Shown piece after piece: positions 1 to 64,000 of a DNA stretch of 64,000 bases. This stretch comes from Novipirellula artificiosorum (GTDB lineage Bacteria; Planctomycetota; Planctomycetia; Pirellulales; Pirellulaceae): NCBI RefSeq assembly GCF_007860135.1, contig NZ_SJPV01000002.1, forward strand, positions 519,055-583,054, given 5' to 3'. A program made the translations under genes and the position numbers. The notes under the pieces are model-generated. The model did not search any database and was not told where the DNA came from. It saw nothing but the letters and a program-made list of their open reading frames with translations. Position 1 is the stretch's first letter, and every line of letters starts with the position of its first letter.

Positions 1-10
1 GGTACTGCGG

Positions 11-1606
11 TTGACGTTCTTGTCGGTTCAAGTCGCGGTGATTCATGGTGGCACAACCATAGCCTCTGCTGCCAATGATTCACCGAGTCGACCGAACATC
101 GTCTTCATCCTTGCAGATGATGCTGGGTTTAGTGACGTTGGATGTTACGGTGGCGAGATCGCGACACCGCATCTGGATGCCTTGGCCGCTGGCGGGTTGC
201 GTTTTACTCAGTTCTACAACACGGCACGATGTTGGCCGACGCGAGCGGCACTGATGACCGGCTATTACGCCCAGCAAGTTCGCCGCGACAAGCTGCCAGA
301 TCTGGGTGGCGGAAACCGTGGCAAGCGTCAACCCTGGGCCAGGCTGCTGCCCGATTTCCTGCGCCCGCATGGCTATCGCAACTATCACAGTGGCAAATGG
401 CACATCGACGGTAAGGTCCTCGATGCGGGCTTCGACCGTTCGTTCCGAGTTGAGAATCAAGGCAACTTCTTTTCCAACCAAGGAAACCTTGTCGATGGCG
501 TCAAGGTGAAGGTCCCCGAGGACGAAGTGAGTTTCTACACGACCACCGCGACGGCAGACCACGCAATCGAGTGCTTGAAAGAACACTCGCAAAACCACAC
601 AGATGCTCCCTTCTTTCATTACATTGCGTTCATCTCGCCACACTTCCCACTGCATGCGATGCCCGACGACATCGCTCGCTACCGAGATAAGTATCTTGAC
701 GGCTGGGATAGGATGCGAGAACAAAGGTTTGCCAAGCAACGAGAATTGAGTCTGCTCAACACAACGTTGTCGGCACTTGAGCCTGATCTGGGACCGCCCT
801 ATCCGTTCCCGGAAGCGATGAAACAATTGGGGCCGGGCGAAGTCAATCGGCCGCTGCCGTGGGAGAGCTTGACGAAACCCCAGCAGCGTTTTCAAGCGAC
901 CAAGATGGCAATTCATGCCGCCATGGTGGATCGGATGGATCAAGAGATCGGCCGCGTGGTTGAGCAGCTGCGATCGATGAACGCTTTGGAAAACACCCTG
1001 ATCTTCTATGCATCGGATAATGGAGCGAGTGCGGAGATCATGGTTCGCCATGGAGGCCATGATCCCCGTGCCGAACCCGGCAGCGCGGCAACGTATCTGT
1101 GCCTTGGCCCTGGTTTTTCCAGTGCATGCAACACGCCGTTTCGTCGCCACAAGACGTGGGTGCATGAAGGTGGCATCAGCACTCCGTTGATTGTCCATTG
1201 GCCAGCCGGAATCAAGGCCGCGGGTCAGCTGCGTCACACGCCAGCCCACGTCATCGATATCGTTCCGACGATTCTCGAAGCAGTTGGAATCGAGAAGCCA
1301 GCAAGCTGGGACGGACAATCGATCCCCGAGGCGCCAGGGAAAAGCCTGCTGCCAGCGTTTGCCGAGGACCGCACCATCAATCGGGAATACTTGTGGTGGC
1401 TGCACGACGGCCACCGAGCGGTTCGCGACGGCGATTGGAAATTGGTCGCTGCGAACGGCGATCCCTGGGAACTGTACGACCTAAGAACCGATCGCGCCGA
1501 GGCAAACAACTTAGCGGACCAGATGCCAGATGAGGTCACACGGCTCGAAGCATTGTGGACTGCGCAACTTGACGCGTCGATTGAACTTGCCGAGGCGGAC
1601 CAATGA
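11..1606 (+). CDS. Sulfatase (formylglycine-dependent, arylsulfatase-like)
   Basis: Hydrolyses sulfate esters, probably on sulfated algal polysaccharides, in the periplasm. The alkaline-phosphatase-fold N-terminus (PNIVFILADD, about residues 28-37) supplies metal-binding aspartates. The sulfatase signature CWPTR at about residue 74 carries the cysteine that formylglycine-generating enzyme would oxidise. A KWHIDGK segment and an ASDNGAS segment match the usual second and third active-site blocks. The start shown is a TTG ten bases into the window. The frame stays open to the left edge and reads like a signal peptide ending near SAAND, so the true start may lie outside the window. About 531 residues is normal for the family. 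Substrate cannot be told from sequence. Confidence 0.93.
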   Translation: MTFLSVQVAVIHGGTTIASAANDSPSRPNIVFILADDAGFSDVGCYGGEIATPHLDALAAGGLRFTQFYNTARCWPTRAALMTGYYAQQVRRDKLPDLGGGNRGKRQPWARLLPDFLRPHGYRNYHSGKWHIDGKVLDAGFDRSFRVENQGNFFSNQGNLVDGVKVKVPEDEVSFYTTTATADHAIECLKEHSQNHTDAPFFHYIAFISPHFPLHAMPDDIARYRDKYLDGWDRMREQRFAKQRELSLLNTTLSALEPDLGPPYPFPEAMKQLGPGEVNRPLPWESLTKPQQRFQATKMAIHAAMVDRMDQEIGRVVEQLRSMNALENTLIFYASDNGASAEIMVRHGGHDPRAEPGSAATYLCLGPGFSSACNTPFRRHKTWVHEGGISTPLIVHWPAGIKAAGQLRHTPAHVIDIVPTILEAVGIEKPASWDGQSIPEAPGKSLLPAFAEDRTINREYLWWLHDGHRAVRDGDWKLVAANGDPWELYDLRTDRAEANNLADQMPDEVTRLEALWTAQLDASIELAEADQ

Positions 1607-2008
1607 GGTCAAACGTGGAGGTCGGAACAAGTCAACCGCAACCGATTTGACAGCAGCCCAAATACCTACATCCCAGCTAAACCGTTCGTATTCCGTCCTG
1701 TTTGTGAGCCGACGGACGTGCGATTTATTGCTTGCGGATATTCGCTTTTCCCACCTATCGTAGCCTCGTCCACTTCTATGAAATGTTTGCTGCTGTCAAG
1801 TGACTGTTGTGTTGGGGTGGTTGTTGATTGAGTTTGCGTTTAAACGATCCGGTTCCCCATTCTTCTATCCGAGCTCTGATGGCCCAAGTGCAGGAAGCGT
1901 GCCAGCGTTGACGGGACCACCGCCTGCACCGGAGCCGCCCCATTCAGCGTCACCCCATTGTCCACGTGTTCGCAGTCACCACGCACTGCACCGGAGCACT
2001 TCGATTAA
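1607..2008. other. Intergenic region with attC-derived-looking motifs
   Basis: No credible gene is seen between the sulfatase stop and the attC-like site at 2009-2098. The 11-mer TGCACCGGAGC occurs at 1925-1935 and again at 1987-1997. The second copy belongs to a 13-base arm (1987-1999) that is the exact inverted match of 2072-2084 inside the attC-like site. The two outer copies point the opposite way to that site, so they may be relics of other cassette sites or of a rearranged array end. ORFs predicted across this stretch have no recognisable protein-like sequence. Confidence 0.5.
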
Positions 2009-2098
2009 GTTCAACGTCCAGGATCACCGGGCACGCGCGTGTGACGCTGATTTAGATTTCGCACCGATCGCGTGCTCCGGTGCATGCGTTTGTTCGTC
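2009..2098 (-). repeat. attC-like integron recombination site (attC3)
   Basis: Read on the minus strand, the site starts at the stop codon of the FAD oxidoreductase. It has an R''-like GACGAAC (2098-2092) and ends in GTTGAAC (2015-2009), which matches the GTTRRRY core consensus. Between them, arms 2069-2082 and 2025-2037 pair over 13 bp with a single unpaired base (T2076 on plus, A on minus). That is the extrahelical base pattern of integron attC sites. Spacing from GCCCG to the GTT core is 12 bases, as in the site at 4981-5072. Distinct sequence but identical architecture to the other two sites argues against a simple terminator. Confidence 0.72.
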
Positions 2099-4179
2099 TA
2101 TTGGTCTTTCGGAAGCAAGTGCAGCGCATCAACGATCACAAAACCTATGGTTTGCCTGTTATTGATCGTGATGATTGTTTCGACTCCGCTCTCCAGTTGT
2201 ACATTGCCCACGCTTCTGAAATGTTGCCCCCTGGGCAGCGGCTGTGTTTGATCTACGATGAATTCTTTCTTGTTGTGGCCACTGGTAATAATCACGGGAA
2301 CGTTCTTGGCGCGTGCCTCGTGTGCCGAATAGGCCATCAATAATTGGTATTCACCGGACGTTGGCACATTGAAACGAAAGGTCGCGGACGATTTTCCGTC
2401 GCCTTTTTCTTTGGAATCCCTCTCGCCGCAAAAAATGTATCCGCCTTCAATGTGAGGTTTGAAATTCGTTGATCGAGACCAGTTGCCGGTCAGCTTTGCA
2501 TCTAAATCGTCTAGCACGATTCCCGGTAGCGTCCGGGCGGCGATGGATCCGTTCGCCGATGGCAGGTCGGAAACTTTCGGCAATTCGAGAACCTGCTTTT
2601 GAGCCAGCAGTCGCTCACGAAGTGTTTCGTACTTCAATTCCTGTACGGCCACGTCCTGATCGGCAGCCAGCGCCGCGGCAATTCCGGCCCCTTGCCCGAT
2701 AACCATCCACGCGCCTTCGATCCGCAACGACGAGATGCCCACGTGCGTGCTTGATAGTGCGACTGGCACGAGCAGGTTGTCGCACTGCCCAGGTTTCGGC
2801 AGGATCGAGCGGTAAGGCACGTGGTAAGCATATCCCTGTCCCGGAATTCTCCTCACGGGAAAAATCGTTCCCTCGTTGATCACACCGCCGCCGTTGAGCG
2901 CGATGCGCTGGCAGTCGTGCGAGTCGATCGGGAAAGACGAAATCGCGATCGGGTCGTCTTTTTTCGGCGACTCAAGAATGTCCTTCTGGCGGATGACATA
3001 CAGGCCCTTCATACGCCGTGATTCGCGGACGTAGAGCGCCGGTGAGAAATGGTCGTAGCTGGCGAACTCGTCGTTGCACAGGCCGAGCTTCGCGAAACGG
3101 TTGCGGATCGCGGCGGGCACCGCCGGGTCGGTCGTCAGGAAGTGGAAGAACTCAAGAGTGTACTGCTTGTGTGCTTCCCAGATCTTCTTTCGCCCCGATT
3201 CGTCCGCCGAGTGCCAGTTGTTCCCGCCGCCGATCAAGCCGATTGAGAACTGTCCGCCGATGGAATTGTTGCCGTCGAGCTTGTTGCCGGGTAGCGGGTA
3301 GAGGTCGAAGCCAACACGTTGCTCGCCCGCCCTGAGCGCGCGGCGGACGATCTCGAAACGGGCCGGGGCGTAGTTTGCCGGCTTGGGCATCGGTACGCAA
3401 TTTTTTGAGTCGGCGGTTAGACAAAGCCGGAAACTGTAGGTCATGACGTTCTTGTCACCCGCTTCCTCAGCACCACCATCACCGGTTGTGACCAGCGGCA
3501 GCAGCTTGCCTTCATCGTCGAAGCCGCTGATGTTCATCTTCTGTTTCGGGTACTGCTTGCCGGCCAGCGACTCACTGTATTCCTCGCGCCCCTCGCGCCC
3601 GATCGTCCAATCGACTCCCGCGGCCGCCATCAGGTCGCCTTCGTACGTGCCGTCGACAAAGACCCTGGCAGTGAACGTGCCGTCCTTCGTGATCAGCGAC
3701 GTGATCCGCGGGCCGTCTTTCGTGACCGACTTCAAATAGCGCTCGGTCAGCACCGTGACACCGGCCTCGTCGAGCATCTGCATCGTCACCCGCATCGCGA
3801 CATGCGGCTCAAAGGTCCACCGTGACTGGTCTTTCTTCGCTGGGTTGTACGGAGCCTTGAGGCCGCGATCGGTGTAGTCCTTGACCACACGCGTGTGCCA
3901 CTCGTCGAACAGTCCCATCAGCGTGCTGCGGACCATTTGGTTCGAGTCACAGTGACTCAGCCCGCCCGTGTTCAACCCGCCGACATGATCTGTCGGTTCC
4001 AGCAGAATGACCGAAGCTCCCTCGCGCGCGGCGGCAATCGCGGCACAAAAGCCGCCCGGCGTCGAGCCGTAGACGATAACGTCGGCCCTCTCATCGGCCA
4101 TCCCATTCTGCCCGATGGTCGCCAGCAAAACCGATGTAATTACAACGTGTCGGATCAAGGGTGCCAAAAGCAATTGCAT
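2098..4179 (-). CDS. Secreted FAD-dependent oxidoreductase with C-terminal golvesin/xanthan-lyase-type domain
   Basis: Probable flavin-dependent oxidoreductase of the FAD_oxidored (PF12831) type common in planctomycetes, acting outside the cytoplasm. The ATG at 4179 is preferred over one at 4293 because AACGGAAGTAAC precedes it and the protein then begins with a signal peptide (residues 1 to about 27). A dinucleotide-binding segment follows (VIVYGSTPGGFCAA, then LLEPTDHVGGLNTGG). The last 150 residues, ending in NNRQTIGFVIVDALHLLP, resemble the golvesin/xanthan-lyase beta domain. The start codon lies 34 bases inside one attC-like site and the stop codon abuts another, so the gene sits exactly like an integron cassette gene. 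At about 2.1 kb it would be a large cassette. The physiological substrate is unknown. Confidence 0.88.
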   Translation of the reverse strand: MQLLLAPLIRHVVITSVLLATIGQNGMADERADVIVYGSTPGGFCAAIAAAREGASVILLEPTDHVGGLNTGGLSHCDSNQMVRSTLMGLFDEWHTRVVKDYTDRGLKAPYNPAKKDQSRWTFEPHVAMRVTMQMLDEAGVTVLTERYLKSVTKDGPRITSLITKDGTFTARVFVDGTYEGDLMAAAGVDWTIGREGREEYSESLAGKQYPKQKMNISGFDDEGKLLPLVTTGDGGAEEAGDKNVMTYSFRLCLTADSKNCVPMPKPANYAPARFEIVRRALRAGEQRVGFDLYPLPGNKLDGNNSIGGQFSIGLIGGGNNWHSADESGRKKIWEAHKQYTLEFFHFLTTDPAVPAAIRNRFAKLGLCNDEFASYDHFSPALYVRESRRMKGLYVIRQKDILESPKKDDPIAISSFPIDSHDCQRIALNGGGVINEGTIFPVRRIPGQGYAYHVPYRSILPKPGQCDNLLVPVALSSTHVGISSLRIEGAWMVIGQGAGIAAALAADQDVAVQELKYETLRERLLAQKQVLELPKVSDLPSANGSIAARTLPGIVLDDLDAKLTGNWSRSTNFKPHIEGGYIFCGERDSKEKGDGKSSATFRFNVPTSGEYQLLMAYSAHEARAKNVPVIITSGHNKKEFIVDQTQPLPRGQHFRSVGNVQLESGVETIITINNRQTIGFVIVDALHLLPKDQ

Positions 4180-4212
4180 GTTACTTCCGTTGTGCGTGCA
4201 GTGAAGATTCTT

Positions 4213-4306
4213 GGCGAACGGCCGACGATATGCGGGCGGCGGCGAGAGACTCAACCACTGTGAGAACGACGACCACCGCCGCTCCGTCATCATCGCATGG
4301 TTCGCC
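4213..4306 (-). repeat. attC-like integron recombination site (attC1)
   Basis: The outer arms GGCGAAC (4213-4219) and GTTCGCC (4300-4306) are perfect 7 bp complements containing the AAC/GTT core. The inner arms 4233-4242 and 4276-4286 pair over 10 bp with one unpaired base (T4283 on plus, A on minus), at the same place as in the other two sites. Base identity with the site at 4981-5072 is high in both arms. The canonical top strand, with the extra A in the left arm, is the minus strand. The minus-strand FAD oxidoreductase starts 34 bases after the core, as expected for the next cassette gene. Confidence 0.75.
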
Positions 4307-4392
4307 GTGGATTATAGCAATAATTGCCCTGTGGCTGAAACAATTCCGCCGAGAGTGTAGAATATGGCTAAGCAACAATTTTGGAGCCGAAA

Positions 4393-4635
4393 ATGTCAAC
4401 GATCAGCGTGAATGTGCCAGACCAAATCATGTCAGCAATCGCCGAGCGAGCTAGAAACAGTGGCTATGCGGACGTTAACGAATACGTGTCGCAGTACGTC
4501 TTGCGACTGTCGGAACGTCAGAGTGAAGTAGAGGCCTTGGCAATCGAAGGTTTGCAAAGCGGTCCGAGTGAACCATGGGACAGGACGGAAATCGAAGGCA
4601 TACGGGCAGACCTGAAGTCAAAGTACGGAAGTTGA
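4393..4635 (+). CDS. parD: ParD-like antitoxin (ribbon-helix-helix)
   Basis: Eighty-residue antitoxin that should bind its own promoter through an N-terminal ribbon-helix-helix (STISVNVPDQIMSAI) and neutralise the downstream toxin with its C-terminal tail (SGPSEPWDRTEIEGIRADL, typical of ParD). The ATG at 4393 is chosen because GGAG sits seven bases upstream; a TTG at 4381 would add four residues. The stop codon is directly followed by the toxin ATG, so the two are translationally coupled. The pair lies between two attC-like sites and runs against the array orientation. Toxin-antitoxin cassettes in integrons carry their own promoters and are thought to stabilise arrays. Confidence 0.85.
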   Translation: MSTISVNVPDQIMSAIAERARNSGYADVNEYVSQYVLRLSERQSEVEALAIEGLQSGPSEPWDRTEIEGIRADLKSKYGS

Positions 4636-4962
4636 ATGCCCGAGCGTAGAACGCCGCATCGCAGGCGGCTTGCCATCGACGACATCGCGGGGCACTCAAG
4701 CCGCATTGCCGAGTCAAACCTCGATGCCGCACTGCGTTTTCTTGATGCGATTGAAACGACCGTCGAAATGCTGTGTCAGTTCCCGGAGGCTGGTGGTGCC
4801 GTGCCAACAACGCGTCCAGAGGCTTATGGGCTTCGTGCGAAGCTGGTAAACGGCTTCGGCAACTACGTCGTTCTCTACTTTGTGACGCCCGAAACGATCG
4901 ACATTGCACGCGTCATCTGGGGTGGACAGGAGATCGACCAAATCGCGTTGCACTACAAGTGA
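4636..4962 (+). CDS. parE: ParE/RelE-superfamily toxin
   Basis: A 108-residue toxin of the ParE/RelE fold. It contains the family pattern of an early helical pair (DDIAGHSSRIAESNLDAALRF), a FPEAGG turn, an arginine-rich middle (GLRAKLVNGFGNYVVLYFV) and a C-terminal RVIWGGQEID strand. ParE proteins poison DNA gyrase, whereas RelE homologues cut mRNA; sequence alone does not decide which applies, but the ParD-type partner favours ParE. It starts on the base after the antitoxin stop. The attC-like site at 4981 begins 18 bases after its stop codon. Confidence 0.82.
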   Translation: MPERRTPHRRRLAIDDIAGHSSRIAESNLDAALRFLDAIETTVEMLCQFPEAGGAVPTTRPEAYGLRAKLVNGFGNYVVLYFVTPETIDIARVIWGGQEIDQIALHYK

Positions 4963-4980
4963 AGCCTGAAACTTCATTCG

Positions 4981-5072
4981 GCGAACGGTAGCGATGTGCG
5001 GGCGGCGGCGATTGACTTGCAAGCAGACGAAAGCGGCGACCACCGCCGCTCCGTCACCATCGCATGGTTATC
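4981..5072 (-). repeat. attC-like integron recombination site (attC2)
   Basis: The core trinucleotides AAC (4984-4986) and GTT (5067-5069) pair. GCGATG (4991-4996) pairs with CATCGC (5058-5063), and 4999-5008 pairs with 5043-5053 leaving T5050 unpaired (A on minus). On the right side the sequence diverges from its partner immediately after GTT (ATC instead of CGC). That is what cassette recombination or an insertion at the core would leave. The other sites in the window share the GCCCG-N12/13-GTT spacing. Confidence 0.72.
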
Positions 5073-5074
5073 AG

Positions 5075-5404
5075 ACTTACTACGCTGCGCTTCGGGGTGG
5101 CTGTGGAGGAACAGGTGCTTAGTTTTCTGTTGCAGCCGACGTTGCATTGCGTCAAAATCAAAAGACACGGGTCGGGTCGCGGAGGCCGTCTGCGGATTGG
5201 TGCTTTGAGCCCGCTGGTTATCTTGGCCCTGCTCGACTCTTGACGTTGGCATTGATGGCTGATGAGTTTGCCTCGCAAGCTCATGCGACCTCGTTGGAGA
5301 ACCTAAACAGCAATATGTCGAGTACGCCCGATCCGTGCTTTTCGCCCCGGCTTGCCTGTTGCCGCCCTCCACAGGGGATGACTGCAACGCGAGCGAACTG
5401 AGGA
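5075..5404 (+). other. Non-coding left flank of the IS110-family transposase
   Basis: A 330 bp stretch without a convincing gene separates the attC-like site from the transposase ATG. In the IS110 subgroup the non-coding left end encodes the bridge RNA that specifies target and donor DNA; in the IS1111 subgroup it is the right end. This interval is long enough to hold such an RNA, but I cannot fold it reliably by eye and cannot place the exact left boundary of the element. AGGAG at the end is the ribosome binding site of the transposase. Confidence 0.4.
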
Positions 5405-6883
5405 GTGTTCATTATGTCGCGTAAGAAAAGCAAAAACAAGCTTGGCGTTAGTGGAAACAAAAAGTCGCTCGCCGTTCGGCAAAGACCATCCGTTGGCAAA
5501 AGGCCTCGGCGCGGCGGATTGCCCGTCGACAACGCGCCGCCGCCGATCGAATCGCTTAAACAGGTCAATCTCAATGCGGCTGGTATCGATATCGCATCGA
5601 ATGTCCACTTCGTTGCGGTGCCCAAAGATCGTGACTCCGAAAACCCCGTCCGCAGCTTCGGTGCCTTCACGGCTGACTTGGAAGCCATTGCCGATTGGCT
5701 CGCTCAGTGCGGCATTGAAACCGTCGCCATGGAGTCTACCGGTGTTTACTGGATTCCGCTGTTTGAATTGCTCGACTCCCGAGGCTTTCAGGTCATCCTT
5801 GTCGAACCGAGCCAAATCAAAAAGTATCGACGCAAGACCGATGTTCTCGACTGCCAATGGATTCAGACGTTGCATACGTTCGGATTACTCACCGGATCGT
5901 TTCGACCTGCAGATCAAATCATCGTTTTGCGCAGCTATATGCGGCAGCGAGAGATGCTCGTCAAGAGCGCCGCGCAACATATTCAGCACATGCAAAAGGC
6001 GATGGAACAAATGAACCTGAAACTCAGCGAAGTAGTCAGCGACATTCTCGGCGTGACAGGCATGTCGATCATCGATGCGATTTTGGCTGGCCAGCGTGAT
6101 CCCGAAAAGCTTGCCAAATTGCGCAATGAAAAGTGCAAGAACGATGAAGCGACGATTGCCCTTGCGTTGCATGGCAACTGGCGAGAAGAGCATCTGTTCT
6201 CGCTGCGGCAAGCCTTGGACTTGTACCGTTACTATCACAAGAAAATCGTTGAAGTAGATGATCAGATTGAGGTTTACATGTCGCAGTTTGAGGACAGGTC
6301 GGGCGGCGAACCACTGGCCAAACCACCGAGAGCAAAACAGCGAAGCAAGACCGCCAACGAACCGAAGTTCGACACCCGTCGTTTACTCTATGAGATGCTC
6401 GGTGTGGACCTCACGACGATTGACGGAATGGGGCCCCACTCGGTGCTGCAGATCGTCTCGGAGATCGGTATCAACGTGGATGCGTTTCCGACTGAAAAAC
6501 ACTTCGTCAGTTGGTTGAGCTTGTGCCCGGAGGCCAACAAGTCAGGTGGGAAGAAGCAGAAGAAGGGCAAGAGCCCAACACATCGAAGTAGCAATCGTGT
6601 AGCCCAGACGCTACGAGTGTGTGCACAAACATTGATTCAATCGAAGTGTGCCTTGGGTGCATTCGGTCGGCGTCTACGAGGGCGAGACGGTGCCGCAAGT
6701 GCGATTACGGCGATCGCTCGGAAACTGGCAATCATTGTGTACACGATGATCAAGACAGGCCGAGCGTATATGGATATTGGAGCCGATGCCTACAACGGTC
6801 GCTTCAAAGAAAAACTGGTCGCGACACTTCGCCGCCGAGCATGTGACCTGGGCTACGATCTGATGGCCTCCGACGCTGCCTAA
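5405..6883 (+). mobile_element. IS110-family transposase (DEDD recombinase)
   Basis: Transposase of an IS110-family insertion sequence. The N-terminal DEDD domain shows GIDIASN, AMESTGVYW and KTDVLDCQW, which carry the acidic catalytic residues. The C-terminal Transposase_20 part (TTIDGMGPHSVLQIVSEIG, later SNRVAQTLR) contains the conserved serine region. At 492 residues it is longer than most family members (about 320-450), partly through a basic N-terminal extension and a lysine-rich insert (GGKKQKKGKS). The ATG at 5414 is an alternative start. It looks intact. IS110 elements lack ordinary terminal inverted repeats, so the ends are not visible; members of the IS1111-attC group target integron attC sites, which fits the adjacent array. 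Confidence 0.9.
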
Positions 6884-7019
6884 CGTAATGTAAAAATGGA
6901 GTCAAAGCACCAAATCGGGCTAGTCTTGTGCGCCGACAACGGTAAATCACTGCAACTCGATGCACCAGTGTTTTCAAAATGAAACAACAAGCGGAAATAT
7001 CCATCGCGAAAAGCAATCA

Positions 7020-7047
7020 CTCACCCTTCCGATGCGGGGTCGGTGAG
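7020..7047 (+). other. Small hairpin at the candidate right end of the IS element
   Basis: CTCACC (7020-7025) and GGTGAG (7042-7047) are perfect complements around a 16-base loop. They fall exactly where HIT-family coding sequence resumes, so they may mark the right end of the insertion or a rearrangement junction. The 6884-7019 stretch before it contains no gene. A terminator is less likely because no T-run follows. Confidence 0.3.
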
Positions 7048-7049
7048 AG

Positions 7050-7280
7050 GTGTTCCTGGAGATCCCCAAACGCGAAATTGTCTCTTTAGACGATTTGACG
7101 GATGAGGACGAACAACTTGTCGGTCGCTGCGTTTTGGTCGCCACCAAGGTAGCCGAAGCCGAACGGCTTTCCAAAGGCTACCGGATCGTCGTCAACTGCG
7201 GCGACGAGGGAGGCCAAGAAGTGCCTCATTTGCACTTTCATCTCCTTGGCGGCCGTCAAATGGCGTGGCCACCGGGTTGA
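7050..7280 (+). pseudogene. HIT-family hydrolase, 5' end missing
   Basis: The C-terminal two thirds of a histidine-triad nucleotide hydrolase. The segment IPKREIVSLDDLTDEDEQL and the catalytic triad PHLHFHLLGG are intact, and the protein ends in the usual QMAWPPG. The N-terminal 35-40 residues that normally precede the IPK motif, including the first strand and nucleotide contacts, are absent. The upstream DNA is IS-flank sequence in which no HIT-like reading frame is visible. The GTG at 7050 has no evident ribosome binding site. I infer a remnant produced by the IS110 insertion or an associated deletion. Confidence 0.8.
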
Positions 7281-7294
7281 TGCCCCGATCCTGG

Positions 7295-7657
7295 TTACGA
7301 CTCCGTCTGGATGCGAAACTTCAAATCCGTCACTTTGGACTGCGGGTGCTGTTTGACGATTTTCTTTAAGATCGACCGTTTTTGAAAATTCAGTTCCTGC
7401 AACGTGACCGAATCCGTCGCGTAAATGTCCAACACCCCTCGGCGGATATTTCCCACCCGAACACTCGATCGAATGCTCTCTTCAATCGATGCCACGATGG
7501 TGGCTTCGATTTCGTTGACCACCGCGACCTGAGCGTAACCTCGTCGTGATATCAACTGATTGACCAGCGATCCCAAACGTCGTACACGAGGCCTTTCCTC
7601 ATCCGCTCCTTGGTACGCGACTCGCTCTTGTCTGCGCTTGTCCGATTGCCGAGCCAT
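7295..7657 (-). CDS. dciA: DciA-family replicative helicase loader (DUF721)
   Basis: A DUF721/DciA protein, the ancestral bacterial loader of the DnaB helicase. The conserved core is the segment ITLQEL-like LQELNFQKRSILKKI followed by a hydrophobic KVTDLKFRI strand. Its position just downstream of dnaN and close to dnaA supports the call. An ATG at 7747 would add 30 residues that do not look like protein; the ATG at 7657 has GAAGG upstream and gives 120 residues, normal for the family. A palindromic MITE-like element separates it from dnaN. Confidence 0.75.
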   Translation of the reverse strand: MARQSDKRRQERVAYQGADEERPRVRRLGSLVNQLISRRGYAQVAVVNEIEATIVASIEESIRSSVRVGNIRRGVLDIYATDSVTLQELNFQKRSILKKIVKQHPQSKVTDLKFRIQTES

Positions 7658-7767
7658 TTCGCTGTTACCTTCGTTCGAACGGGTGCCTACGGTGGATTGA
7701 TCGATCGATTCTATCCTGTTCGCTTCCGATCGGCCAACGGCTTGCATCGTTTGAGAAAAAACAGACT

Positions 7768-7894
7768 ACTGGACCGTCAAGGTTAAAACTGCGAGTAGCG
7801 ACGTCGTGGACTTCACCAGAAGTCCCTAAGAACATTTGAGTTACGGATTTCTGGCGACATCGACTACCCTAAAATCTTATGCTGACGGTCCACT
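7768..7894. repeat. MITE-like palindromic element, copy A
   Basis: About 127 bp with terminal inverted repeats (GGACCGTCA at 7771-7779, TGACGGTCC at 7883-7891) and an internal inverted repeat centred on TTCACCAGAAGTCC and GGATTTCTGGCGA. It is the reverse complement of a second, diverged copy at 40144-40269. It has no coding capacity. It fills most of the interval between dnaN and dciA and can fold end to end on either strand, so it may also act as a transcript-end structure. Confidence 0.8.
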
Positions 7895-7911
7895 CCAATG
7901 AATCATCCGGG

Positions 7912-9030
7912 CTAGCGGTCTCGAGCCATCGGCATGATCACGTAGCTGTAGCCGTCATCGGTGCTTAGCAGCGCTGGGCTTGAAGACGATTCGACTTCGA
8001 TGACAAAACTCGATTCACTGTCGAGCACTTTGCAGAAATCGGCCACGTAACGATTGTCCATCGTCAACGTGATCGTTTCCCCGTCGTAGGCGATCGGTAA
8101 TTCGACTTGCGATTCCCCGATCTCCGCCGTACTGGCCTCGAGTTTAAGCGTCCCATCCCCAAAGGTAAAATCGATGCCACGACTCTCGTGATCCGTCACA
8201 ATGGCTGCTTGGCGAAGTGCTGCAAACAACGGTCCCACCGTCATGTCGATCTGCACCGCCTTTTCCCGTTGCGGGAAAACTTGTCGCCAACTGGGATAGC
8301 GACCTTCGACCAAGCGGGAATAGATCACCGCTCGAGGCGTTCTTAGCAGCAGATCGTTTGCTCGGGCCGACACATCAACGGTGTCATCTTTGTCACTCAG
8401 CGCTCGTTCCATCAACTGAATTGCCCGCGTCGGCACGATCGTACTGGCACCGCTCGTTTGATGGCCTCCTTGTGGTTCCCCGGTCCCCTCCATCTTTGCC
8501 AATCGCCGACCGTCGGTACCAACCGCGATGATGCTGCTACCTTCCATTTCGAGCAAAACTCCGCCGAGTGCGTAACGGCTGCTTTCCGCATCGGTAGCGA
8601 ACACCGTCCTTTTGACCATTTCTCGGAACAACCGCGTCGACAAGACGTGATACTTGTCTTCGTTGAATTCCGCGACGCTTGGGAATTCGTCTGGATTGCT
8701 GCCCGGCAATCGATACTTGCTGCGGCTACCGGTAACGCGAATCCCGCTGTCGTCACTTTCAATCGTCAGCTTCTCATCGTTGCTCTCGCGAAGAATCGCC
8801 ATCGTCCGCTGAACCGGCAACAACGCGGCCCCTTCGTTTTCGACTTCCACCCCCTCGCTGACCTCCAAGCGAATACCAACGTCCAAATCAGTGGCGGTCA
8901 ATGTGATCCGACTTCCCGTGGCGGTGACCTTGACGTTCTGCAAAATCTCTTTGGGCGACCGAGTCGGAGCAATGCTGGCGGCAAGTGCGAAGGCGGAGGT
9001 AAGCGATTCGCGAAGGCAAGTGATTTTCAT
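7912..9030 (-). CDS. dnaN: DNA polymerase III sliding clamp (beta subunit)
   Basis: Ring-shaped processivity clamp that tethers the replicative polymerase and recruits repair and replication partners. The 372 residues fit the family exactly (three clamp domains of about 120). It begins MKITCLRESLTSAF and contains the typical ARAPTRSPKEILQNV-like segment and IRLEVSEGVEVENEG. It ends with SYVIMPMARDR, matching the C-terminal strand (V-M-P-M-R/K) of bacterial clamps. It follows dnaA on the same strand after a 593 bp gap, the frequent bacterial oriC arrangement. Confidence 0.96.
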   Translation of the reverse strand: MKITCLRESLTSAFALAASIAPTRSPKEILQNVKVTATGSRITLTATDLDVGIRLEVSEGVEVENEGAALLPVQRTMAILRESNDEKLTIESDDSGIRVTGSRSKYRLPGSNPDEFPSVAEFNEDKYHVLSTRLFREMVKRTVFATDAESSRYALGGVLLEMEGSSIIAVGTDGRRLAKMEGTGEPQGGHQTSGASTIVPTRAIQLMERALSDKDDTVDVSARANDLLLRTPRAVIYSRLVEGRYPSWRQVFPQREKAVQIDMTVGPLFAALRQAAIVTDHESRGIDFTFGDGTLKLEASTAEIGESQVELPIAYDGETITLTMDNRYVADFCKVLDSESSFVIEVESSSSPALLSTDDGYSYVIMPMARDR

Positions 9031-9623
9031 GACAAAGGCGGACGATCGACTAGGTGCAAAAACAGTTCCAGATTTTCGATGACCATGTTGTACCGCGTAG
9101 CTCGCTGATGTGTAGTGGTGAAACGGTCGAGTGATTTAACATTCAGAGAGCATTGTCAAGAGAATATAAAGTATTTAAATATCGTCGTCGTCGTAATACA
9201 GACATCGGAGCTGTTCAAAAGACGGAAAAAGACGTTGTAAGTTGAAAGCCATTCACGGTTTAGCAAGATGGCTAGTTAGTGGAAAAGGTGTTGGACGTAG
9301 GTCGACTGAGGGTGGAGAATCGTTAGCAAGTCGAACAGACAAGAACAGCGACAGCGAACGGTGCGGGAGGCGTCAACGACGGAGCAGACGTAGGGCGGAC
9401 AGGGAACGGACAGGTTATCCACGGCTAGAAAGAGCAAAAAAAGTAGCGGCAGGGTCAAAGGAGGGTGTAACGAACACGCGCCGAGGAGACTAACGGGACA
9501 ACGGCAATTTCCGGTTCCTACAAGCACGAAGCGTTAGGGAGCGAATCACAGATGTCAAAACCCACTCGCTTGCGCTTCGTGGTTGTCTTTGCAACGTGTC
9601 CGCAGCAACGTGGCGCTGTTCAG
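9031..9623. other. dnaA-dnaN intergenic region, candidate oriC
   Basis: There is no convincing gene in 593 bp between dnaA and dnaN. A consensus-like DnaA box TTATCCACG lies at 9415-9423 (one mismatch to TTATCCACA). An AT-rich tract (AATATAAAGTATTTAAATAT within 9160-9182) could be the DNA unwinding element. The location beside both replication genes and dciA is the classic origin context. Only one strong box is obvious, fewer than usual, so this planctomycete may use divergent boxes that I cannot recognise. Confidence 0.6.
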
Positions 9624-10766
9624 CTAAGCAGACAGCTTTTCGGTCAGTTCGTCAGCGGCTAGACGTAAATCGGCGTCGCGGAGCAGCAACTCATCGGTTT
9701 TTCGGATCGCATGCAGGACGGTGGTGTGATCACGACCACCAAAATACTCGCCAATGTCGTTCATGCTGAGGGAGGTCAAGCGACGAGCAAGCAGCATGGC
9801 CAACGACCGTGCACGAACCCAGTGCTGCTTGCGGGAACTACTTCGCAAATCACTGGCTCGATGACGGAAATGTCGGGCTACGGTGTTCGTAATTTTGGCA
9901 ATCGAAATGGGCTGACCAGACGATACAGACTGGATCGCGGCCTCGACCGCTTCACAACACGGCGGTCGGTTTTTCATCCGGCACCACAAATCGATCTGTT
10001 TCATCACAGCAGCAAGAGCTCGAACCGGTGCCGTTTTGTCGAGGCCCTCCTCAAGCATTCCATACATCGATGCATCAAGGTCGAGACCATGCTGCATCGC
10101 CAATTCACGAAGCACAATGGGGCGAGTAGAGGGTCCAGGGCAGTGGATGGGGACGGTTAAACCGGGTATCGAGCGACTGACAAGACTTGGTCGCAAACCT
10201 CGAACCTCGGTGGGCAAACGTCGGCAAGTCAACAAGGTTGGCAATCGGGCTTCAACGCGAGCGTCAATGCGTAGGGCGAGTTCATCTTGAGCGGCATGCT
10301 TGGTCGTGATCAACTGCAAATCATCAAGGATCAGCACGGGAGCCTGTTCGATTTCTTCGCGTAGCGACGCAAGCACATCGGCGGCGACGGCATCGGCGTA
10401 GCGACGAGCAAAATCGATCGCTGGACAATGGACAACACTGTTGACATCCGTCCATCCCAGCTGATTGGCGTAGCGGACCGCCAAATGCAATGCCAATGAC
10501 GTCTTTCCACTTCCGGTCGGGCCGACGAACAAAACGGGATTGCCCAATTCGAACAAGGAAGCTTCCTGACGAGCCACATAGGCAGCAAGTCGATTCTCTG
10601 GACCGGCAAGAAAATAGGGCAAAACCAATGGACTGGCGGTGCCGGTCGCACTACGGCGACGAGCCTTGAGCAGCGGGCGCTCCAGCGGAAATGCGACCAC
10701 TTCGCTATTGGCGTCGAGGCGACCCGTGACGGGGACGGTCGTAAGTGTGGAAGCTGTCACAGTCAA
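9624..10766 (-). CDS. dnaA: Chromosomal replication initiator DnaA (short, divergent)
   Basis: AAA+ initiator that opens oriC. It has a Walker A motif GPTGSGKTSL near residue 82 and Walker B LILDDLQLI near residue 146. The C-terminal domain IV ends with the DnaA signature region (RARSLAMLLARRLTSLS, then GGRDHTTVLHA), which reads DnaA boxes. At 380 residues it is 60-100 shorter than typical. The first 50 residues do not resemble domain I, the DnaB-interacting part, so helicase recruitment may rely on DciA. The TTG start follows an in-frame TGA, so it cannot extend upstream. No clear ribosome binding site is visible. A variant box TTTTCCACA at 10845-10853 could serve autoregulation. Confidence 0.9.
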   Translation of the reverse strand: MTVTASTLTTVPVTGRLDANSEVVAFPLERPLLKARRRSATGTASPLVLPYFLAGPENRLAAYVARQEASLFELGNPVLFVGPTGSGKTSLALHLAVRYANQLGWTDVNSVVHCPAIDFARRYADAVAADVLASLREEIEQAPVLILDDLQLITTKHAAQDELALRIDARVEARLPTLLTCRRLPTEVRGLRPSLVSRSIPGLTVPIHCPGPSTRPIVLRELAMQHGLDLDASMYGMLEEGLDKTAPVRALAAVMKQIDLWCRMKNRPPCCEAVEAAIQSVSSGQPISIAKITNTVARHFRHRASDLRSSSRKQHWVRARSLAMLLARRLTSLSMNDIGEYFGGRDHTTVLHAIRKTDELLLRDADLRLAADELTEKLSA

Positions 10767-10840
10767 TCATCGAGGACGATGGGTGATCGAATCGGTCGCA
10801 TTCTAACCAAGTTCCAAGTGAATAACGAGGGGAAAAATAG

Positions 10841-12004
10841 TTAGTTTTCCACAGCTTTGTTTCTTCCTAAATGCTTATAGCATCGAGAGATACGGTCGAT
10901 AGAATCCACGATCTCTTCACGACGGGAAAATCGACTGAGGCTGAATCGCAGCGCCGATTGCACCAAGCTGGACGACAATTTCATCGCTTGCAGCACGTGA
11001 CTCGGAGGACTACTTCCGCTACTGCATGCCGCCCCGCTGCTGCAAGCAACCTTGGCAAAGTCGAGAGACATCAACATCGATTGGCGATCGGCATTGGGAA
11101 AAGAGACGCACGAGGTGTTGGGCAACCGCTCGACCGAAGCGCCGTGGACGACCAGATCCGGGAAGAGGCTCAAGAGCGACCCTTCCAGCTCATCCCGGAG
11201 CATCATCATGGAGTCGGAATTTTGGCGGAGGGAGTCGACCGCCAGTTGTAGTGCGGCAGCCATCCCCGAAATCAAAGCGACCGGTTCGGTACCGGGTCGC
11301 GTTTCGAGTTGTTGCGGGCCGCCGTGAAAAAGGGGGCGCAATTTAACACCGCTACCGAGCCACAGGCCGCCGATTCCGACGGGACCGTGGAATTTGTGAG
11401 CCGATAACGTCACCGCCGCCGCATCCAATCGTCGCAGTGAAAATGGCACTTTGCCAATCGATTGCGTCGCGTCCACGTGCAACAAGACGCCGGCGCGGCG
11501 ACAAACAACAGCGGCTTCCTCGATGGGTTGTAAGACGCCCGTTTCATTGTTCGCCGACATCAGCGACACCAAGCCACACGGCGAACGGCACGATTGGATC
11601 TGTTCGGCTAATTCGTCGATCCTTGCCACACCGTTGGAATCGACCTCCATCCAACGGATCTCACGCCCGGTCGAAGCGAGCTGTTCGGCCACCGAGATAA
11701 CGCTGGGGTGCTCAATGCGACTGAGGATGATCGCCGAATGGGGGTCGCCAAGGCCGGCGAGCGCTAAGTTATTGGATTCAGTTCCACCGCTGGTGAAGAG
11801 AAAGCGGGGCCCCCCTGGTCGATCGAGTGTTGTATCAACAGCCTGAGAAATCACATCGAAGGCTTCATCGATATGCAACTGAGCTGCCCGCCCCATTGCG
11901 TGCTGGCTTGAAGCGTTGGCGGGGCCAAGGGCAAGAACCTCGGCGATCACGTTGGCGACGCGCGCGTCAATGGCGGTGGTCGCGTTGTTGTCGAGGTAAA
12001 TCAC
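10841..12004 (-). CDS. Cysteine desulfurase (NifS/IscS-like, PLP enzyme)
   Basis: Transfers sulfur from cysteine to an active-site cysteine, for Fe-S cluster or tRNA thiolation pathways. It starts MIYLDNNATT, the family hallmark. The PLP-binding lysine is in LSAHKFHGPVG, and the mobile catalytic loop is SSGAACSSGS near residue 330. The 387-residue length is normal. The GTG start overlaps the stop of the upstream gene (GTGA), so the two are translationally coupled. No scaffold protein or tRNA thiolase lies beside it, so the sulfur acceptor is not evident from context. Confidence 0.92.
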   Translation of the reverse strand: MIYLDNNATTAIDARVANVIAEVLALGPANASSQHAMGRAAQLHIDEAFDVISQAVDTTLDRPGGPRFLFTSGGTESNNLALAGLGDPHSAIILSRIEHPSVISVAEQLASTGREIRWMEVDSNGVARIDELAEQIQSCRSPCGLVSLMSANNETGVLQPIEEAAVVCRRAGVLLHVDATQSIGKVPFSLRRLDAAAVTLSAHKFHGPVGIGGLWLGSGVKLRPLFHGGPQQLETRPGTEPVALISGMAAALQLAVDSLRQNSDSMMMLRDELEGSLLSLFPDLVVHGASVERLPNTSCVSFPNADRQSMLMSLDFAKVACSSGAACSSGSSPPSHVLQAMKLSSSLVQSALRFSLSRFSRREEIVDSIDRISRCYKHLGRNKAVEN

Positions 12005-12741
12005 AGGTTATTCAGTTCAACATCGTTTGGGAAATCTTGGCGGGCTTCGAGCAAGATTCCATTGGCCAGTTCATCACGGTCGGCAGCTCGCAGATCCAGG
12101 ATCAGATCGCGGTACTGCAAACGAAGCGAATCGTCGACCTTCTGCGACATCGCTTCGGCGCTTTGATCGGTTTGAGCCAATTCGAAGAGTGGTGGCATGA
12201 GTAAGTACATTTCTCGCCCGGCCAGCCGCTGAATCCGCGGCCAAAACAGCTTGGCATGTTTGGGATGGTCGATACACCATTGGCGCCAGTACTCGCCACC
12301 CTCGTGCTTCAGCGTCAATTGATCGACCAGTATTTTGGCGTCGGCAGGAGTCTGCCCGGTAAAACCACGTGATAGGTCGACCAAATGCCAAATCTCCGCG
12401 TGTTGGGTAGGAGCGTTGATGAGTGAATTTTGGCGAAGGTAGGTCGCGGTCTTCGTTGTCACACGGGTCCGGCGAATGGGGGTGATTTGAAGGTGGATCA
12501 GCGGGATTTCGTAAAAACGAAACTCTCGCATCGCAAAGGTCACTGGCGAAAACTCACGGCCGGCGACGGCACCCTGCACGCGAATCAGCAGGAACAGCAC
12601 GATCGAGACAAAGATGGCACTGAGAACGATGACCCATCGTCGCAGCACCCCTCTCTGATTCTTCGTATTTCGAGATGGCGACGGAGAGGTGGACAAGGGA
12701 GTGCCAGGAGGAAGAAGCGGAAAAAAAAGTAAAGAAAGCAA
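12001..12741 (-). CDS. Single-pass membrane protein of unknown function
   Basis: Not recognised. A serine/proline-rich N-terminus is followed by one transmembrane segment (WVIVLSAIFVSIVLFLLI, about residues 36-53). The remaining roughly 190 residues are soluble, probably outside the membrane, and rich in aromatic and charged residues (RQWCIDHPKHAKLFWPRIQRL). It is coupled to the cysteine desulfurase by a 4 bp overlap. The TTG start is uncertain; GTG at 12648 would begin just before the membrane segment. Confidence 0.65.
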   Translation of the reverse strand: MLSLLFFPLLPPGTPLSTSPSPSRNTKNQRGVLRRWVIVLSAIFVSIVLFLLIRVQGAVAGREFSPVTFAMREFRFYEIPLIHLQITPIRRTRVTTKTATYLRQNSLINAPTQHAEIWHLVDLSRGFTGQTPADAKILVDQLTLKHEGGEYWRQWCIDHPKHAKLFWPRIQRLAGREMYLLMPPLFELAQTDQSAEAMSQKVDDSLRLQYRDLILDLRAADRDELANGILLEARQDFPNDVELNNL

Positions 12742-12866
12742 GCGTTTCGATCGATCCCCCGATTGTACTCGATTACCAAGAGAGACTAGAAAGCCTAAAA
12801 TCCAACTTAGCTTGCACTTAAATTTAGGCGGAACAGCAGCTTCGATGCTAACAAGAGCCCAACGCG

Positions 12867-14129
12867 ATGAAGCCTAGCGGTTCGTTTGTCCCGATCGGCA
12901 GTCGTTCTCTGACAGCGATGGGCCCAACCCAAGTGTCCCAGTTCGGGTGGCAGAATTCAACGTCTGCTTGGCGTTCCAAGCCGCCGAGGCGACCCTATGG
13001 GGTGCTTTCGGGGCACAACGAGCCATCAACGGACATTCCTGCGGATGCCGAACCGACGTCAGGTGACGATCCCCAAAAAAAGCGGAAACGAGTTGAAGCG
13101 GTTTTATTTCTTGCAAAAGTGCCTTTATCGCCCAGAAAACTGTCCCAACTGGCTCACTTGGCGGATGCGACTGAGGCTCGTACACTTGTCCGCGAACTCA
13201 ATACATCATACGAAAGTCATGGTCGAGCGATTCGGGTGGAACAGATTGCGGGCGGATATCGGATGATGACCCGTGTCGCATTGTCCCCTTGGTTGATTCG
13301 GCTTGGACATTTGCCTCCAGCGGTCCGCCTGTCAACGCCGATGATGGAAACGCTAGCGGTAGTCGCCTATCGCCAAAACGTTTCTCGAGCCGACGTCGAA
13401 GCCATTCGAGGGGTCGCTTGTGGGGAATTGTTGCGGCAGTTGATGGAGCGAGATTTAGTACGAATAGCAGGACGAAGCGAGGAATTAGGCCGACCGTACT
13501 TGTACGGGACCACCAAACACTTCTTGCACGTTTTTGGCTTGGCCAGCACCGAGGGGTTGCCGCCGATTCAATGGCAGATGCTGCGAGAAACGCTGAACGA
13601 TCCCGCATCCGATGAACGATCAGAAACCACACCCGAAGATTTGTCCCCTAACGATAGTTTTCCATCCAAGAAGGAGTCAGTCGTGAGCACCGCTGTCGCA
13701 TCGGTTCTCTCCGAACCCCAATCCGATCTCTGGATCGTCGACCCAGTCCTAGAGAGCCCTCGAGGCTACGAGGGACATCCCCAACAAGAGGATCCTCGCG
13801 CCGTAATCGAAGATGAAGAAGATGAGTTGTACGGCGATGATGATGATGATGACGACGACCTCGTCGATGACGATGAGGATGATGACGACGACTGGGACGA
13901 CGACGACGATGATGACCTCGACGAAGAGGATGACGAGGATGATCTTGATAAAGAAGATCTCGACGAGGAGGACGTCGACGACGATTTAGAAGGCGACGAC
14001 GAGGAGGATGTCGACGACGATTGGGAAGAAGTCGATGACGATGACGACGACGATTGGGACGACGACGACGACGACGAGGATGACGATTGGGAAGAAGACG
14101 CAGCCGATGACGATGAGGATTGGACTTAG
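12867..14129 (+). CDS. scpB: Segregation and condensation protein B with acidic tail
   Basis: ScpB partners ScpA and SMC in the bacterial condensin. Residues about 70-235 hold the two winged-helix domains: KRVEAVLFLAKVPLSPRKL, GYRMMTR, then TLAVVAYRQNVSRADVEAIRGV and GRPYLYGTTKHFL. A regular ScpB is 180-220 residues; this one continues with about 110 residues that are almost only Asp and Glu (from roughly residue 310 to the end). The tail is encoded by GAY/GAR triplet repeats at 13810-14126. No scpA is present in the window. The start lacks a strong ribosome binding site, so the first 60 residues are uncertain. Confidence 0.93.
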   Translation: MKPSGSFVPIGSRSLTAMGPTQVSQFGWQNSTSAWRSKPPRRPYGVLSGHNEPSTDIPADAEPTSGDDPQKKRKRVEAVLFLAKVPLSPRKLSQLAHLADATEARTLVRELNTSYESHGRAIRVEQIAGGYRMMTRVALSPWLIRLGHLPPAVRLSTPMMETLAVVAYRQNVSRADVEAIRGVACGELLRQLMERDLVRIAGRSEELGRPYLYGTTKHFLHVFGLASTEGLPPIQWQMLRETLNDPASDERSETTPEDLSPNDSFPSKKESVVSTAVASVLSEPQSDLWIVDPVLESPRGYEGHPQQEDPRAVIEDEEDELYGDDDDDDDDLVDDDEDDDDDWDDDDDDDLDEEDDEDDLDKEDLDEEDVDDDLEGDDEEDVDDDWEEVDDDDDDDWDDDDDDEDDDWEEDAADDDEDWT

Positions 14130-14141
14130 AACCTATCCGAA

Positions 14142-14248
14142 AAGGGGTCTGACCCTTTGTCGACCGACGTTTCGATTGCTCAAGAACTCGTTGTTTTCCA
14201 ATGGAATCGCTACCGATACGCTCAGACCAAGAGAGGGTCAGACCCCTT
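14142..14248. repeat. 15-base inverted repeat between scpB and the GNAT-like gene
   Basis: AAGGGGTCTGACCCT (14142-14156) and AGGGTCAGACCCCTT (14234-14248) are perfect complements separated by 77 bases, and each arm is itself nearly palindromic. The arms bracket a sequence with no gene. It resembles small dispersed palindromic elements of planctomycete intergenic regions. A role as a terminator for scpB is possible, but no T-run is present. Confidence 0.6.
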
Positions 14249-14276
14249 CATGCTCTCGTAACCACCAGGAGTCGAG

Positions 14277-15380
14277 ATGGCCGACGCAGAGCTTCTCAGT
14301 CTCTCAGGTCTTGCCTCGTTGCGCGAGCACGCGGTCGCTTGGGATGACCTCTGGTCCCGCAGCGTAACGGCATCACCCACCTGCCGAGCGGAATTGATGG
14401 TGCTTTGGGTCGAACGTTTCGCCTTGAATTCGGAGTTTCGCGCCTTGGTGGTTCAGCGGCAAGGACGTTGGGTCGCAGCGTTGCCGTTGGTCTCTCGACG
14501 ATTATCGCGAATCGGTGCCGCAGCCGGTTTGCCAGTCAACGACTGGTCCCAATGCGGCGATTTGTTGCTCGATGAATCGGCCGATGTGGAAGAAACCCTG
14601 AGATGTTTGGCCAGCGGATTCGGGCAGCTGCCTTGGTCGCTGCTGTGGCTCGATGGAGCACGGATCGAGACGTTTCGTTGGCAAAGGCTACAGCACGTTC
14701 TCGAAAAGAGTGGCTGTAAGGTTGTTAGTGAGTCACGATTCAACGTCGGGTGGCTCGAATTGAAACCTCGGTTTGACGAACAGCAAAAGTGTTGGTCAAA
14801 AGGCTTTCGAAAAGACCTGCGACGTTCCCAGCGTCGCCTAGCCGAACAGGGTCATCTTGAACTGAAGCTACATACGGACATGGGTGCATCCGATCTTGAA
14901 GGGCTGTTTGACCGCGTGTTGCAGGTCGATCAACAAAGTTGGAAGGCAAAATCGGGGACGGCGATCCAGGATTCAGAGGGCCTGGCTGATTTTTACCTCA
15001 GCCAGGCGCGTCAGCTTGCAGCGCACCGCGAATTGGTCCTTGCGTTCTTGGAACTCGAAGATCAGCCGATCGCCTTTGAAATCGGTTGGTTGGCTAAATC
15101 CGTTTACCATTCGTTCAAAGTGGGTTTTGACCAGCGTTTTGCCAAATATTCGCCTGGCCAGTTGATGATGTCCTTGCTGATCGAGGAAATGATTCGAGCC
15201 AGCCATGCGACGGCGATTGATTGCATTGGGCCGCTAAGCGAGGCAACCGAGCGTTTTCTTCCCGGATCGTACACGATTGGCCGAATGCTGATCGCCAACC
15301 CCGCGAGCTGGACCGGACGTGGCATGCTCTCACTTTACGGGAACCTGATGCCACTGTTGCGACGGGTGCGGGATTCATAG
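14277..15380 (+). CDS. GNAT-fold acyltransferase of the BioF2-like/CelD type (PF13480)
   Basis: The arrangement matches the Acetyltransf_6 family found near polysaccharide and envelope genes: a conserved first half ending in KGFRKDLRRSQRRLAEQG, and a second half with SWKAKSGTAI, QPIAFEIGWLAKSVYHSFKVGFD and YSPGQLMMSLLIEEMI. Its members acylate cell-surface sugars or peptides, but substrates are rarely known. Residues about 175-315 form the acetyltransferase domain. GGAG lies eight bases before the ATG. It is a single gene between scpB and a TPR lipoprotein, all on the plus strand. Confidence 0.85.
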   Translation: MADAELLSLSGLASLREHAVAWDDLWSRSVTASPTCRAELMVLWVERFALNSEFRALVVQRQGRWVAALPLVSRRLSRIGAAAGLPVNDWSQCGDLLLDESADVEETLRCLASGFGQLPWSLLWLDGARIETFRWQRLQHVLEKSGCKVVSESRFNVGWLELKPRFDEQQKCWSKGFRKDLRRSQRRLAEQGHLELKLHTDMGASDLEGLFDRVLQVDQQSWKAKSGTAIQDSEGLADFYLSQARQLAAHRELVLAFLELEDQPIAFEIGWLAKSVYHSFKVGFDQRFAKYSPGQLMMSLLIEEMIRASHATAIDCIGPLSEATERFLPGSYTIGRMLIANPASWTGRGMLSLYGNLMPLLRRVRDS

Positions 15381-15598
15381 CGACGAGCAGGTCGTAGGTG
15401 GCCATGGAGAAGGCGAATTGGTTTGCTGAGGCCTTTTTCGACAAATGGCTGGATTCGAATGAAGAATCGACGGTAATCCGGTCGATCCCTACAATCGGAA
15501 CCATACGATCATTCCGTACAACCGCACGCTTTGATGTCTCGGAAATCCTCCTGTCTTTGGAGCGATGCACCGACGGCATTCCTTCGGGAGACCTTCTC

Positions 15599-17020
15599 GT
15601 GAAACGCTCAACGAAAACACGCCGAGCTCTGTTCTTGTCGATTCTGGCCGGATCGACGATCACCTTTTCCACAGGATGCTCAAGCAGTGGCTTTTCTCTT
15701 GCTTCGATGAATCCATTTTCACGGCCACCGCTGACGGCGGAACCGGAAACACCGGCCAATCCCTCGGTGACCGAATCGATCGCTTCGACCACCAACAGTG
15801 CGACCAAGTCGATCGGTGCGGTGGGGGTCTCGGCCAAGAACGCCATCGGCAAAACCACGAGCGCGGTGGCGGGCGTTTTTCGACGTGACACGGACGACGG
15901 GGCGGACGAGTTCTCCCAGACCGATCCGTTGACGTTGACGGACGAACCGGTCGAAGTGAGTCCCGAAGTGTTTGTCGCCAATGGCCAGCTTTGGGAATCG
16001 ACTGGTAATTTTCCTAAGGCGATGGAGAGTTACACCAAGGCGCTCGAGAAGAAACCGAACGACGCAGCCGCATTGACGAGTGTTGCACGGCTCCATTTCC
16101 AACAAGGGAACCACGCCAAGGCGGTCGAGTATTTCCAGCGAGCGGTCAAAGAAACTCCGACCGATGCGGCGCTCTACAACGATCTCGGTTTGACGCTCAG
16201 CAAAACGGGTGATCATGCGCAAGCTTCCCAGATGCTCGGGAAGGCTCTGGAGTTGGCTCCGGGAACTTCGCGTTACGCAAACAACCTTGCGAGTGTCCGT
16301 TTTGAAGCGGGTGACAAGCAAGGGGCGTTGAGTGTGCTGCAACAAAACAACAAGCCGGCGGTCGCCCATTTCAACATGGCCTATTTGCACTACAGCCAGG
16401 GGCAAATGGCGGATTCGCGAAATCACCTCACCGAGGCGATGAAGTACGAAACGCAAGCCTCGAGTGATGCAGCGGTACGGCGGGCGGTCGATCGAGCCCG
16501 TGAAATGCTGACGCAGATCGATGCGAGCGGCAAGGGAGTTTCCGATATCGCTCAAGCGCCAACCTCGGTACCAGCTGCCGCGGCATCGGCACCGAATCGC
16601 TATGCCGCGGTTCCGGCTACCAGTGTGACCACCGCAGCGGCTCGTCAATCGACGTCACAAACGCCAGCGGAAACGGCCAGCTATCGCCCCGACTCGACCC
16701 CCTGGGCACCCGCCATGGCGTCAATCACGCAACCGAGTTCCGCTCCGGCAGCCGGATCCTGTGAAGGTGGCAGTTGTTCGGCTCCGGCAACGGCGACCAT
16801 GCAACCGGCAGCAAGTTCGCCCACCGTGACGGTAGCGGGAACTCCCAATTGGGGTTCAGGAAGTTGGTCCACGACAGCCAAGCCAGCCACGACCGGCCCG
16901 ACGGTACCAACCCAGCCGACGGCTCCAGCAGCGGCAACGACGCCGGTTCAGCCGGCGGGTGCTGCTGCACCGGCTAATGCTTATGGGTTGCCCCAAGGGC
17001 TGACGATGCCAGGCATGTAG
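15599..17020 (+). CDS. TPR-repeat lipoprotein
   Basis: The GTG at 15599 gives a basic N-region, a hydrophobic stretch (ALFLSILAGSTITF) and a lipobox ending STGC, so the protein should be lipid-anchored. GGAG lies upstream. An upstream start at 15398 would add 67 residues without sense. At least four tetratricopeptide repeats follow (GNFPKAMESYTKALEKKPND; GNHAKAVEYFQRAVKETPTD; GDHAQASQMLGKALELAPG; GQMADSRNHLTEAM). The last 180 residues are Ala/Pro/Thr-rich and probably disordered. It is likely a scaffold for envelope complexes; the partner is unknown. Confidence 0.85.
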   Translation: MKRSTKTRRALFLSILAGSTITFSTGCSSSGFSLASMNPFSRPPLTAEPETPANPSVTESIASTTNSATKSIGAVGVSAKNAIGKTTSAVAGVFRRDTDDGADEFSQTDPLTLTDEPVEVSPEVFVANGQLWESTGNFPKAMESYTKALEKKPNDAAALTSVARLHFQQGNHAKAVEYFQRAVKETPTDAALYNDLGLTLSKTGDHAQASQMLGKALELAPGTSRYANNLASVRFEAGDKQGALSVLQQNNKPAVAHFNMAYLHYSQGQMADSRNHLTEAMKYETQASSDAAVRRAVDRAREMLTQIDASGKGVSDIAQAPTSVPAAAASAPNRYAAVPATSVTTAAARQSTSQTPAETASYRPDSTPWAPAMASITQPSSAPAAGSCEGGSCSAPATATMQPAASSPTVTVAGTPNWGSGSWSTTAKPATTGPTVPTQPTAPAAATTPVQPAGAAAPANAYGLPQGLTMPGM

Positions 17021-17051
17021 CGGAAGCGGCAGAGACTCCCAAAACGAACGC

Positions 17052-17921
17052 CTATGCTTCGGCTTCTTCGTCGGGATAGGGGATCGGTTGATCATGAAGC
17101 TCTGCTAACGCATTGGACGCGGCACGTTGTTCCGCGTCCTTTTTATTGTTTCCCCAGGCGGCGACAAAATGTCGATCGCCGATCACCGCAGCGATCAAGA
17201 AGGCCTTGCGGTGATCGGGGCCAATTTCTCGAACAAGCCGATACACCGGTGTATTGGCAAGTTCGCGTTGAGCGTATTGCTGAAGCACACTCTTGTAATT
17301 ACTTGATCCTTGGCTTTCGACCGCGATGCGAACTTCGTCAGCAAGCCATGTCTTGAGGCGTTCGCAAACCACCTCACTACCACCGTCCAAGTAGATCGCA
17401 GCGACGACCGATTCAAAAACATCGCTCACCAACGATTTTGGAAAACTGCGGTTTCGCGTTACGCCCCGTCCGACAATCAAGCAGCGATCGAGGCCGAGTT
17501 TGCAGGCAATCTTTCCACACGCTCGGCGGCTGACGACGTAAGATTTGATCTTCGTCAGATCGCCTTCGTTGTATTCCGGGTATTCTTCATACAACCACTG
17601 GCAAACGGTCAGGCCGAGGACGGCATCACCAAGAAACTCGAGTCGTTCGTTGCTATCAAGCCGATGAGACGCGCCCGAAGCGTGCGTCAAAGCTGAAAGG
17701 AGTAAAGAAGGGTCTCGAAATCTGTACCCAATAATTTGCTGACACTGCTCGATTTTCGATTCTTGATCACCGCCATCGATACCATCGATGGCGTCAACCA
17801 AATTGACCTTCGCAGCATCGGAAGCAACGCTGAAATCCGATGAATCCACTGAGCTCTCGTTCTTGTCGTGTGACCTGAGTCGGAAACAAAGCCACGACCA
17901 TCCCGGCGAAGGTTGCGTCAA
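17052..17921 (-). CDS. rnc: Ribonuclease III
   Basis: Double-strand-specific endoribonuclease for rRNA and mRNA processing. The catalytic signature NERLEFLGDAVLGL is complete, and the second acidic motif is SDVFESVVAAIYLDGG. A C-terminal double-stranded RNA-binding domain follows (NYKSVLQQYAQREL through KKDAEQRAASNALAEL). The 289-residue call uses a TTG start; a GTG at 17849 would remove 24 poorly conserved residues and may be the real start. It is convergent with the TPR lipoprotein gene. Confidence 0.93.
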   Translation of the reverse strand: MTQPSPGWSWLCFRLRSHDKNESSVDSSDFSVASDAAKVNLVDAIDGIDGGDQESKIEQCQQIIGYRFRDPSLLLSALTHASGASHRLDSNERLEFLGDAVLGLTVCQWLYEEYPEYNEGDLTKIKSYVVSRRACGKIACKLGLDRCLIVGRGVTRNRSFPKSLVSDVFESVVAAIYLDGGSEVVCERLKTWLADEVRIAVESQGSSNYKSVLQQYAQRELANTPVYRLVREIGPDHRKAFLIAAVIGDRHFVAAWGNNKKDAEQRAASNALAELHDQPIPYPDEEAEA

Positions 17922-18309
17922 AACGCAACCTGCCTCCGGATGGAAAATGCCATGACCTGTCTTGGGAAAAGCCGATTGTCACACGCCGGCGATCGGGTTT
18001 CGATGCGAGGGACTCCGAAAGGTCTAACCCGACCGCCCTAACCCGACCGCCGGTGTGCGACGACGCCTTTAGTGTACCGAGCGTTGGCAGCGTTGACCAG
18101 ATTGATTGCTGGGCTTGTCTCCTCGGAATCCTGTCCAAACCGAGCACGGACCTGTGGCTACCGGTGCGAATCCAGAGGCGGTATATTCAAGACGGGCCAC
18201 GACAGCCTTCTTGCATTCGCGTGTTGCATCCCTATCCACGCTACGGCATCAAGGGGCATCTCCCCATCAAATGCACGTCCAGAGTCCAAAAACGAAAACG
18301 GGTTTTGTA

Positions 18310-19326
18310 ATGGACCATCCTCACCGCCAAGCGAATCGTCCCGCCCCACGCTCCTTGTTGCGGATTCGTACGGCTGGGCAGACCGACGTTGGCAGGGTTC
18401 GTGAGCAGAATCAAGATCAGTTCCTGATTGGCAAGATCTGCCGTGCCCTGCAGGTGCTCTCGACCAGCTTGCAGACGCCAGCGGATGCAGCCTTTGTTGG
18501 CAGGGGTTCCGCGGACGTGATGTTGGTGGCAGACGGGATGGGAGGACACGCGGGGGGCGAAAAAGCGAGTCAATTGGCTGTGGAGTACCTCGCCCGGCAT
18601 TTGATTCGCGAGCCTGCCCCGGTTGCGATGCCGGGTGACGTGCCAGAAACCCGTCTGATCCAAGGGCTTGTCTCTTTGCTGCGCAGCGCCCATGCCGAGA
18701 TTTTACGAGTATCCCAATCGCGCACGGAACACCATGGCATGGGTACAACGCTCACGATGGCGCATCTCGTGTTGCCACGAATGATCGTGTTGCATGCAGG
18801 CGATAGTCGCTGTTATCTGATTCGCGAGGGGATCGCCCAGCAATTGACCACCGACCACACCTTGGCTCGCAAAATGGTCGAAGCTGGAGAAATGAAACCG
18901 GAGGACGAAGCCACCAGCCGTTGGAGTAATGTGTTGTGGAATGTTCTCGGGGGTCAAATCGAAGGAGACTTGGTGGCCGAGGTTCACACCGTCGATTTGC
19001 AGGAGGGCGACGCGGTCGTCCTCTGTAGCGATGGATTGCATCGCCATGTCGATGCGGAGTTGTTGGCCATGACCGTGGCCGAGGGCGATGATCCGGAATC
19101 GATTTGCAGCGAGTTGATTCGTATCACCAATCAAGCGGGCGGTGAAGACAACGTCACCGTCGTCGTTGCGGTCGTTGAGAGAATCCAAACGGGCACCGGA
19201 CAAACGACACGGATCGATGATACCTTGGCCGATGAGGATAGTTTCGACTCGCTGTTTTGTGAAAACGGGTCCCTCACCTCGTGGAATGAGATGGATAGTA
19301 CTCTGGATGAAACCCAGCCGGAATGA
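18310..19326 (+). CDS. PP2C-family serine/threonine phosphatase (Stp1-like)
   Basis: Metal-dependent phosphatase that reverses Ser/Thr kinase signalling, abundant in planctomycetes. The motifs are in order: TDVGRVREQNQDQF, VADGMGGHAGGEKAS, GMGTTLTMA, HAGDSRCYLI, CSDGLHRHV and GGEDNVTVV. The aspartates of VADGMGG and GEDN coordinate the metal pair. The reading frame is open back to 18106, but the first 68 residues do not look like protein; the ATG at 18310 begins close to the catalytic domain. The stop overlaps the transporter ATG (ATGA), so the two are coupled. Confidence 0.92.
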   Translation: MDHPHRQANRPAPRSLLRIRTAGQTDVGRVREQNQDQFLIGKICRALQVLSTSLQTPADAAFVGRGSADVMLVADGMGGHAGGEKASQLAVEYLARHLIREPAPVAMPGDVPETRLIQGLVSLLRSAHAEILRVSQSRTEHHGMGTTLTMAHLVLPRMIVLHAGDSRCYLIREGIAQQLTTDHTLARKMVEAGEMKPEDEATSRWSNVLWNVLGGQIEGDLVAEVHTVDLQEGDAVVLCSDGLHRHVDAELLAMTVAEGDDPESICSELIRITNQAGGEDNVTVVVAVVERIQTGTGQTTRIDDTLADEDSFDSLFCENGSLTSWNEMDSTLDETQPE

Positions 19327-20285
19327 CGATAGAAACGGACTCGCTGCGAGCACCGGTCGGCATGGTTGCCGCAACGGCGAGTGGTATGGCCGCGGCGATC
19401 CTGTATACCTGTTCGAACATTGCGCTTCGACAAAGCGTTGGACTGGATCCCTTCTTGGTCGCGGCAATGAAAGCGCTGCCGACGATTGTTGTGCTGGGGC
19501 CGTTTGTCTTGTTCATGCGCATGACGGGGCAAACGATCGCCACAAGCTTGCGGATGCTGCCTCGCTTTGCCGCGGCGGCGCTCGTGACGCAAGTGATTGG
19601 AAACGGGGCCTTTCAATTTGCCCTCGGGTCGATCGGCCTGGCAGCGACGGTCCCGATCACGCTCGGAGTGCTGATCATTGGTGGGGCGGTGTTTGGCCGG
19701 ATCTTGCTCGGCGAGCCCGTGCGGATGAGGACCATCGTGGCCATGGTCGTGTTGATCATCGCGGTGATCGTGCTGTCCCTTCCCGATGCGACGGAAGCGC
19801 CCGCACAATCAGCCGAGGCGTTGCCCGTCTGGGGCGGTGTTCTCTGCGCCGCGGGATCGGGGCTGTCCTACGCCTTCTTCGGCGTGGTGTTGCGGCAAAC
19901 CCTCAATGGAGGGATCTCGGCCCCAGCAACGATGCTGGTCAGCGGCGTGGTCGGTGCGATTTCCCTTTGGTCGACAACGTTTCTTCGAATTGAGTTCGCA
20001 TCCTTGGGAGACATCACTTCAAATCAGTGGGTCTTTCTTGTGCTTGGCGGTGTCTTTAACTTTTCGGCTTTCGTGGCGTTGTCGGTCGCGCTCAAAGCGT
20101 TGCCGGTGGTCGCGGTCAACCTGATCAATGCGTCCCAAGTCGCGATGGCCGCAACGGCTGGCGTGATCCTGTTTTCGGAACCGGTCACCCTGCCGCTGCT
20201 GGTTGGAATCGCGTTGACCTTCGCTGGCTTGATGGTGCTGGCGAGTGGTAGGCGAGGAAAAAACGGTGCGAGTGAAACACCTTGA
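19323..20285 (+). CDS. DMT-superfamily (EamA) transporter
   Basis: Inner membrane metabolite exporter with ten predicted helices in two EamA repeats. The first runs from about residue 13 (AATASGMAAAILYTCSNIAL) to 150. The second begins at LPVWGGVLCAAGSGLSYAFFG and ends with PLLVGIALTFAGLMVLASG. The 320-residue length is typical. It overlaps the PP2C gene by four bases. The substrate cannot be predicted. Confidence 0.9.
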   Translation: MTIETDSLRAPVGMVAATASGMAAAILYTCSNIALRQSVGLDPFLVAAMKALPTIVVLGPFVLFMRMTGQTIATSLRMLPRFAAAALVTQVIGNGAFQFALGSIGLAATVPITLGVLIIGGAVFGRILLGEPVRMRTIVAMVVLIIAVIVLSLPDATEAPAQSAEALPVWGGVLCAAGSGLSYAFFGVVLRQTLNGGISAPATMLVSGVVGAISLWSTTFLRIEFASLGDITSNQWVFLVLGGVFNFSAFVALSVALKALPVVAVNLINASQVAMAATAGVILFSEPVTLPLLVGIALTFAGLMVLASGRRGKNGASETP

Positions 20286-20351
20286 CCGATTTTTAGATAG
20301 ACTAAGAGCCCTCCACATTCCACCCTCCGCTTCCGAAGGACCCACCTTGCC

Positions 20352-21221
20352 ATGTTAACACGAAGAAACGTCTTGAAAGCAGCAGCCGCCGGCGCGGTTG
20401 CTTCGGCCGTTGGCCTGCCTGCCCGAAGTCAAACGCCTGCTGATGCTCGCAAGATCAAGTTTAGTGTGACCGGTGGGTTCGGTCGCTCGATGCCGATGGA
20501 CGAGTTCCTCAGCGCCGTGAAATCGCTTGGGATTGAAGCGATCGACTTAGTCAAACCGGACGATTGGAAAACCGTCCAAGATCATGGGCTTGCCGTTTCG
20601 CTCGGTAGTGGTCCTGGGATGGGGATTAAAAATGGGTTCAATCGACCCGAGTACCATGACGCGCTGGTGGCGGACTACGAAAAGATGATTCCGATCGCCG
20701 CCGATGCGGGGGTGACAAGTCTGATCTGTTTCTCTGGCAATCGAAATGGCATGGACGATCAAACGGGGCTCGACAACAGTGCTGAGGGGCTGAAGCGACT
20801 GATGCCACTGTGTGAGCAAAAGGGAGTGACGTTGGTCATGGAACTCCTCAACAGCAAGGTCAATCATCCAGGCTACATGGCCGACCATACCGCGTGGGGA
20901 GCCGAGCTTTGCAAAAAAGTAGGTTCGGACCGCTTCAAGCTGCTTCATGACATCTATCACATGCAGATCATGGAGGGGGATTTGATTCGCACGATCCGAG
21001 ACAACATCGACGTGATCGCTCACTTCCACGTCGCCGGAAACCCCGGACGACATGATCCTGACGACACCCAAGAAATCTACTATCCCGCGGTCATGCGAGC
21101 GATTGTGGAAACGGGTTACGACGGCTACGTCGCCTTCGAATACAGTCCGGCAAAGAAGAATCCGACAACCGCCGAGCGTCTGGAATCGCTCAAGAATGCG
21201 ATTGCGGTTTGCAACGTCTAA
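20352..21221 (+). CDS. Tat-exported TIM-barrel protein, hydroxypyruvate isomerase-like
   Basis: Sugar phosphate isomerase/epimerase superfamily (AP endonuclease 2 fold). The N-terminus MLTRRNVLKAAAAGAV is a twin-arginine signal, so it folds in the cytoplasm and is exported. Metal and substrate residues are found in VTLVMELLNSKVNHPG, FKLLHDIYHMQIMEGD and DVIAHFHVAGNPGR, typical of hydroxypyruvate isomerase-like members. GAAGGA precedes the ATG. It is followed 30 bases later by a PmoA-family gene on the same strand. Planctomycetes hold many exported paralogues whose substrates are unknown. Confidence 0.88.
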   Translation: MLTRRNVLKAAAAGAVASAVGLPARSQTPADARKIKFSVTGGFGRSMPMDEFLSAVKSLGIEAIDLVKPDDWKTVQDHGLAVSLGSGPGMGIKNGFNRPEYHDALVADYEKMIPIAADAGVTSLICFSGNRNGMDDQTGLDNSAEGLKRLMPLCEQKGVTLVMELLNSKVNHPGYMADHTAWGAELCKKVGSDRFKLLHDIYHMQIMEGDLIRTIRDNIDVIAHFHVAGNPGRHDPDDTQEIYYPAVMRAIVETGYDGYVAFEYSPAKKNPTTAERLESLKNAIAVCNV

Positions 21222-21251
21222 CTCCTGCTTGAATCAAAGATCGGCTCCCTT

Positions 21252-22244
21252 ATGTATCCAATCAAGACCTTGTTCCCCATCCTCGTTTTTTTCTCAACCC
21301 TCGCGGTTCTGCCCGCCGAGGCAGAAGACGTCGCATCCGCTGGGTCAGCGACTCTCGGCAAGTTGCGCTGGCAGACCGCTGACGGGCAATCGGTCGCACT
21401 GGTCGGCGATCACGGTCCGGTATGGCAATTCCATTATGGCCCCGAGATACCGAAGCCCTTCTTTCATCCCGTTGCGCTACACGGCGATCATGTGATCACC
21501 GCAAACAGTCCTCCCGATCATCGCTGGCATCATGGTTTGTGGTTTTCATGGAAATACATCAACGAAGTGAACTACTGGGAACCGGCCGATCGTGAAGCCA
21601 AGACCTATGCGGGGCGCACGTTGTGGAAGGGGGCAAAGATTGAAACTCGCGAAGACTTTTCCGCGAACATTCGAATGGATTTACAGTACAAAGGTACCGA
21701 CGATGTTTTGGTCATGACCGAACAGCGGACGATTGAGATCGCGGCGCCCGATCCGAACGGTCTTCTGCAAATGGACTGGAAATGTGTGTTCACCGCCGCC
21801 GGCAAGGATGTCACACTCGATCGCACCCCCTTTTCGACTACGGGGAACGGACAACCGTGGGGTGGGTACGCCGGACTCTCGTGCCGATTCACGCTCGACT
21901 TCGAAGACCGGCAAGCGTGTACGGCGGACGAAGTGGCAACGTACAGCGAGGATCGATCAAGGCCCTTGTCCATCGCAGCAGAGTACAACGGAAAAGTGGA
22001 GGGCGTTGAACTCGGGATGGCGATGCTGAACCATCAGGACAATCTGCGAGATCCGACCTACTGGTACATCATCCGCTCGAAAGTGATGAGCTACATCAAT
22101 GCAGCGCTGCTGACCTACGAACCTTTGGTGATCCCCGCTGGCGAATCGCTCACCTTGAAGTATCGCGTGATCGTTCATCCCGGACGCTGGGACGGAAAAA
22201 AGCTGAAGGAAGAATCCGAGACATACAACGAATCGGATTCCTAA
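21252..22244 (+). CDS. Secreted PmoA-family protein (DUF6807)
   Basis: Matches the planctomycete/Bacteroidetes PmoA-like family, named for an annotation link with methane oxygenase but unrelated to the particulate enzyme; the function is unknown. A signal peptide covers residues 1-25 (TLFPILVFFSTLAVLPAEA). Conserved stretches are FFHPVALHGDH, SPPDHRWHHGLWFSW and NYWEPA, and the His-rich SPPDHRWHHG suggests a metal site. It lies directly behind the exported isomerase-like gene and is probably co-transcribed, consistent with sugar-acid or glycoside catabolism. Confidence 0.85.
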   Translation: MYPIKTLFPILVFFSTLAVLPAEAEDVASAGSATLGKLRWQTADGQSVALVGDHGPVWQFHYGPEIPKPFFHPVALHGDHVITANSPPDHRWHHGLWFSWKYINEVNYWEPADREAKTYAGRTLWKGAKIETREDFSANIRMDLQYKGTDDVLVMTEQRTIEIAAPDPNGLLQMDWKCVFTAAGKDVTLDRTPFSTTGNGQPWGGYAGLSCRFTLDFEDRQACTADEVATYSEDRSRPLSIAAEYNGKVEGVELGMAMLNHQDNLRDPTYWYIIRSKVMSYINAALLTYEPLVIPAGESLTLKYRVIVHPGRWDGKKLKEESETYNESDS

Positions 22245-22869
22245 CATCGTTATCCGCGCCCGTCAGGTCGTTCAGAAGCGAGTTATGCAAAGAACCCCTG
22301 CCCGCGCAGCGGGAGGGGTCGAGCGCAGCGAGGGGGAGGGTCGTCACTCGATGCAGCAACACCAGCCCTCTCCCTCGCTTAGGCTCTCCCCGCGAGCGCG
22401 GGGCGAGGGGAGCCAGAATCCATGAGAGCGACTTGTTTCCATACCAATGCCCTCTGGGTGAGCGACGCTAAACTGCACGACCTCTGATAAGTGAGGGGGT
22501 AGGGTGAACCACCTTCCCGAACGGTGTCAGCGACCAAGGGGGAATCTGCAAGCCTGGAATGTGCGATTGCGTGGCAACGACCGCGCGAATACGCACGCTT
22601 CGATAGGGCGTCGCACCGTTGTGAGGTGGGCGCAGCATGACAGAGTGTCGCGGCTTGGTTCTGATTATTTCCGACGGGAAGATCGAAAACAGGGTGTTTC
22701 CTTTTCCTTTCTTCCCATTCAACAAAAACCCGTGGGAAGGGACGGGACTTTTTTGATGTGATGTGATGTGATGTGATGTGGGCACCGCATTTGCTCTCGT
22801 TTGTGATCCATTGGGCTTCATGACCTGAGAGACGTGGCAACAGCTGGGAAAGACGCATTGGGAACGAGA
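22245..22869. repeat. Intergenic palindromes and TGATG microsatellite
   Basis: No gene is supported. GCGAGGGGGAGGG (22328-22340) is nearly complementary to CCCTCTCCCTCGC (22366-22378), and CCCCGCG (22388-22394) pairs with CGCGGGG (22397-22403). Together they form a GC-rich REP-like block of the kind scattered through planctomycete intergenic DNA. Further on, five tandem TGATG units occupy 22754-22778. A long minus-strand ORF over 22379-22858 has no protein-like character. Confidence 0.6.
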
Positions 22870-23802
22870 ATGAATCAGTTGAAGCTCGGTATGGAACCCA
22901 AGGTGCAGCGGCCAGATTGTTGTTTGGTGACTTGCAGTCGACGCGCCTGGACGCTACTGGAGTTATTAGTTGTCTTGGCCATCATCAGCATCTTGTTAGC
23001 ACTTGCCACGCCTGCGGTGCAGCGGACCCGCGAGACAATGCGTCAAACCCAGTGTCGTAACCACTTGCGTCAGATCGGGATCGGTGTCCACCATCATTTT
23101 GCCGATAGCAATGTCGTCCCACACAACGGAGGCATCGAGGACGCTGCGCAGTCATCGACTCCAACGGGTCAGATCTCGATCTCGACCACTGATTTGGAGT
23201 TGCAGCGGACGTTTTGGTGGGGGATCGGTGATCCAAAGCAGCCGATTACAACCCAGCCGGGTTCTTGGGCCTTTATGCTCCTTCCCTATCTTGAACAGAC
23301 GGTTGCCTACGAGACGGTGGCAGTCGATCATGTTTGCCCTACCTACGTTTGCCCCTCGCGGGGCCGCGTCATGACCGGTCAACCCATGGACGATGCCTAC
23401 GGCACCTACGTCGCTGGTGGTCTTGCGTGGGGCCGGACGGATTACGCAGCCAGTGCGTTTGTCGCCCCGAACCAACCCGAGATCGTCTTGACCAGCAACG
23501 TCAGTGATGGATTGTCCAATACGGTGTTTGCGGGTGAAAAGAGTACCGATCCGCTGATCCAAAACGGTTTTAGTTGGTACTTTGACGAAGGCTACATGAC
23601 CGGCGGATCGGCGGGAACCAGCCGAACCGGACTGCGAGTTCTTAACGATCGCCCCGGAGTTGGATTCAAAGACAACTGGGGATCGGCTCACCCGGGATTA
23701 GCCCAGTTTCTTAAACTGGACGGTTCGGTCGTTGTGGTTAGCGTTGACGTCGACTCGCGAGTCTTTGTGAAGTCGCTTTTGTTCCGGGATGGGGGCATCT
23801 AG
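22870..23802 (+). CDS. DUF1559 pseudopilin-like protein
   Basis: Planctomycete-specific family with a type IV pilin/pseudopilin N-terminus. RRAWTLLELLVVLAIISILLAL is a prepilin peptidase site and methylated helix, preceded by a short basic leader. The motif QCRNHLRQIGIGVHHH and the C-terminal HPGLAQFLKLDGSVVVVS are family hallmarks. The ATG at 22870 is preferred; a GTG at 22834 and an ATG at 22891 are alternatives. It is 310 residues and likely assembles in a type II-secretion-like fibre. It lies 36 bases upstream of the cysteine-rich secreted peptide. Confidence 0.88.
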   Translation: MNQLKLGMEPKVQRPDCCLVTCSRRAWTLLELLVVLAIISILLALATPAVQRTRETMRQTQCRNHLRQIGIGVHHHFADSNVVPHNGGIEDAAQSSTPTGQISISTTDLELQRTFWWGIGDPKQPITTQPGSWAFMLLPYLEQTVAYETVAVDHVCPTYVCPSRGRVMTGQPMDDAYGTYVAGGLAWGRTDYAASAFVAPNQPEIVLTSNVSDGLSNTVFAGEKSTDPLIQNGFSWYFDEGYMTGGSAGTSRTGLRVLNDRPGVGFKDNWGSAHPGLAQFLKLDGSVVVVSVDVDSRVFVKSLLFRDGGI

Positions 23803-23838
23803 CGCGCCCATTCACAATTTCTTTTGGAGTACGATGAG

Positions 23839-24153
23839 ATGTCGAAGAAACTTGCTAGCTGGTTTATCGGTGGTTCCCTGTGTTTGTATGGATTGTCCCC
23901 CGGCCATACCGCTCCGCACAATGTGGGTGGTGGTGTAGCCTCCTGTTCCAGAGGAACTCGCGCGGTCATATGTAAAGACAATTCGGTATGTAGTTCAATG
24001 GAATATTACGTTTGCAATCACTCCGACGTTCTACCCGAGCCAGATCTTTGTGAGGAAGGCGGTATGGAAGACGATCCATGTTATCATAGTTATTATGAGT
24101 GTGGCGACCATTCGAACGCAGACGTCTCGTATGATGATCCCTATTGTGAATAG
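23839..24153 (+). CDS. Small secreted cysteine-rich peptide (8 Cys)
   Basis: A 104-residue protein of no recognised family. The N-terminal 26 residues (KKLASWFIGGSLCLYGLS core) form a signal peptide. The mature part is acidic, contains eight cysteines (in ASC, VIC, SVC, YVC, DLC, DPC, YEC and YCE) and many Tyr/His/Asp, and so could form four disulfides. GGAG lies nine bases upstream of the ATG at 23839. Its position between a pseudopilin and a peptidase/rhodanese/MauE gene set suggests it is the exported substrate or structural component of that set. Confidence 0.75.
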   Translation: MSKKLASWFIGGSLCLYGLSPGHTAPHNVGGGVASCSRGTRAVICKDNSVCSSMEYYVCNHSDVLPEPDLCEEGGMEDDPCYHSYYECGDHSNADVSYDDPYCE

Positions 24154-24463
24154 TGACGCATGGTTTGATGGTAGTACTCTTTGAGATGGAAGTACTTGCG
24201 CGAGCGCAGAGTTGGCACGGCCTTTTCCGAGCGTCGTTGCTGCGGGCCTGAACAGCGCGGTTCGTAGCACCTACAGGCGTCGGAACGCTCGCAATCCATC
24301 GTCTAGTTATGGCAATACGAAATCACAGTTTTACCAAGTTGGTCAGTTTTGTCTGCGACTCTAAAGTATTTTCGACGCGCCGTCGGTAACCGTTGTTTCG
24401 ATCATGGATACATGGTATCGACGGCCTGGCTTTCTCAAGAGAGTTCTTTCGACGGAATAATGT
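24154..24463. other. Intergenic region, no gene seen
   Basis: There is no open frame with protein-like sequence in this 310 bp stretch. It contains a pair of AGTACT hexamers within the first 50 bases and a moderately AT-rich end. A promoter for the next gene group is possible; no strong -35/-10 pair is recognisable. Confidence 0.4.
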
Positions 24464-25645
24464 ATGATGTCTCACTCGATGTGCTTATTACGTGTGCGAT
24501 TATTGGTTTCGAAAGCGGATTGTGACGGTGTGACAGCAGCCTTGATCCGCGGTGTGCTTTGCGCATGCGTTCTGCTCGTTGGGTTCCAGAATTCCTTGTG
24601 TGGTGCGGAGGCGGATCTTTCAGCATGGAATGAGACTCTTGAATCAGAACGGTTTGCGAATTGTCAGGTCAAGGTTTTTTGCCGTACTTGGAATGTTACC
24701 GGCACTTCAGTCAGTTCGATTTATCGTTTACCCGATACACCGCCACGTGCGTACGCCACGATTGAGGTCGTCCGCAGTGGAACCGACTATTGGATACGGA
24801 ATACCACCGGCCTTATCTGGGATGAGGAGTCCATGGAGTTTCCCGGTCAAAGGGCAGTCAACGCCAACTTGTTTAACGACCAAAAACTTCACCTGCAAAG
24901 CGCCGGTCCGATCGATACGGTAAGTATCGAGTCCCTAAGTGTTTCCGGTAAACTCGAACGCACCGCGTCCGACTTGCTGATGATTCCGGAATACTTACTT
25001 CCAGCTCGAATCTTCTTTGGTTTTGACTATTCGCCCTCGAAGCCGCTTCAGACTATAGTTGAAATGTACGAAGCCTCCTTGAACGATCGTCTGGATTCGA
25101 CGAGTCGTCGGGTGAGTGTCCTTGAATCGTCGACCCGGCCGGGACTGCCGAGCAAAATCGACCGTGAATTTGCAAGTCTGCCCTACGACGACGAGGGACT
25201 GGTGCTGGGGCCGCGCAACGTGAGCAACATCAACCGGACGGTTGCGTTCGATTTCCAGTGGGACGTCGTCGATGGATTGACCGTTCCAAAGCACTACATC
25301 CTGGTTGAGTCACTGGGAAGTGGCGAGGCCGTGTTGATCCATGACTTTCAATTGCTTGATGCGTCGTTCAGCGATAGTCCAGCCGACTATCCGGTTCGTC
25401 CGTTGATCGAAATTCCCGATGGATATCGCATTTCTGTGTCCGATGTTCCAGTCAGTTGCGAGTGGCGAGACGGCCGGATTCAAATGACAGAGGGGTCAAA
25501 CTTAAATCAATCGGCGACAGCAAAGTTTGTCTACGAGGTCCAAACGCAGTGGACAAAAGTGTTTTCCATTGTTGCGCTGGCCGCAATCGCAGGTGCCCTC
25601 TTCCTTATCGTTCGATCCCTGCGAAGGTCAGGAAAGGACTGCTAG
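24464..25645 (+). CDS. Secreted protein with C-terminal membrane anchor, unknown function
   Basis: Not recognised. The N-terminal signal sequence ends about residue 48 (ACVLLVGFQNSLCGAEA). A mostly beta extracytoplasmic domain of about 310 residues follows. It contains VKVFCRTWNVTG and SIYRLPDTPPRAYATIE early, and a FDFQWDVVDGLTVPKHYILVE-type beta region. A C-terminal transmembrane helix (IVALAAIAGALFLIV) is followed by RSLRRSGKDC. The topology is therefore outside with a short cytoplasmic tail. The beta-rich layout recalls lipoprotein-carrier folds, but I cannot assign it. It abuts the C39-like gene with no gap (TAG then ATG). Confidence 0.75.
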   Translation: MMSHSMCLLRVRLLVSKADCDGVTAALIRGVLCACVLLVGFQNSLCGAEADLSAWNETLESERFANCQVKVFCRTWNVTGTSVSSIYRLPDTPPRAYATIEVVRSGTDYWIRNTTGLIWDEESMEFPGQRAVNANLFNDQKLHLQSAGPIDTVSIESLSVSGKLERTASDLLMIPEYLLPARIFFGFDYSPSKPLQTIVEMYEASLNDRLDSTSRRVSVLESSTRPGLPSKIDREFASLPYDDEGLVLGPRNVSNINRTVAFDFQWDVVDGLTVPKHYILVESLGSGEAVLIHDFQLLDASFSDSPADYPVRPLIEIPDGYRISVSDVPVSCEWRDGRIQMTEGSNLNQSATAKFVYEVQTQWTKVFSIVALAAIAGALFLIVRSLRRSGKDC

Positions 25646-26557
25646 ATGAACATGTTAATGAAAATTGGCTTTCTGGCACTGCTCAGTACGGAGGTGCCAG
25701 TTGTAGGTGCGACCGTTGAACACGTTTCTGACTTTATGCGATTGCCCAAGAGCGGTGTTCAATATCATGTCGCTCAACCTAGAGATCCGATTTGCGGACT
25801 GCTGTGTGTGAGAGCCTCAATTTCGGCGCTCGGAAAGAACGCACCAGGGTTCGAAACACTTGTTCGGAAGCGATACCTGAGCAGCGAGTCTGGCAGTACC
25901 GTCGATGACCTCTGCAATGCGATATCCGATCACGACCTTACCCCGCATCCGTTTTCTAGTTTATCAACTAGGGCACTTTCGGGCGTCAAGCGACCCGTTA
26001 TTCTGCATGTGCGAAACAAGTTGGATCGCACAAAGTTCGGGCATTGGGTTCTTTATGAGGGTTTTACGGGGAAGGGCTTTGTAATCCAGGATTTCCCCAG
26101 TGAACCGGTCGTTATGCATCACGCCGAACTCGCCTCAATATGGGACGGGACGGGAATCGTCGTCGAAGACGCGGGTGAAGCAGCATCGGGTTCGTATCGG
26201 TTTAGCATCGCATGGATCAGTAGCTATGCGATTGTACTCGCAATCGTCGTTATCTGTTTTTTGCTTTCAACGATACTCGTTCGGATAGCACGGTTGGCCG
26301 ATAGAAGCAGCACGGCGAAACACCTTACCGAGAGTGGGCTAATATTTGTGATGCTCGTGTTTTCATTTCATGTGCTACGCTCTGACGGTTTCTTTCGTCG
26401 TTCGAGGTCTTATCAGAGATACTGGCAATGCACGAACGTCTTGCGGCACCTGAACTATCATACTCCGAGTTCGTCTCCTATCGCTCGCCCAACAATGTGC
26501 TTGTTGATTGCCGAATGCCAGAGAGTTTCAAACGTGGCCATATTCGTAATGCGTTGA
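25646..26557 (+). CDS. C39-peptidase-like membrane protein
   Basis: Bacteriocin-processing (C39) peptidase fold without an ABC transporter. The catalytic block is VAQPRDPICGLLCVRAS with the expected Gln and Cys. The His block is FGHWVLYEGF, followed by an Asp in VIQDFPSEP and a WDGTGIVV close. A signal anchor precedes residue 22, and two hydrophobic helices follow the domain (YAIVLAIVVICFLLSTILV; LIFVMLVFSFHVL). The frame runs 130 bases into the rhodanese gene in another frame; its last 45 residues look non-native, so the true C-terminus may be earlier or frameshifted. It probably trims or binds peptide substrates outside the cytoplasm. Confidence 0.75.
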   Translation: MNMLMKIGFLALLSTEVPVVGATVEHVSDFMRLPKSGVQYHVAQPRDPICGLLCVRASISALGKNAPGFETLVRKRYLSSESGSTVDDLCNAISDHDLTPHPFSSLSTRALSGVKRPVILHVRNKLDRTKFGHWVLYEGFTGKGFVIQDFPSEPVVMHHAELASIWDGTGIVVEDAGEAASGSYRFSIAWISSYAIVLAIVVICFLLSTILVRIARLADRSSTAKHLTESGLIFVMLVFSFHVLRSDGFFRRSRSYQRYWQCTNVLRHLNYHTPSSSPIARPTMCLLIAECQRVSNVAIFVMR

Positions 26558-26760
26558 ATATTCCATTGCATGCGAGTCATGTAGACCGGGAAGCGATCCT
26601 CGGTGAACCGGTACAATTGCGAGACAGTTCTATTGTCGTGTATTGTCAGTCAGAGGGGTGTCCCTACTCGGACATTGTTGCGCATCAACTTTGCGAAGAT
26701 GGTTTCGAGAATATCTTGATCTACCGTGGCGGTTGGCGAGACTGGATTGAAAATGAATAA
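26428..26760 (+). CDS. Rhodanese-like domain protein
   Basis: A single rhodanese domain of 110 residues. It has the CH2A-like VLVDCRMPESFKRGHIRNALNIP and the active-site loop VVYCQSEGC with the catalytic cysteine, then an IYRGGWRDWIE end. It has no signal peptide of its own. The ATG at 26428 has no strong ribosome binding site and lies inside the C39-like frame, so the domain might originally have been fused to it. Rhodanese domains move sulfane sulfur or sense redox state. The stop overlaps the MauE-like start. Confidence 0.8.
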   Translation: MHERLAAPELSYSEFVSYRSPNNVLVDCRMPESFKRGHIRNALNIPLHASHVDREAILGEPVQLRDSSIVVYCQSEGCPYSDIVAHQLCEDGFENILIYRGGWRDWIENE

Positions 26761-27238
26761 TTCTAGGATTCTCTCCCAGGTATTGGACGTAGCGTCGCTG
26801 CTACAGATTCTCGCGGTTCTTCTTGCAGTTCCACTCTTGGTCTCTGCGTTCATTCACCTAACGCAGCCCTACCTATTTCTCGACCATCTTCTTCGCTACG
26901 AAATTCTCGCGGGCCATTGGGCGGGTCTGGTTGTGATTTGCCTTCCGCCGTTTCAGATCCTTCTTGCCATGTCCTTGTTGGGGGAATCCCCTCACCGTAT
27001 CAGTCTGTTGTTGACAGGTGCGTTATACATGGCTTTTGCGTCCGCTCAAGGATATGCTCTTTGGGCCAATACCGCTGTTCATTGCGGCTGTTTTGGAAGC
27101 GGTGGTAGTCCGATCTCGCTGAGCTCCGTTGTTTCCGTGCTTTTCGCCGCTGTTGTATCATTCTTGCTGGGCACATTGTTCTTTTACCGAATATCGCCGG
27201 TATCAGCTACCGTTCATGAGACGAGATCCGTTGCGTAG
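26753..27238 (+). CDS. MauE/DoxX-like redox membrane protein
   Basis: A 161-residue protein with four transmembrane helices (LLQILAVLLAVPLLVSAFI; HWAGLVVICLPPFQILLAM; LLLTGALYMAFASA; VVSVLFAAVVSFLLGTLFF) and the MauE hallmark CGCFG in AVHCGCFGSGG. MauE works with thioredoxin-like MauD in forming disulfides of methylamine dehydrogenase, and relatives are linked to oxidative folding of exported proteins. The ATG overlaps the last codons of the rhodanese gene. No methylamine dehydrogenase genes are present, so the client is probably the local cysteine-rich peptide. Confidence 0.85.
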   Translation: MNNSRILSQVLDVASLLQILAVLLAVPLLVSAFIHLTQPYLFLDHLLRYEILAGHWAGLVVICLPPFQILLAMSLLGESPHRISLLLTGALYMAFASAQGYALWANTAVHCGCFGSGGSPISLSSVVSVLFAAVVSFLLGTLFFYRISPVSATVHETRSVA

Positions 27239-28979
27239 CCAACTCGTTTTCCCTCTCGCTGCTGTCCTGCTCTTCTGGACCTACATGACTGTATCGGTGG
27301 CGATTCAATCGGGGCCGAATATCGATGAGCGAGCGCACCTGGGCGCGGGGCTCTTTTTTTGGGAAACCGGTCGGCTCGATGCATATCTCGTCAATCCACC
27401 GACATCGCGGATTCTTTGCACGGCGCCGATTGCCTTGTTTCGCCAGCCGATTGATGCGGATTGGGTCAACATCGATGACGACTATTTTGCAGAGCTTGGC
27501 CGCAGGCCGGAGTTCGCGTTAGGCGGCAGTTATGCCGAACATGTTGGAAACCATCGGATTCAGAAGGACTTGTTTGGTGGTCGTTTGATCACGATTGGTC
27601 TGTCCATCGCCATCGTGATTGGGATTGGGGTTTGGACCTCAAAGTTAGTTGGGATCGGCGCTGCCGTCGTCGCGATGTTGCTTTGGCTCTGCTCACCAAC
27701 GGTGATGAACTATTCCGCTACCATTGGACCGGACATTTGGGGCGCCGCAGGAGGGCTAATCGCGGCCATCGGTTATGCTCGCTATCGATGCCATCGAAAT
27801 TTTGGATCGGCCGCCTTGTTAGGTTTGGCAGTGGCGGCTGCTATTTTGACCAAGTACACATGGGTTTTTCTGCCTTTGCTGCTTGTTGTTTTGGAAGTCG
27901 CCGTGTGGGTACGAAGGCGACCTGATGAAGAGTCGAGATCCACGTGGCGGTTCCGCTTGGCAGAGATGTTCTTGGCAATCATCGTTTGTCTTGTTGCACT
28001 CCACGTCATGTTTGGCTTCCGAGATGGGATGGACCGGATCGATTCCGTCGCTTATTGCAGCCGGCTGGGTCAGACCGTTGAAGAGTGGTTGGGACCTTTC
28101 CCGTCACCGATTCCGGTAGAGATCATTCGCGGGATCGATTTGCAGCGAGTTGATTTTGAAAACGGTAAGCCGTCTTATCTTTTTGGCGAGCATTCCGATC
28201 ATGGTTGGTGGTATTGGCATCTCGTCGCGCTGGCGGTCAAAGAGCCGATTGGTTGGCTGCTGCTCGTTGGATCAGGAATCGCTGCGCTATTGGTAGGCGG
28301 TTTCCGTCAGAGCACCTCTTCGAGTCAGACTCATCATCCCGATCGATGGATTGTGTTTCTGTTCGCGGCTTATGTAGTTGTTTTGGTGTGCTGTCAGACG
28401 GGGTTCACACGCTATCTGCGATACCTGCTGCCCGCCTATCCGTTTTTGTGTATCCTCGGTGGGCTTGGAGCGGATGGCTTGTGGCGGCATCGAGTTGGAA
28501 GGTTGGTCGTGTCCGCATGCCTTTTCTGGGCAGTGGCGGCGAACGTTTGGATCCATCCGCTGCCCCATGCCTATTTCAATGAGTTATGTGGCGGACCAAA
28601 ATACGGTCGTCGTGTGCTGCTGGGTCCATCGATCGAATGGGGCGAAGATCATTGGCGCGTGCAGCAATGGCTGGAACAGCACGAGGCTCTCGATTATCGA
28701 TTGATCGGCACCTATTCGCCACTCGATCTTCCGCTGCGTCTGTTGAAGCCTGCGCAATCCGAACACGATTTGCGCCATCCGGCCGCTGGCACGTACGTTT
28801 GGTCTGTGAACGAATTGTACAGCGAATCCCATCGGGATTCTCCATTTCGTTCCATGCGACCGAGCGGACGCATCGGCTACTCGTACCTCATTTATGAGCT
28901 ACCCGAGCAGTTTGAGAAAGGAGAACGGGATATCCAAGGTCCTTGCCCGCGCTCGACTGCCACACCCAATCGACTTTGA
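27216..28979 (+). CDS. GT39/ArnT-like polyprenyl-phosphate-sugar glycosyltransferase
   Basis: An integral membrane glycosyltransferase of the GT-C fold. The first loop carries the acidic pair in GPNIDERAHLGAG. Eight or more hydrophobic helices follow (IGLSIAIVIGIGVW, ALLGLAVAAAILTKYTWVFLPLLLVVL, WLLLVGSGIAALLVGG, YVVVLVCCQTGFTRYLRYLLPAYPFL region). A soluble C-terminal part follows (FNELCGG to YSYLIYELPE). The ATG at 27216 overlaps the MauE-like gene by 23 bases. Such enzymes transfer sugars from lipid carriers to proteins or lipids at the outer face of the inner membrane, so it may O-glycosylate a product of this gene set. Confidence 0.83.
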   Translation: MRRDPLRSQLVFPLAAVLLFWTYMTVSVAIQSGPNIDERAHLGAGLFFWETGRLDAYLVNPPTSRILCTAPIALFRQPIDADWVNIDDDYFAELGRRPEFALGGSYAEHVGNHRIQKDLFGGRLITIGLSIAIVIGIGVWTSKLVGIGAAVVAMLLWLCSPTVMNYSATIGPDIWGAAGGLIAAIGYARYRCHRNFGSAALLGLAVAAAILTKYTWVFLPLLLVVLEVAVWVRRRPDEESRSTWRFRLAEMFLAIIVCLVALHVMFGFRDGMDRIDSVAYCSRLGQTVEEWLGPFPSPIPVEIIRGIDLQRVDFENGKPSYLFGEHSDHGWWYWHLVALAVKEPIGWLLLVGSGIAALLVGGFRQSTSSSQTHHPDRWIVFLFAAYVVVLVCCQTGFTRYLRYLLPAYPFLCILGGLGADGLWRHRVGRLVVSACLFWAVAANVWIHPLPHAYFNELCGGPKYGRRVLLGPSIEWGEDHWRVQQWLEQHEALDYRLIGTYSPLDLPLRLLKPAQSEHDLRHPAAGTYVWSVNELYSESHRDSPFRSMRPSGRIGYSYLIYELPEQFEKGERDIQGPCPRSTATPNRL

Positions 28980-29313
28980 AAGAGCCATCGCAAAGTAAAT
29001 CAACGTCGGTGAATCCTGAGTGTCAGGACTCACCATTGACCTTCCTGTGAAGAACGATCCACAGCCAGCTTTTCGTAGCCAACGCCAACTGGTTTGACGC
29101 GGGACGAAGTCGGCGAGCGACAGAGGCTTGGTACGAGATCGATCGCGACTTGCGAGAAGATGCCAATGATCAACTGGTCACTCAAGACGACGATTTGCTC
29201 TGCTTGAAAGAGAAAGCACGAAGCAAAGGGGAAAAGGTTCCTTTCACTTCACTTCCTCCCAGCAGATTTTCTGCTCCAGCCGCTTGTTTGTCCCGTGCTC
29301 GATGTGATCGAGA
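28980..29313 (+). other. Intergenic region with a possible decayed coding remnant
   Basis: Plus-strand frame 29051-29335 has no good start codon but reads as plausible protein in the middle (AWYEIDRDLREDANDQL, then LLCLKEKARSKGEKV), so it may be the decayed end of a lost gene. It overlaps the 3' end of the barrel gene on the other strand by about 20 bases. No other feature is seen. Confidence 0.3.
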
Positions 29314-31002
29314 TCACCGAATCAGACTCATGTAGAAGCTAAACATTTGTTCGTCGTCGGTCGCGGCTTGGTTGACCGGAAACGCGAAGTCGAACGCCAA
29401 CGGTGCGGGGCCAAGCATCGGGATTGCGACGCGAAGTCCGACACCGGGCGAAACACGAAAGGTGTCTTTATGCAGCTCGGCGTCAGGTTCCACCGTCCCA
29501 AAGTCGACAAACGCGACACCCTTGAATGCATCGTCGGCGGTGATCGGGAACATGTATTCCACCGTGTTGAGGAACTTAAACCGGCCGCCGACCGAGACGC
29601 CGTTTTCAACGGGCCCTGCACCACGGAAATCGAACCCGCGGATGGTAGCGTAACCGCCCGCAAAGAAGTTCTCGAAGATCGGTGTTTCGTCGCCGCTGTA
29701 ACCCACTTGAGTCGAGTAGGAAATCGTTTGACGTCCACTGCCATCGGCGCGCTGGGCCAACAACCAATACTTGCGATACTCGAGCTCAAACCTGGCGTAG
29801 TTGAAATCACCAAACGCTTCTTCGAAGCTGAACTCAAAATAGTGCCCTTCACTCGATTGGATGGGGCTGTTTCGCGTATCGTGTTTTAAGGACAGCGTTC
29901 CGCTGTAGAGTTCGTTGTCACCCAGCACGGCATCGAGCTGGGGAATACCAAGCACGCGCGGGTTGGAAACATTGACGTTTTGACCACTCAAGCCAAGTGA
30001 AATTGACAAGTCGGGGGTGATCCGGTAGCCAAAGCTCAACCGGCCACCGAGTCGTTCTTCATCCCAATCGGTAAAACGCCGATCAACGAGAAATCCGCTG
30101 ACCGACATGCTGACGGGTTTGTAACCGAAAAGGTTTGGATCGGCAAAGTTGATGGTGTAACGATCGAAATCGCTACCGGGTGCCGCTTCGATTCGAAAGG
30201 TTTGACCGGCACCACGAAAGGCGGTTCCGCTGAACAGGTCTTGGAACGATCGGGGCCAACGGGTGATGTCAAAGTTGCGTTCGTCGAGCGTGATTTGGCC
30301 CGTCACGCCCGCATCGCTGTTGACGGCACCCCCGAGCATGATACGGCCCGTGCGCGCGGGATAGCCGTTGATGATCAAATCCGCTTCACGAACCGTCGGC
30401 AGCGGGACGTACGAAGTGGGTGGCGCCAGCGGATCGCTGTAGACGGTCCCGGGAGAAGTCAAACCGGGATAGGCGGTCGTTGGGGGCAACGCAGGGGTGC
30501 CACCCGGAGTGATCGGCGTGCCATAACTTTGGCCCGGGCTGTAGGTCACCGGCGGTGGCGTCGTGGTTGTCGCAGGAGGGTAGGCCGGGGGCGCCGTCGC
30601 CGGCACGCCATAGGCGCTGCCCCCATACGTCATCGGTGGTGTTTGCGGCGGAGCTGCCAACGATGGGGGAGTCGTGTAACTCGAAGGCGGCACGGAGGAG
30701 GTCGGCGGAACGTACGTGGTGGGTGGAACGTATGGGGGCGTGGTCGGGTATTGACGGGCGACGTACCGATCGCTGTTTGAGGACGCATCGCTCGTCACTG
30801 AATCGAACGGGGTCGCCGAGGGGTTCGAAACGAGTTGCGTGGCGGTCGTGTCTTCGGTCGCGACATTCGATCCGAATGGGCCGCCAGTCGTTTGACCGGG
30901 CGCGGTCAGCAGACGCGTGCAGCCGCTGGACATCGCGGAGAGCGCGACGACCAGCATCGTTGTCGCGAAACGTGCATCGGACAGAGGATTCAGATTTCTC
31001 AT
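29314..31002 (-). CDS. Omp85/BamA-type outer membrane beta-barrel lipoprotein
   Basis: The second half of a split BamA-like insertase. The ATG at 31002 gives a lipoprotein signal with the lipobox SSGC near residue 28; an ATG at 31047 overlapping the POTRA gene stop is an alternative. A 150-residue Pro/Thr-rich linker of VPP/TPP repeats leads to the bacterial surface antigen barrel. That barrel includes AYPGLTS, GGRLSFGYRITPDLSIS, HYFEFSFEEAFGDFNYARFELE, FFAGGYATIRGFDFRGAGP and the final FSFYMSLIR. The IRGF motif of barrel loop 6 (GGYATIRGFDFRG) is intact. It follows the POTRA gene on the same strand. Confidence 0.9.
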   Translation of the reverse strand: MRNLNPLSDARFATTMLVVALSAMSSGCTRLLTAPGQTTGGPFGSNVATEDTTATQLVSNPSATPFDSVTSDASSNSDRYVARQYPTTPPYVPPTTYVPPTSSVPPSSYTTPPSLAAPPQTPPMTYGGSAYGVPATAPPAYPPATTTTPPPVTYSPGQSYGTPITPGGTPALPPTTAYPGLTSPGTVYSDPLAPPTSYVPLPTVREADLIINGYPARTGRIMLGGAVNSDAGVTGQITLDERNFDITRWPRSFQDLFSGTAFRGAGQTFRIEAAPGSDFDRYTINFADPNLFGYKPVSMSVSGFLVDRRFTDWDEERLGGRLSFGYRITPDLSISLGLSGQNVNVSNPRVLGIPQLDAVLGDNELYSGTLSLKHDTRNSPIQSSEGHYFEFSFEEAFGDFNYARFELEYRKYWLLAQRADGSGRQTISYSTQVGYSGDETPIFENFFAGGYATIRGFDFRGAGPVENGVSVGGRFKFLNTVEYMFPITADDAFKGVAFVDFGTVEPDAELHKDTFRVSPGVGLRVAIPMLGPAPLAFDFAFPVNQAATDDEQMFSFYMSLIR

Positions 31003-31036
31003 GCAAGCGTCTTCATCGGAAGATTGCGAAGTAAAA

Positions 31037-32491
31037 CTAGTATTCATCACGAGGCACCACCTTGATGTCTGGCGCGTCAGCGACCTGAGGATTCGTTTCG
31101 AGCAGGTTGCTGTTTTCGATCCGGCGGCGATTCATTTCAAGCGATCGCCGATCGATCCAATCCCCCTCGCGAAGATCAACCATGTTCAACATCGTCGTTT
31201 CTCGCATCAGGTGGGGCTCGCCTTCGATGTTGACCAAGATCCGTCCGACTTTCCAACGGTCGCCCTCGAGAATCTCGTAGACCAAATCGACGGTATTGGC
31301 TTCATCACGCATCACCGTTTTGGGTTCGACTTCGGCATAAATGAATCCCATCTCGCCATACCCATAGGTGATTTCGCCGATATCACGACGCATCAAGGTG
31401 CCGTCAAACATGTCCCCGGCGTGAAGATTCAGCCGAGCTCGTAGGGATTCCTCGGTGATGAATTGGTTGCCAATGATCTTGACGTCGTTGACGGTAAACC
31501 GCGGTCCTTCGTTGATCACAAACGTGACCGTGATCCATTTGCCCGATTCGTCATAACGGATCCGACGACCCACCGTAGCCGTCAGAAAACCCAGGTTGTG
31601 GTAGTAGCTGGCCAAGGTGTTCACGTCATCGTCGATCATTCGCATGTCGGCGGTGTTGCCGATATGGCGAAGCAGACCGACCGCCGGGCCACGGCTCTTG
31701 ATGATTTTTTTCAGTCTTGCTTCGCTGACGATCGTGGCCCCTTTAATGACGATGTCTTCGATCCGCTCTTTGGGACCTTCGTTGATGCGAAAAATGACCA
31801 CGCCGGGGTCGTCCTCGTAGCCAATCGACGATTCAATCGCGACTTGGTTGAATCCTTCTTCTTGGTAGTAATCAATCAGTCGACGACGGGCCGATTCGAT
31901 CGAGAATTCGCTCAGCGGGTCCGCTTCATTGACGCCCGCGCGACCTTGGAGTTCGCGATTGTTGAGCGCACGGTTGCCATGCATGACCACCTTGGTGATC
32001 ACGGGCCGTTCATGCACTGCGAACGTGATGCTGACCCCGCCCGGCTGTTCATCGAGGTCGAACGTCACATGGTCGAAGGATCCCATATCGGTCAAACGAC
32101 GGACATCACCGAGCACGGTTTCATAGTCGTAGAAACGGTCTTTGCGAGTTTGCAGTTTTTGCATGATCAGATGCGAGCTGACGACCCGGTTGCCGACCAC
32201 CTTCACATCCAAAACGACCGAGTCCCCTTTTTCACGCCGAATAGCCAACCCATCCCTGCTGCGAACGTGATCCAAGAATTTTGGTTTTGCATCGGGCATC
32301 GGCCCACTTTGGCCGCCTCCGCCCCCGCCACCAAAGCCGCCACCACCACCCATTTGGGCTTCGGCGGTTCCTGCGACGAACAAGGCACTCAGGATGACGG
32401 GCAGCCAACACCTCCCACGCCATCGGTCGATCCCGGCGAGGATCGATCGGCTTTGTGAGCGGCAGCGGTTGTGGAAGATGGGTCGAGTCAT
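31037..32491 (-). CDS. POTRA-domain protein (N-terminal half of a split BamA)
   Basis: 484 residues made of a signal peptide (ILSALFVAGTAEAQ), a glycine-rich stretch (MGGGGGFGGGGGGGQSG) and five consecutive POTRA domains. Their starts are near VVLDVKVVGNR, VITKVVMHGNRAL, RIEDIVIKGAT, FTVNDVKIIGNQF and WKVGRILVNIEG. It ends right after the fifth POTRA without any barrel. In standard BamA the barrel follows in the same chain; here it is the next gene. The ATG at 32491 is chosen because residues before it in the longer frame (32665) do not look like protein. Confidence 0.88.
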   Translation of the reverse strand: MTRPIFHNRCRSQSRSILAGIDRWRGRCWLPVILSALFVAGTAEAQMGGGGGFGGGGGGGQSGPMPDAKPKFLDHVRSRDGLAIRREKGDSVVLDVKVVGNRVVSSHLIMQKLQTRKDRFYDYETVLGDVRRLTDMGSFDHVTFDLDEQPGGVSITFAVHERPVITKVVMHGNRALNNRELQGRAGVNEADPLSEFSIESARRRLIDYYQEEGFNQVAIESSIGYEDDPGVVIFRINEGPKERIEDIVIKGATIVSEARLKKIIKSRGPAVGLLRHIGNTADMRMIDDDVNTLASYYHNLGFLTATVGRRIRYDESGKWITVTFVINEGPRFTVNDVKIIGNQFITEESLRARLNLHAGDMFDGTLMRRDIGEITYGYGEMGFIYAEVEPKTVMRDEANTVDLVYEILEGDRWKVGRILVNIEGEPHLMRETTMLNMVDLREGDWIDRRSLEMNRRRIENSNLLETNPQVADAPDIKVVPRDEY

Positions 32492-32760
32492 ACAGTCGGC
32501 ATACCGAATAAAGATCACGGTCAAATCCTTTGAAGACCGGTCCGTGCAAGGAAAACGCACAGATCGCTCGGATCGGTGCTGCAACCATGCTGGCGCAGTA
32601 CCGAGATTGGTAACTACCAACGAGAAAGCGGCGACCACAAGGCAGATTTCCGGGCAAATCGCCACGAGAAACGGAAATCGAGTAAAGTTCGGCTCGTGAA
32701 ACGAAAGAAAAGCAGTTTCACGGGGACGGAAGTCTCACGGGGACGAGCGCGATGCCGCCA

Positions 32761-33231
32761 TCAATTCCAGGCCAACGCGTCGCCACGATCCATGCCCACA
32801 CTAACGGCCGAGACCGGCAATTCGAGCCAATCGGTGATCAACATCCGCTGAATCACCGGTTCTTCGAGGTATTTTCGAACGATGTCCATCAAGCGGTCGC
32901 GAATCTCGTTTTGCTCGGGGTCTTTTAACCAGGTCGGGTCGACTTGGCGGAGCAGCAACTCGCTTTCTTCGTGGATCTCCATCTTCCGTTGCATCATCCG
33001 TTCTTCACAAAGTTGGCGCCTTGCGGGATCCACTACGGCAAACAGCTGAAATTGGTAGACTTTTGACTTGTCGGAAACCGGTTGGAATCGGTACCGGCCC
33101 AGCTCGATGGTGTTTGATTCCAAGTTCTGTAGCCGAGCGACGCGGCTGCGGACATATCCGATGACCGCCGCGTGAACGACCACCATCATCAAGATCAACG
33201 CTGCTGCCCAGTATCGACGAACGAAACTCAC
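32761..33231 (-). CDS. Membrane-anchored protein of unknown function, FliL-like trace
   Basis: 156 residues with one N-terminal transmembrane helix (YWAAALILMMVVVHAAVIGYV) and an extracytoplasmic domain. The segment RDRLMDIVRKYLEEPVIQRMLITDW faintly recalls the end of FliL/stator-associated proteins. No flagellar genes are nearby, so I treat it as an uncharacterised planctomycete envelope protein. It uses a GTG start. It lies upstream of the POTRA gene on the same strand but about 270 bases away. Confidence 0.6.
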   Translation of the reverse strand: MSFVRRYWAAALILMMVVVHAAVIGYVRSRVARLQNLESNTIELGRYRFQPVSDKSKVYQFQLFAVVDPARRQLCEERMMQRKMEIHEESELLLRQVDPTWLKDPEQNEIRDRLMDIVRKYLEEPVIQRMLITDWLELPVSAVSVGMDRGDALAWN

Positions 33232-33471
33232 GGCCTATTCTCTTGCTTTGCGAGTAGGAATCAAAAACAATCGTTTGGCCTTCATCGATCAGGAATCCGC
33301 GCAGGATGGCTGTGGCATGAGGCTCATAACGGTTAAGGCGGTCCTGCGGCACTCGATCGCGGCAAACGAGACCAAGATCCACGGGATCATTGAAACGATA
33401 GCTTACAAAACGAAGACTTTGGCCGTTTTCGAATAAGATAATCCTCCCCTTTTGCCCCTTCTGGAAGTATT

Positions 33472-34434
33472 GTGCCTGACGAGTTCCAAACATGTCCTGA
33501 ATTGACGACGGTGATGGTCTGTGCCAGTCCAAGGGCAGGTAGCGGAAAAAAACGAGAGCAGATCCCGAAACTGACCGAGCGGCTTGAGCGCGCCGGTTTT
33601 ACCGTCAAGCTTACCGATTCGATCGATGCCATCCGAAAACAGATCGCGGCGTCCGTTGACGCCGACGAGAGATCGTTGGTGGTGGTCGCAGCCGGGGGCG
33701 ATGGCACCGTGAGTTTGGTCGCCGAGTTGACTCCGCCCGAATTCCCGATTGTTCCGATGCCGCTCGGCACCGAGAATTTACTCGCTCGGCACTACGGGTT
33801 CTCGGCCAATGCGGAGGACGTGTTCCAATGCATCACCCGTGGCACCGACCACACCATCGATGCAGGCCGAGCCAACGGCAAACTGTTCTTGGTGATGGCA
33901 TCGTGTGGGTTTGATGCCGAAGTGGTCCGTGATGTGCATTTGCGCCGAAGGGGGCACATCCACCGACTCAGCTATCTGCGGCCGATCCTGCGAGCGGTGC
34001 GCAAGTATCGCTTTCCGCAGTTGCATATCGAACTCGCAATCAACGGCACCACGATGGCAAGCCAAAAGGCCCACTGGGCGATGACCTTCAATTTACCTTG
34101 TTACGCGGCGAATTTGAGGATCGAACCCTCAGCGATCGCCGATGATGGCAAACTTGACTTGATCACCTTTGCGAAAGGGACGCGCGCGAGCGGATTGGCC
34201 TACGTTGCCAGTGTCATGGTTGGGCGTCATCTGCGCCGTGAAGACGTCGTCCGGACTCGAGCGACTCAAATCACCATCCGCTCGGACCGGCGTGTGCCCT
34301 ATCAACTTGACGGCGACTATGTCGGCCGTCTACCACTGATGATTGAAACGTTGCCCCGCCGCGTGCGGTTGCGGATGCCCCCTAAGCAGCCTTCAACTCG
34401 CGATGTTGCTGAGCGTAAGCGATCCATTCGGTAA
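33472..34434 (+). CDS. Diacylglycerol/lipid kinase family protein (YegS/DgkB-like)
   Basis: Soluble lipid kinase fold. The ATP site motif AAGGDGTVS near residue 80 is complete. It is followed by PMPLGTENLLARHYG (the usual PLGTxN block), a regulatory ASCGFDAEVV and a C-terminal VPYQLDGDYVG. The GTG start has GGAAG six bases upstream. At 320 residues it is of normal size. Its 3' end overlaps the large ATPase gene on the other strand by 53 bases. The lipid substrate is unknown. Confidence 0.9.
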   Translation: MPDEFQTCPELTTVMVCASPRAGSGKKREQIPKLTERLERAGFTVKLTDSIDAIRKQIAASVDADERSLVVVAAGGDGTVSLVAELTPPEFPIVPMPLGTENLLARHYGFSANAEDVFQCITRGTDHTIDAGRANGKLFLVMASCGFDAEVVRDVHLRRRGHIHRLSYLRPILRAVRKYRFPQLHIELAINGTTMASQKAHWAMTFNLPCYAANLRIEPSAIADDGKLDLITFAKGTRASGLAYVASVMVGRHLRREDVVRTRATQITIRSDRRVPYQLDGDYVGRLPLMIETLPRRVRLRMPPKQPSTRDVAERKRSIR

Positions 34435-37400
34435 TCTCTTCGAGATCGGGGAGCTTTCCACCGCGAACGATTCGCCTGCCTTCGCGACTTCGACTGATCG
34501 GATCAATTCGGCGGAACAGATCACCGGCGTTCTCTGCCGCGACGTCCTCGGCGGTCGTGACCTCGGCCGCAACCAAAAGTTGAGCGTCGTGGCCTCGTAG
34601 CATTGGAATGCGACAAACCAGCGTGGCTTGCTGTTGCCAAGCAAGGACGGTGGCACCGTCGATGCGACGATTCTTTAGTTTTGCCGCAACCGATTCCGCG
34701 TTTGCCTTGACCAGATCATCGACGGTGTAGATCCCAAGCACATGCAGCCGTTCGGCCATGCGTGGGCCAATCGATGGAGCGTCGACAACGGGGCTGTCCC
34801 GTTGCAGATAGAAACGTAGCTCGCCTTCGGAATCACGCGCGGGTTGAGCCGTTCGCTCCGATCGTTCGTAGGAACGTCGATCACGGGCCGAGCGATCACG
34901 GGCCGAGCGATCACGGGCCGAGCGATCACGGGCCGAGCGATCGTGGTGATCTCGTTCGGTTTGATGGTCGCGCTCCGAAGCTTCGTCGTTCATTCGTACC
35001 ACATCCCGATCTCGCCGAGTTCGATTGATGGAACGATTTGTTCGACTTGATCGGCGGCGACGTGATCGTCCACTGCCTGAACCCGAGCCGTTGCCCGATC
35101 CCGAGCCACTGCCTGAACCCGAGCCGTTGCCCGATCCTAAACCGCTGCCTGAACCCGAGCTGCTACGTGAGGTCGAGCCCCTTTGTTTTCTAACGCCCAC
35201 CCCCCCTTCGACGACCGAACCGTTTCGGCCCGTTGATCGCCGACGCGGGCGGTCGTCACGTTCGTCGACGACGCCGCGAATACCATAGCGAACGGACCCG
35301 CCATCGGCATCGTAGTCGTAACGATCGCGATCGAAGGCGTTGTCGAGATTGCGGCCCACGCGGGCTCGTCGTCGAAGCGTACGACCATCGACATAACGAG
35401 ACGAGTTTTCGATCCCCCAACTGTTCGCTGCGGCGATCCAGCTGGTGATCCGTGAAAGCTCTCTGCTGCTACCGCTTAGGAGTACCTTTTGGCCTTGTTC
35501 GGTCGCTAGGAAATCTTCGACGCTTTGAAGCAAATCGGTCGGATGGGTCGAAGCAAGTTGCGCTGGATCGGTGACGCCACAGCCAACCAAGACGCGAGCA
35601 TCAAAGCCGCGAAGTTTGGGGACTCGGCATACCAACCGGCATTCGCTTTGCCAGCGGCGGATCGTTTTCGCATCCACGTTGGCAAGCCCAAGGGCATCCG
35701 CAAGTCGGTTGGGATCTTGTTGCATCAGATGCGTCACATGGGTGACGCTTAATCCACGCAACCTTGCCGCGGCAACCGAGTCAATCGAAGGCGCTTGATC
35801 GATGGGACTATCAACGGTCAAAAAAAATGCAGGCTCCGCCGTCTCCGCTCGTTGGACGCGGCAAAGCTCACCACCAGCAACAAACGGTCGAGCTGGACCG
35901 TGGTCCTGTGCACTCCGAACGACCGATTCCCCCTCGGCGGAGGTTGGTGAGGTTGTATAGGCATCGGCGTAGTAATGGCCGTCTCGATAGTGCGACGCAT
36001 TGACGGGCCGAGTGGAGGTCGGACGTGCCGCCCTGTCCGTTCTGTGTTCAGGAACCTCATGCCGCGGGACGTCGCAAGGGTCATACATCCCGTACGCTTC
36101 ACGCCAAGCCATGTCGAAGTCGCGGTTGACGTCGACTGCGACATCCCTTCGTGACCGAGCATACCGAGGCGATTCCCCAACGACTTCATCGCCATACAAA
36201 TGTGGATGGGGACCCACATAGCTTTCCGGCGTATATTGGGGACGCCACAAAGGACGATGCGGGTGCACGATTCGCTCGGGATGCAACGTAAAGGATCGAC
36301 CGCCAACCCGAGCCGTTTGGTCTGCCAACACGGTGTCACTGGTCAGCAACAACACCTGACGCCCTGATTGAGCGTAGTCCCGCAAGGCCGAGGCAATCGG
36401 ATGATTGAAACGCCCATCTTGGCAAGGGTGGAAAAATGCGGAGTCAACCGAAGATTCGCGTAGGGGGCGGTTGCCGTGATCCGCGTCGCAGCCGGTCAAT
36501 TCTCGGGCGGTTTCGATCACCAAGGGAAGGGTTTTGCCAAGACGAGCGAGCAGTTCCCCGGCGGCCATGCGAACGGCAATCACCGCCAACGCACGATCCG
36601 CAGCAGGGCATTGGTTTTCATCACGGCCATCAATCGTAACGAGACGAACCGAAGTCATCTCGGTGTGAGGGCTGCGGAGCGGTGCATCGGGCCAATCGAC
36701 GCGGCGTAGCCGACCGCCCGACAATCGGACCAACCAGCTGCTTGCGGCATCGGATACCGGCGATCCCGTGTAACGCGGTGTCCGGACGGTTCGCAGTTGC
36801 TCACGCAGCTGCGATGCGCGCGATCGTAACCATTGCACCCGCGACAGTTGAGCCAATTTTTGCTCGATCCCGTGAAGTTCGGCTGTCAACGTTTCACGAT
36901 CGACATTTTCGTGGCCGTAAGGGACCGAGACCGTCTCGACGACGGGCAATTGTCGCATCGCTCGACGGACTCGCGTGGCTTCGGCAAAACAGGCTTCCAA
37001 CTCAGCCGTTGTCTGGTGAAGCTCGGAAACCCGTTCAGCACGCTCGTTTCCATAACGCTCACGAAGCCATTGCTGATGCGATGCCCAATCGCGAGTTTGG
37101 TTTCTTTCCGCCGGAGTGTAGTGACCGAGTAGCGATTCTCGGTGCCTCATCAATTGATCCATTGCGGCAACCAGCCACTGCTCACTGCGGCTGAGTTCCC
37201 GCAGCTCTTCGGTCGACTTCGATGCGACCGTTTGCCGATTTCGTACAAATTGCGAAGCTTGACGCAAATCGCTACGAATCGCCCGCAGCGTCTCTTCGAG
37301 GGTGGTATTGCCAAAAGCGTCGGACTGGGGCAACGCGTGATACCAATCGTGATTGAGATCCCCCGCGACGGCGTACCGCTGTAGCAACCAATCGATTTGT

Positions 37401-38629
37401 CGGGTTGCCGAGTCAACGCGCGACTCCAAATCGGTGTGGTAGACTCGATCAGAATAGAAGTCCTTCCAACCGCGCGATGGATCATGGCGATCGATCGCAT
37501 GAAGGAATCCATCCAAATCGTGGCGACGCCATCGTGACGAATCGATCGGACTCTCGGTGAACGGATAGGCATCGGTGGCGGACGCGACGCCGCGATCGTG
37601 CATCGCCAAGATCGCTTCGCGAAGTCCACGAACTTCCAACAGCGCTCGGCGCCATCGAATCATTTGTGCATCAAGGTCATCGAGTTGACGTCGAAGCTTT
37701 TCATCTTGGACGGCACCCTCGTATCGATAGCTTTCCGCAGCGCCGGTTGATCGGCTGCGGTACGACGGTGTTGTTGACGCGCTCCGCAGCTGAGAGTCGA
37801 GATCCGCGATCCATCGACGCAGCTCGCCTTCTCGAGATCGAAGTTGCATCGCACGCTCATGCAATTGTTGAAGTCGAGTGCGATCCACATCCGAAGTGTA
37901 GGTTTCGACGGGACCACGACGTGGATGGCGATAAGTCGCCAGCCGACGGGTCACTTCGTCGCGACGTGCGACCAGCGACGCATGACGGGGAAGCCCCGGT
38001 TCGATGCGAGCCAATTCACTTTCGACTTCCGCCAATTGGCGTCGCCGAGTGCGGTGTTCGCCATCGTCAAGTTGCTGCGGATCGTCGGTGTATCCATCTC
38101 GTACGAAATAGCGACCTGACCCATCCATCGACACCGAACGATAGGTCTCGGGAGCATCCAGCCCGCTGCGGATACAAGCCGAAACGACGCGAGCGACGTT
38201 GGTGATTGATGTATCGGTGATCACGCCATCGATAATCGACTCCGGCAACTGAATCGAATCAGCGGCTCGTGACGCTGCCGTTTGTGTATCGAGGGTTCCG
38301 ATCCAGCAGTGGTTTAGCGCTCCGATCTCATCGGCGGTTGTTCCGCGTGATTCAAACTTGACGCTCCGCCGCCCGTGCGCGGTGCCATCTTGTTCGCGGC
38401 GGCAATGCACCAGCCCGTTCCGGTCGGCCCAAACGACTCGTCCGGACGAGGAGCTCATCATGCCAAGGGGATAATCGCGGTCGGCCAGTGAATCGCGGAT
38501 GAACCGAGCGATCGCGGTTTTTCCAGAGCCCTCCGGTCCGCAAACCACATTCAGATGTTCGGCAAAGGGTCCAAGCTCCACTCGGTAAAGCGAACCGTGA
38601 GCATCAATGTCAATACGTTCGAGTAACAT
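34382..38629 (-). CDS. RecF/YhaN-like ATPase with two DUF4332 domains (1415 residues)
   Basis: The N-terminus (MLLERIDIDAHGSLYRVE, then VVCGPEGSGKTAI) is a RecF/RecN/YhaN-type ATPase half with Walker A. A long coiled-coil middle follows (about residues 200-640). A diverged second half follows with CPAADRALAVIAVRMAAGE and LPLVIETARELTG, where the signature and Walker B should be. Two DUF4332 helix-hairpin-helix domains follow, near residues 950-1080 (APSIDSVAAARLRGLSV) and 1290-1415 (APSIGPRMAERLHVLGI), joined by a Gly/Ser, Arg and SARDR-repeat linker. A GGAGGAG sits eight bases before the ATG at 38629. A DNA-structure maintenance role is likely, but the exact function is unknown. Confidence 0.8.
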   Translation of the reverse strand: MLLERIDIDAHGSLYRVELGPFAEHLNVVCGPEGSGKTAIARFIRDSLADRDYPLGMMSSSSGRVVWADRNGLVHCRREQDGTAHGRRSVKFESRGTTADEIGALNHCWIGTLDTQTAASRAADSIQLPESIIDGVITDTSITNVARVVSACIRSGLDAPETYRSVSMDGSGRYFVRDGYTDDPQQLDDGEHRTRRRQLAEVESELARIEPGLPRHASLVARRDEVTRRLATYRHPRRGPVETYTSDVDRTRLQQLHERAMQLRSREGELRRWIADLDSQLRSASTTPSYRSRSTGAAESYRYEGAVQDEKLRRQLDDLDAQMIRWRRALLEVRGLREAILAMHDRGVASATDAYPFTESPIDSSRWRRHDLDGFLHAIDRHDPSRGWKDFYSDRVYHTDLESRVDSATRQIDWLLQRYAVAGDLNHDWYHALPQSDAFGNTTLEETLRAIRSDLRQASQFVRNRQTVASKSTEELRELSRSEQWLVAAMDQLMRHRESLLGHYTPAERNQTRDWASHQQWLRERYGNERAERVSELHQTTAELEACFAEATRVRRAMRQLPVVETVSVPYGHENVDRETLTAELHGIEQKLAQLSRVQWLRSRASQLREQLRTVRTPRYTGSPVSDAASSWLVRLSGGRLRRVDWPDAPLRSPHTEMTSVRLVTIDGRDENQCPAADRALAVIAVRMAAGELLARLGKTLPLVIETARELTGCDADHGNRPLRESSVDSAFFHPCQDGRFNHPIASALRDYAQSGRQVLLLTSDTVLADQTARVGGRSFTLHPERIVHPHRPLWRPQYTPESYVGPHPHLYGDEVVGESPRYARSRRDVAVDVNRDFDMAWREAYGMYDPCDVPRHEVPEHRTDRAARPTSTRPVNASHYRDGHYYADAYTTSPTSAEGESVVRSAQDHGPARPFVAGGELCRVQRAETAEPAFFLTVDSPIDQAPSIDSVAAARLRGLSVTHVTHLMQQDPNRLADALGLANVDAKTIRRWQSECRLVCRVPKLRGFDARVLVGCGVTDPAQLASTHPTDLLQSVEDFLATEQGQKVLLSGSSRELSRITSWIAAANSWGIENSSRYVDGRTLRRRARVGRNLDNAFDRDRYDYDADGGSVRYGIRGVVDERDDRPRRRSTGRNGSVVEGGVGVRKQRGSTSRSSSGSGSGLGSGNGSGSGSGSGSGNGSGSGSGRSRRRRSSRTNRSINRTRRDRDVVRMNDEASERDHQTERDHHDRSARDRSARDRSARDRSARDRRSYERSERTAQPARDSEGELRFYLQRDSPVVDAPSIGPRMAERLHVLGIYTVDDLVKANAESVAAKLKNRRIDGATVLAWQQQATLVCRIPMLRGHDAQLLVAAEVTTAEDVAAENAGDLFRRIDPISRSREGRRIVRGGKLPDLEEITEWIAYAQQHRELKAA
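34879..34938. repeat. Four perfect 15-bp tandem repeats inside the ATPase gene
   Basis: GATCACGGGCCGAGC is repeated four times head to tail, encoding the pentapeptide SARDR on the minus strand. A second, imperfect repeat zone at about 35075-35160 (units like GAGCCGTTGCCCGATCC) encodes the Gly-Ser stretch. Both lie in the linker between DUF4332 domains and could vary in copy number by slippage. Confidence 0.9.
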
Positions 38630-39038
38630 GGTCTGGCTCCTCCATGGCCACGCGGGGTCAATCAATAAGACCGATTTTCAGCAAATGGGCATTCTCCTAC
38701 GCCCTCGATTTGCACCCGATCGTGATGACCGGTTCGTCCATTCCTTCTGCGGGAAGTGAACGAACCTTAATCGAAAGGGTGATTTTTTGGAAAGAGAGAA
38801 ATTGTGAAACTCGCAGGTGAAATTCTAATTTCTCGTATTTTGGGCCCATGATCGCTTTTTGATCGTTTTTTTGCCCCTCTTCAGGCGTGAGACAAGATTG
38901 AGGTGGCGTTAAAGTCAACCCAATTTGTACTTTCGGATCAAGCGGCAGGTCTCCGACGGTCGAAAACGATTGAGCGAGAGCACGTTTGCCTCCCCCAAAA
39001 TCGCACCCACGCTTCTTTGTGACAGTAGGACAGGTTTG
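38630..39038. other. Divergent intergenic region, no gene seen
   Basis: 409 bp between the divergent ATPase and thioredoxin-YHS genes, so it must hold both promoters. It is AT-richer than the flanks, with T-runs (GATCGCTTTTTGATCGTTTTTTT near 38851). A 73-codon minus-strand frame at 38697-38918 has no protein-like character. No operator is recognisable. Confidence 0.4.
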
Positions 39039-40145
39039 ATGCGCACGGTAGCCCTAACTCTCTTATTCTCCGCAGCAATCACAATGATTTCTGCGTCGAC
39101 CGCGACCGCTGATATCCAGTGGCAAGAAAACTTACGAGCCGCTCATTCCGCTGCTCAAGCCGAGAACAAATTGCTGCTATTGCATTTCTACAGTGATGAC
39201 TGTGTTTGGTGCGATCGGCTTGAAGCGGGGTCGTTCCAGTCGCCCGACGTGGCTGAGGCGATCGGCAAGGATTTTGTTGCGGTGAAGGTTCATGCAAACA
39301 AGAATCCCCAACTACTGAAGATGTTCAAAGTCACCGCGTTTCCAACGGACGTGATTGTGACCACCGAAGGCAAAACGCTTTCGCACAGCGTCAGCCCCCA
39401 AGCACCGGCACGCTACGTGGCCATGCTCAAGGCAACGGTGCCCAGCATCGCGCCGGCGGGTCAGCAAAATCCCACGGGACCGATGGTAGCTCAACAGCCG
39501 GTGCAGCAAACGGCTCCCGCTGCGTCCGCACCGGGTCGCTTTGAGATGCCGACCAACCCTCCCGGCGGTGTACAGGGCCATCTCACCGGTTCACGGGTCG
39601 ATCGCACGATGCCCGCGATGCCAGAGTTTGATTCAACGATGGCCTCTGTCCAACCAGCCACAACGGGAGCGACGTCGGAGCAAGCGATTGCCGGTGGGGA
39701 GAACAAGGTTTCTGCATCACCGGACGGTGATGCATCGATCGTGAGCGGTGGTGAAACGAAACACTCGGAATTGGCCATGGAAGGTTTTTGTGCTGTCACG
39801 GTGATCAACGAAGATCGCTGGGTCGAGGGCAAACCCGAATTCGGCGTGGTGCACCTGGGAAAACTGTATTTGTTCGCTGGCAAGGAGGCGATGCAGGCCT
39901 TTTTATCCGATCCGGTCACCTACACGCCCGTGCTCAACGAAATTGATGTCGTTCGCTTTTTCGAAGAACACTTGATCGTTCCGGGCAAGCGTGAATGGGG
40001 CCTGAAGGATCCCACTCACAACCGCATGTTCTTCTTTGCGGACGAAGCCGCGATGAACCATTTTTGGAACGAACACCAACGCTACACCGACGCCGCGATC
40101 GACGTGATGAACAAGGCGGTGAAGGACGCGAATCCTGGGACCTAG
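39039..40145 (+). CDS. Secreted thioredoxin-like protein with YHS-like C-terminal domain
   Basis: A signal peptide (TLLFSAAITMISASTATA) is followed by a thioredoxin fold with the CVWC active site in YSDDCVWCDRLE. This is the Thioredoxin_7 layout (FKVTAFPTDVIVT cis-proline region), about residues 28-135. A Pro/Ala-rich linker leads to a C-terminal part with two YHS-like units (FCAVTVINEDRWVEG to FLSDPVTYTPVL, and a second around KDPTHNRMFFFADE), a fold usually tied to metal handling. The first ATG in frame at 38925 is replaced by 39039. The stop codon TAG overlaps the first bases of the MITE-like element. Confidence 0.83.
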   Translation: MRTVALTLLFSAAITMISASTATADIQWQENLRAAHSAAQAENKLLLLHFYSDDCVWCDRLEAGSFQSPDVAEAIGKDFVAVKVHANKNPQLLKMFKVTAFPTDVIVTTEGKTLSHSVSPQAPARYVAMLKATVPSIAPAGQQNPTGPMVAQQPVQQTAPAASAPGRFEMPTNPPGGVQGHLTGSRVDRTMPAMPEFDSTMASVQPATTGATSEQAIAGGENKVSASPDGDASIVSGGETKHSELAMEGFCAVTVINEDRWVEGKPEFGVVHLGKLYLFAGKEAMQAFLSDPVTYTPVLNEIDVVRFFEEHLIVPGKREWGLKDPTHNRMFFFADEAAMNHFWNEHQRYTDAAIDVMNKAVKDANPGT

Positions 40146-40269
40146 TGGACCGTCAGCCTAAATTCTAGGGTAGTGGATTTCGCCAGAAATCCGTAACTCA
40201 AAGGTTCTTTGGGACTTCTGGCGAAGTCCACTACGTGCCAACTCGCAGTTTTAACCTTGACGGTCCACT
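40144..40269. repeat. MITE-like palindromic element, copy B
   Basis: 126 bp with perfect 12-base terminal inverted repeats AGTGGACCGTCA (40144-40155) and TGACGGTCCACT (40258-40269). A long internal hairpin joins GTGGATTTCGCCAGAAATCC and GGACTTCTGGCGAAGTCCAC. It is inverted and diverged relative to the copy at 7768-7894. The AG of its first end completes the stop codon of the thioredoxin gene. It is non-coding. Confidence 0.85.
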
Positions 40270-40274
40270 CGTCT

Positions 40275-40532
40275 CTAGCGACGCATTGAATGGCTTCCCG
40301 CTGGTTCCGCGTAAGAGGGGCGAACGCCGCTGAGAATCGCAATGCCAGCCATCAGGGACGCGATCGCGACCGCCAACCAAACGCCACGAGCGGCAGGTTT
40401 GCCAAAGCGATCGCTTACCGCCAAAATCGTTCGCAATCGATAAGGACTCGACCACGGTCCAATGGCGATCGTGAACGACAACACGGCGAAGACAACCGCA
40501 ACCGCGCCGACCAACGTGTCATCGTATCTCAA
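40275..40532 (-). CDS. Small two-helix membrane protein
   Basis: 85 residues with two hydrophobic segments (LVGAVAVVFAVLSFTIAI; GVWLAVAIASLMAGIAIL) separated by a basic loop. It is not recognised. It begins 12 bases after the stop of the HEAT/TPR gene on the same strand, so the two are probably one operon. It ends five bases from the MITE-like element. Confidence 0.6.
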   Translation of the reverse strand: MRYDDTLVGAVAVVFAVLSFTIAIGPWSSPYRLRTILAVSDRFGKPAARGVWLAVAIASLMAGIAILSGVRPSYAEPAGSHSMRR

Positions 40533-40544
40533 CGTTGGCCTCCG

Positions 40545-41213
40545 TTACGCATCGGTTTGTCGTAGACGACGTTCGAGCACACGAATTTGCACCCGAGCGT
40601 TTTCGACGTCTGGACAAATCCCCACACAGCGACGAAGTGCAGCAATCGCACCTTCGTAATCTCGTTGCATCATGCGGCAACGGGCGAGACCCTGCCATGC
40701 CAAGTAATGATAGCGGCATTGCCACAAACAGGCCCGAAACGCCGACTCGGCTTGTCGAAAATTGTCCAAGCCCTGCCAACAAATCGCCAATTGATGGTGG
40801 GCCTCACTGTACCGTGGTGCCTGATCCACCAAAATCATGGTCGGCGCCAATGCCGCAGCATACTCGCCACCATCATTTAAATGCATCACTTGCAACAATT
40901 GTTGGTGATGCCGTGGCGCTGCATCACGGACCAACAAGGCCCGGAACGAGTCATCACCCGCCAATCGGACTCCGCGGTCTGGGTCCGCAAGCGATTGGCC
41001 AAGGGACTCAATGCTACTGTGGTCGCCAAGCATTCCCAACGACAACGCCGCAGCACGCCGCATTTCCACATCACTGCGACGAAGCAAACTGGTCAAAGTC
41101 GCCGCGGAATAGTATTCATCGACCTCCGCAGCGAACTGGGGCGAGTTGGCGGTGGTCAGGTAACGCCGATAGGCGACCGTCAATCGTGTTGTCCGTACTA
41201 AAGGAGAGGTCAC
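40545..41213 (-). CDS. HEAT- and TPR-like repeat protein
   Basis: 222 residues of helical repeats. The N-terminal half resembles HEAT/PBS repeats (LLRRSDVEMRRAAALSLGMLGD; LGQSLADPDRGVRLAGDDSF). The second half resembles tetratricopeptide repeats (LAICWQGLDNFRQAESAFRA; LARCRMMQRDYEGAIAALRR). It is soluble with no signal peptide. It is likely a scaffold or assembly factor for the small membrane protein encoded next to it. Confidence 0.75.
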   Translation of the reverse strand: MTSPLVRTTRLTVAYRRYLTTANSPQFAAEVDEYYSAATLTSLLRRSDVEMRRAAALSLGMLGDHSSIESLGQSLADPDRGVRLAGDDSFRALLVRDAAPRHHQQLLQVMHLNDGGEYAAALAPTMILVDQAPRYSEAHHQLAICWQGLDNFRQAESAFRACLWQCRYHYLAWQGLARCRMMQRDYEGAIAALRRCVGICPDVENARVQIRVLERRLRQTDA

Positions 41214-41453
41214 ACTAGGAAGTCCGTCAAAAGTTCAAGTGAATCAATGATCTCGGTCGCGAGCATGTTACGCAATGAAAATGACTCGGCAAGTTTCATG
41301 TATAATTGTTTCCGTTGGTTGCGAGTCTAATTGCCGAAAATGCGAACGACAACCAAGCAAATCAAGACTTCTGGGGTTCCCAAGCTTTTCGTGTGGACAC
41401 TGGACACTGTGAATCCACCCCGTGAATCATTCCCGCCTAAGAACGGATGCGAA

Positions 41454-42614
41454 ATGTCCCTCAAACGCCAGCGTAGCGGTGTGGCTGCCCCGGACATCCG
41501 CTTTGCTCGTCGCTTCTTCGCCGCCAGGATCTTTGCTCTCGCTGTCGTGAGCTTGATGACCTGTTCATTTGAATCCTATTTTGTCGCGGCTGGCGAACCG
41601 GTTTCGTTAAAGGATCCCATGATTCGTCAACTCGCAGCGCCGACCAGTGCCGTCGTCGACGGCAAGCCCTTTCGCGAGGCGGTGGCGGAGCTCGCCGGCC
41701 GGTCCGACCTTTCGGTTTGGGTGGATCGGGCAGTTGACCCCTCCGTCCGGATCCATGCCGGGCAAGTGGGACCGACGGTGTACTTGGCGCTGAAGCAATT
41801 GGCCGCGACAGGCCAATGTGTCGTGATGCCGATTGACAATGTCGTTCTAATTGGTCGAGCCACGTGGGTCGATGCAACGACCGCCTCATTGATGTCGCTC
41901 CGGGCAGTGACTCGAAAACGAAGATCACCCCCACTTCAAGACCTCGCTTGGCCCGAAGCAACGACGCCGACCGAAGCGCTCAAGATTGTGTTTGATCGGG
42001 GAAAGATCTCGGCGGCAACGATTCCAATGCCGCACGATCTTTGGCCCGCCAAGCAGTGGTCGTCGATCGACCCTGGCGTCGCCACTTGCTTGTTGCTGGC
42101 TCAGTTCGAACGCACACTTGATCCGGAGGCATTCCCGAAACGGTTGGTCGTGATCCCGATGGATCGCACCCGGCAGTACAAGGTTCGCTACGATGTCGCG
42201 GAAGGACGCTCCGAGATGGTCGCCGCAATACGCCGGGTGGATCGAGAGATGAGTGTCCGTACCGTAGAAGCAGGTTTTGAGATCACCGCGACGGCGTCCG
42301 CTCATCGCGCGGCAATCGATACGTTCCTGACCGAGCTTGCCGATGACCTCGGGGGGCCTGGTGATATCGATACGCCCAACGTGACGCTCAATCTTGCAAA
42401 CATGCCCGCTGATCAGGTGTTCCATCATCTAGCGGGCACTGCCGGTCGTGACTGCGTGATCGCAGCAGACGCGGCAACGTTATGCAAGCAGCTCGTCTTC
42501 TACCAAGCCGAGAAGGTTACGCTGCGGCAAGTGACCGATAAGGTTGCCGAACAAGTAGGGGTGAAAGTGGTTTGGACCGACGAACAGCTATTGATCGACT
42601 TGCCGGTGAAGTAG
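41454..42614 (+). CDS. Secreted protein with secretin/TonB N-terminus-like region
   Basis: The ATG at 41454 opens a basic N-terminus and signal peptide (IFALAVVSLMTCSFESYFVAAG). Residues about 40-115 (FREAVAELAGRSDLSVWVDRAVDP through QCVVMPIDNVVLIG) recall the STN module found before secretins and TonB receptors. A second similar unit occurs at the C-terminus (MPADQVFHHLAGTAGRDCVIAAD to QVGVKVVWTDEQLLIDLP). No barrel or secretin domain is present, so function is unclear. An upstream start at 41331 is less likely. Confidence 0.7.
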   Translation: MSLKRQRSGVAAPDIRFARRFFAARIFALAVVSLMTCSFESYFVAAGEPVSLKDPMIRQLAAPTSAVVDGKPFREAVAELAGRSDLSVWVDRAVDPSVRIHAGQVGPTVYLALKQLAATGQCVVMPIDNVVLIGRATWVDATTASLMSLRAVTRKRRSPPLQDLAWPEATTPTEALKIVFDRGKISAATIPMPHDLWPAKQWSSIDPGVATCLLLAQFERTLDPEAFPKRLVVIPMDRTRQYKVRYDVAEGRSEMVAAIRRVDREMSVRTVEAGFEITATASAHRAAIDTFLTELADDLGGPGDIDTPNVTLNLANMPADQVFHHLAGTAGRDCVIAADAATLCKQLVFYQAEKVTLRQVTDKVAEQVGVKVVWTDEQLLIDLPVK

Positions 42615-42744
42615 AGCTAGACTACAACCCGCTTCGGTTGACTCAATCCTTCCCACGTTCCCTTGTTCGAGTGGGACGCACCCCCAACCCAAGCTGCGTC
42701 GAACGACCCGACGGAATAGACCTCCTTTTGCAAGGTGAATCGAG

Positions 42745-43722
42745 ATGAAAACGATCGCGCTGAAAAGCGGCTGCGAAGTCCCTTCGGTTGGACTCGGACT
42801 TTGGAAGATTGATCCTTCCGAAACCGCGCAAGTGGTTTGCTCGGCGATTGAATGTGGGTATCGACATTTCGATGCAGCTAGTGATTATGGAAACGAGGCG
42901 GAAGCAGGAGATGGTTTTCACAAAGCGATAGCCGACGGATCGATCCGCCGCGAAGACCTCTGGATCACGTCGAAGCTATGGAACACCTACCATCGTCCCG
43001 AGCATGTCCGGCCTGCGCTCGAACGATCGCTCTCCGATCTCAAGCTGGACTATCTCGATTTGTACCTGATGCACTTTCCGATTGCCCTCGCGTTTGTACC
43101 GTTTGAAGAGCGTTACCCGCCCGGGTGGTTAGCCGACCCGAATTCGCAAGCCGCCAAGATGCAGCCCGACCGTGTTCCACTGATTGACACGTGGCAAGCG
43201 ATGGTGGATTTAGTCGGCGCAGGTTTGGTTCGTGAAATCGGAGTTTGCAACTTTGGTGTTTCGCTGCTTCGCGATTTGATGAACGCATCGGCGACACCAC
43301 CGGCAATGCTTCAAGTCGAACTGCACCCTTACTTGACTCAAGACAAGCTCGTGCGATTCTGCCGCGAATCCGAAATCGCGGTGACAGGTTTTTCCCCTCT
43401 CGGAGCGCAATCCTATTTCTCGCTCAACATGGCCGATGCGGAGGAAGCCGTGATCGAGCAACCCGCAATCAGGGAAATCGCCTTGCGACATCATCGCAGT
43501 GCCGCCCAGATCGTGCTCCGCTGGGGCGTGCAGCGGGGCACGGCAATTGTGCCAAAGACCACGAAGATTGATCGCTTGAAAGAAAACCTTTCGCTGTTCG
43601 ATTTCGAACTGAGCGGCGAAGAAATGTCTGTGATCGATCGGCTCAACCAAAACCGACGTTTCAACGACCCAGGCGATTTCGGCGAAGCCGCCTTCCATAC
43701 GTTCTTTCCGATTTACGAATAA
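42745..43722 (+). CDS. Aldo/keto reductase (xylose reductase-like)
   Basis: NADPH-dependent reductase with the TIM-barrel catalytic tetrad. Asp is in HFDAASDYGNE, Tyr is in the same block, Lys is in WITSKLWNTYH and His is in YLMHFPIAL. Cofactor residues are VPKTTKIDRLKENLSLFDF. The 325-residue length and the WITSKLWN and LHPYLTQ segments are closest to D-xylose/aldose reductases. AAGGTG lies eight bases before the ATG. It probably reduces pentoses or other aldoses. Confidence 0.92.
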   Translation: MKTIALKSGCEVPSVGLGLWKIDPSETAQVVCSAIECGYRHFDAASDYGNEAEAGDGFHKAIADGSIRREDLWITSKLWNTYHRPEHVRPALERSLSDLKLDYLDLYLMHFPIALAFVPFEERYPPGWLADPNSQAAKMQPDRVPLIDTWQAMVDLVGAGLVREIGVCNFGVSLLRDLMNASATPPAMLQVELHPYLTQDKLVRFCRESEIAVTGFSPLGAQSYFSLNMADAEEAVIEQPAIREIALRHHRSAAQIVLRWGVQRGTAIVPKTTKIDRLKENLSLFDFELSGEEMSVIDRLNQNRRFNDPGDFGEAAFHTFFPIYE

Positions 43723-44021
43723 CCGAAAATCCGGTGATAGCTCCACATGCAGACCAGGTAGGCGCCGTAAATCAAAGCAGCGGTGTAGAGGGTGACGAGG
43801 ATCGACCAAAAGTAGCGTTCAGGGTTTGAAAATTTCTTGTTCATCCACAACAGTGGAATTCCGAGCACCCCGGTGACTAAGAAAAGCATCGCGAAGACGG
43901 CCCCGCGGCTCTCGGCCCAGCTTTCGCGTTTTGAGTCTTGCCGATTGGGGCGACCCTCGCCACGCGGCGAGTCGGCCAGACGGGCCTCGATCGGTGCGGC
44001 GTTACGGTCGTGTGGGTTCAT
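43713..44021 (-). CDS. Small two-helix membrane protein
   Basis: 102 residues. An acidic/basic N-terminal half is followed by two transmembrane helices (FAMLFLVTGVLGIPLLWM; YFWSILVTLYTAALIYGAYLV). It overlaps the pseudokinase gene stop by four bases (ATGA), which implies translational coupling. Its 3' end overlaps the reductase stop by ten bases on the other strand. It is not recognised as a known family; it may assist the neighbouring kinase-like membrane protein. Confidence 0.7.
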   Translation of the reverse strand: MNPHDRNAAPIEARLADSPRGEGRPNRQDSKRESWAESRGAVFAMLFLVTGVLGIPLLWMNKKFSNPERYFWSILVTLYTAALIYGAYLVCMWSYHRIFGYS

Positions 44022-45649
44022 GGTGCATGCGTCGGTTTGGGTGGCGAATTGCTCTGAGCCAATCGCTGTTGAGCTTGAACGACTAACGGCTGAACTTTCT
44101 CGTTGTTGCCGTACAACTCGATGACGCTATACCAAATTCGTCGTGCGGCAACGACATTGCCGCTTCGCAACTCGCGCTCCGCTTCGTTTAGCTTTGCTCC
44201 GATCATCGTCGCAGCCTCATCTTGCCCCATCGATCGAGTTTCGATCTGAGCAAGACGCTGGCGAGCGAGATTCACATAGGGCCGGTACTTCTCGTCGTCC
44301 AATAAGGTTTCCATGCTGCGGTATTGGTCCATTGCGGTTGCGGTGTCACCGAATCGTTCGTATTCCTTCGCTTCCGCAAGTAATCGTTCCCCCTCGTTCC
44401 GAAGTGGCAGATTGCGTTTGAGCTTGACCGACAAGGCGTGGTCCGCTTGTAGCATGTCGATCCGATCAATTTGTTCTTGTGCCCAATCGGCGTGTTCGCC
44501 ATCAGGGAATCGAGAAAGCATCGGCACCAAGTAATGGTTCTTGGCCTGATTGAGCGAGGTCTGGGTCTCTTGGTCGAGCAGCGTTTCGGCGTTGTCTCGC
44601 ATTTGTGTTTCACTCAGCGGCCACGCCATCCACCCCAGCATCGCGATGATGACCACCATCGAGCCAATCAAGAACCAGGGTTTGTCATGCCATGCGGTCG
44701 CATCGGGGGTCTCTGGCTCTTGAACGAAATGTCGACCGAGCAGCGATCGGGCCTCGTCGCGATCCTTCTGGTCCGTCACGCTCAACGGGCTGAACCCGCT
44801 CGACGCATGTTCGGCAACGCCAGTTCGCGACATCGATCGGCGCCGCACTTCGGCCAAAGCCAATTGAACCGCAGCCGCACCAAAGGGGCGTTTCCTTGGG
44901 TCCTTTTCAAGCAGTTGCGAGATCAGCTTGTCGAACCAGACGGGGCAATCCATCGCTAAGGATGCCGCGGAGACCGGCTTCTCGTTCAAGACGTTCTCCG
45001 TGACTTGTTCCACCGTATCGCCCGCGACGACCGGCCGTCCGGTCAAGGCAAAGTACAACGTTGCACCAAAGGAATACAAATCCGATCGAATCGAAAGGGA
45101 GTGGGGATCTTGAATCCATTCAGGAGGTCGAAAGGAAAGCTCGTTCGTCGTCGGTGGACGCGAGGAGTTGAAACGGCTCCCATATCGATCGACACGTATG
45201 TCAACCAAGACAGGACTCAACCCAGCAATCATGATTTTGTCGGGCTGGATCGCTCCGTGAATCAATTCCTGCTCGTGGAGGTACTGCAATCCGTCGATCA
45301 GCGGCTCGGCCAACTCGAGCACCGATTCCCATGGCAAGCGATTTCGCCGCTCCAATTGAGCTGCAAGCGTTTCTCCTTCGATTAATTCATAGGCCAAATA
45401 GGCATCGTTGGATTCAAAGCCGCCTCCATAGCACTTGACGATCGAGGGATGAGCGAGTTTTTTGAGCGTTTCCCATTCCGAGGCGAAATCGGTGCGGGCT
45501 TCTGGCGTCGCTCCGAATGGTGACGAAAAAACCTTGACGGCAACGGCTTTCTTCAAACGCACGTGAATCGCCCGCCAGACGCAGCTTTGCGACGGAGAAT
45601 CGCCCAGTTTTGATTCGATGGCCAAAGGGCCGAGACGACTGCGTGGCAT
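44018..45649 (-). CDS. Probable pseudokinase with membrane anchor
   Basis: Bacterial Ser/Thr kinase fold of the PknB type followed by one transmembrane helix (WFLIGSMVVIIAMLGWMAW, about residue 330) and a helical, TPR-like extracytoplasmic part. The lysine motif AVKVF is kept. The HRD motif is replaced by HGAIQPDK and the DFG motif by DIRVD, so both catalytic aspartates are lost. The glycine loop is also degenerate. It probably binds rather than phosphorylates. A start at 45706 (TTG) would add 19 residues; the ATG at 45649 begins MPRSRLGPLAIE, typical of kinases. Confidence 0.85.
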   Translation of the reverse strand: MPRSRLGPLAIESKLGDSPSQSCVWRAIHVRLKKAVAVKVFSSPFGATPEARTDFASEWETLKKLAHPSIVKCYGGGFESNDAYLAYELIEGETLAAQLERRNRLPWESVLELAEPLIDGLQYLHEQELIHGAIQPDKIMIAGLSPVLVDIRVDRYGSRFNSSRPPTTNELSFRPPEWIQDPHSLSIRSDLYSFGATLYFALTGRPVVAGDTVEQVTENVLNEKPVSAASLAMDCPVWFDKLISQLLEKDPRKRPFGAAAVQLALAEVRRRSMSRTGVAEHASSGFSPLSVTDQKDRDEARSLLGRHFVQEPETPDATAWHDKPWFLIGSMVVIIAMLGWMAWPLSETQMRDNAETLLDQETQTSLNQAKNHYLVPMLSRFPDGEHADWAQEQIDRIDMLQADHALSVKLKRNLPLRNEGERLLAEAKEYERFGDTATAMDQYRSMETLLDDEKYRPYVNLARQRLAQIETRSMGQDEAATMIGAKLNEAERELRSGNVVAARRIWYSVIELYGNNEKVQPLVVQAQQRLAQSNSPPKPTHAP

Positions 45650-45725
45650 GGATGAAAAGGACGCAATGGGAAAGAAAAGAGGGGACAATGCCCGTATCGA
45701 ACGCAACGGACAAGCCCCTGCGTCT

Positions 45726-45930
45726 ATAAAGTATAGCTGGTTTCTCTGGTCCCAGCAGTCTGCATGGGAATGCCGATCAAACGACTCATGAACTGGTCAA
45801 GGGTATACAGCTCAGCCCGCTTGTAGCCGAATCGTTGGAACGATCCGTGTTGTCGGTTGTCTAACTTCCTGAAAATGTCTCTGGCAAACTTGGGCTCGGG
45901 TGTCGAGCACCCGATATAACTAAGGGGCCG
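45726..45930 (-). pseudogene. Possible coding remnant without start codon
   Basis: A minus-strand frame ending in TAG at 45726 reads as plausible protein (RPLSYIGCSTPEPKFARDI, then SFQRFGYKRAELYTLDQF) but contains no ATG, GTG or TTG upstream before it runs into the diguanylate cyclase gene. It may be the tail of a gene whose 5' part was lost. Beyond it, 45650-45964 carries only the pseudokinase leader and the promoter side of the cyclase. Confidence 0.3.
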
Positions 45931-45964
45931 AGCGATCAGGTTAGCGTTACTACTGGAGATTAAT

Positions 45965-47032
45965 GTGGGGCCCCTGCCAAAGAGGGAGGCAAGTGATTTG
46001 GATTCTGCTCAAGAACAAACCAAGGCGTTTTCGATAGCAAAGGACGCGATGGGGTACATCGCCAAATTTCGCACACCGCCGACTCCGGATGTGTATGAGG
46101 TTTGGTATCGGTACGCCGAGGGGGCCGACCCGGCGCTTCGTGAACAGCTTTCGTACGCGGTCAATGATGCCGAGAACGCGAGTTATCAGCAACTCCAGCA
46201 ACTCCACCAGCAGTTTTACTCGGGCGGCGATCTGACGGAGATCAACCAGCAGACCGGGGACGAATTGGCGAAGGCGATGGGCGGTTTCCAGCGCATGATC
46301 AAGGAGCAGCTCTCCGCGGGAAGCGAGTTCGAGTCCTCGGTGAGTTCCGCAAATGATCGATTGGTTGGCGACAATCCCACAGTCGAGGACTTAGAAGTTT
46401 CCATCGCAGCGGTGCTTTCGAGTAACCAACGCATGCAATCTCAGTTGCAGAACATGACGTTGCGATTGGAGGAAACGCGGAGCCAAGTGACCAAGCTGAG
46501 AGAGAACTTTATTGAATCCCAGCAAAAGCTCATGACCGATCCGTTGACCGGGGTCGGCAACCGCTTGTTTTTTGACACGATGGTGACGAATGCGATTGAT
46601 CATCCCGAGCGAAGCGAGCGATACTTTTTTTTGTTGCTCGTGGACCTCGATGAATTCAAAACCATCAATGACACGTTTGGTCATTCAACGGGTGACAATG
46701 TCTTACGTTTCGCGGCCTCCAATATGGAACGGATTGCAGAAGACGCATCGATCGCACGTTACGGCGGAGACGAATTCGCTGTCTTTCTCAACACGGAGCA
46801 GGTTGAAGAGGGGGTTGATATCGCCGATGCGATTTGCCAGTTCTTCGCCAAGAATAAGCTGACACTCAATAACACGGGTGAATCGATCGGCCAATTGACC
46901 ACGTCGATCGGCGGCGCTCTGTTGCGGGCAGGTGACGACCGTGATAGCTGGTTTGAACGGGCCGACAAACTGTTGTACAACGCAAAAAAGGCGGGACGCA
47001 ATCGGACCATGGTGGAACGAAAGATTAGTTGA
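45965..47032 (+). CDS. Diguanylate cyclase (GGDEF domain)
   Basis: Makes the second messenger cyclic di-GMP. The C-terminal 170 residues form the GGDEF domain, with DPLTGVGNR at its start, the catalytic signature RYGGDEF intact and an ADKLLYNAKKAGRN end. The N-terminal 185 residues are helical and coiled-coil with no transmembrane segment, so it is a cytoplasmic enzyme with an uncharacterised dimerising sensor. No RxxD inhibitory site is evident (NTEQ precedes where it might be). GGAG lies nine bases upstream of the GTG start. Confidence 0.93.
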   Translation: MGPLPKREASDLDSAQEQTKAFSIAKDAMGYIAKFRTPPTPDVYEVWYRYAEGADPALREQLSYAVNDAENASYQQLQQLHQQFYSGGDLTEINQQTGDELAKAMGGFQRMIKEQLSAGSEFESSVSSANDRLVGDNPTVEDLEVSIAAVLSSNQRMQSQLQNMTLRLEETRSQVTKLRENFIESQQKLMTDPLTGVGNRLFFDTMVTNAIDHPERSERYFFLLLVDLDEFKTINDTFGHSTGDNVLRFAASNMERIAEDASIARYGGDEFAVFLNTEQVEEGVDIADAICQFFAKNKLTLNNTGESIGQLTTSIGGALLRAGDDRDSWFERADKLLYNAKKAGRNRTMVERKIS

Positions 47033-47063
47033 CGATTTGCGGCAGCGCCGCACGAGAATAAAA

Positions 47064-47090
47064 AAAGCCACCTCGGTGAAAGGTGGCTTC
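47064..47090. terminator. Bidirectional intrinsic terminator
   Basis: AAGCCACCT (47065-47073) and AGGTGGCTT (47081-47089) form a perfect 9 bp stem over a 7-base loop. An A-run precedes it on plus, which is a T-run for the minus strand. It lies between the convergent cyclase and DUF1080 genes and can serve both. Confidence 0.85.
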
Positions 47091-47115
47091 GTTCCGCAAG
47101 CGATCAAGTCGATGC

Positions 47116-47850
47116 TTACTTGATTTCACGGATCTTGATGTCTTTGAATTCGGTCCACATCGGTTTGCCGGCATGAAGTTGTAACGCGATGACGCCTTTC
47201 AACAGAGCAAGTTCAGGTGCGTTGTCGGTAAAATCGAGGACCAACTTCCCGTTGAGGTAGTGTTGGATCCGGTTCCCCTTGGCGATGATGATCACATCGT
47301 TCCAATCGTCAACCTTCATCAGTTGTTTGAAGCCGGCTTGATCGATCAGGGAATCATCGAGCACTTTCTTTCCATCGGGATTCCAAACCGCTTTTTCAGC
47401 GACCATGCAGATGCGGCCACGTTTGCCTTTTTCGTCGTAGATAAAGCTGGAAACGTTGGGGAAGTCTTCTTCGTTACGAATTTCGTGTTGGTAACCTTTG
47501 ACAACCCAGTCGTTGGATGCGTTTTCAAGATGCGTGGAACGGTATTGGACGCCTGAGTTGTTGGTGGCATTGCAACGAAACGACAGATGCAGTTCGAAAT
47601 CACCAAAGTCACCCTTCTGGCAAATCAAGAACGTATTGCCCTTGGCGGCATTCTCGGGTGTGGTTTCGCCGTGAATGATGCCATCCTTGACGGACCATAA
47701 TCGAGGATCACCGTCCCATCCCGATAGATCCGTGCCATTAAAAAGACTTTGGAACTCCGTGGAGTCAGGGGGTGCAAGTTTGAGTCCCTCGTCAGCTAGC
47801 ACAACGGTGGCAAACAGACCAAGGGGTAAGATCAGTGATAAACGAAACAT
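47116..47850 (-). CDS. Secreted DUF1080 protein (3-keto-disaccharide hydrolase family)
   Basis: Family of lectin-like fold proteins some of which hydrolyse 3-keto-glycosides. A signal peptide (LSLILPLGLFATVVLA) starts the protein. The conserved LFNGTDLSGWDGDPRLWSV, FELHLSFRCN, GYQHEIRNE and GVIALQLHAGKPMWTEFKDIKI are typical. The ATG at 47850 has GGAG nine bases upstream. The longer frame to 48096 overlaps the promoter side of the divergent sulfatase and does not read as protein. The terminator follows the stop. Confidence 0.9.
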   Translation of the reverse strand: MFRLSLILPLGLFATVVLADEGLKLAPPDSTEFQSLFNGTDLSGWDGDPRLWSVKDGIIHGETTPENAAKGNTFLICQKGDFGDFELHLSFRCNATNNSGVQYRSTHLENASNDWVVKGYQHEIRNEEDFPNVSSFIYDEKGKRGRICMVAEKAVWNPDGKKVLDDSLIDQAGFKQLMKVDDWNDVIIIAKGNRIQHYLNGKLVLDFTDNAPELALLKGVIALQLHAGKPMWTEFKDIKIREIK

Positions 47851-48087
47851 TCTGATGGCTCCAGAGACGGAAGTTGGGGGGGACAAAGGAAGGATCGACA
47901 TTATGGTATGGCTGCAAGCAAAGATCAATCCGCAATCGGTTGTCAGCAAACCGCTTCTTTTTGGTGTATCATTTCGGAAGACTTGAACCATTCGAAGGGC
48001 TGCTACGATGGGCCGATGGCCACCATCCCCAGCCCACCGCAAAGGCATTTGGGCTCCGAGCCTGCCCCATCCTTCCCAGAGAACAAG

Positions 48088-49746
48088 ATGATCCACAGCT
48101 TAAAGATCTGCTTCCTCGTTTGTCTGTCGTCGCTTGCGGTGGTAGCGCGAGCCGAGCAACCGCCTAACATTCTTTTCATCATGTCCGATGATCACACGGC
48201 ACAGGCCATTGGCGCTTACGCGACCTTATTGAAAGATCTGAATCCGACCCCCACGATCGATACCTTGGCGGCCGAAGGGATCTGCTTCGACAATGCATTT
48301 TGCACCAACGCGATTTGCACGCCATCGCGGGCCTGCATCATCACCGGCAACTACAATCACAACAACGGTGTGTTTGACTTGCGGGGCAATATCGAACCGC
48401 AAAACCAAACCTTGCCCATTTTGATGCGGCAGGCGGGTTACCAAACCGCCATGATTGGGAAGTGGCATTTGGTCAAAGAGCCGAACTTTGATTACTACAA
48501 AGTGCTGCCGGGACAAGGTAAGTATTTTGATACCGAGTTCCGAGTGCAGGGAGACAAGCCGTGGCCGAAGAACGTGGTCACTTACAAAGGATCTCATTCG
48601 TCCGATGTGATCACAGACTCAACACTCGATTGGTTCAAGAACAAGCGAGATCCGGACAAGCCATTCTTTGTTTGTCACCAATACAAAGCGCCGCATGACT
48701 ATTTTGAAAACGCGCCTCGCTACGACAGCTACCTCGCAGATGTCGAGATTCCCGAGCCAGATTCGCTATGGAACAAACCCTCTGGGTGGGGTTCCCTTGC
48801 AACACGCGGTCACAACGATGAACTGGTGCCGCACATTGGTACTTCGATCGGGCGCCGTAACCCGCGGCGTTCCTACGCAGCGGATCTCCCTCAGTTTTTT
48901 CCGAAGGAATTCAAGTGGGATTATAACGATCCCAATTTGTCGAATGATGAGATCAAGCACTTGGCCTATCAAGCCTACCTCAAGAAATACTTGCGCTGCG
49001 TGAAGGGAGTCGATGACAACTTGAAACGTTTGTTCGACTACTTGAAAGCAGAAGACTTGTTTGACCGTACCGTGATCATCTACACGGGCGACCAAGGTTT
49101 TTGGCTGGGAGAGAAGGACTATCAGGACAAGCGTTGGGCTTACGATCCGTCCGAGCGAATGCCATTCATCGTCCGCTATCCCAAGACGATTCCAGCGGGC
49201 ATTCGCAGTGACGCGATTGTTGAAAACATCGATTATCCCGCGTTGATGTTGGACTTTGCTGGCGTGGATCAACCGGACCCGATGCAAGGGAAGTCGTTTC
49301 GATCGATTTGCGAAACCGGAAAAGAACCGGCCGATTGGAAGCAGTCGACCTACTATCGGTATTGGATGCACATGGCCCATCACGACAACCCTGGCGAGAT
49401 GGCGATTCGGACGAAAGACTACAAACTGATTTACTTCTACGGATGCGATTATGAGGGCCAGGACCAAACGCCTCCTGGTTGGGAATTGTACGATCTCAAC
49501 AAAGATCCGAACGAAGGGGTCAACGTTTACGATGATCCCGCCTACGTGACGATCCGTGATGAGTTGAAGACGTTGTTGGCCCAGCGTCGAGAGCAGATTG
49601 GCGACGATGGATCTCACTTCCCCGAGTGCGAGAAAATCGTGCAGCAGTTTTGGGATTACGACGAAGCGGATCGAAAAGCAGCGATCGAAATCTCGAAGCA
49701 GTTTCGGTTTCGTCGGGAAGCCTTCCTAGCGAAACCGAAAAAATAG
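48088..49746 (+). CDS. Secreted sulfatase (formylglycine-dependent)
   Basis: A signal peptide (KICFLVCLSSLAVVARA) is followed by PNILFIMSDDHTAQA, with the metal aspartates, and the formylglycine motif CTPSRACIITG at about residue 75. MIGKWHLV and YTGDQGFWLGEKDYQDKRWAYDPS cover the second active-site region. At 552 residues it is typical. The ATG at 48088 is preferred over 47908. It is divergent from the DUF1080 gene, a common pairing in planctomycete polysaccharide-degradation regions. The substrate is not predictable. Confidence 0.93.
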   Translation: MIHSLKICFLVCLSSLAVVARAEQPPNILFIMSDDHTAQAIGAYATLLKDLNPTPTIDTLAAEGICFDNAFCTNAICTPSRACIITGNYNHNNGVFDLRGNIEPQNQTLPILMRQAGYQTAMIGKWHLVKEPNFDYYKVLPGQGKYFDTEFRVQGDKPWPKNVVTYKGSHSSDVITDSTLDWFKNKRDPDKPFFVCHQYKAPHDYFENAPRYDSYLADVEIPEPDSLWNKPSGWGSLATRGHNDELVPHIGTSIGRRNPRRSYAADLPQFFPKEFKWDYNDPNLSNDEIKHLAYQAYLKKYLRCVKGVDDNLKRLFDYLKAEDLFDRTVIIYTGDQGFWLGEKDYQDKRWAYDPSERMPFIVRYPKTIPAGIRSDAIVENIDYPALMLDFAGVDQPDPMQGKSFRSICETGKEPADWKQSTYYRYWMHMAHHDNPGEMAIRTKDYKLIYFYGCDYEGQDQTPPGWELYDLNKDPNEGVNVYDDPAYVTIRDELKTLLAQRREQIGDDGSHFPECEKIVQQFWDYDEADRKAAIEISKQFRFRREAFLAKPKK

Positions 49747-49846
49747 TGCCATCACGCACGACCGCCGACGGGATGCAAACGGGCGGCACTCCAAACGGCT
49801 TCAAGCCGTGGATCGGTTCTCGTATCACAACGGGGCGGTGGAGAGG

Positions 49847-50896
49847 TTATGCGACCTTGGCGGCGATTTGTCGATGCATTTCCAATTCGTCGATGGCTTC
49901 GCAAACATGATCGACGCCGATCGCTCGCATCGCGGCATTATCGGCTCGGCGACGATGGCGCCGTGAACCCTGTTCGTATGCTTTTTGCAGCGAGATTTGT
50001 CCGTACGGGCCACTGTCACCGGGCCGGGTCGCGCCGTAGAGCCCAATGGTGGGCACGCCGACGGCGACGGCCATGTGCAACGGGCCGGTGTCGCCGCTGA
50101 TGAACAATTCCGAGGTGCTGATCAGTGCGGCTAAGTGATGCAAATCCGTATCGGGTGCTAACAGTGCCGCTCCGTCGGCATCGGCTACGATGCGGTTGGC
50201 GGTTTCTTTTTCGCTAGGAGTTCCCCAAACGATGGCGCTTTTGAATTCATAGCGGTCGCGTAGGTACTTCGCAGTCGATGCAAACCGGTCGGCCTCCCAA
50301 AGTTTGGATGGCCAAGTGCCGCCGGGGTTGAGAACCGCCAATCGTGGATGCTTCAAGGTTCTTCGCCAACGGTTGGCCCACAACATCGAGGCATCCGGGA
50401 TCGGCAAATCCCAGCGAACCTGCGGCGCGTGGACCCCCAAAGGGGAAAGCAGTTCGAGCGATCGATCTGTGACATGGTGAAAGGCAGGAGCGACACGGAC
50501 ATTGTTAAAGAAACGGCTAAGTTCACTGCCGTGGGCACCGGCGAAACCGATCCGCTGCGATGCGCCGGAGAGCCAACCGGCCAATGCCGATTTGGTTTTT
50601 CCTTGGCAATCGATCGCAATATCGAACTGGTGCGGGCGAAGCAGCGAGCGAACGTTGCGAATGCGTTGGGGCGACGTGTACCATTTGCGTTTCAGTTCAA
50701 TGACGGCATCGAGCGCTCGATGCCGGCGGACCATCGGCGCTGACTTCTTCTCAACCGCCCATCCGAGGTAAGCATTCGGAAATTCATGGCGCAGCGCCGC
50801 GGCAACCGGCAGGGTTAAGATCGCATCGCCAATCGCACTGAGCCGACTGATCAGAATCCGTGGCCCGTCACGGTTCTCCGTTGAATTCTTCTGCAT
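49847..50896 (-). CDS. Glycosyltransferase family 9 (heptosyltransferase-like)
   Basis: LPS inner-core heptosyltransferase family (WaaC/WaaF/WaaQ-like). The N-terminal RILISRLSAIGDAILTLPVAAALR is the standard GT9 start. FDIAIDCQGKTKSAL is the acceptor-side motif. ISGDTGPLHMAVAVGVPTIGLYG is the nucleotide-sugar site. The ATG at 50896 has AAGGAG upstream. It follows a second glycosyltransferase by 27 bases on the same strand; together they may build cell-surface glycan. Confidence 0.9.
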   Translation of the reverse strand: MQKNSTENRDGPRILISRLSAIGDAILTLPVAAALRHEFPNAYLGWAVEKKSAPMVRRHRALDAVIELKRKWYTSPQRIRNVRSLLRPHQFDIAIDCQGKTKSALAGWLSGASQRIGFAGAHGSELSRFFNNVRVAPAFHHVTDRSLELLSPLGVHAPQVRWDLPIPDASMLWANRWRRTLKHPRLAVLNPGGTWPSKLWEADRFASTAKYLRDRYEFKSAIVWGTPSEKETANRIVADADGAALLAPDTDLHHLAALISTSELFISGDTGPLHMAVAVGVPTIGLYGATRPGDSGPYGQISLQKAYEQGSRRHRRRADNAAMRAIGVDHVCEAIDELEMHRQIAAKVA

Positions 50897-50923
50897 ACCT
50901 GCGCTCCTTCGCTTGCTCGATCA

Positions 50924-51691
50924 CTAGGCGGCATCGTTCCAGTAGGTTTTGAGCCAAGTCGCTGGACGTGTTGATTTGAAAGGCCCTGCGGAATAGCCAG
51001 CGATCGCTTGGTCAGGCAGTGGATAGCCGTGGAACGCCAGCACTCGCATATCACTCGGTTGATAAGGGTCACGAATCAAGTTCAACGGGAATTTGGGTCG
51101 ACAACTTCGCTTGAAGCTACAAACCCACTCGCTCGGCCAAAACGCTAAATCATCCAACAGTGTCCGGCTGACGTACTGCTGCTCGATCCGAAACTGCTCG
51201 AGCACTTCGGTTTGGTGCGCACAAAAGTGATGGTAGACTCGGGCGTGTTGTTCGGGATCGAAGCGGAATACCGAGGTGTTCCCCACACGGCCATCGCGGC
51301 CTGGTATCCATGCTCGGCGTTTTTCGAGCCAATCATGAATCACGCAGAAGGATCCGCTGCGGTAGGTGAAAAAATCATCCAGTGATCCGGTGATAACGAC
51401 GTCAAGATCCAAGAACAGGGTGTCGCCTTGTAAATTCGCTAAATTGGGCTGAAAGAGTCCCACTTTACGCCAGGTTTCGCCACCCTTACGAGCGTCGAAC
51501 GCATTTTCGTCGAAGGGGGTTACCGGTAACGGATGAATGTCGACTTGCGGGTCAATCCCGGTGGCATTGTCGGTCAGGCAAACGAAGCGAAACGGCAACG
51601 ATAGGTGTTCGCGAACCCCGCTCAGCAACCGGTTGACGTACTCACTGCCGTACTTACTTCCCCATTTGATACACAGAACGTTTGCTACCAT
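50924..51691 (-). CDS. GT-A-fold glycosyltransferase-like protein
   Basis: 255 residues that begin VANVLCIKWGSKYGSEYVNRL, with a GT8/GT32-like metal motif LFLDLDVVITG near residue 95 and a WRKVGLFQ segment. The C-terminal part has LAFHGYPLPDQAI. The family is not certain. GGAAGGAG lies eight bases before the ATG, a strong ribosome binding site. It is co-transcribed with the GT9 gene. Confidence 0.78.
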   Translation of the reverse strand: MVANVLCIKWGSKYGSEYVNRLLSGVREHLSLPFRFVCLTDNATGIDPQVDIHPLPVTPFDENAFDARKGGETWRKVGLFQPNLANLQGDTLFLDLDVVITGSLDDFFTYRSGSFCVIHDWLEKRRAWIPGRDGRVGNTSVFRFDPEQHARVYHHFCAHQTEVLEQFRIEQQYVSRTLLDDLAFWPSEWVCSFKRSCRPKFPLNLIRDPYQPSDMRVLAFHGYPLPDQAIAGYSAGPFKSTRPATWLKTYWNDAA

Positions 51692-51924
51692 TACAGGCTC
51701 CTTCCCGTCTTCACCGAGTGATTGCGCATCCTAGTTCTCAGGATTCGAAGCTACGAAATATCGGGAAACGGGGAAAGAGGAATCCGATCACTTTGGAGGG
51801 GCGGGGTGCAGCCGGTTTTCCTCCCCTTCGGATCTCGGCGGCCAAATGCTGAACAAACGAGCCTCAATGTTGCTACAATTTTTCTCGATTGACACGACCG
51901 CCTACTTCCCCCGAGTTCACAACG

Positions 51925-53994
51925 ATGACGACTTCTCGATTACCTCTAGCCCGCGTTTTGACGATGTTATTGCTCAGTTTCACCACAGGGTTGCCAGCTC
52001 AGGTTTCTGGTGACGAAGGGATGTATTTGTTTAATGAGTTGCCTGCTGAACTTCTGCAAGAACGCCATGATTTCGAAGCGACGGCCGAATGGGCGGATGC
52101 ACTGCGATTGTCGTCGGTTCGTTTTAACGTGGGAGGGTCCGGATCGTTCATTTCCAGCGACGGGTTGGTGTTGACCAATCATCATGTTGCCAGTGACACA
52201 CTTCACAAATTGAGCACGCCAGATCGTAATCTGATCGAAGACGGGTACCTCGCCAAATCCTTGCAAGATGAATTGAAGGCACCCGATTTGGAACTGAATC
52301 AATTGGTAGCGATTCTGAACGTCACCGAGCGAGTCAATGCGGGCGTTTCGACCGATGCGGTCAGCGAAGAGGCGGTGAAGCAACGACGCGCCGTGATCGC
52401 GGAAATCGAGAAGGAATCATTTGATGAGACGGGGTTGCGTAGCGACGTGGTGACGTTATTTGGAGGTGCCCAATATCATCTGTATCGGTACAAGAAGTAC
52501 ACCGATGTCCGATTGGTTTGGGCTCCAGAGACGGAAGCGGCTTTTTTTGGTGGCGATGCGGATAACTTTGAATACCCACGCTTCAACCTCGACGCGACCA
52601 TCATGCGAGTCTACGAAGAGGGGAAACCCGCGAAACTCGACCACTTTCTGCGCTGGAATCGGAATCCACTTTCCGAGGGGGAGTTGGTCTTTGTCAGCGG
52701 CAATCCGGGTCGCACACAGCGGATCTTTACCGTGGCAGCACTCAAGTTTTTGCGTGATGACCGAATTCCGTATGTCCTCGACTACTTGCGACGGAAAGAA
52801 ATTTTGATGCAACAGTTCGGGTTGGAGGGGACGGAGCAGGCACGGCGGGCGCGGGACGAATTATTTGGAATCCAAAATGCTCGCAAGGCGTACACGGGTA
52901 TGCTCGCCGGTTTGCAGGACCCGCAGACGTTTGTCGCCAAACGGGGCCGAGAAGACCGGCTGCTCAGCGAGCTGAAGAAAGATACCGAGCTGGCGGACTT
53001 GGCGATGGCGTGGTCCGCCATCGAAGCGATTCAAGACGACAAACGAGCCATGCTCGACCAGACCGTCAGTCTGCGCAGCACGTTCGCCGAGTTGGCGATG
53101 CAAATCGTCCTGCTTGCGAGTGAGGAGTTGAAACCGAATGCAGAGCGGCTTCGCGGGTTTACCGATTCGTCACGTGAATCACTGATGCAAGAATTGCTCA
53201 GCACGGCGCCGATCTACCGAGATTTGGAACAAGTCAAATTGGCCGATGAAATATCGCGTCTCGCGATTCACCGAGGTGTCGAGGACAATCTGGTTCAAGA
53301 GATTTTGGCCGGCAAGGGGCCGCGCGAACGCGCCGCGGCTTTGATCGAAGGGACGCGGCTCGATGATGTCGAAGTGCGCAAAGAACTGATTGAGGGTGGC
53401 CACAATGCGGTATTCAGTTCGCAGGATCCCATCATGATCTTGGCCCGGACGCTGGAACCCGAATACCGAATCATCCGCGAAAAGAACGAACAAATTGAAG
53501 AGCGGGAACGGCAAGCCTATGCGAAGGTTTCCCAAGCGATCACCGCACTGGAAGGGACGAGCGGCTACCCCGATGCCACGTTCACGTTGCGTTTGGCTTT
53601 TGGAACCGTCAAAGGTTATAGCGAAGACGGAAAATGGATCGATCCGACAACCAACTTCGCTGGAGCGTACCAGCATGCCGAATCACACAAGGGGCAAATC
53701 GACTTCGATCTGCCGCAGTCATGGATGAAGGCCAAGGACCAAGTTGATTTGCAGGCGCAATTGAATTTTGTTTGCACCGCCGACATCATCGGTGGTAACA
53801 GCGGTTCGCCGGTCGTCAGCCGTGACGGAGAGTTAGTCGGTTTGATCTTTGATGGGAACATTCAAAGTTTAACCAGCGACTACCTCTACAGCGATGAGCA
53901 GGCCCGAGCCGTCAGCGTCTCGGGTGTCGGCATCCTCGAAGCATTACGGTCAATCTACGATGCCAAAGCGTTAGCGGATTCGATCGGGAAATAG
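51925..53994 (+). CDS. S46-family peptidase (dipeptidyl-peptidase 7/11-like)
   Basis: Exported serine exopeptidase that removes dipeptides from peptide N-termini. A signal peptide covers residues 1-30. The catalytic His is in VLTNHHVASDTL and the catalytic Ser in IIGGNSGSPVVSRDGELVG, with the family hallmark FDGNIQSL after it. LRLSSVRFNVGGSGSFIS is the first strand block. At 689 residues it is typical. It likely feeds amino acid use in an oligotrophic habitat. A TTG at 51889 gives 12 more residues and is less likely. Confidence 0.93.
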   Translation: MTTSRLPLARVLTMLLLSFTTGLPAQVSGDEGMYLFNELPAELLQERHDFEATAEWADALRLSSVRFNVGGSGSFISSDGLVLTNHHVASDTLHKLSTPDRNLIEDGYLAKSLQDELKAPDLELNQLVAILNVTERVNAGVSTDAVSEEAVKQRRAVIAEIEKESFDETGLRSDVVTLFGGAQYHLYRYKKYTDVRLVWAPETEAAFFGGDADNFEYPRFNLDATIMRVYEEGKPAKLDHFLRWNRNPLSEGELVFVSGNPGRTQRIFTVAALKFLRDDRIPYVLDYLRRKEILMQQFGLEGTEQARRARDELFGIQNARKAYTGMLAGLQDPQTFVAKRGREDRLLSELKKDTELADLAMAWSAIEAIQDDKRAMLDQTVSLRSTFAELAMQIVLLASEELKPNAERLRGFTDSSRESLMQELLSTAPIYRDLEQVKLADEISRLAIHRGVEDNLVQEILAGKGPRERAAALIEGTRLDDVEVRKELIEGGHNAVFSSQDPIMILARTLEPEYRIIREKNEQIEERERQAYAKVSQAITALEGTSGYPDATFTLRLAFGTVKGYSEDGKWIDPTTNFAGAYQHAESHKGQIDFDLPQSWMKAKDQVDLQAQLNFVCTADIIGGNSGSPVVSRDGELVGLIFDGNIQSLTSDYLYSDEQARAVSVSGVGILEALRSIYDAKALADSIGK

Positions 53995-54022
53995 TCGGAC
54001 CAAGGGTGGCATCGTGAGCCGA

Positions 54023-55027
54023 CTATTCGAGTTCTTCAAGGCTTTCACGTTCCTCTTGGTTGGCGGTCCAGTAGAACACCGTTCCAACGATCGCCATCGT
54101 GACCTTAACGATTTCAAAGATCAAGGCGATCAAGCTGCCCGAGGCGGCCGTTTTCGTTGCAGGGATCGTTCGGTAGAGCCATTCGATCACTACTTCGTAG
54201 ACGCCCAGCCCGGCCGGTGTGATCGGCACGGCCGCAGCGAGCATTCCGATCGGGACAATCACGAAGTGTTCCAACAGCGTTGGCGGATGGACGTACAGAC
54301 TGCGAGCGATCAAGTACATGCTGATCACCAAAAGTGAGTGAACCCCGAGGCTCATCGCAACGGCGACAAAGAAGGCGATCGGATGCCGATGAAACATTCG
54401 CAGCGGAGCACCGACTTTCGCAACCCACGGGCCGATCCAACGGAGACGGCTGGCCAACTGCACCAGTTGGTCGACCGTTTTGCCACCGAAGACCAATACC
54501 GCCAACACCACGGTTCCGATGCTGACGAGGATTCCTGTGGCGAGCTTGATCTGATCGAGCCGATCGCGGTTCTCGTCGCTCGAACCGGAGGGATCGGCAA
54601 CGAGCAACGCCAGCGCAACGAGCAGCAATAGCCCGTACAGTCCCACCCCTCGATCGACAAACACCGACGCGACCGCTTCGATACGCTTGCCGGGCCGGCG
54701 CTTGGCTAAGAAAATCGCTTTGAAGAGATCGCCGCCCACGCTGCCAGCGGAAACAAAGTTGAACAGAAAGCAAATGGAGCTGATCCGAAACGCTTCGACC
54801 ATCGACAACGAGATGCCTTGGCAGCGGACCAGTATGCACCAGCGAGCAAACGAGAGGCTTACGGCGGCAAGTGCGACCAACAACGCGGCGGCCAACAGAC
54901 CATAGTTCTTGGGCTGTGCAGAAAGTAGCGCCCAATTGATATGGAAAAACGCCAGCCAGAGGATAATGGCAGCAGGGATCGCAAACTTGATTGCGGTCCA
55001 TCCGATGGTTTTCCAAGTGGGGTGCAT
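54023..55027 (-). CDS. Flippase-like integral membrane protein (LPG_synthase_TM/UPF0104 family)
   Basis: 334 residues with about eight helices, beginning IKFAIPAAIILWLAFF and including RWCILVRCQGISLSMVEAFRI and FVSAGSVGGDLFKAIFLAKR. That conserved block is found in MprF-type flippases and AglD relatives. The last helices are VIPIGMLAAAVPITPAGLGVYE and SLIALIFEIVKV. Members transport or use lipid-linked compounds. It lacks the cytoplasmic acyl-transferase part of full MprF. It is convergent with the S46 peptidase gene. Confidence 0.85.
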   Translation of the reverse strand: MHPTWKTIGWTAIKFAIPAAIILWLAFFHINWALLSAQPKNYGLLAAALLVALAAVSLSFARWCILVRCQGISLSMVEAFRISSICFLFNFVSAGSVGGDLFKAIFLAKRRPGKRIEAVASVFVDRGVGLYGLLLLVALALLVADPSGSSDENRDRLDQIKLATGILVSIGTVVLAVLVFGGKTVDQLVQLASRLRWIGPWVAKVGAPLRMFHRHPIAFFVAVAMSLGVHSLLVISMYLIARSLYVHPPTLLEHFVIVPIGMLAAAVPITPAGLGVYEVVIEWLYRTIPATKTAASGSLIALIFEIVKVTMAIVGTVFYWTANQEERESLEELE

Positions 55028-55133
55028 GGGCGGAAAGGATAGTGGTCAGCCCCCGTCTGTCCAAGCGGCATCCATTTGCAGTCCTGAGTGGTATGATGCA
55101 AGGGTCCTCTTCCCGAACAGGTAATTATGGATC

Positions 55134-55628
55134 ATGAACGACAAGCGAAGCGAAGCAGAAAAACAAAAAAACGCTGAAATCGAGCGGGAAATCCTCGCAC
55201 AGCGCGGCTACTCGCTGGCGGACGCGATCGGTCGCATGGGGGGGGAGCGTATGCTCAAGGGCACCTCCCCGGTGACCCGAAAACGTCAGGCGGAGCTAGA
55301 AATTGAGCGATATCTCGAACAGCATCTGGTCGATACCGAAGGTGCACTGGAAATTGTACTGCTGCGCCGATTCCGAACGAGCGAGACGGTATTGAAACAA
55401 GGTTACGAGAAACCGGTGGAGGCGTTCGCCGCACTGATATCGGGGCTGGTCGAGAATACCGAACGACTGCACGGGTTGGTCGACGACGTCGATGCCGAGT
55501 GGGGACGGATGTATTTGGAGCGTCCTCACTTTGAAAGGCCCGGTCAGCCGGCAGACGCCGAGGACCCCTACACCTTCGATTCGGTCCGCGTGAAACTGCG
55601 TCGTTTGCTTGAGACCATGGGATCGTAG
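55134..55628 (+). CDS. Conserved-looking protein of unknown function
   Basis: 164 residues, soluble, highly charged, with an N-terminal Lys/Glu helix and the segment YSLADAIGRMGGERMLKGTSP followed by helical repeats. There is no signal peptide and no recognised domain. It precedes the barrel gene at 55716 by 87 bases on the same strand. Codon use looks like its neighbours. Confidence 0.6.
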   Translation: MNDKRSEAEKQKNAEIEREILAQRGYSLADAIGRMGGERMLKGTSPVTRKRQAELEIERYLEQHLVDTEGALEIVLLRRFRTSETVLKQGYEKPVEAFAALISGLVENTERLHGLVDDVDAEWGRMYLERPHFERPGQPADAEDPYTFDSVRVKLRRLLETMGS

Positions 55629-55715
55629 CCGTAACCGCTCTTTACGGTTCCCGGGTTGCCTTGCTACTAGGGTATCACTGAGGGGTCTGAAAGCCACGGA
55701 AGAATAGGGCAACGG

Positions 55716-56675
55716 ATGGAACGACTGTACGATCGAAACAGAACGCTCTTGCTGCTGGCAACGATCTTGATGATCGTGCTGCAGAGGTTTGCTGCTGCCC
55801 AAGATTACGATCCGATGATTGTCAGCGACGCGGTGGAACAAGAAGTCTATCAAAACACCGAACTGCGATTTGGCGAAGAACCGGTCGAGAGATTCCGCAA
55901 GAGCTTCTATCAAGGGACCGAGCTTGTTGGAGGATACCTCGCGGACCTTGGCGACAAGGCGGGTGGGTTGGACGTCTCGTTTGAAGAAGCTCGAGTCAGC
56001 CTCGGTGTTCCGCTTGGCAGCATGGACAACCTGCTGGCGATTCGGCCCTATTTCCGTGCCGATCATTTGAACGGCCCTACGACCATCGACGTTCCCGAAA
56101 CGCTTTACGACACCGGTGTCTCACTGTTTAATCGAAGGGTATGGTCCGATCGTTTTTCGACGACCGTGATGATCACCCCCTCGGTACGAAGTGATTTCAC
56201 GACCAGTAAGAAAGCCTTTCGCTTGTTTGGATTGGGGTTGGTCAATTGGCAAAAGCGTCCTGATTTGAGCTTGTCGTTGGGGGTCGTCTACCTCGGACGA
56301 TCCGACTTGCCTCTGTTACCCGCCTTTGGTGCGACGTGGACGCCGAATCCTTGGTGGAAGTTTGACGCGATGCTACCGCGGCCGCGGATTGCGCGACGGC
56401 TTTGGAAACAGGGTGGTCAGGCGGAGGCCTGGGCTTACATCGGGGGAACGCTTGGCGGCAACACCTGGGCGGTGACACGTGACAGCGGTGCCGACGATGA
56501 GTTGACGCTCAGCGATCTGCGATTACTCGCGGGCTACGAACAAATCCGGGCTGGCAATCGTGGATTGTTCGTCGAGGGGGGGTATAGCTTCAATCGATCG
56601 ATCGAGTACGAGCAAACCGAGGACGACATCGATCTGGACGACGCACTGTTTGTGCAGGCCGGTTGGCAGTTCTAG
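55716..56675 (+). CDS. Outer membrane beta-barrel-like protein (DUF6268-like)
   Basis: 319 residues with a signal peptide (LLLLATILMIVLQRFAAA). Alternating beta strands typical of small planctomycete outer membrane proteins follow (LAIRPYFRADHL, FSTTVMITPSVRSDF, LSLGVVYLGRSDLPLLPAFGATW, AWAYIGGTLGGNTWAV). It ends with a C-terminal aromatic strand DDALFVQAGWQF, the outer-membrane insertion signal. AGGG lies before the ATG. The function is unknown. Confidence 0.75.
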   Translation: MERLYDRNRTLLLLATILMIVLQRFAAAQDYDPMIVSDAVEQEVYQNTELRFGEEPVERFRKSFYQGTELVGGYLADLGDKAGGLDVSFEEARVSLGVPLGSMDNLLAIRPYFRADHLNGPTTIDVPETLYDTGVSLFNRRVWSDRFSTTVMITPSVRSDFTTSKKAFRLFGLGLVNWQKRPDLSLSLGVVYLGRSDLPLLPAFGATWTPNPWWKFDAMLPRPRIARRLWKQGGQAEAWAYIGGTLGGNTWAVTRDSGADDELTLSDLRLLAGYEQIRAGNRGLFVEGGYSFNRSIEYEQTEDDIDLDDALFVQAGWQF

Positions 56676-56855
56676 CCCGGATGATTCACGCAAACACACA
56701 TAAGTTCAACGTACAACCTATCATATAACGAATTGCGTCGACTGCTCGAAAGACAGGCTTTTTTTCGACGATCCCTCGCTCACGCTCTGTGAGTGATACC
56801 CAAGTCAAACGACGCCGAGGAACGTCAACCAAATGACTGACGGATTGTTCAAGAA

Positions 56856-57065
56856 TTATCTCCCGATGAAGCCAAAAGCGACCAAGACTCCAAAGCCAAT
56901 GACGACAACGCCAACTACTTGATAGAAACGATGTGCGCTTTCGCCCCATAGTAGTTTCGAACGCGCAGCCATTAACCAATAGACCATGAACTCGCTCTTT
57001 CGAAGACCACAAACCAACATGAAGAAACCCGCTGCTGCGGTCAAACCTCCCCAAAGCACATGCAT
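56856..57065 (-). CDS. Small two-helix membrane protein
   Basis: 69 residues with two hydrophobic segments (LTAAAGFFMLVCGL; VVGVVVIGFGVLVAFGFI) and a short basic middle. GGGAG stands seven bases before the ATG at 57065, supporting a real gene. It is not recognised. The upstream DNA is a 19-base inverted repeat (57073-57157), so its leader may form a hairpin. The region 56676-56855 after its stop has no gene. Confidence 0.6.
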   Translation of the reverse strand: MHVLWGGLTAAAGFFMLVCGLRKSEFMVYWLMAARSKLLWGESAHRFYQVVGVVVIGFGVLVAFGFIGR

Positions 57066-57072
57066 CTTCTCT

Positions 57073-57157
57073 CCCTAATTGGACTGCGCCATTTTGTCGG
57101 CGATATTCAGTTATTTTCCGAATCAATCTCGGACTGAGTGGCGCTGTCCAGTTAGGG
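57073..57157. repeat. 85-bp palindromic element (19-bp arms)
   Basis: Arm 57073-57091 (CCCTAATTGGACTGCGCCA) and arm 57139-57157 (TGGCGCTGTCCAGTTAGGG) are complementary at 17 of 19 positions, enclosing 47 non-coding bases. It lies seven bases upstream of a small gene's ATG and has the look of a miniature dispersed palindrome. The 57158-57317 stretch beyond it has no gene. Confidence 0.75.
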
Positions 57158-57317
57158 TCCCATTGCCCCGAAAGCGGTTGCGTCTTGGAGCGATGTCCCA
57201 GCTGGCACGAGTGAGGCGACGGACGCGTGCATTGCATCCGGATTCTTGTAGTTGTGGGTGGTCCGAGTTGCGCTCCTGACGCAGCCAGCGGTCACCGCCG
57301 CAACAAGCACCAAAAGG

Positions 57318-57596
57318 TCACAGTGAATTCAACGAATCCGTTTGTTCAAGGAGTGCTCCATCACTTGCTCGAATGAACGGCCAGGATCGCGCTGACCGCG
57401 GCGTTGCCGGCCCATTGCTCAAGAGACATTCGAGGGCTCGTCGGTTTACCAACCAGATCGCCGTGACACCGAACGCGAGTATTGAGGCAGCGAACCGGAC
57501 AATGCGCAGCCTTAGAGCAGCATGTGTTTCCACATTCTTTACACTCGATTCAGGCCATGGATTTAAGCAAAAATTTGTTTGAGGGGCGGATTGCAT
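57318..57596 (-). CDS. Doubtful small ORF with one hydrophobic segment
   Basis: 92 residues with one hydrophobic stretch (IVRFAASILAFGVTAIWLV) and no recognised family. It follows the attC-like fragment downstream of the PEP-CTERM gene. No ribosome binding site is evident. It could be a small cassette gene or a chance open frame; I hold it at low confidence. Confidence 0.3.
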   Translation of the reverse strand: MQSAPQTNFCLNPWPESSVKNVETHAALRLRIVRFAASILAFGVTAIWLVNRRALECLLSNGPATPRSARSWPFIRASDGALLEQTDSLNSL

Positions 57597-57603
57597 TTCA
57601 GTC

Positions 57604-57616
57604 GGCGAACGGTAGC
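57604..57616 (-). repeat. Fragment of an attC-like site
   Basis: GGCGAACGGTAGC is identical to bases 4980-4992 of the attC-like site at 4981-5072, including the core. No complementary arm is visible within 150 bases, so this is at most a half site. It lies seven bases after the stop codon of the PEP-CTERM gene. Confidence 0.4.
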
Positions 57617-57622
57617 CGACAC

Positions 57623-58480
57623 TCAGGACGGACGAAGGACTTTCTGCCCTCCAAAACCGCGCAAGCCGTCCTTCGGTGCAGTACGCCCAATCTGGGCGCG
57701 ATCTTGTGGGGTGTGGTTCCTTTGGGAAGCCAGTCCCCTGTACGAAAACGGAACTTGAACGAAGGACAGTATTCCAACAGCGGAAATAGTGAGTATCGCA
57801 AACGCTGACGGTTCAGGCACCGCCGTTACCGACAAATTCACACCGACAAAGTCGCCGTCTGCGGAAGTCCTTGCAATTTGAAGCTCGACTACGTCGCCCG
57901 CAGATACGGAGAGGTTTGATAAAGCAATAGAACCACCAGAACCGTCTTGAAATGAGAACGGGTTTGCGCGGGAAAAGGCGTCGCCAGATTCAAGGTGCCC
58001 ATAGCTCAGTATGTTTCCGTTCAGAAGTAAAGTCCAATCGTTTCCTCGGCCTATATCGCGTCCCATCCAGGCATTTCCATCAAGATTGACGATAGTATTA
58101 AATGTACTTGTCCATGCGATGTTTGCGGTAGATGAACTGGGCCCACTTCCTGGGTCTGACGAATGGACGACGATGTCGCCGGTCTGCCAGTCGAAGATGT
58201 CGGTAGTGGACCGAAAAATGGCAGGAATGAAATCGGCTTCGCCGCTGCTTGGTGCCCATGCAGGTTGTGTCGACACTGCGCCAAGCGGCGTCCAATTGTT
58301 TACGAGAGGTAATGCGTTAGTCCCTTCGCGATAGGCCCAAACTCCATGTGCGGCGAGGTTTGGATTGGACGTGTCGCTCCAATCACTGCTCAAGTCAGCA
58401 ATGATTCCACCAAAACTCTTCGAAGGAATTGAGAATATACCAGTCAAAATCACAGCAATCACAATCGATGATAGTTTCAT
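57623..58480 (-). CDS. PEP-CTERM sorted secreted protein
   Basis: 285 residues with a signal peptide (IVIAVILTGIFSIPSKSFGG) and a beta-rich body. It has a PEP-CTERM signal near residue 220 (VPEPSAFAILTISAVGILSF), recognised by exosortase for surface sorting. The usual basic end is absent; instead about 40 extra residues follow (from VQVPFSYRGLASQ to the stop), so the C-terminus may be frameshifted or extended by sequence at a cassette boundary. GAAGGTG lies six bases before the ATG. Function beyond surface display is unknown. Confidence 0.8.
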   Translation of the reverse strand: MKLSSIVIAVILTGIFSIPSKSFGGIIADLSSDWSDTSNPNLAAHGVWAYREGTNALPLVNNWTPLGAVSTQPAWAPSSGEADFIPAIFRSTTDIFDWQTGDIVVHSSDPGSGPSSSTANIAWTSTFNTIVNLDGNAWMGRDIGRGNDWTLLLNGNILSYGHLESGDAFSRANPFSFQDGSGGSIALSNLSVSAGDVVELQIARTSADGDFVGVNLSVTAVPEPSAFAILTISAVGILSFVQVPFSYRGLASQRNHTPQDRAQIGRTAPKDGLRGFGGQKVLRPS

Positions 58481-59170
58481 GATGCACCTTCAAAGGGTTT
58501 GGAAACGGAACGGAACTGATCAGCGGAGACGCACAAACGACTTGCAAGCAGACGAGAGAATGGACCACTCGTTCCCCCGTGCATTTCATGGCTCCTCAAT
58601 CCTCAATTGTACGCGATGCAAGTGATCGTGACACAAGAAAATCTTGCCAGAGGCATCGTATAGTCTTTCGTCGTCATCGCGAACTTGATGCGAGACACTC
58701 GGAATATTCCTTCGCAGAACGGGGCCGCCCCTACCGTCCCTTCGACCCATTGCAGGGTGCGGGCCGAAGCGACGGCGAGGCGGAAGGGGCTCAATCGAAC
58801 CATTTTTCAAGAAAGGAAATGCATTGGGCTGGCAAAGTGATTCTTGGTATTGGCGACTAAACCCTCCAGTAACCAAGTGCCAACTCGATGCAACTAAAGA
58901 CTATCTTCAATCGCGTATGGAAGGTAGCTCTCGCACCTGAAAGCTTGCATGCTGTATGCCGTCGCCCACGTTGAAGGATTTCCCATGTGACTGGTTCGAA
59001 GTCCCCCAAGTCCTTGGCAAGTCAGGGTGGGCGTTTGGCGAATCGATCTGGACCTCATCCAGATCAAGTGACGAGTTTGATCTCTTCACTTGAAGAGTTC
59101 ATTGGTGTTGCAGCGAAAGGATCGGTAGAATGCCGACTTTCACTTACTCAATTCACCGGAGACTTGTTCC
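58481..59170. other. Intergenic region holding a degenerate attC-like site
   Basis: No supported gene lies in 690 bp. Bases about 58514-58592 align with the attC-like site at 4981-5072. They share the 16-mer ACTTGCAAGCAGACGA, a GAAC core-side motif, GACCAC and a closing CATGG, but the stem complementarity is lost. The start codon of the PEP-CTERM gene is 34 bases from it, the same spacing as in the FAD oxidoreductase cassette. Predicted frames over 58579-58876 and 58987-59256 do not read as protein. Confidence 0.45.
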
Positions 59171-59950
59171 ATGAAGACCATGATCAACCAGGCAATGCTG
59201 TCGCTGCTGCTTACAACCATTCTGGTAGTCGTTGCGGCGGCTGCCGAGTCCAGTGAACCATTGCCGCAAGCCCCCGAAGGTGAAATGTTCAAGTTGGTGT
59301 GGCAAGACGAATTCGATGGTGAAAAACTGGACGAAACAAAGTGGGAAGTGCCACAAAACAAGCGTCGTGATGGATGGTGGTCACGCAAGGCAGTTTCAGT
59401 GAATGACGGTCACTTGTCGATCAGCACGCTCAAGGATGGCGACCGGTATCTCGATGCTTGCGTTCGCACAAGAGGAAGGTTTGAACACGCCCATGGCTAT
59501 TATGTGGCTAGGATCAAGCTTCAGGAAAAACCCGGTCACTGGTCGGCATTCTGGCTGTACAACTCCGGTGTTAACAAGATCGGGGATCAAGGACGAGATG
59601 GAACGGAAATCGACATCATGGAAAAACCATGGCTCGATGATCGGGTCACACAAAACCTCCACTGGGACGGCTACGGCGAGCACCATCAAAGCAAAGGCAC
59701 TACGGTGACAATCCCAGGGGTCATGGAAGGCTGGCACACGTTCGCGCTGTTGTGGACGCCCGAGGAATACGTGTTTTATGTTGACGGGAAGGAAACATGG
59801 AGAACGGATGCTGGTGGCGTTTGTCAAGTTCCGCTTTACATCAAGCTCAGTGACGAAATCGGCGATTGGGCGGGGGACATTAAAGAAGTGGAACTGCCAG
59901 ATCGTTTTTTGGTGGACTACGTTCGTGTTTATGACTTGGTGAAAAAATGA
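59171..59950 (+). CDS. Glycoside hydrolase family 16 (laminarinase/agarase/carrageenase type)
   Basis: Retaining endo-glycanase for marine polysaccharides. A signal peptide (LLLTTILVVVAAAAESS) is followed by the GH16 beta-sandwich (LVWQDEFDGEKLDETKWE). The catalytic motif is EIDIME in TEIDIMEKPW, with nucleophile and acid/base glutamates. HWSAFWLYN, YVFYVDGKETW and VDYVRVY complete the fold. GGAGA lies eight bases before the ATG. At 259 residues it is a single catalytic domain. It is coupled to a broken lipoprotein frame and lies near two sulfatases on the broader scale, consistent with use of sulfated glycans. Confidence 0.94.
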   Translation: MKTMINQAMLSLLLTTILVVVAAAAESSEPLPQAPEGEMFKLVWQDEFDGEKLDETKWEVPQNKRRDGWWSRKAVSVNDGHLSISTLKDGDRYLDACVRTRGRFEHAHGYYVARIKLQEKPGHWSAFWLYNSGVNKIGDQGRDGTEIDIMEKPWLDDRVTQNLHWDGYGEHHQSKGTTVTIPGVMEGWHTFALLWTPEEYVFYVDGKETWRTDAGGVCQVPLYIKLSDEIGDWAGDIKEVELPDRFLVDYVRVYDLVKK

Positions 59951-60203
59951 GTAGGAAGATCAGGCGATCAAAATGGATCGTCAGCCGTATCACTTGTGCG
60001 GTGCAAATCCCGAAGATTCTGACCATCTGCTTTGCCATCGTGTTGGCCTCCTGCCATGTATCATCGGAGGAAACCACGTCCACCGTGGAAATCAACGTTT
60101 CAATTGATGAAGGGAATGGCGTATCAGCGAGCACATCATTGGCCTGCGGGAAGCTGCAGAGCAGGTGGGTTTTCCCAACTTGATGTTTGCAAACAATGAG
60201 TAG
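59947..60203 (+). pseudogene. Frameshifted lipoprotein-gene remnant
   Basis: It starts in a 4 bp overlap with the GH16 stop. The first 78 codons encode a lipoprotein-like start (ILTICFAIVLASC) and stop at 60183. The coding character continues in another frame to a TAG at 60201-60203 (REWRISEHIIGLREAAEQV then GFPNLMFANNE). This suggests a longer exported protein that suffered deletion and frameshift. I do not recognise the family. Confidence 0.5.
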
Positions 60204-60237
60204 GTGCTAAGTCAGAAGCTTGAAGGCTTTGACAAGT

Positions 60238-62640
60238 TCACGACCTTCCGTCTCGAAGGACGGATGCCAAAGTCTTAAACAAACGCTCCGCGCGAATCGG
60301 CTTGGACACGTAATCGTCCATGCCTGCCTCCAAGCAACGTTCGCGGTCTCCTTTCATCGCATGAGCTGTCATTGCGATAATGGGGACGTGCTTGCCTGTC
60401 CGTTTCTCGTTGGCGCGGATGGCGGCTGTCGCCTCCAACCCATCCATTTCCGGCATTTCCACATCCATAAAGACAACATCAAACTCATGTGATGCCGATT
60501 TTTCAACGGCTTCCTTCCCGTTGTTGGCAACCACTACGGTGTGCCCGTTTTTCTCCATCAGGATAACCGCCAGCTTCTGGTTCACCAAACCATCCTCAGC
60601 CAGCAGAACCTTTAGCGGCGGCAAGGCAGACGCTTGCTCACCCAAAGTTGGCTCCGCCTGGTCATCGGCCGGGACTGAAACTCCTAGGGACATCCCAATT
60701 GCGTTGAAGAGTTCCGACTGTTTCACCGGCTTTATCAGGTGCTCGGCAACGTGGAGCGAGTCACATCGTTTCCTGTTAGCCGGACTCGTTCCCGAGGTGA
60801 GGAGGATGATCGTGGTGGCTTCTAATTTTGGATCTTGCCGAATCCACTCCGTCATCGTCACGCCATCAACCTCAGGCATGTTGACGTCGGAAACCACGAG
60901 CGGCACCTTCGTCCCCGTCTCGTACGCGTGCCGCAGGACATTGATTGCTTCGTCGGCACTTCGGGCGGTGACCGGCTGCATTCCCCAGTTCCGTGTCATC
61001 TCTTCCAGAATCAGCCGGTTCGTTGAGTTGTCGTCCACAATCAGAACGCGAGTTCCCCGCAGAACTTCGGGCCGGATTCGTGACAGATCGGTGGGCGTGT
61101 CACTTGCTAACTTGAAACGGACAGTGAAGTGAAATACGCTTCCTTCGCCAGCATCGCTTTCTACCCAGATTCGCCCCTCCATCAGACTGACCAAGCGAGA
61201 CGAAATCGAGAGTCCAAGGCCGGTTCCTCCATGCTTGCGCGTGGTGGATACGTCGGCCTGCGTGAAAGCTTTGAATATGGAAGCTAACTTGTCTTCGGGG
61301 ATACCGATGCCCGTGTCGCGAACCGAGAAGCGAAGCACGGCTTCGTTGTCTGTATGGGACTCGCATTCCGCTTCCAGTACGACTTCACCATGATCCGTGA
61401 ACTTGATTGCATTGCCGACCAGATTGACGATAATCTGGCCGAGCCGAGCGGGGTCTCCCAACAGAATGTCAGGTGTATCGGGATGAATCCGACAAGCAAG
61501 CTCCAGCCCCTTATCGTTTGCTCGTAGGCCCAGTGATTTCATCACATCACCGACGCGTTCCCGCAGGCTGAACACCCTCTCCTCCAGATCAAGTTTACCC
61601 GCCTCGATTTTTGAGAAGTCGAGAATGTCATTGATCACCGTCAGCAACGAATCGCCTGATTCCTGGACCATCTTCAAATACTCACGCTGCGACGGAGCGA
61701 GGTCGGAGTCCAAGACCAGATCGGTCATACCAATAATGGCGTTCATGGGAGTACGAATCTCGTGACTCATATTGGCCAGGAAGTCACTTTTGGCCCGGTT
61801 GGCGACCTCTGCCGCTTCTTTCGCCTGCTCCAAGTCAACGTTTGCACTCGCCAGTTGCTCCGTCCGCTCTTCCAGTGACGCCGTTCGTTGTTTGACCAAT
61901 GCTTCCAGTTCGTCTCCTTGAATCGTCAATTGCACGTTTTGCAGCGCCAATCGCGAGAGCTGTCTGGCAAAGAGAAAGAGACTATTCGCGACACGCTTGA
62001 ACTGGTCCAAGGGCATCCGTGTGACTTCGCTGAGCGCACATCCGAACTCCTTTTCATCAGCACCGATTTGCCTTGCATAGGCCATCATGCTTTCGGTGTC
62101 GGCCGTCTCGGTAAGCACTTGGCCAATCATCCAGTTGGCAATGTGTTGATCGCCCACACAAATGCTGGCTCCAGCATCCCAGAGCCCACCGCTTAAGCAA
62201 GGCTGGAAGATGGGGCCATTCGGATCGGGCCTTCCCAACACAGCGTCCGAGTGCATGCAGTTCTCTAGCCCTTTTTCCGTGCATCGGATGACCTTTTCAC
62301 AAAGGCGGCAGAAGTTGCTGGGACGCGTTATCGGACGACCGTCCACATCGGTGATGATCGAGGCAACGCCGGTGGATTCGGCAAATGCGTCTTGGATCTT
62401 CTGAATCTCTTCGACATCGAATAGATCGGAGAATGTCAGGTCGGGAAATCGCGTAGGCTGCGACACGACTGCGGTCTCCCTTGGTGTCAAATCGGGTTCA
62501 CTAGGCTTCGACGTCGTATGGTGCGTCCAGTCAGGCGCGGTGAAGACCGTTTCCCATTCGCACAGGTCCTTTCTTGGACCACCCCACCTCGGCTTCTGAA
62601 CACCAGCTTCACTTAAAGTCCCGGCGGGGCCGCATAACAA
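60238..62640 (-). CDS. PocR-domain hybrid histidine kinase with two receiver domains
   Basis: An 800-residue cytoplasmic sensor. The PocR sensory domain (about residues 70-230) has [19 protein letters not shown] and a cysteine-rich block [19 protein letters not shown]. Other PocR proteins bind small ligands such as 1,2-propanediol. A coiled coil precedes the histidine phosphotransfer helix ([15 protein letters not shown]) and a complete HATPase domain ([31 protein letters not shown]). Two receiver domains follow ([12 protein letters not shown] / [10 protein letters not shown], and [11 protein letters not shown] / [11 protein letters not shown]). No DNA-binding output is fused, so it should signal through an unlinked partner. 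Confidence 0.93.
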
Positions 62641-62756
62641 CCCCTTCGTTAACTATATCCCCATCCCCGCGAGGCTGCAATCAGCCTCCGACAAACTCCC
62701 GATGCCCGATTGATCAAAAGAAAACAGCGCAGTGAATCAGGGCCGGCGCGATGGGA

Positions 62757-63374
62757 TCAGTCGATTCGAACGGCCCAGACGCGGAACGTTAGATCGTTTG
62801 CTTTCGTGCCTTCCAAAACGCGACCGTTTCCAGAAAGCCTGACGCGGTCGGCGGGGATCTTACTCCAATTGAACAGGTACTCGTTCTTACTGCCGTCAAC
62901 CAACTTCCACGTACAGTTTCCGTTTGTCTTTCCATCGGAAAGATTGCGCACGTCGACGCCGTTATTCCAACGCCAAGTTCCCACAATGCCATGGGTCGAC
63001 AAGTCTGACGTGACGCCAAACGACAGGGGTGGCAAGATTCGCTTTGAACTCAGTTGCGTGATGCGCTCGCGCACAGCAACCGCTTCGTCTAACTTACCTT
63101 GTTCGGTGAGTAGCTTTTGTTGCTTTGTCAGCTTCTTGGTGATCGCTTTGCGAAGGGACTCGCGATCAGCCTGATAGGCCTCGTTCAGGCTGGCGATCGA
63201 TTCACGATACGATCGATCCAGCGTTCGAATGCTGATTTCGTGTCGGTCAAGTTCGGTAGCCACGATCGACTCGGATGATTCCTTCTTTTCCACTTCCGCA
63301 GAATTGCCGCTCGTGAATGGCGACGCGACGATGGCAATGAAGATGACGTTCAGGGGAAAAAGTTGGTGTCTCAT
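62757..63374 (-). CDS. Secreted coiled-coil protein of unknown function
   Basis: 205 residues from the ATG at 63374. A signal peptide (PLNVIFIAIVASPFTSGNSA) is followed by an Arg/Glu-rich coiled coil (about residues 30-100) and a C-terminal beta part. That part (GTWRWNNGVDVRNLSDG and LEGTKANDLTFRVWAVRI) resembles domains seen repeatedly in planctomycete secreted proteins. An upstream start at 63437 would add a basic leader. It is not assigned to a known family. Confidence 0.65.
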   Translation of the reverse strand: MRHQLFPLNVIFIAIVASPFTSGNSAEVEKKESSESIVATELDRHEISIRTLDRSYRESIASLNEAYQADRESLRKAITKKLTKQQKLLTEQGKLDEAVAVRERITQLSSKRILPPLSFGVTSDLSTHGIVGTWRWNNGVDVRNLSDGKTNGNCTWKLVDGSKNEYLFNWSKIPADRVRLSGNGRVLEGTKANDLTFRVWAVRID

Positions 63375-63525
63375 GGCAGCTCTTGTAAAAAACCTGTGGT
63401 GAAGTAAAGGCACTCGTTTGCTGAGGAACCTGATCATTGTGACCCTGAGTTCCTATTGAATCCAGTCGATATGGTTTAATCCCTCGAATTTATGCGTCAT
63501 CCGCTCGTTCTGTCCTCGCTTAGCG

Positions 63526-63972
63526 TTAGTCTTCCGCGATGAACTGCCACGAGTCGTTCATGATCGAATGACTCCACAAGTTGAAGGGAAGATTCGACGG
63601 ACCGTGTCGAACAAATCCAGTATGACCGCCTGGGCTATCGTCCGTCCACAGGCAGATGACGCCATTGCCGTACGTTTCGGCTTTGCAGATGCGTATGGGT
63701 CCGATCCAGCACGGAGTGTCGACGCTGCGCCCTGATTCGACATCATCTGCGAGTTGATCAAACGATGATCTGGAAAACGCGAATGCCGTTCGGAGTGGCA
63801 TGTTGTATAAGATCGTCGACAACAGTATCGCGAACGCGGTAATTGCGTAGAACAGTTGGCGCAACGATCGTGTTGCAATGGCCACGGAAAGCGTGATAAG
63901 GATGAGCGGGAGGCAAACCACTGCTAACAGCGTGCCATCCAAGGGCCAGAGCGAAGCGAGTACGCCAATCAT
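63526..63972 (-). CDS. Membrane protein of unknown function, possibly cut by the window edge
   Basis: 148 residues from an ATG at 63972, but the frame is open to the window end, so the true start may be outside. Three hydrophobic segments (LLAVVCLPLILITLSVAI; LFYAITAFAILLSTILY) precede an extracytoplasmic domain with paired cysteines (CWIGPIRICKAE). No family is recognised. Confidence 0.55.
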   Translation of the reverse strand: MIGVLASLWPLDGTLLAVVCLPLILITLSVAIATRSLRQLFYAITAFAILLSTILYNMPLRTAFAFSRSSFDQLADDVESGRSVDTPCWIGPIRICKAETYGNGVICLWTDDSPGGHTGFVRHGPSNLPFNLWSHSIMNDSWQFIAED

Positions 63973-64000
63973 TGGCGGAATGCCAACGGGTACATTCGGT

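What the first reader, a model, noticed from the sequence alone, without database searches (positions are those of the whole stretch)
22870..28979. Candidate new system: pseudopilin, 8-Cys secreted peptide, C39-like peptidase, rhodanese, MauE-like protein and GT39-like transferase in one gene set
Seven same-strand genes, five with overlaps or no gap, join a secreted cysteine-rich peptide to a peptidase fold, a sulfur/redox relay (rhodanese, MauE with CGCFG) and a membrane glycosyltransferase, with a pseudopilin in front. No ABC transporter and no methylamine dehydrogenase are present. The simplest model is export, disulfide formation, trimming and sugar modification of the small peptide, perhaps a toxin, signal or surface component.
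Basis: inference. Interest (0 to 1): 0.75.

Follow-up and report, generated by a model that had tools for sequence, protein, structure and literature searches.

The report
Planctomycete system maturing secreted disulfide-rich peptides
This stretch of a planctomycete genome carries an apparently undescribed gene set, found at more than 50 places in related bacteria, that looks built to export a small cysteine-rich peptide, cut off its leader after a Gly-Gly mark outside the cell membrane and lock it with disulfide bonds; this matters because it points to a large unexplored family of secreted bacterial peptides.

Summary
The core is (1) an exported ~75-aa peptide with mostly 6-10 Cys, whose leader ends in Gly-Gly just before the first Cys (33 of 39 by script; shuffles average 4.5, maximum 11; 1 of 23 control ORFs); (2) an uncharacterised membrane-anchored protein; (3) one fused protein, signal peptide - C39 peptidase - two TM - rhodanese; (4) MauE. 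DUF1559 pseudopilins (fused to MauE in 7 loci) and GT39 transferases (12 loci) are accessories. Catalytic Cys/His/Asp of C39, a CxxxxC pair in rhodanese and CxC in MauE are almost invariant. The closest solved C39 relatives (ComA, LahT, PCAT1) are double-glycine leader peptidases.

Best model: Sec export, leader removal by an extracytoplasmic C39 domain, disulfide formation by rhodanese/MauE. Closest precedents: pediocin-type maturation and periplasmic FapD. No description was found in the open literature searched. The peptide's role (toxin, signal or surface part) is unknown. Nothing was tested experimentally.

The parts
22870..23802 (+). DUF1559 pseudopilin (prepilin-type N-terminus); accessory member
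   Evidence: Pfam SBP_bac_10/DUF1559 8e-27 and N_methyl 3e-5. DUF1559 lies within 5 kb in 34 of 54 loci and is fused in frame to MauE in 7.
23839..24153 (+). precursor of the secreted cysteine-rich peptide (104 aa; leader of 32 aa ending NVGGG, then about 72 aa with 8 Cys)
   Evidence: counterparts at nearly all loci with enough flanking DNA
23926..23934 (+). Gly-Gly-Gly at the leader/core border, predicted C39 cleavage site
   Evidence: GG before the first core Cys in 33 of 39 peptides; shuffles mean 4.5, maximum 11; 1 of 23 control ORFs
24464..25645 (+). 393-aa core protein: signal peptide, large extracytoplasmic beta-rich domain, C-terminal TM and basic tail; possible peptide-holding subunit
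   Evidence: family recognised by profile in 36 loci; no Pfam or PDB relative; topology; fused in frame to C39-rhodanese in L065, L076, L084
25646..26557 (+). C39 peptidase domain with signal peptide and two TM helices (N-terminal half of the C39-rhodanese protein); Cys at 25793, His at 26042, Asp at 26090
   Evidence: Pfam Peptidase_C39 3e-8; PDB profile hits ComA, PCAT1, LahT; Foldseek; conservation Cys 50/52, His 54/54, Asp 49/54
26386..26428 (+). frame break separating C39 from rhodanese in this genome; intact fusions exist in relatives
26428..26760 (+). rhodanese domain (C-terminal half of the C39-rhodanese protein) with CQSEGC loop, Cys at 26644 and 26659
   Evidence: Pfam Rhodanese 5e-17; loop Cys 56/56 and 54/55 across the family
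26753..27238 (+). MauE membrane protein with CGCFG
   Evidence: Pfam MauE 7e-16; follows C39-rhodanese in 52 of 54 loci; CxC 53/53 and 53/54
27216..28979 (+). GT39/PMT-like membrane glycosyltransferase (587 aa); accessory member
   Evidence: PMT_2 3e-5, just below cut-off; homologue just downstream in 12 loci; DE/NE motif in its first loop in 10 of 12

Best explanation
An extracytoplasmic maturation system for a secreted, disulfide-rich peptide. (1) The precursor is exported by Sec through its hydrophobic leader. (2) The 393-aa anchored protein holds or presents it on the outer face of the cytoplasmic membrane. (3) The membrane-bound C39 domain, on the same side, cuts after Gly-Gly and frees a ~75-residue core. 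(4) The fused rhodanese, using its Cys-x4-Cys pair, passes electrons or persulfide sulfur to MauE (Cys-Gly-Cys), which re-oxidises it at the membrane, so that the core cysteines become disulfides. (5) A dedicated pseudopilin probably helps move the product outward, and in some species a GT39 enzyme adds sugar. Shown by computation: gene set, fusions, motifs, conserved catalytic residues, relationship of C39 to double-glycine peptidases, predicted topology. Inferred: every catalytic step, the order of steps and the outer-membrane step. The role of the product is open; an antagonistic or signalling peptide is most likely, judged from tandem copies with diverging cores and patchy spread.
For: Conserved core in 54 loci, peptide gene beside it. 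GG just before the first core Cys in 33/39 by script against shuffle mean 4.5 and maximum 11; 34/39 peptides but 1/29 and 4/50 co-encoded secreted proteins have GG at residues 19-42; 1/23 control Cys-rich ORFs. Core Cys count even in 32/33, though controls are 18/23 even. C39 closest to ComA peptidase domain (1e-12), PCAT1 (5e-8), LahT (5e-6); fold match to LahT with leader peptide, target TM 0.78 and rmsd 1.8. C39 Cys 50/52, His 54/54, Asp 49/54; rhodanese Cys 56/56 and 54/55; MauE Cys 53/53 and 53/54. Topology: loop between the two TM positive in 44/50. Fusions: anchor with C39-rhodanese in 3 loci, MauE with pseudopilin in 7. Tandem peptide paralogues: leaders mostly more alike than cores, e.g. 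95% against 43%. Known logic: PedC assists disulfides of pediocin (PMC5465099); FapD is an active Sec-exported C39 (PMC5557850).
Against: No biochemistry. Four of 39 peptides lack GG (two have GA, as known C39 substrates sometimes do; two have neither). L037, L083, L087 and the divergent L043/L044 show no peptide nearby; L043/L044 also lack the catalytic Cys. Leaders do not clearly carry the -7 and -12 hydrophobic residues that LahT150 requires; -4 is only mostly hydrophobic. In the window itself the C39-rhodanese gene is broken by a frame change, so this copy may be inactive. The anchor model was poor (pLDDT 47), so its role is a guess. No outer-membrane exporter or immunity gene was identified.
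Confidence: 0.72

Rival explanations
1. The product is a structural or adhesive part of a pseudopilus or surface fibre, not a free peptide. DUF1559 forms the fibre, the cysteine-rich peptide is a tip or coat subunit, and C39 licenses assembly, much as FapD does for Fap amyloid.
For: DUF1559 within 5 kb in 34/54 loci, mostly just after MauE or just upstream; MauE-pseudopilin fusions in 7 loci; periplasmic C39 precedent FapD is needed for amyloid fibre secretion (PMC5557850).
Against: 20 of 54 loci show no DUF1559 within 5 kb (some are cut by contig ends); DUF1559 genes are also found in distal flanks (0.028/kb against 0.066/kb nearby); peptides are not repetitive or amyloid-like; no FapF-like pore was seen.
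Confidence: 0.3
2. A sulfur or redox-sensing module in which C39 is a catalytically idle binding domain and the peptide is its ligand, a thiol sensor.
For: Rhodanese and MauE are sulfur/redox proteins; in the divergent G462 copies (L043/L044) C39 has lost its Cys and no peptide or anchor is seen.
Against: Elsewhere the C39 Cys (50/52), His (54/54) and Asp (49/54) are kept, and the cognate peptides carry GG where such peptidases cut.
Confidence: 0.08
3. The Gly-Gly is only an ordinary signal peptidase I site of secreted Cys-rich proteins, and C39 acts on something else.
For: Gly is tolerated at -1 by signal peptidase I (general knowledge).
Against: GG ends a median 15 residues past the most hydrophobic stretch, far for a usual c-region; position -2 is invariantly Gly where signal peptidase is indifferent, and -3 includes bulky or charged residues such as F, R, K, E, D; co-encoded secreted proteins lack GG (1/29, 4/50).
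Confidence: 0.07
4. In the window the rhodanese is a true separate cytoplasmic enzyme and the set is a loose neighbourhood.
For: The rhodanese frame stays open with its own ATG at 26428.
Against: Relatives encode one fused protein with rhodanese predicted outside, and homology extends upstream of that ATG.
Confidence: 0.05

Closest known systems
Peptidase-containing ABC transporters (PCAT/AMS: ComA, LahT, PCAT1) and double-glycine class II bacteriocins
   Same: C39 fold and catalytic residues; substrate leader ends in Gly-Gly (sometimes Gly-Ala) before a Cys-bearing core
   Different: No ABC transporter; C39 carries a signal peptide, is predicted to face outside and is fused to rhodanese; precursors carry a Sec-type hydrophobic leader
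FapD, periplasmic C39 peptidase of Pseudomonas Fap amyloid secretion (PMC5557850)
   Same: Sec-exported C39 acting in the periplasm, with Sec-exported components as likely substrates
   Different: No rhodanese or MauE partner is described for FapD in the passages read; its substrate was left unclear; Fap amyloid subunits and the FapF pore are not seen here
Pediocin PA-1 cluster (PedA, PedC, PedD)
   Same: Logic: Gly-Gly leader Cys peptide, C39 peptidase, and a disulfide accessory protein (PedC)
   Different: Here the oxidant would be a rhodanese/MauE pair, not PedC; export is by Sec; no known immunity gene
Methylamine utilisation (mau) cluster, MauE
   Same: MauE family protein with paired cysteines, thought to support disulfide formation (general knowledge)
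   Different: No methylamine dehydrogenase genes in the set; MauE here follows C39-rhodanese and may be fused to a pseudopilin

Membership tests
Peptidase family C39 (PF03412) | profile match and Cys-His-Asp catalytic residues | tested here: met
   33.9 bits against cut-off 22; Cys 50/52, His 54/54, Asp 49/54
Peptidase family C39 (PF03412) | cleavage of a substrate after Gly-Gly | not testable with these tools
   motif present in putative substrates; no assay
PCAT/AMS bacteriocin transporter | C39 domain fused to ABC transporter TMD and NBD | tested here: not met
   C39 followed by two TM and rhodanese; no ABC gene in the window's gene set
Class II bacteriocin cluster | precursor with Gly-Gly leader | tested here: met
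   33/39 by script
Class II bacteriocin cluster | dedicated ABC exporter and immunity gene | tested here: not met
   no ABC exporter in the set; no immunity family recognised
Class II bacteriocin cluster | antibacterial activity | not testable with these tools
   needs bioassay
Fap amyloid system | Sec-exported C39 (FapD-like) | tested here: met
   signal-peptide-like N-termini and predicted topology
Fap amyloid system | FapB/C/E amyloid repeats and FapF pore | tested here: inconclusive
   none seen in ORF lists or Pfam hits of the window set; no dedicated search made
Rhodanese (PF00581) | profile match and active-site Cys | tested here: met
   62.8 bits; Cys 56/56, plus a second Cys at +5 in 54/55
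MauE (PF07291) | profile match with paired Cys | tested here: met
   59.2 bits; CxC
Methylamine utilisation cluster | methylamine dehydrogenase genes nearby | tested here: not met
   absent from the gene set
GT39 / PMT | curated PMT_2 cut-off and DE motif | tested here: inconclusive
   24.6 against 26.1 bits in the window; homologue L005 51.3 bits; DE/NE motif in 10 of 12

The most novel reading that the evidence does not exclude
A new kind of peptide secretion-maturation system in which Sec-exported Gly-Gly precursors are cut outside the cytoplasmic membrane by a membrane-anchored C39-rhodanese enzyme and oxidised through MauE, yielding a large and diverse class of planctomycete disulfide-rich peptides used in competition or signalling, delivered by a dedicated pseudopilus.
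Probability: 0.4. Interest if true: 0.88.

Novelty: new variant of a known kind. Interest (0 to 1): 0.76.

Why it matters
[quoted passage not shown] It also proposes a concrete role for MauE and for a CxxxxC rhodanese as a disulfide relay, and ties one set of the planctomycete DUF1559 pseudopilins to a definite pathway.

Tried and rejected
Chance neighbourhood: rejected by 52/54 co-occurrence of C39-rhodanese and MauE and by fusions. Separate rhodanese gene: rejected from fused relatives. Anchor as LolA-like: suggested only by predicted secondary structure; no Pfam or PDB match, LolA and LolA_like profiles find nothing in the relatives, AF2 with 4 sequences failed (pLDDT 47) and its fold search is meaningless. 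Plasmid carriage: no full-length match; the listed matches cover only the rhodanese end. Promoter and terminator scans are no better than shuffles. Literature: no paper of the open-access library holds three of planctomycete/C39/rhodanese/MauE; other searches gave only precedents. Even Cys count is weak evidence, since controls are also mostly even.
Full report
WHAT IS THERE. The window lies in a 9.2-Mb planctomycete genome (phylum inferred from the named relatives), contig 2 at 519055-583054. Between 22870 and 28979 the + strand carries, in order: a DUF1559 pseudopilin; a 104-aa secreted peptide with 8 Cys behind its leader; a 393-aa protein of no known family; a C39-like peptidase; a rhodanese; MauE; and a GT39-like transferase. 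The last five genes touch or overlap.

CORRECTION OF THE ANATOMY. Relatives in the same order (L003-L006) encode C39 and rhodanese as one protein of 335-349 aa, with a signal peptide, the C39 domain, two TM helices and the rhodanese. The same holds in nearly all of the 54 loci. In the window the two halves lie in different frames and overlap, and rhodanese homology begins before the rhodanese ATG. The window gene is thus a fusion split by a frame break. Intact copies exist in relatives. Whether the break is a real mutation or an assembly error cannot be told here. L058 shows another break inside C39, and the peptides of L067, L077 and L081 look frame-broken.

CONSERVATION. The single window protein found 3 of 118 genomes of the order. 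Profiles built from the first relatives found full-length fusions in more genomes of a phylum sample (392 genomes), in about 14 of 170 genomes of one other family and in about 24 of 241 of the window's family, up to five copies in one genome. The distribution is patchy. In a tree of 51 proteins the families interleave (11 label changes, least possible 5, shuffled mean 17.8; many branches weak), which fits duplication and transfer. MauE follows C39-rhodanese in 52 of 54 loci (exceptions L078 and L094); the 393-aa family is recognised beside it in 36, and several of the rest are cut by contig ends. It is fused in frame to C39-rhodanese in L065, L076 and L084. MauE is fused in frame to a DUF1559 pseudopilin in L075, L080, L081, L085, L087, L090 and L091, and to a GT2 glycosyltransferase-like domain in L041. 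DUF1559 lies within 5 kb in 34 of 54 loci, 0.066 per kb against 0.028 in the distal flanks. A GT39 homologue lies just downstream in 12 loci. Loci were chosen by C39-rhodanese alone, so these associations are not built into the search.

THE PEPTIDE. Nearly every locus with enough flanking DNA has an exported ~100-120-aa Cys-rich ORF just upstream of the 393-aa gene, or after MauE in L038, L039 and L056. I compiled 39 of them. In 33 the leader ends in Gly-Gly at most 9 residues before the first core Cys (35 by eye); 2000 shuffles gave a mean of 4.5 and a maximum of 11. Two more have Gly-Ala; L074 and L095 have neither. The control of other Cys-rich secreted-like ORFs gave 1 of 23, and other exported proteins of the same loci 1 of 29 and 4 of 50 against 34 of 39. 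The leader is 31 aa and the core 76 aa in the median. Core Cys numbers are 6, 8 or 10 in 32 of 33, but controls are even in 18 of 23, so this adds little. In the tandem paralogues of L038 and L039 leaders are better kept than cores, for instance 95% against 43%. Loci without a recognisable peptide are L037, L083, L087 and the divergent L043/L044.

THE ENZYMES. The profile of C39-rhodanese finds, for its first half, the ComA peptidase domain (1e-12), PCAT1 (5e-8) and LahT (5e-6), all double-glycine leader peptidases, and for its second half rhodaneses. An AlphaFold model (mean pLDDT 68, 80-90 in most of the C39 domain) matches ComA and LahT bound to a leader peptide with target TM 0.77-0.81. 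The C39 Cys is kept in 50/52, His in 54/54, Asp in 49/54; the two loop Cys of the rhodanese in 56/56 and 54/55; the two Cys of MauE in 53/53 and 53/54. The loop between the TM helices is positively charged in 44 of 50, which places both C39 and rhodanese outside the cytoplasmic membrane by the positive-inside rule. The 393-aa family has a signal peptide, a large outside domain and a C-terminal TM with basic tail; no homologue of known structure or name was found.

HOW IT MOST LIKELY WORKS. Sec exports the precursor; the anchored protein presents it; the C39 domain cuts after Gly-Gly; rhodanese and MauE pass electrons (or persulfide) so that the core cysteines are oxidised; a pseudopilin probably helps release; GT39 may add sugar in some species. 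The motif, residues, fusions and topology are computed; the catalytic steps are inferred. The toxin, signal or surface role is open; I lean to antagonism or signalling because of tandem copies, diverging cores, patchy spread and apparent decay.

COMPARISON. It works like pediocin-type maturation, with a Gly-Gly leader, a C39 peptidase and a disulfide helper (PMC5465099), but is not a PCAT system: there is no ABC transporter and C39 is predicted outside. The best precedent for an exported C39 is FapD, which is proteolytically active in the periplasm and whose target was left unclear (PMC5557850). LahT150 needs hydrophobic residues at -4, -7 and -12 (PMC10885120); here -4 is often Val, Ala, Leu, Ile or Phe, and the others are not clear. 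No paper of the searched library describes the set; most subscription papers and preprints are not covered.

LIMITS. Many loci come from fragmented assemblies, so single frame breaks may be errors. Spread outside the phylum was not tested. The gene finder for peptides was a simple script with hand-checked starts. No experiment was possible.

Noticed in passing
window 29314-32665 (-): An Omp85/BamA-type protein appears split into a POTRA-only ORF (31037-32665, four POTRA, 2e-48) and a separate barrel ORF (29314-31050, Omp85 7e-51) with its own N-terminal export-like start; the ORFs overlap by 14 bp.
   Followed up: partly
L080 (6458-6826, oriented) and L081 (6931-7298, oriented): The same locus is 99.6-100% identical in two species-level genomes, yet the peptide gene differs by an indel that breaks its frame at the Gly-Gly.
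   Followed up: partly
L067, L077, L006, L058: Further frame breaks in peptide, MauE or C39 genes of this system, suggesting frequent decay or assembly errors.
   Followed up: no
L043 9108-10765 and L044 9413-11067: Two near-identical divergent cassettes in one genome (G462) keep rhodanese and MauE, but C39 has lost its Cys and no peptide or 393-aa protein is seen; they follow three large ORFs of 800-868 aa, at least two with secreted-looking starts.
   Followed up: no
L051 4096-4467 (-): A 123-aa exported metallothionein-like ORF very rich in Cys (CGCVDCRCPNCRGVCTCETCLCGSCGC), unrelated to the peptides here.
   Followed up: no
L041 10225-11475 (oriented): MauE fused in frame to a GT2 polyprenyl-phosphate-mannose-synthase-like domain, next to a GT39 homologue; it could supply the sugar donor.
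   Followed up: partly
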